Below are positions 1 through 64,000 of a DNA stretch of 64,000 nucleotides, piece by piece; positions within the stretch are counted from its first letter, which is position 1; every line of letters begins with the position of its first letter. Position numbers and translations under genes: made by a program. A model generated the notes under the pieces. That model did not search any database and was not told where the DNA came from. It was given only the letters and a program-made list of their open reading frames with translations. Origin of the DNA: Bolinopsis microptera (Eukaryota > Ctenophora > Tentaculata > Lobata > Bolinopsidae). The DNA lies in the NCBI RefSeq assembly GCF_026151205.1, contig NC_087076.1, forward strand, positions 17,455,919-17,519,918, in the 5' to 3' direction.

Positions 1-681
1 GTATTTTAACCACCGATTACCTTCACTGTTCGATTAATCTATCACTCTTTAATTTCTCCAACCTTATCAGGACAGTTTGTTGGAAGAGAATTGACAGATG
101 GAATTGTGGACCACTTTATAGCCTCCCACAACGGCTCAGAATGTGGCAACAACACAGAGAGTTAACTCTCGCTTGACAGATCCGATCAGATAGACAGATT
201 GGATAATAGACTTATTTTGCGTCGGGACTTCTTGATTTTAATTTTACTTACCCGGCTCATACTACATAAATCAAGTTGTGTTACGGCCGCCGTTAATCAT
301 TTTGAATTGAACACTATTAAATACAATACTTAATAACCAGTAAAAATTTTAATACGGGAGGTGAAAATAATACGTATTACTTATGTTTTCTTATAACCTA
401 ATTTCAATCGTTGATTTTATTAGGCCATATATTCAAATTATATATATATTCAATATTAATATCATCCCCTTGATGTTACCTCGATTAAATCTTCTTCCAG
501 GAAAAATGAAATCGTTTGATTTTATTCTACGGGTACAGCTTCATAATTCTCACTGATTTATGAATCTATACCACTCTAATTTCCGCTTTGTAAACGTCTC
601 AATTTAATATCATTAATTTAAATCTAATAGATTACTTCCCGGCAGGCCCTGACTCATTTCGTACCGGAGATAACAGAAACA
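1..681 (+). repeat. Segmental duplication, copy 1 (partner 3688-4352)
   Basis: From about position 18 to 681 this segment is a near copy of 3688-4352, in the same orientation and offset by about 3.67 kb, with only scattered substitutions and small indels. Both copies hold a splice acceptor, a short coding exon ending in a stop, and AT-rich sequence after it. Similarity ends abruptly after the shared run ggagataaca; copy 2 then runs into the next exon of the pentraxin/Sel1 gene, while copy 1 runs into unrelated DNA. The left edge may lie outside the window. Confidence 0.9.
71..165 (+). CDS. Duplicated terminal exon of a pentraxin-type gene (partial)
   Basis: After the acceptor ttatcag at 64-70 a phase-1 exon reads GQFVGRELTDGIVDHF and ends SECGNNTES-stop (taa 163-165). 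It is the paralogue of exon 3742-3836, which has the same phase, length and last nine residues, and is related to the internal exon 3349-3462 (shared G-x-x-x-T-G-V/I-V-D/N-H-F pattern). The rest of its gene, if any, lies upstream of the window. It may be the end of a second pentraxin-like gene or a stranded duplicate with no partner exons. Function is unknown beyond its kinship to the neighbouring gene. Confidence 0.5.
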
Positions 682-844
682 ACTCAAAATCGACTTTTTA
701 GTTGTTTCTGATAGAGGGGAGTGATATCTATCAGATGCTTTTAATCCGATAGAAAAATATTGTTCCTAGCCGAAATTATTGCCGGTAAAAGGTCAGCGCT
801 TGTGTGTAATTGTATTGCGCGAGCGATTTTTGATCGCGTGCCCT

Positions 845-1183
845 GAAAATCGAGTCTAAAAATCTATTCCTCCTACATTTTTTGAGCAATCACCCTCAAA
901 CTTTCAGTATATGTTCTAAGGATCATTTAGAAGAGATCGTCCAGGCAAAATTTTGAGATAGGCCTTTAAACATTTTTTATTCGATTTTAAAAATCTTGGA
1001 CCTGGTTTTTTGACGATTTTTCGAGGTCCAAGATTTTTAAAATTGAATAAAAAATGTTTAAAGGCCTATCTCAAAATTTTGCTTGGATAATCTCTTCTAA
1101 ATGATCCTTAGAACATATTTAGAAAGTTTGAGGTTGATTGCTCAAAAAATGTAAGAGAAGATAGATTTTTAGACTCGATTTTC
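845..1183. repeat. Long foldback hairpin, arms of about 160 bp
   Basis: The sequence from about 845 to 1002 is repeated as its reverse complement at about 1021-1183, with a loop of roughly 18 bases (around ggttttttgacgattttt). Arms are nearly perfect; the clearest part is ttttaaaaatcttggacct against aggtccaagatttttaaaa. No coding capacity is seen. It resembles a foldback or MITE-type element. A transcript would form one long double-stranded stem. Confidence 0.85.
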
Positions 1184-2223
1184 ATTTGAAAAAAAATGAA
1201 CTCTAATATTTATTGATTTGACAAATTCCTCGAACCAGTGGTGGTAGTAAGTCATACCAGAAAGAATTATTTCAATTGGGCACTCAGTGACTGAGTTATT
1301 AAGGCCAACCTATGCCCACTGACTTTTGGCCCACCCTGTACATACATACAGACAGAATAATTCTTTGAATTAACTCGATAGCGGCTGTTTTCAATGTATT
1401 ACACGTTAAAATATGAATCGTCCTGGCCCCGTCAAAACGGACCCCTCAGGGTGTCAACGTTGCGACTATGTCATCACGTATTCTGGAAATCGTAGTTCAC
1501 ACCTGATATTAGTATAGCAGTTCCGATAAGCTATGTTGCCGTAGTTGCGATAAGCTACTGCTTGAATACGTTTGTTGACCAATAACATTTCCGGAAAGAC
1601 CCCCACGTGACAGCTCTGTTTTGTCATTGGAGAGTAATGGCAGCACAATTTTGAGTTTCAATACCACTATCAGTCATCGCAGTGAATTTCAAATTTGTTC
1701 GTTTACCTAATCTCCTCTGGTTATAGCTATTTGCTTTCGTTATCTCTATTTGCTTTCCTTGTGTCCCTTTAGGCGCTTAATATGCAAGTTTTGTGTCGTA
1801 TTGCGAGGGAATGCAACCTGATTAGTACCCACATCACCACCAAATGCGATGCGAACTCTGATCAATCTCATTTTTTGCACGAACTGGCCAAACACGGGCT
1901 ATAGCTAATCTACTAAAAGTTAAGGGGAATACAGAAGTCCGGTATATCGAGGTACCCGGTACAGAGAGGCACGGGAAAAAACATCATAATATGCAGCCTA
2001 GTTATCCGGTTTGAGGATTGTGCCAGCTGCGTAAGGTTTGTCGTGCTACTTTGTTCGATTGTAGATAACATTAATATTCTCCGGTTCAGAACAGGTTGAC
2101 GGTTAAAGTATTTACTCCATCTCCGGTAAGTCTCCATCTTCTATAATCGTATTTACACCTCGAACAGGGTACTATAGCCTATTATTCAGTACAAGCGTTA
2201 TTTCTGACATTCACTCCACCGAA
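1184..2223. other. Intergenic; presumed 5' region of the pentraxin/Sel1 gene
   Basis: No coding exon, repeat or RNA gene is recognised. The short open frames on the minus strand here lack splice context or family resemblance. The promoter and 5' UTR of the gene starting at 2224 should lie in the last few hundred bases, but no clear TATA box was identified. Confidence 0.4.
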
Positions 2224-3836
2224 ATGTTGCTCCTCTTAGTTGTCCTGGTTTTAGTAGCTTCCGTCCAGTCTAATGAAGATGATAAAGGGTATAATGCCCT
2301 CCATTTTGGTACTAGCACCAGTGACTATGTGACATTTAGTTTTCATATGTCCCCCTTCCGCAACTCGTTCTCTACGTGCATGTGGATAAAGCATCTGCAC
2401 TCCTCCGCCCAACCTACAGTAGTAAGCTACTACAGCTCTGCTGGAAATGATCTTACGATAACAGCTAATGGGCATTGGACTCATGTAGTAAATGATGGTG
2501 GTCTGGATAGCGCAAAAAGTAAGTTTACCACACCTGCCGGCCAGTGGTTTAGTCTCTGTCTGACCTGGTCTCTGTCTTCAACAACAAGTAACCTGTATCT
2601 GAATGGCGAACTTATAGGAACAGACCAGACAGCATCAGGGAAGTCACTTACCACGGGTGCGCAGTTGTGGTTAGGTAGGACCTCTAGCTCTTGGACTACT
2701 CACGCTAATTATGTGTTTGGTGGGGACCTTTACCAGTATAATATGTTTGCTGAGGTGTTAAGTGCTGCTACAATAAAGAAGATAGCTGATGGTGGGTTGT
2801 GTTTTGACCTTGATGAGCTAGCTGAGACAAGAGTGTTACGATGGGAGGACATTCTGAAGAAGTCTAGGAGTGGGTCTGTGAGTGAAGTTATGATGTGTCC
2901 TTGGAAAAAGAAATTTACTGAGTCACAAGCGAGTCTGGCTGACGCTATTGGACGGCTGAACGAAACAGAGACAGAGCTGCGGATGGTAAAGGAGCAGTTT
3001 CAAACTGTCACTGGACAGTTGAACAGGACTGAGGATAAACTTGAGAAAGCCAGAAAGTTTGAGAACATCACTCGGTGGGATGTGTTATATACATCGCCGT
3101 ATTACAACAAGGTATTCTCAGATGACCTGTACGAACAGCTGACTACAAGCTGGGGCTTGTTAAGTGAGTAATCTTCTTTCGTTACAATAACTGCTTAATT
3201 GAGACATTTTTTGCATATTTTTCATAGCAACTGCGTGTGCACATACTATTTTAGGTTTGAAAATTGTTCACTGTGGCATTGGAATTTGGATCTATTCAAA
3301 AATATGTTTTTTCTCTGCAATGCATTGAACTAATTTAAGACTGTTCAGGGAAATTGGTAGGTGCTAATATGACTGATGGGGTAGTCAACCACTTTCGGCA
3401 GTATCACTCGGAATCTATGTGTGGCGTCTTGGACCAACTTGCATCTTCTTGGGAGATGCTTAGTAAGTTATCTTTTCATATTTATTCAGATGAGGCTTGA
3501 GCTTGAGGGGTAAAATGTGTTTTTTTTTTATTTTGGCATGCCACTGCCTTTTTAAACTAGTGTGTCCACGTTTGTAACTGTATTGGCATTTCTCAATAAA
3601 TGACTGGTAAAAAGCGGAAGTCGTTTACCGATCAGCTTTAGTTTTTAAGTTTCGTCGGCAATTTTAATATGGAATTTTGTCTTCTAACAACCTTCACTGT
3701 TCGATGAATCTATCACTCTTTAATTTCTCGAACATTATCAGGCCAGTTTATCGGAGTTGAAATGACAAGGGGAATTGTGGACCACTTCAAAATCTCCCAC
3801 AACGGCTCAGAATGTGGCAACAACACAGAGAGTTAA
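2224..3836 (+). CDS. Secreted pentraxin/coiled-coil protein, short form with alternative last exon
   Basis: Exons 2224-3163, 3349-3462 and 3742-3836 (taa 3834-3836) join in phase 1 throughout and give 382 residues. The product has a signal peptide, one pentraxin domain (about residues 20-230), an acidic coiled coil, and two homologous tail modules (TDGVVNHF in exon 2, TRGIVDHF in exon 3). There is no membrane segment, so secretion is expected. The third exon is a duplicate of the second that has acquired a stop after GNNTES. Using it excludes the Sel1 exons, so long and short forms would be mutually exclusive. Pentraxins are calcium-binding ring-forming recognition proteins; ligand and role here are unknown. 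Confidence 0.6.
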
Positions 3837-6800
3837 CTCTCGCTGATACGCATAACAGATCCGATCAGATTGACAGATTGGATAAGACTTATTTTGGGTC
3901 GGGACTTGATTTTAATTTTACTTACCCGGCTCATACTACATAAATCAAGTTGAGTTACGGCCGCCGTTAATCATTTGAATTGAACACTATTAAGTATTGT
4001 GTAATCTTAACCAGTAAACATTTTAATACGGGAGGTGAAAAATAATACGTATTATTTATGTTTTCTTATAACCTAATTTCAATTGTTGATTTTATTAGGC
4101 CATATATTCAAATTATATATATATATTCAATATTAATATCATCCCCTTGATGTTACCTCGATTAAATCTTCTTCCAGGAAAAATTACCTCGTTTGATTTT
4201 ATTCTACGGAAACAGCTTCATAATTCTCACTGATTTATGAAACTATACCACTCTAATTTCAGCTTTTTAAACGTGTTAATTTAATATCATTAATTTAAAT
4301 CTAATAGATTACTTCCCGGCAGGCCCTGACTCATTTCGTACCGGAGATAACATTGCCTATAGCTGAGATCTTCTTCCTTTGTCGAGCACACGAAGTTGGT
4401 GGTGTGACCATAGTGACGTCACTGACAGATACTGACTTCGGTATGTTCAGAATGTAAACTTTATTACTTATTATTATTAATGAATTGTATTAGTTCTTAG
4501 GTTTTCGAGGTTAGATTAACCCAAACATTTCAGAAATCGTTTAGACGAATAACACTTTATCCACAGAGTGTCCAAATGACGCATACACGGGCGAGCCCAA
4601 GTGTTACAAACGTCTGAACAAGATAATCAAAAGATCTGCGATAAAACGTGTCGCACTGGAAGCTGGTATCATTGAAAGTCAGCTTACTCCTTTTTTAAAC
4701 TGTTCAAAACCTGCTGCTGGGTAAGGAACAAAATTAGTTTTGCAGTGAGGCGAAGTTTGTAAAAATTGTTCTCTTTTTGAATGTTGCTTTATAAATTCTA
4801 TGTGTCGTTGGTTTCAACTTTCAGCTAAAAATGATTGTCTTTAAACTAGTTTAGTAAAAGGTAGCAAGCCCCTCCTTTCTTTTACTGCGAGATGACTATT
4901 TTATTTCTTAGCTGATTAAACTATTATCTGATTTAATGACTGACCTGTAAACAATTGCAGACAGTGGATAAGAGATAATCTACCAGATAAGTCGCTCTCT
5001 AACCTGAGCGGAACACTGTATACAGCTGGAAAAGAGCTGCTGAGGTCTGAGTCTTATTGTAGTGGGGTGGTTCTGCTCGTCTTGAGTGGTTGTTACGGCT
5101 CACCTGAGACATTGTTCACTCTTGCAGCTTTATTCAAAACTGGTATTCTTCTCCCTCAAAACTCATTATTGGTGAGAAACGTGCTTCATAGTATGCAGTT
5201 AGTACCCTATACTGTCTTCTTATATTTAACTTTCATTTTCTGACTATACATAGTTGCCACTTTTACGATTGCTAAAATTTTAAATTTCTCAACAAATGAT
5301 TGGCAGGTGTTCTGGTTATGTTTATGCTAACGGATCATTTAATTCAGGGCAGAGAGTTTACGCTAGTTGCAGCGACACAGAGTTCAATACTCGCCAATCA
5401 AGCTCTTGCTTCACAAACTTCCGCCTGCCCTCTACAATTCGGTGCGTTATCTCCCGTTATAATGAACGGAAAATTATATTCTGCCACGTAGATTATGAGA
5501 TTTAAAATAAAATTAGGTACCAGAGGTACCAATCTGTTCATTATTAAAACTAGGTCCTTCTAATAATGAAAGCCAGGACCGTTCCACGTTGATTATCATA
5601 CAGAAAAGATTATTATAATTACTCTTTAAATTCACCTAATTTGTGACTTGGTACAATCTACCGTTACGTGACACTACGGTATTACAGCATACCACGGCGC
5701 GGTGGCAGAGCGCTTCATGTTGGAGTGGAAGCGAGCTGAGTCAGAGGACCTGATAGCGGAACGTACGCGCCTGAAACACGGCGAGTTGTCCCATCAGGAG
5801 GGAGCTGATGATCAAGTCTTTCAGTTCTTGCTGATGCAGGCTCAACAGGTTCGGAGATTCCTTGAAATCATGATCATCTTTAGTCATCTAGATTTAATGA
5901 TTTAACCGATTTCAGCATTTTTTTTGCAATTTTTCTCAAACGTTTTAGGTCACCCTGTCATGTTATTCAAAGTCATTTTTCTTTCAGGGAAATCCAGAAG
6001 CTCAGGCCAACATAGGACGTATGTTTTATTGGGGACAAGGTGGGGTAGATAGGAACATCGAAGAAGCTTTTGAGATGCAACATGCTGCAGCCCTTCAGAA
6101 TCATCCTGACGGCCTTTTTGATGCCGGGATCATGCTGCTTAAAGGACACGGAACGGATAAAAATGTGAGACATTAAAAAACTTTTTTTCCTGATTATCCA
6201 TTATTATAGGAATAGATAATTTATTTAAGATAAACGTTTAGGAATTTATGACAAATTAAAATCCTCAAACAGCCGCCATAAGTCAACACTCATTTATATT
6301 TTAGACGACGAAGGCTAGACAATACCTTGAAAAAGCTGCTAAAGCTGGTCACAAAGGAGCACCTGGAACTATAGGTATTTTTCAATAGATTATAATATAC
6401 TTTCATCATTATTGTGTGTTCAGACATTTATCAACAAGATAATTTAGTCTATTATTTGATGAATTTTCACTAGAGTTGGTAACATTGTAATAGATAACAA
6501 CTAGTTATCTGCATATTTATAACAAACGTGCTGTCGTCTAGAAATAACATTTAATGATCAGGTTATCTGGAACTAAATGAGAATGGGAACGTGACAGGAG
6601 CAGTGCACTATTTCAACCAATCACATCAACTTGGAGACACAGATGCTACTCACAATCTCGCCATTATACAAACATTCTACGAAACGTTCGATCCTGATCC
6701 TGTAAGTTTTTAATAGATTATCTGCCAGTTTGAACTCTAATGTTTGGTCTGTCTAGAAGATGTCGATATTTATCTCCCATTAACTCTGATTTTCTCTGCA

Positions 6801-8486
6801 GTATTACGCACACAAGATGTTCAAGCTGGCATCTGACGGAGGACACAAAGACGCTACTATGATCTCAGCTGAACAGAGTTTACACGGTATACATAACCAG
6901 ACAGGAGATTGTCCATCCGCTCTCAAGTAAGAATTTACGGTTATATGGGAACCTGAGTTAACCTTCTTTTTACTGAAGGATGCATAACTCATACAGTTAG
7001 TTGCTGATCAGTAGTCGGTTCATTGTCGTTATAATTCAGATTTTGGCAAGTAAAACATAACTCAGCTAGTTGAAGATAACAGTTTTCTGTTTTCAGGTAT
7101 ATCAAGAAACTGTCGGATCAGAGTAACTACGTAACAAGGTTGATGCGGGAAGCAGTCAAGTCTTATCAGGATGGAAAATATGACGATGCATTTCTAGAGT
7201 ACCTTATTCTCGCTGAATCAGGCATCGAAATGGCTCAGTATAATCTCGGATGGCTCTGTCAACAATTCCCATTCGAGGTATTCATTGATAATGAATCTCA
7301 ATATAATATATCCAAATATCCAGATTTATCTACAGCATCGCAATATATGAATATAAGTCCATTTCGAAATCGGCGCCAAAGGGTCTACTTTCTATTAAGA
7401 TTGGAACGCGCGAGATAATTTATTACATATCGTTCATACTGTCAGCTATCAGAAAGTCGATTAACGCGCGCGCGCGCAATATTATGTTTACTCAAGACTG
7501 GCCCGTTTATATCTTATCATACGTGTTTATTTATCGGCGAAAACACCGAACGGTATTAAGTAAATCCCGCTTCATTCCAGATTACTCACCAAATACCAGA
7601 GTGCACAAGAGAGTATTACTCTAAGTCTGCTGGCAATGGCTACGGTCCATCACAAGCGTTTCTCGCAAACCATCTCTGGAAAAAGGGAGATTACTACGAA
7701 TCAGCGCGTTGGTACGCTAAGGCAGCGGACAACAAAGTTGATGAGGTTAGCATATTATGTTCTATAATCCCTACAGTTATCTGGTACCTGACCTTCCAAT
7801 TTTCTATAACCCCCCCCCCCCCCCCCTCCCCCTGTTAAACTGGCCTGGGATTATAGGGATTCATAATAATCTAATAATTGTAATTTATCGAACATCACCA
7901 TCTGTTATATCCCCTTATATCATGTTAGCTCTCTTAATGTTTAAATGCTTAAGCGTAATCTGTAATATTATGTTTTTCATATAAATAAATTAAACTCATT
8001 TTCAGGGTCTATTTGGACTTGGTTACTTCGCAAAAGAGGGGATAGCCGTAGGTGTAGTGACAGTCAACAAAACCTCCATTTATTTTGGCCCAGATCAGAA
8101 CATCACACTGACCAAAGAACTTTGGAGCGACTGCTTTCATCTGGTTAGTTTTTAATATCATGTAGATAATCTAAAGCCCTTGGAATAGTTTAACGTTGCA
8201 TTTTTAAGGACACTCTTCGGTCTTTCTATAATTCGGTCTTACTATACGAACTTTAGGGATCACGGCCTCTTTTATTATAAGGAAACATTTAAGGATAAAG
8301 GAAATATGAGAACTAATAACACGGATCTTACAGGGTGGAGAAGAAGCTGTAGTTGGTTGCGGAGTTCCACTTCTCTGGTTTACTCTGACCAGCATCTCAC
8401 TTTCTACTCTTCTTACCACCCTCCTTCCTGCAGTCTCAGTCCTGGCTGTTCTAGCTCTCGTTGTGAGCCGATGCACTAGCTCTTAG
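2224..8486 (+). CDS. Pentraxin-Sel1 repeat membrane protein (SEL1L/SEL1L3-like), long form
   Basis: Exons with matching phases: 2224-3163, 3349-3462, 4363-4440, 4567-4720, 4961-5190, 5307-5441, 5688-5848, 5988-6164, 6305-6374, 6562-6701, 6802-6926, 7097-7277, 7581-7745, 8006-8143, 8334-8486. They sum to 2961 nt (986 residues). A signal peptide (MLLLLVVLVLVASVQS) is followed by a pentraxin-type domain: CMWIKHL, CLTWS, LYLNGE, GDLYQYNMF, then RVLRWEDILKK. The paired cysteines match the family disulfide. A coiled coil follows (about residues 235-275). The later exons carry Sel1-like helical repeats (GNPEAQANIGRMFYWGQGG, GLFGLGYFAKEG; EYLILAESGIEMAQYNLGWL resembles SEL1L). The last exon encodes one hydrophobic helix near the C-terminus. 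SEL1L proteins are ER-membrane adaptors of ERAD; that role here is inference. Weakest points: joining 3462 to 4363, and donor choices at 5190 and 5848. It could instead be two genes. Confidence 0.7.
3688..4352 (+). repeat. Segmental duplication, copy 2
   Basis: Partner of 1-681. It comprises the end of the intron before the alternative last exon, that exon (3742-3836), and the following intron up to just before the acceptor at 4361-4362. The copy at 1-681 therefore looks like a lift of an intron-exon-intron block rather than a whole gene, unless the rest lies upstream of the window. Confidence 0.85.
7810..7832 (+). repeat. C homopolymer within an intron
   Basis: A run of about 17 C, one T, then more C lies in the intron between exons 7581-7745 and 8006-8143. 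It is a simple-sequence tract prone to length error. Confidence 0.9.
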
Positions 8487-11021
8487 TTTAAACTAGCAGA
8501 ATTAAATTTTTAAGAGATAGCTTGAACTATTAAATTAACACACGCATCGGTTAATCTCTTCAGTGTTTCATGCTGTTTATCTAGTCTATCTCGAAAACTT
8601 GCTTGTGGGTTTTTAGTTATTTTTGCGCATTCATATCAAGACCATGCAAAATATATATATATATATATATATCAATTTGAGCTTTCTAAACAAAAGTGTA
8701 ATATTTCAGTGATCTGTTTGGAAAGAAATGTTAAATAGGATCAGTCTGAATTGAAAATTCATAACATTCATGCCGTTTGATTGAATTCCATCTTTCAGTT
8801 CATAATTATTCCTTTTTTAGTGGTTGATCTAGATTTTGAGTTTTCAGTGCGAATTTTGTATTATATCATAATTGATGGGGTTAACTTTCAGAATTTTTAA
8901 TTTACGATTGAGTTTCTATATAAACCGATGAGAGCTGTGTTATAATACAGTTATTTATAAGTCGTCTGAAATATTATGTTGAAACTTTTCAATTCAATAA
9001 AGAAGTCATTTGAATCTTTGTTAAAACACATTTTACCAAAACAAATAAAACTTTACATAGATTAACCCTTCGGCCTTCATAAATTAAAATTACCGTCACG
9101 AGTGTCACACAGTCATCTAAAGATATCGTGGATATGGACATATTATTTACTCTGTTAAAATAGAAGAACCGCTTCTGTTTGTGTCGCAGATTTTCGACAA
9201 TCTCTGAAATCCCATAATACAAAAATTGACTTTATTGACAAGAATGTACACGAATAATAACAAGCATTAAATAAACCACGCTGATGTGCTTTATGCTTGT
9301 TACCTACATGTCCTACAAGACTAGCTGTAAAATGTCGCATCATACAAATAAAAGTTGTATCTGACCAAAACTTCGAAATCCGGCAGATGGTCGACAATTA
9401 ACACTGTCCCTAAACAATCTTTTGTGCCAATTCCATGTTGATTTTCGAGGCTAAAGTTGAATCAAATCACCTTGAGTTACCCTTATTCAACTTCTGACAT
9501 TTTGATCTGAAATTATATTCCATGTTATAATTCTGGATCAAACCCGATGTAATACTTGATTATAATGGTGGGCAGATGATTTCAGTTTCCATTTTAACTA
9601 AAAACATAAAGGGTTCACAATGCTAATTAGTTCTCCCTAACCTGGCACTTCCACTGGAAGAGTTGTCCGACACATCAGTAATTATCGTTTTAGAAGCATC
9701 CATACTCTGCTTAGCATACTTCATTTGGTGAGCTGTCTAAAATGATAAGCTGCTAGTTTACAATAATAACCGATCAAAATTCGATCAATAATTTTAATTC
9801 TTATCGTGAATTCTCAAGAACTTAAAATAGGCCTTAAATTATAGCGATCGAACTCTTACTGTATGTAACACGAAAAGTATTTTATATAAACACTAAACAT
9901 TCTATAGTCATTTAAAATAGATATATATTTTTTAGTTTACCGCCGATACCAAGACGTATGGATATCAAATAAAAATACCTCGTAAAGACATAAACGTCGA
10001 CTTTACGATGTGTAGTATACATACACGGACAAGCACTGATTAATTTAACAACTCATACAATAATTCTGAACGAATTATTACATCACTTCATTTTCAGATA
10101 GCCTCACTAAATTACGCGTATTTATAAGTTGATTCAGATAAGTAGTACTGGATACAGTTACAGTTTTAATCTGCCAAATAAAGTATTCCATACTAATGGA
10201 AAGCATTTTTGGTGGGTTTTGATTGGGGTTACTGAATAGTTCGAAAACTATACGGATACAGAGATTGGTATTCGATATTCGGTTTGACCGAATAGTTAAG
10301 TAGTTTGTGATTCAGTCGAATACCGAATACTGAATATGATTCGGTAACCTTAGATTAACTAAAGTGTTATCTCGAACTATTCAGTCATTTGTTAAGTCTA
10401 AAATGGGCTTCTTATCAATTTAGATATACAAATTTAATGCTACGATATACATGACTAGAAGTAGAACCAGAACGCTTATAATGTGCTGCTCAGGAAACCT
10501 GATAAGGTGCTAACAGCTGTACCTTTCCCCTCAGCTGTTTGGAATAAGAATCACACGTATGCTTGAACTCCTTGGTTGACAGTTTGGAGAGGCGTATGTA
10601 AGTGTATTTCCACATCACAGCTTCCATACTTTGGTTATCGTGACTTACTGGCAAGCCCAGCTTTATCCTGTCAACCCGGTGGTAACCTGAAATTTGAGAG
10701 TGTTTAATCTGTTAATGTAACTACTCTAGGAACATAAACCATGAATTAAATGGAGAATCAAGTCCAAACAATGTGATTGTTTATAGTGCCACGAGAAGTA
10801 TCACTACAATCTTTTAAAATCGAACACTTATTTTACTTCGGACATTCCAACAGCCAATTACAGGACGCCGAAGGATTCAATTATACATTTGCATTAGGCC
10901 AGTGACGGTTAAGGTAGTGTGTAGTGTGTACCATACTTTCTTCACCCGCGACTTTACTGCAATGGGCAGCTCCCCATTTAACTCTCACACCCGGTTTCTC
11001 GAGTATTCGGCTGAGTGGACC
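8487..11021. other. Intergenic, AT-rich, no gene recognised
   Basis: This is 3' flank of the pentraxin/Sel1 gene followed by unassigned DNA. A (TA)n tract lies at about 8650-8672. Around 10250-10350 there is a run rich in CGAATA/TATTCG words. Open frames at 8989-9397 (-) are short, overlap each other in different frames, and show no domain or splice pattern. Confidence 0.5.
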
Positions 11022-11041
11022 GGGGGGGGGGGGGGGGGGGG
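11022..11041 (+). repeat. G homopolymer
   Basis: Twenty consecutive G follow ggacc. On the minus strand this is a poly-C run directly beyond the 3' end of the tRNA-like unit described next, so it may be that element's tail or just an adjacent tract. Confidence 0.9.
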
Positions 11042-11042
11042 C

Positions 11043-11182
11043 TGCATATATCATTCGGAATCCTTAGCTTAGAGTTAACGACGCTCAATGCTCATCCCAT
11101 GGCTGGTAGCTCAGCTGGGAATCGAACCTGGTACATCGCGATGAACAAGCAGGAACATGTACCAACTGAGCCACCCAGTCAT
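11043..11182 (-). mobile_element. tRNA-derived SINE-like unit
   Basis: Read on the minus strand from 11182, the sequence contains a good RNA polymerase III A box (tggctcagttgg, 11161-11172) and B box (ggttcgattcc, 11118-11128) at tRNA-like spacing. A short CTGGG/CCCAG pairing flanks them, but no full acceptor stem or clean anticodon arm forms, so it is not a credible functional tRNA gene. A tRNA-unrelated stretch follows to about 11043 and then the homopolymer. This is the structure of a tRNA-derived SINE or a tRNA pseudogene. Confidence 0.6.
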
Positions 11183-12150
11183 AAACACATTTTGCAGTGC
11201 TATTCCATATTCCATAATTACTTAATATAACGGATCCAGTATACCTGCCTGGGGTGGCGAGACCGCGTGCTACTCTCAGGTGTTAATCCATTATCTGTCT
11301 TATGTAGGCCTTCAGCAAGCAATCATGTGATTGATTTGGTTTACCGTGACGATTGAAAGTTTTTGTAATAGTTGCCTTTCATATTTATAGTCATTTCATA
11401 TCGAAACGGTCTCGTCCAGACATAAATTGCCATGCACATGCCTTTAACTTTACGCAGCGTTGATTTTTATTTCAAGTATACGCATGTCGAATGTCGATAG
11501 GGTATCGAAAATTACTTCTTCATTTTCTTGAAACTTTTGGCTTGAGACTTACTCTGACAAAATATGACCAGGATTGTACCAATTGCTATTACGTTGCCAC
11601 AAGAAAAGACCAATCTGCATCGCCCATTATAAGGGAGAAACTAGGTGTTGCAGTATCGAGTAGTCCCCGGCCCTTCTATCATCTATAACGCTGTTTTTTG
11701 GATGAAATATTTATTGTATATGTTATGTTTTAAATTTACCTAATAATAAACTTAGTCTTCACTTTCAATACTATTTGTGAATGCAGATATAGCAATTAAT
11801 TTTTGAACAACTCTGTCAATGTAATCTGAGCGGGACCTGATTGGAGAAATTTACAAGTTGGTACTTGGTTGTTGGTACTCATCTGAATTCAAACTCAATG
11901 GAAGATTGTGCGGAGAGAGACTGTCATCCTAGTGCTACCCCGGCCGGCGGCCGGTTAAATTACTCGATGTGTACTTCGGTTTATAAATTTGGATTACAGA
12001 GTACGGTGTACTCTTTATATATATATGAGAAAATATGATCAATAAGAAGGCCAAGGGTGAATTTGAAATGTTTCTGCCAACATTTTAGTGAGGAATTTAT
12101 TGCATTTTTAAAGGTTTCATTTTATATAGGCCATTGTGATATTATGTGTA
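11183..12150. other. Intergenic, nothing recognised
   Basis: No exon with splice support. Open frames at 11491-11688 and 11841-12038 (+) are short and show no family motif. Confidence 0.4.
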
Positions 12151-12152
12151 TA

Positions 12153-12283
12153 TTTTATCGAGAATATTTTATTATATATTTTATTATATATTTATTATAT
12201 ATTTTTTTATATATAAAAAGTATTCAAACAATTAACAATATATTGTTTGAATACTTTTTATATAATAAAATATTCTCGATAAA
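12153..12283. repeat. Nested palindrome
   Basis: The outer arms are 12153-12176 (ttttatcgagaatattttat onward) and 12260-12283, exact reverse complements. The inner arms are 12214-12232 (taaaaagtattcaaacaat) and 12242-12260. The whole AT-rich unit can fold into one hairpin interrupted by an AT-rich bulge. It is probably a small foldback element. Confidence 0.8.
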
Positions 12284-12734
12284 ACTTTAACCTGATAATT
12301 GGGTGCTAAAATTATAGCCCCAAGATTGATTGTATATTATGAACAATGTAATGAAAGGGATGGCCCTTTCTAAATCGCCTAAGTACACAAAATTGGCTGT
12401 CACAATATTATATTTTAAGAACAACTCGCGCGCGCATGAAAAATGTTACACACGCTGCTGAAATATACTTTTGTTTTATGATATAACGTAAAACTAGTAA
12501 GGCAGAAGTACTTGAGACCAGAATTGCCGGATTTTTGCCGGATAATCGCGCTGCAAATTTCCCAAACTTTTCCAAAATATGACTTGAAATCATGGCCAAC
12601 TGTCCGCAAAACTCGGCAAATATTAACAGGACAATACCAACTTCCACATATACCACTGTGAAGTAATATAGACATAGCGATCACTAGGTAATACCTGAAA
12701 CACAAGGATAAGTTTTGTTATTTGGCGCTGATTT

Positions 12735-14467
12735 TTTTGCCGGATTCTTGAATAACGGAAAATTGTATTGATAAATGTTCTTTAAACTCTTCAAATAGTT
12801 AGAGCACTATAATACAGTCAATTTCAGGGAGTATACAAAAATTTCTTCGTCTGTGAGTGGAGATACAAGGTCAAACACAAGAAAATATCTTCATTTGGCC
12901 AGAATTTTTGCCGGATTCTTGAATAACGGAAAATTGTATCGATAAATGTTCTTTAAACTCTTCAAATAGTTAGAGCACTATAATACGGTCAATTTGAGGG
13001 AGTATAAAAAAATTTCTTCGTCTGTGAGTGGAGATACAAGGTCAAACACAAGAAAATATCTTCATTTGGCCAGAATTTTTGCCGGATTCTTGACTAACGG
13101 AAAATTGTATTGATAAATGTTCTTTAAACTCTTCAAATAGTTAGATACAAGGTCAAACACAAGAAAATATCTTCAATAACGGAAAATTGTATTAATAAAT
13201 ATTCTTTAAACTCTTCAAATAGTTAGAGCACTATAATACGGTCAATTTCAGGGAGTATAAAATTTCTTCGTCGGTGAGTGGAGATACAAGGTCAAACACA
13301 AGAAAATATCTTCATTTGGCCAGAATTTTTGCCGGATTCTTGAATAGTGCTCTAACTATTTGAAGAGTTTAAAGAATATTTATTAATACAATTTTCCGTT
13401 ATTCAAGAATCCGGCAAAAATTCTGGCCAAATGAAGATATTTTCTTGTGTTTGACCTTGTATCTCCACTCACAGACGAAGAAATTTTTTATACTCCCTGA
13501 AATTGACCGTATTATAGTGCTCTAACTATTTGAAGAGTTTAAAGAACATTTATCAATACAATTTTCCGTTATTCAAGAATCCGGCAAAAATTCTGGCCAA
13601 ATGAAGATATTTTCTTGTGTTTGACCTTGTATCTCCACTCACAGACGAAGAAATTTTTTTATACTCCCTGAAATTGACCGTATTATAGTGCTCTAACTAT
13701 TTGAAGAGTTTAAAGAACATTTATCAATACAATTTTCCGTTAGTCAAGAATCCGGCAAAAATTCTGGCCAAATGAAGATATTTTCTTGTGTTTGACCTTG
13801 TATCTCCACTCACAGACGAAGAAATTTTTTTATACTCCCTGAAATTGACCGTATTATAGTGCTCTAACTATTTGAAGAGTTTAAAGAACATTTATCAATA
13901 CAATTTTCCGTTAGTCAAGAATCCGGCAAAAATTCTGGCCAAATGAAGATATTTTCTTGTGTTTGACCTTGTATCTCCACTCACAGACGAAGAAATTTTT
14001 TTATACTCCCTGAAATTGACCGTATTATAGTGCTCTAACTATTTGAAGAGTTTAAAGAACATTTATCAATACAATTTTCCGTTATTCAAGAATCCGGCAA
14101 AAATTCTGGCCAAATGAAGATATTTTCTTGTGTTTGACCTTGTATCTCCACTCACAGACGAAGAAATTTTTTTATACTCCCTGAAATTGACTGTATTATA
14201 GTGCTCTAACTATTTGAAGAGTTTAAAGAACATTTATCAATACAATTTTCCGTTATTCAAGAATCCGGCAAAAATTCTGGCCAAATGAAGATATTTTCTT
14301 GTGTTTGACCTTGTATCTCCACTCACAGACGAAGAAATTTTTTTATACTCCCTGAAATTGACTGTATTATAGTGCTCTAACTATTTGAAGAGTTTAAAGA
14401 ACATTTATCAATACAATTTTCCGTTATTCAAGAATCCGGCAAAAATCCGGCAAAAATCCGGCAAAAC
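12735..14467. repeat. 171-bp satellite array with internal inversion
   Basis: Direct-orientation units begin at tgccgg near 12738, 12909 and 13080; a shortened unit leads to another start near 13330. At about 13343 orientation flips, and reverse-complement units follow with ccgtta landmarks near 13396, 13566, 13737, 13908, 14079, 14250 and 14421, a spacing of 171 (once 170). Copies differ by only a few bases. The right end closes with three tandem aatccggcaaa-type words (14441-14466). The block is non-coding. The 171-bp period equals that of primate alpha satellite by coincidence; the sequence is unrelated as far as I can see. Confidence 0.95.
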
Positions 14468-14853
14468 GCTCTCAAGTAGCCCTCTAGTAAGGGCATCTCA
14501 ATGTTTTATAATTTGCTTAAAATAGCCATCTTGATCTTATGAAGAAACGTGGCCCATGTTACCATGTTGCTATGGGCGACAGAGTCTTGCGAGATACTCT
14601 TTATTTCATAGCTTAACATGGTTCTCATGACCTGATGCTAACACAAAAATAAAATTATAAATTCAGCATGCAGTCTAAAGCAAAATATGAAGGTTTCTGG
14701 TAAAATGGGTTCAGTGTTTGGTGGAAAGTACACCAATTGAAAGGCGTAACGACCGCCCCCGCTACTTGAACGTTCGCCCCGAATAAATATTTTGTGGTAC
14801 AAAATGCCCCAGGGGCCGGCAAAAATCTGTTAGGGGGCGGCAAAAAAGAGGTC

Positions 14854-14931
14854 ATAAATCAAGAGGCTTGCATATAATGAACATATTGACATGGGTGCAG
14901 AGTTGAGTCTGTACGAAACCTAGTAGTTTCA
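14854..14931 (+). repeat. 78-bp direct repeat, copy 1 (partner 15171-15248)
   Basis: Starts ataaatcaagaggcttgcat and ends cctagtagtttca. It is repeated 317 bp downstream with a single mismatch (gtacgaaacc versus gtacggaacc). Confidence 0.9.
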
Positions 14932-15170
14932 GTTCCTTGTTTAACTTGCCGTACAGCAAGGTCATCCACCACTTTAACCCGGCGAGGCACATAGCTCACT
15001 CTACAACTCCGTGTCAAATGTTTCATATATACTAGCCAAGTTCACAAGATATATCCTTGTGTTTGAGAAGCGCTCGTTAGAACTGCTTCCTTTCCCTTCA
15101 GTATCCCACAGTCTCTCGAGTTTCGTAACTGCCAGAGAGCTCTCTTAAACAATTACTAGACCCGGTGATT

Positions 15171-15248
15171 ATAAATCAAGAGGCTTGCATATAATGAACA
15201 TATTGACATGGGTGCAGAGTTGAGTCTGTACGGAACCTAGTAGTTTCA
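15171..15248 (+). repeat. 78-bp direct repeat, copy 2
   Basis: Near-identical to 14854-14931. The about 240 bp between them shows no coding potential. The pair could be terminal repeats of a very small element or a local duplication. Confidence 0.9.
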
Positions 15249-15358
15249 TGGCCTTTATCTTTTTTACTAGGACATTAGAAAAGATTTTAGAGGGAGCGGT
15301 TAGCGGGAGCGGTTAGCGGTACATATGAACCTTTCGCCACTGAATTACACTACCGTCC

Positions 15359-17391
15359 TTAAAGGACCAGTTAACTGAAAAATTTGTAGTCTCCAATTTG
15401 GCTAAGATTTAAATCAGCTGTGACAAACTGGTAAAGAATCGTATCGCCGAAAGAACCAACTCTCTATCGTACGTGTAACGCGTGTTATTGCAATAATAAG
15501 CTGTGGCCTCGTGACGTCATAAAGTCCCTCAGTGCGCGCTTGCATAGCGTAATTTACATTACAAATGTTTATCATCGTCAATAAAACACATGTAACTCAC
15601 TCAAATTTTAGAATTATGACTATTACCCTAGTTCTCCAAAATCCTTATAGTTTTGGCTATCATTCTAACTAAAGGAATAGCTGATTGGATGTACAGTGCT
15701 CACGTCATGATTTTAAACAGTGATATAGGTTCTTGAACAGTGGCGGGTGAATGTACGGTTAGAAAGTTTCTGCTATTACAACTTATGTCATATGTGATAA
15801 TTTTGGATTGCTTTCATTGCTTAATTACACAAGCAGCTAGGGAGACTGTACCGATTATTTTTGTCCATGAAACTCTAACGAATTTAGAAAGGATCTAGAT
15901 AAGTAGGAGTTTGTTCAATTCCGAGAGCAATTATATTTATAGCATATAGCGAAATTTATAACTTTAATCCGCATGTGTCAGCCAGTACAGGAGACAAGAA
16001 GTCTGGCTACTTTACGGCCGTTCCTCTGGGACCATTAGTAGAAGTAGCTTCTATCAGAACAGTGCCGTGGGAACAGAATTCCCGCCAAAATACCCGGTCT
16101 CGGGTCTACCAAACAGTAATACTGTTCGGAGTGTACGGTGTGCAGTGTGTTTTGAATTAGACTTACGGCTTACCTAGTTGTTATCCTAATTGCATTATCA
16201 TCGGTACATAACATAAATAAACTACTGGTAAATACCAAGTGCAAACGTGTTCAGTCAATCGACCCACTGAACAATTATAGAATTTCCAAGACCCTATTAT
16301 TCTCTGGCCATATATTACGGCACGATCGATTGTTAGATGGCTAAACGACCAACGTTATAATCTATACAATTCTAAAACTATGAGCTAGCACTTTAATCTA
16401 AAAATACACTTTTAATATTACTCCTGATTTTTACATTTCACGTAAAACATTGTCGCCACAGGTTGATCATGGACACTAACAGCTTAATTTGAGATAAATG
16501 ACTTATGAGTTTCTCTAAAGTTAACTCTTAAGTTGTGTACTCCAGTCATTTATGGACATTTATGGAAATGAACCTGCAAATGTTCAAATACTCACGAAAC
16601 TTTGCACAGACCTTCCTGAAGGTATGAATAAACGATTTTCGTTTGGAGACATTTTTTTGACCGTGGAGAAAACCCAGGAGGGCCACGCCCATATTGACCC
16701 AATAACGTAACCGACCCCTTGCTTCTGAAGGTCGTAGAGGCTTCAAAATAGGCTTAAACGAAGCCGCATATGCATGTTTATATAGGAGTTATTGAGCAAC
16801 ACATGGCCTAAAATCCTTACTTTTCGAGAAATTCGCCAAAAACCATTTTGGGCGTGGTGCTGAGCCCATTTTCGATAGGATCGTGATAGAGTCTTTAGAC
16901 AGGGTGCAAAAGAACCGCAATTAGCATATTAATATATGACTTACGAACAAACATATGCCTTAAAGTGCTTACTTTTTCAGTTATTGGCGAAAAACTGATT
17001 TTCGGTTCCAGAAATCATACAAAACTATGGGTATCTGGTAACTTGGGCTATGAAGGCCCTTAAGGTTTTTGAATGTGTGCAAATTGTGCAGAATGGCCAT
17101 GTTTATATACAACTTATGAAGCAACATGTACCCTAAATTACTTACTTTTCGAGTTATTTGGGGGAAAAGATTGTATTATGTCCATTTTCTACCTGTAAAA
17201 TACAGTCTCACGAGCTCTTCTGCGCGCGGGAGGGACTTTATGACGTCATCGCCAAAATAATACAAACGCTATTTACACGCGTTAGAGAGCAGTTAGAGAT
17301 TTAGGAATTTCGACTCGTTGCTTAGTTTGCTATTTGTCACAATCTGTCAAAATATGAGGATAACTTTTTTTTCAGTTAACTGGTCCTTTAA
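15359..17391. mobile_element. Non-autonomous DNA element, 2.0 kb, TTAA target duplications
   Basis: TTAA (15359-15362) is followed by aggaccagttaactgaaaaa. The far end is the reverse complement, ...cagttaactggtcct (to 17387), then TTAA (17388-17391). Sub-terminal inverted similarity continues for about 180 bp: tgacaaa/tttgtca words, an acgcgtgt motif, and tgacgtcataaagtccctc on the left matched by gagggactttatgacgtca on the right. No transposase frame is present. TTAA duplication is the hallmark of piggyBac-type elements, so this is probably a MITE-like passenger of that or a similar family. Open frames inside (15975-16160; 16546-16746 on the minus strand) have no recognised motif. Confidence 0.8.
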
Positions 17392-18365
17392 ATAGACGCT
17401 CCTTTTAGAAAAATAATGAAATGAAAAAATGTATAAAATATGGAAAATTGTTTCAGATAGGTCCCGCCAATTCCTGGTCCCGGCTACTTCAATAGTCAAT
17501 CAAATTTCTGGTTCTCGATCCTGGCAAGAAATGTGATCTTGGTTGACCCTTGGTCACAATTTTGGAGCATATATTTCCTCATCACGTACCGTCTCGCTAA
17601 TCGTATATAAATGGGCCATTGCGAACATTTGGCAGTTTGGCTGTTCTCTTTCTTAGCTTGATTTCAATAGGGAATATGGGACATTTACACATTTACACAT
17701 TTTCTACAGTTCTTTAGATATATAATATTATTATGCTGATAACTTTTTTATAAATTGGTCATTAGAACTACCGGCACCGTCCGGGAACAAACATGCTTAC
17801 TAATATCTTATCTATTAGTAACCGCTCTATATTGTGATACTACTATTTTGCGATACAGATCTCATTAGAAGCATCCAAGAAGCCCGGCCCAGTCCACGGA
17901 TCAGTAATTTCGCAATATTAAGCAGTATCACAATATATATTTTTCGTAATACAGTGCTGGTACCTTATTATATTTACGCTATTTGTTATTATTATACCTT
18001 ATATATCTGTATTATTTGAAAATAATAGGTCAAGGTGCACCGTTTAGGCTTATAACTTAGCAATTTTTATATTTGATACTCTTAACTTTGCACTTTGCAG
18101 ATGGCATACTGTAACTACTTAATCGAGAATTGAAAATTTGATTTTTGGAGGCCGATTGAATTGCTTATATATAAAATGTCTTATATTTTTAATTGTTGAT
18201 TATCCCGGCAAATCACTTCATATTTGGAAAATATAGATTTAAAAAATTTGTTTTGGCAATTTTAATTTTTTTTTGAGTATTTGCACTTTCGAAAAAATTC
18301 GATTTTTCTTTTTTTAGTGTGTCCTCGTATCCATGTTAGGGAAACATAAGAGCAGACTGAGGCAA
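17392..18365. other. Intergenic, nothing recognised
   Basis: AT-rich sequence with a short tandem acatttacacatttacacat near 17690. No splice-supported exon. Confidence 0.4.
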
Positions 18366-19083
18366 GATTATCTAGTTCTCTTCTGTTTCATAGGAGGCTA
18401 GACGAAGTATCGGCAGATAAGGTATGCACTGAAGAAAGTGAGTCTGTGGATATGGCTACCGATGAGTTGTGACAGGGCAGGGAGCGCAGACATGAGCAAG
18501 CTTCTCTTATGGCCATCATTTCAGCTTGGAAAACGGTGTTGAAGTCATCCAGTGTCTCCATTTGAATGTTGCTAAGGGGACTGCATTATGCCTGGAGAGC
18601 TGGAGAAGACCATAAGTGCTGATCCTGTTTTGTTGTTGAGGCTGAGCCGTCGGTAAAACAACAGAAGTGGTATCGATCTGTTACCGTCTTGTGAGAGGAG
18701 ATGAGTTCGTTCATAAGTTCTTCATTGGCCAAATTGGCTTTCAACATTGGTGATTGGAGTCTGGAATTTTTCTGACGTGTGATGTCCCAATGTACAATGC
18801 TGGGTGTGAGACAATCGGAGTAGTTAGATGAGTGAGGTTTAAATTTCGTTCTGATGTTGTGAACAAGGTTGAACCTATGATGACCTTGCAGGCGGAAAAG
18901 GGTCGAGCAGGAGACTTTCTAATTTCGCTTTTGAGTGGCAGGATACCTGTGACGACTTCCATGGTTCTTCTTGACGTGTATTTTGGGTAGTGGACGATTG
19001 TGCGACAAGCAAGGGGCTGGACTTTGGACAGTTTAGCGTTGATGTGTGATTTAATTGCGTAACTGACAAGCAGGAGAATCATA
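18366..19083 (-). pseudogene. Decayed non-LTR retrotransposon (RT tail and RNase H)
   Basis: On the minus strand a frame from 19082 contains KLSKVQPLACRTIVHYP and MEVVTGILPLKSEIRK, which match the conserved block after the reverse transcriptase of non-LTR elements (QR-x-A ... LEV-x-x-G-x-x-P-L). Further on, in shifted frames, come CFTDGSAS (about 18648-18672), QAEMMAIREA (about 18500-18530) and ISTDSLSSVHTLS. These are the first Asp, Glu and second Asp segments of an RNase H domain. Several frameshifts and stops break it, and no intact 5' part is visible, so it is a dead fragment. Confidence 0.8.
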
Positions 19084-19873
19084 AATGATTTGCTATAATA
19101 CTATTATATAGTTAGTAGTTCCTTCTAATTTTCTGTCTGCTCGGTTTTAAGCTGACCAACTAAGCCACATCTTTTTATTAGCAGGTTGATTAATTTACTG
19201 GAGAATTACACCAATCTTATAAAAATCTTAGTAAGTTAGTTTTAGACGACGCCACACCTTGATTAATTCAACAAATTCAATGCCATATTCTTGATTAATT
19301 TTGGAGAAAAAAAGTACTATAATGCCGTACTCACAATCCTCGTAACATCGTGTAAACTCAGTCAACAGATCGTACAACGTCTGAAATTAAATTTTATTAA
19401 TTCAATTATCTAATACCATATTTTAAACAAATCAGTCATTTAATATCGGCTCACATAACATATAGTATGAAACGATTTTTAACCACGTGCAGTGCGCGAT
19501 AACTAGCGTCATCTGGTTGAGGCACAATTTTTTCATTACTCAACCGTAACTTTTCGTTTAATATTCAAAGAGTAGAGTTAATGAAACCGTCCAAAACGCT
19601 GTGGTTAGCTGCAGGGTAATCAGCTTTATTGCCTCTTCACAGAGCTTTTCCTCTCTTTGCTTTAGCTTTCATTCGCGCTACTCGACCATTGTTCACTTTC
19701 TCCACAGAGTACTCACGCTTAATTCTAATTATAACTATTTCCCGGAGGGAAGGGAGACTTTTACTTCAATAAAAATTAATCATCTTTGTTGAAATCAAAT
19801 TAATTAGGCTTGTCACCCTTCTACTTCTCCAGACAATGAAGAGTAATCAGCATAAAAAGCACGAGATTAACCA
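19084..19873. other. Intergenic, presumed 5' flank of the receptor gene
   Basis: No exon or repeat recognised. A 63-codon frame at 19601-19792 (+) shows no motif and is probably chance or 5' UTR. Confidence 0.4.
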
Positions 19874-21332
19874 ATGTTTCCACTTCTAAAGTTTTCGTTC
19901 AGGATGACAGCGGGAAATGACGAGCAAGAAAGGTTGGGAGATATCTGGGTTATCCTCAACACCACCATGCTTATCGTCTCTGCCATTCTATGTTACCTAG
20001 GTTACGGCTTCATCTTCAACGTAATGAGGGGAGACAAAGTACGAGGAATGGTTAAAACGGAGCAGTGCTGGGGGATCTCACTGGGAGTTTCCGACTTGAT
20101 GGCAGCAACTCTAACCATCCCCATATTCTTTTCCGGGCTGATAATTCAGAGGGATTTCCTGCCGTGGTGGCTGTGTTACATTGTTGGGTTTATTGATAAC
20201 CTCTATCTGGCAGCCTCTATTTGGTCTATAGTCATGTGGAGTGTCTGCAGATACATCTTCATCCGGAACCCTCTCAGCCTGAACCATCTCAAGATAACAA
20301 AGATCCTGATCTTCTGTGTGTGGATCAGCGCAAGTCTCCTGGCTCTATTCCCTCTCGTCTTCTCAATGCCCTACAAGTTCTCTACCTACTCTTTGACATG
20401 TTCCAGTGGTAGCCTTCACTACAACCTCGCTTTGGGTCTCCTCACCATAGTTCTCTCTCTTTCTGTTATCACCGTCATTTTCTCGCTTACATTCCGCATA
20501 ACTGCACGCATGGACAGAGCTAAGAAGATCACATTCCATGGCAATGTGCGATGAGTTACCAGTCCCTTCCCTTCCCAACAAATGTAGGGGTGCACCAAGA
20601 TCGCTCCGCTTAGTGGAAACTGATCACCTGACTCCGAAGAGGACCGTTCCAGTTTTCAGCAGAAGCAGCACTGAGGAGGATGATGAACTGATCTGTACTG
20701 ACACCGTTAATCCAGGTGAGGGGGTGGGAGACAGATTCTTCATGAAATCTTGGAGTCAGACTTCAACAATCCTTGAAGAAATCGAGCAGGCAAACATGGT
20801 ATCACCAAAGCAATGGCACACAGAGTGTTCCAGAGAAAAGGAGTCTCCCAAAGCATTCGATTGTTCCTCGGCTGAAACGATCTTCTCTGACATGATTTCA
20901 CCAGTCTTCATCAAATCTCAGCAGTTCAGATGGACGCCTATGCCACCGGTGACAACTAAAAGACCAGGGATGACAAAGATGCTCAACAAACAGCATAAAG
21001 ATAAAAAGGAAAGAAAAAAAGCATTGACAGGCAGCAGGAGAACTCTGGTGGTACTCACCTGTCTCTTCATCACCCAGGTCATGTCTCTTCTTCCCATTTT
21101 CCTCCTCTTCGTACTGGTTCACTTCAGCGGGGAAGAAAAGTGGGTTCCCAGCCAAAGGATGATAATTCTCATGACAACTCTTATGGTCTGCAACACCGGA
21201 TTTAATCCCATAATAAGGATCGTTATAAAACCATCCTACAATGCCATGTTTGTGATGAAAATCACAGATATTTGGGCAGTGATCAGGAGAGTCACTTTCA
21301 ATGGTAACAATTACTCTGACAGGTTTTTTTAA
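19874..21332 (+). CDS. Divergent class A (rhodopsin-like) GPCR, interrupted by a frame change
   Basis: The first frame (19874-20554, or from the second ATG at 19904) encodes TM1 (about 24-51), TM2 with LGVSDLMAA (the conserved TM2 Asp), Cys101 before TM3, CRY at 125-127 in place of DRY, TM4 with its Trp150, Cys176 in the second extracellular loop, and TM5 (about 184-208). It then stops. An overlapping frame shifted by one (open from 20502, to taa 21330-21332) supplies a long Ser/Lys-rich third cytoplasmic loop of about 170 residues, TM6 (RRTLVVLTCLFITQVMSLLP) and TM7 with NTGFNPIIR in place of NPxxY. Together they make a complete seven-helix receptor of about 480 residues. The break may be a one-base assembly error, a true frameshift, or a short intron (a GT lies at 20546-20547; an in-phase AG about 95 bp later). 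The ligand cannot be inferred. Confidence 0.8.
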
Positions 21333-22373
21333 CCAGGCTTTAATTCTCGAGAAAGTCAAACAGACTGAAGACACTGAGACACAATGCTAAAAGGTGGCTT
21401 CCTCGGGCTTCTTCGTGAAATGCAGCAATGAAATATTACTTCGTGCAACAAGTCACCTGATAACGATTACCATTGCCTTCTTCCCAAGATACTCATGCTG
21501 GTGAAATTGGTTCGAGTGTTTTATGCGTAGTGTGATTATGAGGGTTAGCCTATTTCAAGTTTGTCCACATAAAATTGACAAAGTGCTCTGACATTTTCTC
21601 GCACGGTCAACGTTTTAACTTACACCCAGACGATTAAATGTTGGAACTCCCAATTGTTTCGTCTACATTTGGACCGTTTTAACTAGTAAGTTTAGCTAAT
21701 TAGTTTTAGCTAGTTAGATGTATTCAGATATCACATTTTGAGTCTCCCTGTACAATTAATGGTTGAAAGTCGACTGGGACATTTTTATAAATATAAGCGA
21801 TGAGTTATCAATGCTAATATTAAATTTAAATGTTGTAAAAAAAAGATTCTAAGGCTGCTTTCTAGAATTATTTAAGTGTGATATTTTTTATGTCAATATC
21901 AATAAATTTCAATACTTTTATTGATGTTTAAAGAATTTGATTAATCTATACCGTATTCTGTTTGATTTCTGTAAAATATGTGATGAATATCTAAAACAAA
22001 TTTACGTAGATCAACATAATACTGACGTAGATCAACATAATCCTGAATAATATTTAAATATTTGTATAATGGGTATAATATCGTATATTGATTAAGGCGA
22101 CTTGGAGCTGAACAGATCAATATTTGCACACAAGACCGGACTCGATCAGGACACACATTGTCTGACTCAGGCCTCAGCGAACAAGACTGGACATTTGATC
22201 ACATATTGCATACCAAATTATAAATACCAATTACTATGTAACGCAAAAATGTATTTTCTCGGCATTACATCAAATAAGAAAGAAAAAAGTCTGGTCTGGT
22301 CTTGATCTATTCGACAATAAAAACAGATTACCCGAAATATAGTGCGTGAATATTTGTATCTCTAATTATTGTG
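21333..22373. other. Convergent intergenic region between receptor and vasohibin
   Basis: AT-rich. A 20-bp direct duplication (acgtagatcaacataat words) lies near 22005-22042. The missing C-terminal vasohibin exon was sought here on the minus strand and not recognised. TTTATT at about 21917 could be a minus-strand polyadenylation signal. Confidence 0.4.
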
Positions 22374-23658
22374 TCAACCTACATCATATTTAAGACTCTT
22401 ATACATGAGCGTGTCTCTGCGGCTGAGTCCCAGTGCTCCAAACTTTCCGTTGTAGAACACTCCTAGTACTATGTGTCTGTAACAAAATGTGATTTAGCTA
22501 AGTGGGAGGAGAGATTGCTCTCTATTGGAATTATATCCTTTTACATCCCAAACTCATTTCTTGTTGTACATACCTAAAATAACTTAGTTGAATACTTAAA
22601 AACACCAAATTTCGGTTGATAATTAATGATCTACAATATAAGATTCTAACTCTAAGGATGATCAAATTTTAAGAAAATACATTGTTTATTTACTTGAATG
22701 TGTTATTTTCAAAAGTTGTCTTGAAAGCTAGAGGGAATCTTTGTACTGATGGTAAATCACTGGTCAAATATCTAACAAATTAAAGTTAAGAAAGTATGTC
22801 TTCCAACACGAACATTAAACTTCCAGGTTTCAATAAGAAACTTTGAATTTTGATCACCAAAACAGAGCACAATCTTCCTAGATTGATATTGTTTATTGTG
22901 TATAAAACTGAGTGAGGAAACGGATTTTTTAAAACAAAGGATACATTGCTAAAACTACAGCTTCGAGACACTTGATGGGCAAGGACTCTCTTATGATGGA
23001 CTTGGCTACATCCATCAGTCTACACAAAGGTCTACCCTTCCTGATTTCAAAGAATTGCAACCCCGTGTAATCATATCTAGTGTTATATGTGTTAAGGATT
23101 TTATAATATTCTTTCATTGACAGTGTAAGATAAGATGTTGATTGTTGAACACATCATAATATAGCTCTGCTAAACCACAGTTAGTAGAATAAAACACTTG
23201 TATGCAGTCGTCGCTCAATCCAAACCCATATCCCTTAAAGCACAACTCACGAAAAGGATACTGTAACTCGGATATGTATTTCTGTATGAGTAGCAGCTTT
23301 TCTGGGATAGACTGAGTGTTCTTAAGGGTAGGAGGTGAGGAGAGAGGTACCTGACATGTATTGTTTTTATGTGTCATATTATGCCAAAAAAGTACTAAAA
23401 CATGGGCAATAACATCACGATACACCGTGTATTGCGATTACACGGTTGTATTATACATATAATATGTCTTCCATTTAATGACAAACCTACATTGGGAATA
23501 TCTTGTGAACCTCTTATAGCATGGGTCATTTTCTTTCCACTCGGATGAAGAGTCTCGGCCCGTTTCCACATTTTGTGCCAAACCTCTGGTGCAAGTGGAA
23601 ACCCCTCCTTATTAATGAGAACACCATCGTCATCGCTTTCCTCTTGCTGCTCACCCAT
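22374..23658 (-). CDS. VASH: Vasohibin-type tubulin carboxypeptidase
   Basis: Five coding exons on the minus strand: 23658-23491, 23350-23262, 23076-22945, 22771-22694, 22476-22383 (or to a stop at 22374). Phases agree at every join. The 187-189 residue product matches vertebrate VASH1/2 core motifs: EGFPLAPEVWHKMWKRAETL, GKKMTHAIRGSQDIP, YIRELQY-like YISELQY, FFEIRKGRPL, ESLPIKCLEAVVLAIYLT, RFPLAFKT, HIVLGV, ALGLSRRDTLMYK. Vasohibins remove the C-terminal tyrosine of alpha-tubulin, with the small chaperone SVBP as partner. The catalytic residues fall at Cys122, His157 and Ser174; their spacings of 35 and 17 equal those of human VASH1 (169, 204, 221). The frame ends KSLKYD followed by gtaggt. 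In known vasohibins the core continues for about 80 residues, so a last exon is probably missed or lost. Two introns start with the unusual donor GTATCC. Confidence 0.9.
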
Positions 23659-24408
23659 ACGGGATCTCTAAATTTGAGGACGGGTCAACATACTTACCAC
23701 AGATATTACAGTTGAAGTCAGACATCATTTACAAAGGCTTTAATTTAAAGTAGACTCCGTTGAGATAAAGTTCTCAACTTTTTATTTTATGATACTCTAC
23801 AATCAACATTATAGAGTGAAGAACTCAAAAAATTGACAAATTATAATAACTGTAACATACTGAATAATACTATTAAAGTCATGATATGAATTATTTTACA
23901 AATTACGTCATTTTCAAACAATTCACGCTCTACAATAGAAGATCAGCAATGGTTAAACATGGACTGATGGTGCAAATTAGATTCTACAATCTAGTAGGTA
24001 AAACAGTGTCCGAGAACAAAACAAATTTGCACCACCTCCCCATGATCATCTATACTAATTTCATTAATCAGATATCATACAATCAGTGTCAACGTTACAT
24101 AAACAGTACAGTTTAACTCTTTATTTTTATTTTCAGTAATTGTTCGACTGGGTATTAATTCTACAAAGGTTTCAGTGTTAAAAACATGAACAAGAAATAA
24201 GAATACTAAACACAAGGAGATCTAAATAAACAATAACTTGTCAAAGGAATGCTCAAATTATTTCCAAATTTAGACAATATGTCAAATCATATGTAACAAT
24301 TAGTAAAAATTGTAAGGATCAAAATTGTTCAACTGCAATCTCCAGCAGGTTATCAATACACTAATCTAATTTAATGCATTGTCTTTCAATTTTCAAACAC
24401 TGAACACA
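23659..24408. other. Spacer between vasohibin and the LRR gene
   Basis: Holds the presumed vasohibin promoter (minus strand) and the 3' flank of the LRR gene. TTTATT on the plus strand near 24121 could serve as the LRR gene's polyadenylation signal. No other feature is seen. Confidence 0.4.
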
Positions 24409-25190
24409 CTAATACAATTTATCACAGTTCACTCGACTCAAGTGCCTCTTACGCCTTTCCAAGTCTTCTCTGGTTACTCCATCGATAAAGTGCAGACTGG
24501 GCACCATTTTAAAGAGCAGCTTTCGGTACTCAGGAACAGTCCAAACTAGAGGATTATTTCTCAACTTCAGCACTTCAACACAACCAAACCTTGAAATGTC
24601 TTTAATGGTGGAAATCTTGTTACCAGTTAAATTCAGTATTTTTAATTGAGGGCAGACTGGTAGCTTGGAACAGGATACAAACACATTCAGGGACAGATTC
24701 ATCTCTTTACACATGGAAATGTGAATTCACTGAGATCACTTAACCTGTTGTCAACAAGAATCAAAGTTTCACACCTTATCAGCTTTTTCAAGGTGGTATT
24801 TAACATTCTACTTTGAAATTGTCCACCAAGCTCTTGATATGATAAGTTAACTTTGGAAACGTTCTCCCAGTTTTCAATTCTACTTTTGATACTGTTGACT
24901 TCCTTTACTTCCCTGGTTGCAGCACGTTTCTCCTGCTGGCTGCTAAAGTTATAAATATGGGGCTGGTAGTTAGCACTACTCTCTGGAATCGAATCAAACT
25001 CCTTGTCTTTCAGAGAGGGTGTAGCACGAATTCTGGGACCTTTAAGACGAGGCCCTGTTATTTCCATGTTTTTAAGATCACTCCAGTTAACATGTCGAAA
25101 CTGGTAGGCAGGAAGTTGTTTGAAATCAACTGTGGCAACTTTATTAGAGGAATTCTTTGTTATCTTTATATTCGGTTTCACTGCAGACAT
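24409..25190 (-). CDS. Leucine-rich-repeat protein with a one-base frame break
   Basis: From the ATG at 25190 the first frame gives about 160 residues: a basic/polar N-terminal region (MSAVKPNIKITKNSSNK), then LRRs (KVNLSYQELGGQF, CETLILVDNRLSDLSEF). It hits a stop just after PCVKR. The frame shifted by one (from 24714) continues the same repeat pattern (MNLSLNVF, LKILNLTGNKISTIKDI, VEVLKLRNNPLVWTVPEYR) and closes with an LRR cap-like end (MVPSLHFIDGVTREDLERRK). One missing A in the gtaaagag run at about 24703-24710 would restore CVKEMNLSL, so the break looks like a single deletion or an assembly error. Total is about 261 residues. The N-cap and LRR ending resemble small cytosolic or ciliary LRR proteins, but I do not recognise the family member. 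Confidence 0.75.
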
Positions 25191-26176
25191 ACTGACACTG
25201 ACAATTAAATTATAAGACTGAGTTGTTTAATTATATCAGTCAATGATAACCGTGCATCATGAAAAACACAAAAATAACAAAAGATAATCGAATAGCCCCC
25301 TTGTCTGAAAACAGCTCCATCAGTATAGCTGTTGGACGTTGGCTATATGGGTCCAGTACAGCTAGTCAGCCCAACCAATATGTAATTATAAAGAAAAACT
25401 CCTTAGTCAAGAACCAGTCCCCGACATGTAATGGTGAATAAGGTAGTTTCAAAAACAAAGCTAGTGCACTTGAAGGACAGTTTTAGATTAAACTACCAGT
25501 GTCCCAAAAAAGGGGACAGAGTGATTCAACGAAACAAGAAATTTTTCAATGAAACAAGAGCATATTTTACAGAATAAAAAGATGTAAAACAATTCATAAA
25601 AATATAATGCGCGTTTGGTGTATGACTTTTTGTCCTTGACTGTTAGTTTGATTTTGAAGGGACAGGTAACTAACGGGGCAAGGAATGTGTGTGCCTGAAA
25701 GCTTTTGTACACACCGAAACGCTAGTTCAGTTGAGTTTTTAGAGACAAGGCTCATATTAGGATCATAAGAAAATTGTCAGCAGACATTAGGGGTTAGGTT
25801 ACGTTTATACATTTTGTTACTATGGGTTGCAGTCTTGTTGTGACAGAAAGTCTACACTATAGTATGCTTAAGTTTATATTGTTTAGACTTTAGTTTCAGA
25901 ATATAAAATGCAACTTGAAAAATTATGGCCTTTGTATCAATGGTTATAATAAGCTATAAATATCCTAAATTATACAGTGCTAGAATTAAAAATGTCTTTA
26001 TACTTCATTCTCAAATTGAATCTTTAAAAATTCAAAAATATACATTAATTTTATTAACAACTTTCTCATACATACTTTACTCACAGGACAAGACTTGGAA
26101 AACACTAGACTAGGCAGAGGCGGCTCGTGCGAGCTGGCTGGCAGTTTTGTTGGGTGTCCTATCGCGAATCAACGGA
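25191..26176. other. Intergenic, nothing recognised
   Basis: Promoter side of the LRR gene, then AT-rich DNA with short chance frames. Confidence 0.4.
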
Positions 26177-26178
26177 CT

Positions 26179-26231
26179 GGGGGGGGGGGGGGGGGCCGCC
26201 CCAAGCTCCCCCCCCCCCCCCCCCCCCCCCC
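26179..26231. repeat. G17 / C24 homopolymer pair
   Basis: A G run (26179-26195), then ccgccccaagct, then a C run (26208-26231). The two runs are complementary and could pair as a GC hairpin, or form a G-quadruplex/i-motif. Confidence 0.9.
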
Positions 26232-26494
26232 AAACTACTGATGTCTATTCACTGATGACAGCATACAATACCATTACCATAGCAGAGGCATAATTAATTG
26301 AATTATTCCAATATTTAGCTAAGTTTTCATGCTGTCTGCCAACACGAAGATCATATTGTGATGTGTAGCACTGTATTTTGGATAACAACATTATTCAGCT
26401 GGAAACCTCACATCAGTATACGCTGTGATCCTATCGAAGCTTTAAAAATTGTAATCAGTTTGGCAGATTACAGATTATGGAGCAGCTATTAAAT

Positions 26495-27783
26495 AGGCTT
26501 ATAAATATTATTATATTATGATTGTAAAATAAAGGATAAAATTTTAAATTTGTTTCACTAAAAAATTTGTTTCACTATTTTTGGAATGAACAGATCGGGT
26601 CTACATCTGGTGTCAAACAGTAGATGTTGTAAGAGTAGTATTTAAATATTAAGAATCTCTGCAGTTGATCTTTTCTTCCGGAGAAATTTAGACCATACTG
26701 GAACAAACCTCCTCCCGATGTCAAAAAGAGATGTGAGTCAGATCTAAGTTTTAGTTAAAAATAAGCGCTCCTACTAAATCGCTCGCCCAAATTTTAAGAA
26801 AATTCTTGTGAAAAGGCCCTTTGGGCATGAAAGTGATCTGGATCGGTGTATTTTTGGACGCTGATTCCGAATCACCCCCCCATGACGTAGGGTTAAAATG
26901 CTTCCCTGGAGAGTTATGGGCAAAAACCGTTTTGGTCACGTGACAGGCTAGTAAAATACGAATTCGATTGTTTAGGGCCCGGGTTAGGGTTAGGGTTGTG
27001 GTAAGGGTTATGGTTAGCTTTGGGGTTATGGTTAGGGTTAGGGTTGGGATTAGGGTTTATGTAAAACCGTTTTGTACGGCTGCAAAACCATAAAAACCAA
27101 AGTCACGTGAAATTTTTGGGCGAGCGAATTAGTAAAAGCCAAAAATAAGTGATTTCTAAAATTTTTTTAAATAATAGTTTCAAATGTATTTTTAAAATTT
27201 GAGCATTGAGGGAACCAATTATGTTATCAGTTGATTTAAGCCTTATTTTCAGCCGACAAAGGTTTCATTAGTAAATAAATGATTCTTATCACTATCAGTT
27301 ATTATATTACGAGTATCACCCATGTTAATATAATTATGATAATTGAGATTTGACTATGTAAAGAAGTTGGTTTAGTTTCTTCATTCTTGTAGATTTAGGG
27401 TTTTAGCAAATTTACTTCAGTTAGGGATTGGTCAAGGATTATTATATATATTAGGGTGGGATCAGTGTAGCTTAGAGGGTTATGGAGCTTTAATAATTGA
27501 CGATGTCAATTCATCTCAGCTCGGCGCGGCACAGTAGCGCATTTCGCCGATCTATCTCGCTGTGAGAAGCCTCATTGAGTGCGCGGCGCGGCACAGTAAC
27601 GCATCGCGCTACAAGTTATGGCTTTGAATAGTTATTTAGGACCACATAGAGAACGTGTTTAAAAAGTCACGTGACAGTTTTAACGGGCGATACTCGTAAA
27701 ATATTTGTTTCAAATATTAGTGAAACAAATTTAAAATTTTATCCTTTATTTTACAATCATAATATAATAATATTTATAAGCCT
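26495..27783. mobile_element. 1.29-kb DNA element with perfect 66-bp terminal inverted repeats
   Basis: 26495-26560 (aggcttataaatattattat...) and 27718-27783 are exact reverse complements over 66 bases. A partial second copy of the inner end (aaatttgtttcacta) follows the left repeat. No transposase frame is visible, so it is non-autonomous. No clear target duplication is seen at the edges. Inside lie a smaller inverted pair (26757-26795 with 27110-27148) and TTAGGG-type repeats. GC-rich words near 27520-27605 (gcggcgcggcacagta) recur in degenerate form near 30150. Confidence 0.85.
26970..27057 (+). repeat. Interstitial telomere-like TTAGGG tract
   Basis: About 90 bp of perfect and degenerate ttaggg units (gggttagggttagggttgtg, then ggttatggttagg and gggattaggg). 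It is the metazoan telomere motif, here embedded between the nested inverted repeats of the 26495-27783 element. Confidence 0.85.
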
Positions 27784-29024
27784 CCGTTTTGAAAGTTTTA
27801 AATTTTAATACATTCACATTTCTATTTAAAATTCAATTTTATGTACAAGTCAATAACTGGCCGCCAAAGCCGCGCATTCTTGAAAACAGGATTAACTTGA
27901 TTATAGTTATACGACTATGTAAATTAAAAACTATCCGTGGTTTTTTCTTTTAAATAAATAAATTATAATTTTACCTAAGTCCAAAGCCAGCTTTGAAAAA
28001 TTTACTATTAAATCATAATATATCGTCAACTTTAAATATTTACAATGCAACAATTCATTAATCTGTAAACACGCGTACTCCAGCCCCTAAACGCATAAAT
28101 TGTTATGCGGCGCGGCTCAAGCCGCGCACGCACGTATTATTTTATACTGTTTGCTTTCTAATAAATATCGTGCCAATGTGTACGTCTAAATTGTAAACGT
28201 TCATGTTTTGTGTAAAGTGAATCCAATTGGGACTAGTGACAAGGATAAGGACCCAAGTGCCTGTACGGCTTTTTCGGGCCCCTGTGGACCACTACTCTTG
28301 AAATCACTCTACAACATTGAACATCTATATCTACTACGTCATTTGGCAATTATTGTCATTAATCTAACTTTCTAATTAATTGCCGAGGGGGAAGAGTAAA
28401 CGCTTCACATTAAAATTCAATATACAAGATTCAAAACCATCAATACGGTATTAAATATTATGGACAAGTCTATAGATCTATTTCGTAGTCATATATTCAC
28501 ATGATTTGCTTTATATTATATTATCTTAATACTGTAATGAAGTACAGTAGGATTTGTGTTTCGAGAAAGAAAGGTTGCGGTCAAATTATTAACAAAAGTA
28601 AACAAAAGTCCATCAGGGACTCCGTGGAGTCGAAAAAGGTACACGGCTGCTGTCTGGTGCTGCTAGGCATTTATTGATCAAGATGTTTTATTGTATTGAT
28701 TTATAATGATTCTATTGTTCGTGACTAATCAAGTTCTAAGTGGAGGTATAAAGTGCTGCTCAAGATACTTCGTCATCTCATGTCCAGTATAATGATTAAG
28801 ATAGTATACAATGCAGTTTTAGTAGTTGACCCATACAGTTAAGTCCGTCATAACTCACAATCGTTAAGTCGTCGGTCAATTGTCAAAGTCGTTGTGTGTT
28901 TATTCGTTGAGATAGCAGTAAGATAAGATGTTACGCGCGCGCGCGTTTAATCCCGTCGACGTGAAATGTGACAATGAAAACGCAATAGAATTATTATTTT
29001 CGCGCGTTACGTAGAGTATTAGAC
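27784..29024. other. Intergenic, nothing recognised
   Basis: AT-rich with a (CG)n tract near 28935. No exon with splice support. Confidence 0.4.
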
Positions 29025-29205
29025 CGTCGACGAGTCCAACACGGCGCCGCGGCCCGCATTTTGGTAAGTTATAAACCTACAAGTGACAGTTGAGTGTAAA
29101 GTTATTATACAACTTTTTTTAAATCGTCATTTGCGTCGATCAAACAGACACTTCCTTGTAGGTTTACAACATACCAAGACGCGCGCCGAGTTGGACTCGT
29201 CGACG
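29025..29205. mobile_element. Small inverted-repeat (MITE-like) element
   Basis: Left arm from 29025 (cgtcgacgagtccaac ... aaacctacaag) pairs with the right arm 29155-29205 (cttgtaggttt ... gttggactcgtcgacg). Arms are about 50 bp with some mismatches. The middle is non-coding. Confidence 0.75.
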
Positions 29206-29619
29206 TCCAATATATGGAACAGACATTTTACGAGTGTCGAGTATCACCCGTTAAAGACTTCCTCCATGCTCCACACGACACTCCAAAAACAGTGCATATT
29301 ATTTATGATTTAAGATTCTGTTGATAAATTTGATTAATAATTGATAATGTCAATAATTTCTATGGCGTGCACCCGCCTCCCGGCCGCAGCTGCGCGAAAT
29401 TTCGCTTAAGCAAATGATTAAGTGAATTCTTGCTACACGTTGTATATTATACCTCTCTGATCTCGATCGTGCACGCCGGCCGCCGCGCGCGATCAAAACA
29501 CAAAAGGGGTTGCAGCGTGTGTCAAGTAAATTCCTAATATCACTCTTCACTCATTGCTCATGGAACTATGACATTTTTCCTAAAAAGCCCTGGCAGTTGA
29601 AACTAATTGGAATCAATGT

Positions 29620-31215
29620 ATTTTTGAACGCTGATCGCGCTAATTTCAAATTACCCACCAAACAAAAGGGAATGATATTAATTTGAATAACCGTCCGCAA
29701 AAAGCAAATGCAAATTGATACCGAAAATAAAATCGGTCGCTCGCTTTTCCCATTCACGGCTTACGGCTTACGAATTGAAATAAAGCTTATTATTACAATT
29801 ATAATAAATCAAGTTTTTAAAACAGTTAACTTGATGACGTCATCAAGTGGTAATGATGACGTTGAATTATTTTTCATATACCGTAAACTTAAGTCTAAAC
29901 AATTATATTCAAGACCTGTGGTCCAAGACGGCTGTATCTTTAAAGCTTTTGAATCTACGGACACTTGAATAATGAATATAACCTCAAACCTACAAGTCAC
30001 AAGTACAATGCAATTAAGAAGTGCACGATAAAATAAACTTGCTTGGATTTTGAAAATTGTTGTACCATTGTTTTCTAGAGAGTTTGATTCACGATGTCAA
30101 TCCTTCGCATCTCGCCGATCTGTGGTTGCGAGAAGAATTATTTGATGCGCGGCGCGACCCAGTAGTGCATCGCGCTACAACTAGAGAGTGTGAGCTTTTT
30201 CACAATACAATACCAAATTTGTCATACCTTTTCGGAATACTTAATTAATTTCGCGTGTGTAAAAGTCGCGTAATTTGACGAAATTCGTTGATTTTGATAC
30301 TTCTTAATGCTCGTGCTTCATTTCCTTGATTTACATCTTAGCTTGATGAAATTTCTAAGCACATTCTTTAGGGAACATTCTAAATGGCCCCAAAAAATCT
30401 GGGAAAAAATTGAAAAAACTGTCGAGTTATGGCAAAAAACTACGTAAAATAACAAATATTAAGAACTTTTCAAATTTTTAGTAATTTCTCATGAAGCTAA
30501 CACAATAATTTTTTGCAGCTATCCTTATAGACTAATAAACTAACAGATTCTTGAATTTCAGGCTGATTGCTTACAAAATGTATTTTCCGAGCGATAAAAC
30601 TACATTTAACAAAATACTGCGAAATATCTCGTCGAAAAAGCATAAAAGCGCAGCATTTGAATTTTGCCCCTAATAGCTAGTGCATGTGCACTTCCTAATG
30701 CAATTGACTGCCAAAACGTCTATAGATACATAGGCATAGATACATAGATATACTTCACGACAATCTGTTGTAAAACAGGGGTCCAGAAAACCCACTTCCC
30801 GATACTCCTGAAACGTGAAAAATTTTTACAGTCGATTTTGTCATTTGGTCAACGTCTCGGTCTAGACGCCCCGCAAAGTTTCAGATCTCTAACTCAATTC
30901 TAACATGGTTTTTATGTTTTAAGGCACCTGAATATGGCGATTTTGGGTTCTTTACCGAATTTCGTATAACATGCTGGCGCGTATTTTGCGCAAATTTCTT
31001 AAAAACCTCCACATAACTATGTCTTATTCCTGTCATCTTTAACATTGAATTAGAATGTTTTGAACTTAAATATACCTGCTGAACTACTTTCGATGAGTCT
31101 TAAGCATAATGCCTGAAAAACAATAAAGGGGGTATAACAGTATAGGGGGTAAATAGTATTGTGAATATAAGAGCGACGCCCGACGGTCATGCTTCATGCT
31201 TGCCAGCATTGTGAT
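29620..31215 (+). repeat. Dispersed repeat, copy 1 (partner 49011-50730)
   Basis: Three blocks match the later copy in order and orientation: 29657-29800 with 49013-49135 (aatgatattaattt ... cggcttacg), 29808-29975 with 50087-50255 (aatcaagtttttaaaaca ... tctacggacactt), and 30697-31215 with 50257-50730 (cacgacaatctgttgtaaaa ... cttgccagcattgtgat). The unmatched spacers differ between copies, so each has gained or lost an insert. No coding capacity; family unknown. Confidence 0.85.
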
Positions 31216-32928
31216 TGGAATTTAATTCATTTTTGATTACATCTCTATGGAAGATGTGCATTGTAAGTTCAATACAAAAAAAATGAAACCTGTTTAAATA
31301 AGAAATGAATATTGATTCAATATAGTCATTCCATTTAACTAGAACAGTACTAACATATCTACAATTTCATAAAAATACCGGTCAAACTTGAAGCAGATAA
31401 ATTACTCAATGTAAGGATCAGGTTGCGAAAATCATGCTCTTAAACAATGCCAAATTCGAATGGGATAACGATCAAGGATATAGATATTCTGATAGTGATA
31501 AGCTTTTAAAATTTAGGGTTCCATGCAGATCAAAATTTCCCGTCATCAGTGATAAAATGATATTGGGGTACTACCTTGTGACTGCAGTAAATAATTGTGA
31601 CAAAGATGTTTCACTTTCATGAATTTTCGCTGACATTAAGATTGCAAACTTACATATTCAATTTCATTATTTGTTCTTACTGAAAAAAATGCAATCAGCT
31701 AAAATCATATTTTTTTCATGCCATGATTATGAATCGTTTTAAAAAGACTCAAACTCGACATTGATAAAATATTCGATATCAACCCGTTTTGCAATCAATT
31801 ATATCATTTCGTAAGTTCATAAATTATACACATATACTGATTTTAAAATCTACCATCACCAACTTAAAATATTTTGTGAATAACTAAATTTTGGTCATCG
31901 CCCAAAGATGAAAGAACACGGAAAAAGGCGCATCAAAATGTTGTTCTAACTAAATTTAGAAATAGAATATCGCGTTTGGGAAACAAGCTCCGGAATATCA
32001 AACTTTTATAATTTTTGATTTTTAATCTGAGCTCAACGAAATGACCATCTTCCATTCATAATTGGACACAGAGAATCTGAAGGTCAATGACCAAAACACA
32101 TTACCATATTATGTAACAGAACATTAAAATAACAACGCTAGATATCTATAACTCATATCGTTTGTGCGGTATATCAAACTACCCTGTACATATTCAAAGC
32201 AATTGATCACAAAACTGCGGCGCCAAATCAACAAAATGCCGGTTTTGTCTTAATAAACGCTGTAATGCGCTATAAAATAAATTGTAAGCTTCAATATTGT
32301 AGGCTAATTTGAAATAGAAATCCAATAAATAACAACACAAGAAATCCTCATCGTATGGTTAATGAGTAGAATTAGTAATATCAATAACTTAATATGGCAC
32401 TCAAGCACAGAATTCCAATGCTAACAGAAAAGAATATTATCGAAACTCACGGAGAATTTGTCCTAAAACAAACGTAATCAGTAATGGAACTTAGCGTCTC
32501 GATATATATATAATTATATATACCTTCATTCTCTTCACAGTACTCTGAAAGGTCTTTTATTGAGTCAACTGCAACTCGTGGGTGATGCAGTAGGTACCCT
32601 ACGCCACCACACTCTCGATGTAAGACTATTGGCACTTTAATGAGCTAAGTGAAAACCACGACAGGGCCGACACAGCCATTATAGAACCACTATGCTGAAT
32701 ATGATCCACGACGCTGCAAGCCATTGGTCAGAAGCGGTCTTTTTGCTGGCACAAAGTCCAACTGATTATATGCCTTAGGGGTCAACTAGGCATACTTTTT
32801 TGATACAAAACCTCTATCATCTATATATCTTGGATTTTCTTGTCATTAAAACCTCGTACATTTTCTCCTTGAGAACACATTATTTCTTAAAGATTAGCAA
32901 TTCGTCGCTGTGACGTTATCTTGGCAGC
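31216..32928. other. Intergenic, 3' flank of the PDE3 gene
   Basis: AT-rich. Frames at 31434-31622 (+) and 32447-32635 (-) show no motif. No repeat recognised. Confidence 0.4.
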
Positions 32929-57005
<24,077 letters not shown>

Positions 57006-59350
57006 TTCTCAGCAAGTGAGAGACCGGTCTGATCACCAACGCAGCTAAAACTCAAAAGTGAACAGTGTTAAGATAGATATGTGCATTGTGCAAGCCAGCA
57101 ACAATACCGGACATCTATCAGTTCGATTGAAAGAAAGTGAGAATCACCTGAATAGCTATTATTGACGGCTCGATGAGATTCGTAATAACTATAATTGCAC
57201 GAGCTAGCTGACACCCATCTCATGGTTGAGGTTGTTTTATTGACTCTAACTATGCCGAATATCACGTGTCACGTGATAGCTCATATAGCAGGATATTACA
57301 CACAAGACAGAGGTTGATGGTGGCGCCTCCACGAGATCCTATAATCACACTACGGTAATATAATGCCTTTGTTATGCTTGGTTAGTCCCCTGCTCATTGC
57401 TCAATTGACTGTGAAGGCATTTGCCATCTAATAGTAAATATCTGCCTTCTTTTACCGCAGAAAAATTGTGCCTCTATTGTGAGTCAGGAACACTGATTCT
57501 TAGCACTTGGCGACTAAGATTTTATCAATATAAGTATTACAAGTTTTAAGATCTATTACTTTTGAGTCCATTGGTATTAACATGATCTGAGAAAATCGAG
57601 GGAACACTTAAACAGTAAATTCTGCATAAGAATGAAAATTGAACAGAGTTCACCGGTAAGTTTATAGAGTTAAGTCTAAAACTGTGCTGAATTTGAAAAC
57701 TAAAGGGTTTTTACCTGACTTGGCTGGAAATTGGTCTCTTTCAGGAGGAATCTCTTAAACGTGGACATAGACTTTAAAACTTTCATTTTCAATACGGCAA
57801 CGTTCGAAACTAGAGCTTGTGCCTCGACTAAGTCAAAATACTAAAGTCAAACCACATGGATCCAGATAGAAGCATAATGCAATGTTAAATGATCTTGCTG
57901 AACCATAGCTGGCCTTCCAAGGTCGTTCGGCGTCTGCAAATTAAGATATTAGTGGTCCAATTACAGTCCAATTGGCCGATTAAACGGATGCTATAATGAA
58001 CAGTCGTAGAGTCAGAGACATTGTTCATAGTAACAAAATTTTTTCGCTTTTAATCTACTTTGGTTGTCCTACGCATCGTTACATGAATATTTTATAAGCA
58101 ATGAAGCTATTACACTATTCAGTATTCAAGTTATCCTTATATACAATTGTCGTTTAACTAAATAGAGACGTATGTCATGGAGGAAACTGACACACTAGAC
58201 ACGTAGGTCTAGAGACTTCATACTACAGAGATCTGACCAAGTTCCATTTCACTGGCTAAAGTTGACACTCCCAATCTAACGGTATATTATATTCTTATAC
58301 TGTAAATTGTAAAATTTCGTAAAACCAATAAAGCAACAACTAACTTAACAAGGTGGTTGTCATTAATCACTTGTTGAAGAAAAGTGTCCGCAACTAAGGC
58401 CCAGACTTGGCACGACTCCGAAACAAAGCAATTAACTTTAAAGGCTACAGAGCTACTCCAATCAAGGTCGTTGAACAATGATCCGTACCAGAACTCTCCT
58501 TCTAATGGCTGTATCCAGGTGCTGCTGACGTTAAGTAGATAAATTACGTAACAGTCATGACTTGGACACGTGACTTGCACACGTGACTTTCTCTTTGTTT
58601 TGGCAACGTCAGTTTCTATGACTACAACAACGGTCGAGAAAGAGCAATGTCGATGAAAAGGGACACCGGCTTCTCCTCTAGGATAGTAGTTTACCTACTT
58701 ATTTGTACCGAGAGAATAAACAATACTTGTAGAATAGCATCCAATACAATAGTAGTTTTTGGAACAGAGTCAAACTCTATAGTCAAGAAGTCATGATAGC
58801 GTATAAGCAAAATAAACTGATGATTTGTAAGACTGATGAGTAGAGATGCGAGTTTCAAAATTTAAATCAATGATCAGGTATGACATTATACTATTCTTGA
58901 ATCCAAATCATCGCTCGCATGACGTATAACAGCATAAAGATCAAACAAAAAGCATATAGCGCAATTTAAGGATCTAATGTTAGAAAAAGTATAGCAAACA
59001 ACTTATTTTATTGAATGGCGAATAAATACTAATGCAGGCCCTGCAAGGAGCACGAGATTATTGAGTCCATACACCGTTAAATACAAGCCATTGTGTGGGG
59101 GCTGGACAGCAGGGGTTTCAATTTGTAAATGTGGTACAGGTCATTAGAGAACATGGGAGTAATGCAGCCACAACTAATTGAGTATTATATTAATACCCTC
59201 GTGATGCGCGCAACTTCATATGCCATCTATCAATGTGTTGATTACAAGATGTGGTGGACTTTTAGTGAGTGAAGTTAAAGGCAGTTTATTAAACAAATTA
59301 ATGACCAGGTGGTATCAACTTTCTGGGTGTTACTATTCAGATATTCTTGG
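57006..59350. other. 5' flank of PDE3, nothing certain
   Basis: An in-frame stop lies two codons before the ATG at 57005, supporting that start. The minus-strand frame 58287-58580 (97 codons) shows no recognised domain. A cacgtgtcacgtg double E-box lies near 57264. Confidence 0.4.
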
Positions 59351-59590
59351 ATGAATGTCAATTACGACAGCGCACCGCCGGAAGTGCACGTGTACGACTA
59401 CAACGCCGCGCACAGCGACACATGATCACCACGACGATCAAGCCGGCTGGATACCAGTAATCCACTACCAAGATCAGAAACCAAGCGGTGTATCACCACT
59501 CACCTGCTCACCAGTCAGTAGGATCATGCATAGTGATTACCATCCAATTATAATTACCAAGTCAATTACACAGTTAGATCGGCTATGATC
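59351..59590 (+). CDS. Possible short coding segment with a frame break
   Basis: The ATG at 59351 reads MNVNYDSAPPEVHVYDYNAA then HSDT-stop, in locally GC-rich sequence. The frame shifted by one continues as THDHHDDQAGWIPVIHYQDQ and on to 59588. The codon composition change and the smooth continuation hint at a gene with a one-base error, but there is no family match or splice evidence. Confidence 0.2.
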
Positions 59591-61029
59591 AATCATTAAT
59601 AACCAAATAGGCGGGATACAGCTAATCAATTCAATTCCCCGCGTGTGGACGAATTGGTAGGTATTTATGCCACAAATACCTAACATTTTATGCTTTTTTG
59701 TGGTATTTGTGGGCATTGGCCGTGGTAGACTCTTTAATAATCTTAACATAATTTCAGAGGATATAAACGGTTTTAAAGGATAGTAAAAAAAAGTTTTTTT
59801 ATAAGCGTTTCAACGTTCAAAATTAAACAATTCTTTTAAAAAAATAACGCGCTGCAAACAAGGTAAAATATGCCGTGAACAACTGAACATTTGTCATTTC
59901 TTTAACATTTTAGCATCCAGCCCCACTAACAACATACAGCTGGACACATGATGTGATGAAGATCTGTGACATGAAACTATTGAAACCCTACTGTTCTTTT
60001 ATGTGCTTTATCTGCTGACGTCATAATGGGCCATTGATAATGATATTGATGGCGATTGATGATAATCGATTATATATATAGTACATATATTTCTTATTTG
60101 TAAAGATACAATAGATTATAATGACTTGGTAACGACAAGATAAAAGGTTAAGGTAAGTTATTATGGGTAAGCATAACCGATAATGGAATATCAAGAATAA
60201 TAACGTTAGGCTGGCTCCATTCGCGAAATATTTGGGACGAATATCGGCAAAAAGGCTTTGGCAAGGTTACAAATTAGAATGATCTTTTATTAGTCACATA
60301 GAAAGTGAGCAGCACTAGACGAAATTATTAACAGTCGAAATAACAGTCGACACTTTTGACAAATCCTTTGTAAGAGAAATACCAGGTTATACTGGATGGC
60401 GGTTGTGGAATGTGGAAGTATATACAGTATATACACAGTATATATAATATATATATATATTATAAAATTTATTATCACTAATTATAGATTTGTAATATAA
60501 TGTTAAACTGGTACTCACAGTTGACCACTGATATCTTATTTAAACGGGTACTCACCTGAAATGAAACTTGTTTTAAAAACTTGTTTAAACATTATGCACT
60601 TAATAGTTAATTGGATAGCAAATCTTCAATTTATTTATCCATGTGGCCTTATAACAAATTTTTGATCTCTATCAGATCAAGATGCAATAAAAACTGACAC
60701 TCCTTGACTAAAATAACAACACAAACCAACATCACACGAACAGAACCCAAGGTTGTTAAACACGTATGGTAAGGTTGTCAATAAATATTGTAAAAAGACT
60801 ACAAAACATCGAGAGGATTGTAATTTAATAATGTTTGATGTTAATGATTCATGAAAATTTGGTACCATTATCGTGAATTTAAAAATTTGAGGAACTTCAC
60901 CAACACCACACAATCTGGACTGTAAATTTTGACAATGAATTGTTCTGATCATTGCAAAAGAAACCACAACATAGGGTTCCTTATATCCATTGAGAGCGTT
61001 TGAACACTAACATTTTCAAGTGAGGACAC
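59591..61029. other. No gene recognised
   Basis: AT-rich. Minus-strand frames at 60290-60478 and 60677-60967 show no motif. Further exons of the gene starting at 61217 could lie here but were not identified. Confidence 0.35.
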
Positions 61030-61217
61030 CTTGTCCGGATTGAAGCATTGCTGTCCGGGACGGACCCATTATTAGGCGCCCAGACCACGTTGAGCGGGCT
61101 GCTCTGACCATCAGAGGCAGGAGCCACCGCTGTCTTCTTCTTCATAACCCGGACCAGGTTTGTCTTCTGGAACTGCGTCACCGAGACGGAGACCTTGTGA
61201 GAGCTGCAAATCCCCAT
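61030..61217 (-). CDS. Possible first exon of an unidentified gene (N-myristoylation-like start)
   Basis: The ATG at 61217 has a good start context (A at -3, G at +4). The frame reads MGICSSHKVSVSVTQF, then a basic stretch (RVMKKK), then SSPLNVVWAPNNGSVPD. It is more GC-rich than its surroundings. A possible donor (aag|gtgtcc) ends the exon at 61030 in phase 2; otherwise the frame runs to 60981. MG-x-C-S-S resembles an N-myristoylated, palmitoylated membrane-anchoring start. It does not join in phase to the PDE3 exons, so it probably belongs to another gene. The product is not recognised. Confidence 0.4.
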
Positions 61218-62705
61218 TCTATCATGACTTATGTCCGACCATCAGCAGAAGTTTAAATTTCCTAGTTGCTGGCGAGGGTGGAGATCAGTGAGGGCTGGGG
61301 GTCTCTAACTCTGGGAGGACAAGTTCGGGGAACAACACATTCTGACACGGAATGCGAGTTATTAAAGACCAACGCAATCACAGATTTGATAACAACCAAA
61401 ATATTCGTGCAATTTCTGTATATGAATAATGAATATGAGGATTTTCTACGCTGTGACGATTGTTACGGAATTTGAAATTTTCGAAAATTGCAGATTTACA
61501 AATTGTTTAAAACTCGGGAAAGGCTCTACCAGACGAACGAGTATTAATATCTGTTATTGAAATACATTATTAAAATATATCAACCATAATTGTCGGAAAA
61601 GAATTTCCATACAATATTTCAATTTGCAATTGCATATTGATAACTCAACTTTTAATAGATTGCCATACGAGGGAGAGGAAAATGAAATCAGCCGATAATA
61701 GCCCACCAAGCGATATGAATTATCATGCACACACAATCGGTCCTGAGCTGACAGTAATTACTGATAATTTCGTTAATTAATAAATTCATTATCTGCAGCT
61801 GCCGGTCGAGTTATACGAATTGCTCTCACTCATCACTGCAGTGGGTGGTAATATATTCTGTCAGAAGAGGGACGAGTTATTATCATCTGTCAAATGGAAG
61901 AAATGTTCGATTGAGAATTCCTAAGGCCTGTTAATCCATTGAGGAGACTTGCCCAAGTTGTACGATAAATGTACGTGGAGTAAAGTTTGCTTAAGAAAGT
62001 AAATAAATTTATAAATTCTTTAATCTATATACGTCAACCCATTGCGTTTGCCTCAAACATTACAACTTTTAATTTTAGCTTTCTCGATCCGCATAAGTAG
62101 ACGTCTTTGGCACAGGGAGCCAAGATCTATTGAGCCAATGGGAGTTACATATAAAATATTGAAATGTTCTATATTAGCAATCTGCCTTCATCTCATCCAA
62201 ACACGATAGGGACCAGAAATCAATTAAATTACAAATGAACTACGCTTGGCATTAGGATGGTGACCGCATCAGCCATAAAATAAGAATATCGATAGTAGGG
62301 GCTACAAAAATGGCTGTCATTAAACTCAATAACTTGTTGGCCACGCCTTTCAGAGAAACGTTTTGAGTTTTGACACAATCTATAATGAAATAGGATTAAA
62401 CATGATCTCCTATAACTACCAGTACCACCAAAAACAGCCTAATTTGTTGTGCGGAAACTGTCATTTTCTTCACACGTTCCCCCTAAAATACCAAATGCTT
62501 CGAGCAAGCCTGAGCTAGCTACTGTAAAACACAATCACGACAAAAACCTTATTTAAGGGGACAGAAGAAGCAGCTGACGTATATATACCTGATATTGAGT
62601 AAGGACGGGGCTTAGTGGTCCGAATATCACGCGTTCCTCTGAACTGCCTACCAGATAGTGGTAGTCACTCCACATACCAGCCGATACCAACTTACAACCC
62701 AATTA
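61218..62705. other. No feature recognised
   Basis: AT-rich DNA upstream of the exon at 61217. The plus-strand frame 61266-61475 lacks support. Confidence 0.35.
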
Positions 62706-62840
62706 AACTTAAACCCAAAACTTAAACCCAAAACTTAAACCCAAAACGTAAACCCAAAACTTACAACCAAAACTTACAGCTAAAACTTAGATCAAAAACT
62801 TAGATCAAAAACTTAGATCCAAAACTTAGATCCACGACTG
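62706..62840. repeat. 13-bp tandem repeat
   Basis: About ten units of acttaaacccaaa, drifting through acttacaaccaaa to acttagatcaaaa and acttagatccaaa towards the right, which shows gradual divergence along the array. Confidence 0.9.
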
Positions 62841-64000
62841 AGATCCAAAGCACGCAGATAGGTAAAACTAAAAGAAGAATGAAAAATCAATGGTGGACGA
62901 GGTTTACTAAATTAGTGCTCGAAGAGAGTGAGGTAACGCAATTTTATCTGGACAAATTATCTAGCTTAATCCGACACGCACTCTTCAGTCCTCATAAATA
63001 TAAAGACAATTCTGTAAGACATTGACAAATTTCAACCCTTCCCTGAATTGTTGTATTGTTGTAAGGTGACGTCAACAATTTCGAAATCAGAAGTGATATG
63101 AGAAATTGTTCTTTTTGTAGAACAGATAAAATTTTGCAGTCTGCGTATAAGATTGACTTAAGATTGAGGCATCATGACTCATGAGACTATGTACGACAAA
63201 ACAAGGTAACGGTGCTACGCAAGACAATCAATAAGGGGTCATCGACCCAGCTTGGAGTGAGGGTGACTTAACGTAAATTAAATGGTTGCAGGTGACGTTA
63301 TGCAACGTTATGCGACATATCCCAAATTGCAGAGTATACCAGCACGTCACCCCGATCAGGAGTTAATCGGACTTTGAAAAATCAAATGTCAGCTGAACTG
63401 TCGATGACTGAGAAAGTTGGTCCTCAAAGTGTGGACAGGACACAACTGCTAAAAGTAGGTAAACGATCCATATTAACTTCGTCAGACAATGTAAAAGACA
63501 TATAATGTACTAAAATAAGTATGTTAAATCTCTCTCTCTCTCTCTCTATCTGCGGCTCAAGCCAAATACTTAACATAACGGCATTTATACGGACAAACGC
63601 CACATATGACCAAGACCCACAGTCAGGTTTAGACAATTCCCAATGACCAGCAGACTCTTAACCATGATGCAGGAATAGCTGAACGATAAACGTCCTAACT
63701 ATTGACAAAACCTATCATAGCGGTACGTTGATAAAACGAAAATCATTCGTCGAACACCATAAAGTAAACTGTCCAGCGAAATTATAACAAGTCTCGAGAG
63801 CGGAGTGAATGGTACCCGAAAAGGCTAAGGTCTCAAAAATGGTATAATTTGAGAGAAAGTTATACTATTGTACAAGCTATTCTGGCTAATGGCTATTTGT
63901 TCTTGGGCGTGCTCGTTTTTTACCGGAACTAGATCATTATGCTACACTAAACTAATAAAGGTTCCACCAACCTGAGAGATTATATCGCTGTATGCTTTAA
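62841..64000. other. No gene recognised
   Basis: A (TC)n tract of about 20 bp lies at 63530-63549. Nothing else could be supported. Confidence 0.35.

What the first reader, a model, noticed from the sequence alone, without database searches (positions are those of the whole stretch)
2224..8486. Pentraxin domain joined to Sel1 repeats and a C-terminal membrane anchor
Fifteen exons keep phase from signal peptide to stop (2961 nt, divisible by three), combining a secreted-type recognition domain with an ERAD-adaptor-like Sel1 solenoid. I do not recall this as a standard architecture; SEL1L3 has an N-terminal region that may be a diverged version.
Basis: partly seen in the sequence, partly recalled or inferred. 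Interest (0 to 1): 0.7.

Follow-up and report, generated by a model that had tools for sequence, protein, structure and literature searches.

The report
Pentraxin-headed SEL1L3-like membrane gene
An animal gene (probably from a comb jelly) appears to join a pentraxin-like recognition head, shared with a secreted protein family, to the membrane-bound back half of SEL1L3, a relative of a protein-quality-control adaptor, and it also carries a spare last exon that would give a short secreted form.

Summary
The 15-exon chain is real, but two points change its reading. E1 carries Laminin_G_3/pentraxin, later exons Sel1 repeats, and the end a hydrophobic anchor.

It has the same acceptor phase as the next Sel1-side exon and ends in a stop. 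Nine of 18 other fetched stretches with this pentraxin gene carry it with the stop in the same place. So the locus can encode a short secreted protein as well as the long one.

Second, residues 438-952, anchor included, match SEL1L3 (human sequence recalled, E 1e-49). SEL1L3's own N-terminal half, with its own weaker LamG domain, lies elsewhere in this genome (contig C9) and does not resemble the window's N-terminus.

Best reading: one gene, a lineage-specific fusion of a secreted pentraxin/coiled-coil gene with the SEL1L3 C-terminal half, keeping the old last exon as an alternative end. LamG+Sel1+anchor as such is the SEL1L3 plan. No transcript evidence was available.

The parts
73..165 (+). 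E3alt-type exon of the upstream tandem copy (first full codon at 73, stop at 163-165)
   Evidence: 80% identical to E3alt, same acceptor phase, stop directly after
2224..3163 (+). E1: signal peptide, Laminin_G_3/pentraxin-like domain, coiled coil, start of a short C-terminal module
   Evidence: Pfam; PTX3 1.4e-8; model
3349..3462 (+). E2: phase 1-1 exon, short conserved module
   Evidence: model; found again in 17 of the 18 other stretches
3742..3836 (+).
   Evidence: conserved with stop in the same place in 9 of 18 other stretches; genome search
4161..4166 (+). ATTAAA, possible poly(A) signal of the short form (consensus match only)
4363..4440 (+). E4: first exon of the Sel1 half
   Evidence: remnants in five other copies
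4567..4720 (+). E5
4961..5171 (+). E6: SEL1L3 similarity begins (residue 438)
5348..5441 (+). E7
5688..5848 (+). E8
5988..6164 (+). E9: Sel1 repeat
   Evidence: Pfam Sel1 4.3e-9
6305..6374 (+). E10
6562..6701 (+). E11
6802..6926 (+). E12
7097..7277 (+). E13: stretch shared with SEL1L and SEL1L3
7581..7745 (+). E14
8006..8143 (+). E15
8334..8486 (+). E16: C-terminal hydrophobic anchor and stop
   Evidence: hydropathy peak 2.59 at residue 942; aligned to SEL1L3 up to residue 952
8996..9001 (+). AATAAA, possible poly(A) signal of the long form (consensus match only; another at 9044)

Best explanation
One gene at one locus, with probably two products. The long product is E1-E2 spliced to E4-E16. 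It enters the secretory pathway by its signal peptide and is held in a membrane (by analogy the ER) by its C-terminal anchor. It carries a Sel1 solenoid of the SEL1L3 type and, in place of SEL1L3's own N-terminal half, a pentraxin-like domain on a coiled coil (presumably oligomeric). The short product, E1-E2-E3alt, is the same head without solenoid or anchor and would be secreted, like the other members of this expanded family. The locus probably arose when a secreted pentraxin/coiled-coil gene came to lie upstream of the C-terminal half of a SEL1L3 gene and was spliced onto it, keeping its old last exon. Likely function: solenoid and anchor act at the HRD1/SEL1L machinery as reported for human SEL1L3, and the pentraxin-like head supplies ligand or client recognition; the short form binds the same ligand without the anchor. 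Shown: sequence, phase, homology, conservation of the two ends, intact reading frame. Inferred: splicing, secretion, location, ligand, fusion history. Within this reading I put joined splicing at about 0.8, replacement rather than divergence of the head at about 0.65-0.7, and use of both ends at about 0.6.
For: In-frame GT-AG chain; E4-E16 intact over 614 codons where neutral drift of 0.1 per site leaves 0 of 500 runs without stops; no start codon with a usable donor between E3alt and E4; residues 438-952 match recalled SEL1L3 at E 1e-49, anchor included; SEL1L3 N-terminal half found on contig C9 (E 8e-28 to recalled human; Laminin_G_3 23.6 bits) and unlike the window head (E 5.6); E3alt with stop in the same place in 9 of 18 other stretches; Sel1 exons or remnants only in the window's clade of the head family within the fetched stretches; SEL1L3 C-terminus binds HRD1 in human cells (PMC13280011, passages).
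Against: No RNA evidence for E2-E4 or E2-E3alt splicing. The human SEL1L3 letters were recalled. Window LamG and the recalled SEL1L3 LamG region keep a weak similarity (4 and 24 of 2000 shuffles), which would fit divergence instead of replacement. E3alt is nearly unconstrained between the window and its closest copies (dN/dS 0.67-0.90, about 17 synonymous sites), so in the window it may be a relic. E4-E5 show no similarity to SEL1L3. Other intact Sel1-half copies could not be searched for (among others unanswered).
Confidence: 0.6

Rival explanations
1. Ordinary SEL1L3: the pentraxin-like domain is SEL1L3's own LamG, diverged, and the domain before it was lost. E3alt and the secreted family are later by-products of duplication with loss of the Sel1 half.
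For: Both have a LamG-type domain before the Sel1 half; weak similarity of the LamG regions (4 and 24 of 2000 shuffles); five other copies show decayed Sel1 exons, so loss of the Sel1 half does occur.
Against: The SEL1L3 N-terminal half is recognisable on C9 in the same genome and unlike the window head (E 5.6); profile comparison of the head family with recalled SEL1L3 is not significant; the outer clade of the head family has E3alt-type ends but no Sel1 exon in the fetched stretches.
Confidence: 0.2
2. Two genes: the secreted gene E1-E2-E3alt ends at 3836, and E4-E16 belong to a separate gene.
For: E3alt is a conserved last exon; the tandem repeat unit ends 10 bp before E4; ATTAAA at 4161.
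Against: No ATG with a usable donor between 3837 and 4362 and none in E4's frame before the exon; a lumenal solenoid with a C-terminal anchor needs a signal peptide; no SEL1L3 N-terminal match below E 0.5 in about 13.5 kb upstream of the upstream copy.
Confidence: 0.12
3. E4-E16 are a relic without function beside a working secreted gene.
For: Five other copies show exactly this decay.
Against: In the window all 13 exons and every junction are intact, and from E6 on they follow SEL1L3 to the anchor.
Confidence: 0.05
4. The fusion is right but E3alt is a dead relic in this copy, so the locus makes only the long form. (Not exclusive with the best explanation: it removes only the second product.)
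For: dN/dS of E3alt between the window and its closest copies is 0.67-0.90.
Against: Acceptor, reading frame and stop are intact, and its acceptor is richer in pyrimidines (10 of 15) than that of E4 (7 of 15).
Confidence: 0.3

Closest known systems
SEL1L3 (protein sel-1 homolog 3)
   Same: Residues 438-952 align to recalled human SEL1L3 527-1075 at 27% identity, E 1e-49, through Sel1 repeats and C-terminal anchor; overall plan LamG-type domain + Sel1 + anchor, the LamG of SEL1L3 being visible in its C9 relative.
   Different: The N-terminal half is not recognisably that of SEL1L3; coiled coil and E2 module added; alternative last exon.
Pentraxins (PTX3, neuronal pentraxins)
   Same: Pfam Pentaxin above cut-off in E1 (35.9 against 25 bits); PTX3 1.4e-8, with both cysteines of the aligned PTX3 stretch at C52 and C112; coiled coil beside the domain.
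   Different: Laminin_G_3 scores better (63.6 bits); pentraxin signature and calcium ligands (both recalled) not matched; coiled coil follows the domain; Sel1 half attached.
SEL1L / Hrd3 (ERAD adaptor)
   Same: Residues 571-885 match SEL1L chains at 8.3e-22; single C-terminal anchor.
   Different: 80 bits to SEL1L (phmmer) against 178 bits to recalled SEL1L3 (blastp; different programs); a SEL1L-like locus is on contig C11.
The secreted pentraxin/coiled-coil family of this genome (E1-E2-E3alt genes)
   Same: Same E1, E2 and E3alt exons and phase.
   Different: The other fetched members have no intact Sel1 half.

Membership tests
SEL1L3 | SEL1L3-type Sel1 solenoid | tested here: met
   E 1e-49 over residues 438-952 to recalled human SEL1L3
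SEL1L3 | C-terminal membrane anchor | tested here: met
   hydropathy peak 2.59 at 942, aligned to the SEL1L3 end
SEL1L3 | SEL1L3 N-terminal half (about 200-aa domain plus its LamG) | tested here: not met
   C9 copy of that half against window protein: best E 5.6; weak LamG similarity only. Hence 'SEL1L3-like', not filed as SEL1L3
SEL1L3 | binding of HRD1, ER location | not testable with these tools
   reported for human SEL1L3 (PMC13280011, passages)
Pentraxin | pentraxin domain by profile | tested here: met
   Pfam Pentaxin 35.9 bits, cut-off 25; Laminin_G_3 scores higher
Pentraxin | conserved cysteine pair | tested here: met
   C52 and C112 aligned to PTX3 cysteines
Pentraxin | signature H-x-C-x-[ST]-W-x-[ST] and calcium ligands (both recalled) | tested here: not met
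   read by eye in the alignment: SLCLTWSL at the signature; no acidic ligand cluster where PTX3 has GQEKNG. Hence 'pentraxin-like'
SEL1L | being the genome's SEL1L | tested here: inconclusive
   closer to SEL1L3; a C11 locus looks like SEL1L but was not modelled

The most novel reading that the evidence does not exclude
A SEL1L3-type quality-control protein has had its recognition half replaced by a fast-evolving, multi-copy secreted pentraxin-like module. One locus makes a membrane-anchored and a secreted version of the same recognition head by alternative last exons, so the head links a secreted (perhaps immune) recognition family to the ERAD machinery.
Probability: 0.45. Interest if true: 0.58.

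Novelty: new variant of a known kind. Interest (0 to 1): 0.42.

Why it matters
SEL1L3 is poorly understood; in the papers seen here its N-terminal half is called an effector domain without being named. A natural protein with that half exchanged for a pentraxin-like head would show that the SEL1L3 solenoid and anchor can be re-aimed by a new recognition domain, and would tie a secreted recognition family to ER quality control. The window also gives a clean candidate for gene fusion in which the old last exon is still present as a likely alternative end.

Tried and rejected
Intron loss inside E1: blastn gaps suggested an intron at the 823/826 junction of E1, lost here; one search shows no GT-AG boundary there, and the E1 frames of several paralogues run open across it, so it is longer coiled-coil sequence; rejected. 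Structure of residues 1-214 alone: mean pLDDT 39, not used for any search. Profile comparison of the LamG family with recalled human SEL1L3: probability 2.6, and one of 40 shuffles scored higher. Pfam finds no LamG in recalled human SEL1L3; the link rests on the C9 locus and on shuffles. E4-E5 against SEL1L3: 1614 of 2000 shuffles as good, i.e. nothing. Literature: no held paper has 'pentraxin' with 'Sel1 repeat'; 'Sel1' with 'LamG' gave 2 papers, a bacterial genome comparison and a thrombospondin study by their listing; 'pentraxin' with 'ctenophore' gave 4 listed papers, of which I read passages of one; 'protein sel-1 homolog 3' gave 3; of 757 papers holding at least two of SEL1L3, pentraxin, laminin G, concanavalin, LamG, lectin domain only the 15 listed were seen, none with SEL1L3. 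Only the held open-access library was searched.

Rows dropped: the LamG tree has 15 rows; C6, C10_6.69, C7_5.87, C5_2.000 and C3_19.3 were left out as broken, short or overlapping frames. The 18 'other stretches' include one contained in another (C5_2.000 in C5_2.003) and one pseudogene (C6). The profile was built from the window and the recalled human letters, so it favours them. The 41-bp binomial test was made on a stretch chosen because it looked conserved, and the three copies compared are related. The neutral simulation counts stops only, not frameshifts or splice sites.

Full report
What is in the sequence. From ATG 2224 to TAG 8486 the + strand holds 15 exons joined by 14 GT-AG introns in phase, 2901 nt, 966 aa. 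The protein has a hydrophobic start, a Laminin_G_3/Pentaxin domain (residues about 30-210), a coiled-coil-like stretch, Sel1 repeats, and a hydrophobic C-terminus. Among solved structures the head is closest by sequence to PTX3 (1.4e-8) and residues 571-885 to SEL1L (8.3e-22).

The genome. The window lies at 17.46 Mb of contig C5 of a 264.65-Mb assembly. Its 13 large contigs hold 258.07 Mb, 97.5% (lengths). The ctenophore Bolinopsis microptera is reported with 13 chromosome-scale scaffolds holding 97.23% of the assembly and about 254 Mbp by k-mers (PMC10232365, passages). So the source is probably that animal or a near relative; this is inference, not identification.

The missed exon. Between E2 and the next Sel1-side exon lies E3alt (3742-3836), a homologue of E2 with the same acceptor phase and a stop. 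E1 has many relatives: 27 DNA matches, and 12 open frames of at least 316 aa from a Met among the fetched copies besides the window, one of them (C5:17.13) without the usual start. In 9 of 18 other fetched stretches E3alt is present with its stop in the same place. The C7:18.19 stretch has two copies with the stop 4 and 8 codons further on. The other eight stretches gave no clear E3alt in that search, one of them a pseudogene (C6) and one ambiguous (C3:15.4). A genome search with E3alt gave 35 matches at E up to 1, some of them E2-type exons, and some weak ones (46-50% identity) in C7 and C9 copies of the eight. So E1-E2-E3alt is a whole gene in this family, and the family looks secreted.

History of the locus. 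A copy of the E1-E2-E3alt unit stands directly upstream (91% identity over 1980-4352); the repeat ends 10 bp before E4. The LamG tree of 15 rows has two clades. Within the fetched stretches Sel1 exons or remnants occur only in the window's clade: all 13 exons in the window, fragments in five other copies, which share a deletion of roughly 4460-5115 that removes E5 and most of E6 (the ends differ by about 100 bp between copies). LamG dN/dS against the window is 0.76-0.90 for the nearest copies (C5:17.13, upstream copy), 0.46-0.47 for the two C5:10.7-10.8 copies, and 0.14-0.33 for older ones where dS was finite over at least 185 aa: recent copies evolve fast or are relaxed. Partial or broken copies gave 0.69 (C10:6.69) and 0.81 (C6). 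E3alt itself gives 0.67-0.90 against the closest copies and 0.17-0.31 against C10, C8 and C5:2.0 copies, 0.54 against C5:17.13, on about 17-18 synonymous sites each.

Is the Sel1 half part of the same gene? E4-E16 have no start of their own nearby, would need a signal peptide for a lumenal solenoid with a C-terminal anchor, and are intact over 614 codons. At 0.1 substitutions per site neutral drift leaves 0 of 500 simulated runs without a stop; at 0.05, 8 of 500. The nearest upstream exons in phase are E2 here or E2 of the upstream copy. No SEL1L3 N-terminal match below E 0.5 was found in about 13.5 kb upstream of the upstream copy. That E4 has the same acceptor phase as E3alt had a one-in-three chance.

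Which family. Against human SEL1L3, recalled and not fetched, residues 438-952 align at E 1e-49, 27% identity over 554 columns, anchor included. That locus, on contig C9 at about 10.106-10.109 Mb, carries a SEL1L3-like Sel1 part and, behind it, SEL1L3's N-terminal half with its own LamG (E 8e-28 to recalled human SEL1L3; Laminin_G_3 23.6 bits, below the cut-off of 27.6). A further LamG exon of that kind stands about 16 kb away on the same strand. The window's head does not resemble that half (E 5.6). A weak similarity of the window LamG to the recalled human LamG region remains (4 of 2000 shuffles for the LamG region, 24 of 2000 for the whole N-terminal part); a profile comparison was not significant.

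Reading. The plan LamG + Sel1 + anchor is that of SEL1L3. This gene is best read as a SEL1L3 C-terminal half whose recognition half has been exchanged for a secreted pentraxin-like module, with the module's own last exon retained. I put one joined transcript at about 0.8, replacement rather than divergence at about 0.65-0.7, and use of both ends at about 0.6; overall 0.6 for the joined gene with an exchanged head.

How it may work. Human SEL1L3 is reported at the ER membrane; its C-terminal part binds HRD1, and it disrupts the SEL1L-HRD1 complex (PMC13280011, abstract and passages). [quoted passage not shown] By inference the long form here does the same with a different effector domain, and the short form is its unanchored counterpart. 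The pentraxin signature and calcium ligands, both recalled, are not kept, so the ligand cannot be guessed.

Limits. No RNA, no related species, one genome search did not complete, recalled human letters. The Sel1 family search found three loci at E 0.001 (window, C9, C11), all below the curated cut-off, among 16 candidates; it is a lower bound.

Noticed in passing
G000 C9 about 10105870-10108983, minus strand (L044, L045, L047, L048): A SEL1L3-like locus in permuted order: in one open stretch of 394 codons a Sel1 part (recalled human SEL1L3 814-953) is followed by the SEL1L3 N-terminal domain (99-309), then a LamG exon and a stop, no anchor seen; the Sel1 part before it changes frame once. A further SEL1L3-type LamG exon lies at C9:10122694-10123212, so tandem duplication is a likely cause.
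   Followed up: partly
window 4400-4440 (in E4); L014, L015, L016: 41 bp around TGACGTCA (a CRE-like palindrome) differ at only 1-2 positions in C10 and C8 copies whose E4 has lost its AG acceptor and 10 bp, while the LamG exons of those copies differ at 26-29%. Possibly a regulatory element; chosen by eye.
   Followed up: partly
window 870-1157: Inverted repeat, arms 134 nt, 93% complementary, 20 nt apart; looks like a short mobile element.
   Followed up: no
L025 (G000 C7:18182500-18192499): A relative of E1 whose coiled coil is extended by a tandem array of about 42-aa units; open frame of 738 aa from the Met.
   Followed up: no
window 19871-21332, + strand: Rhodopsin-type receptor: 7tm_1 2.3e-14 and 3.6e-5 in two overlapping open frames.
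   Followed up: no
window 32929-34812, - strand: Cyclic nucleotide phosphodiesterase exons, PDEase_I 2.4e-24 and 2.7e-8.
   Followed up: no
window 45709-46341: Long simple repeat that reads open in several frames (GGRE / PPSL repeats); not evidence of a gene.
   Followed up: no
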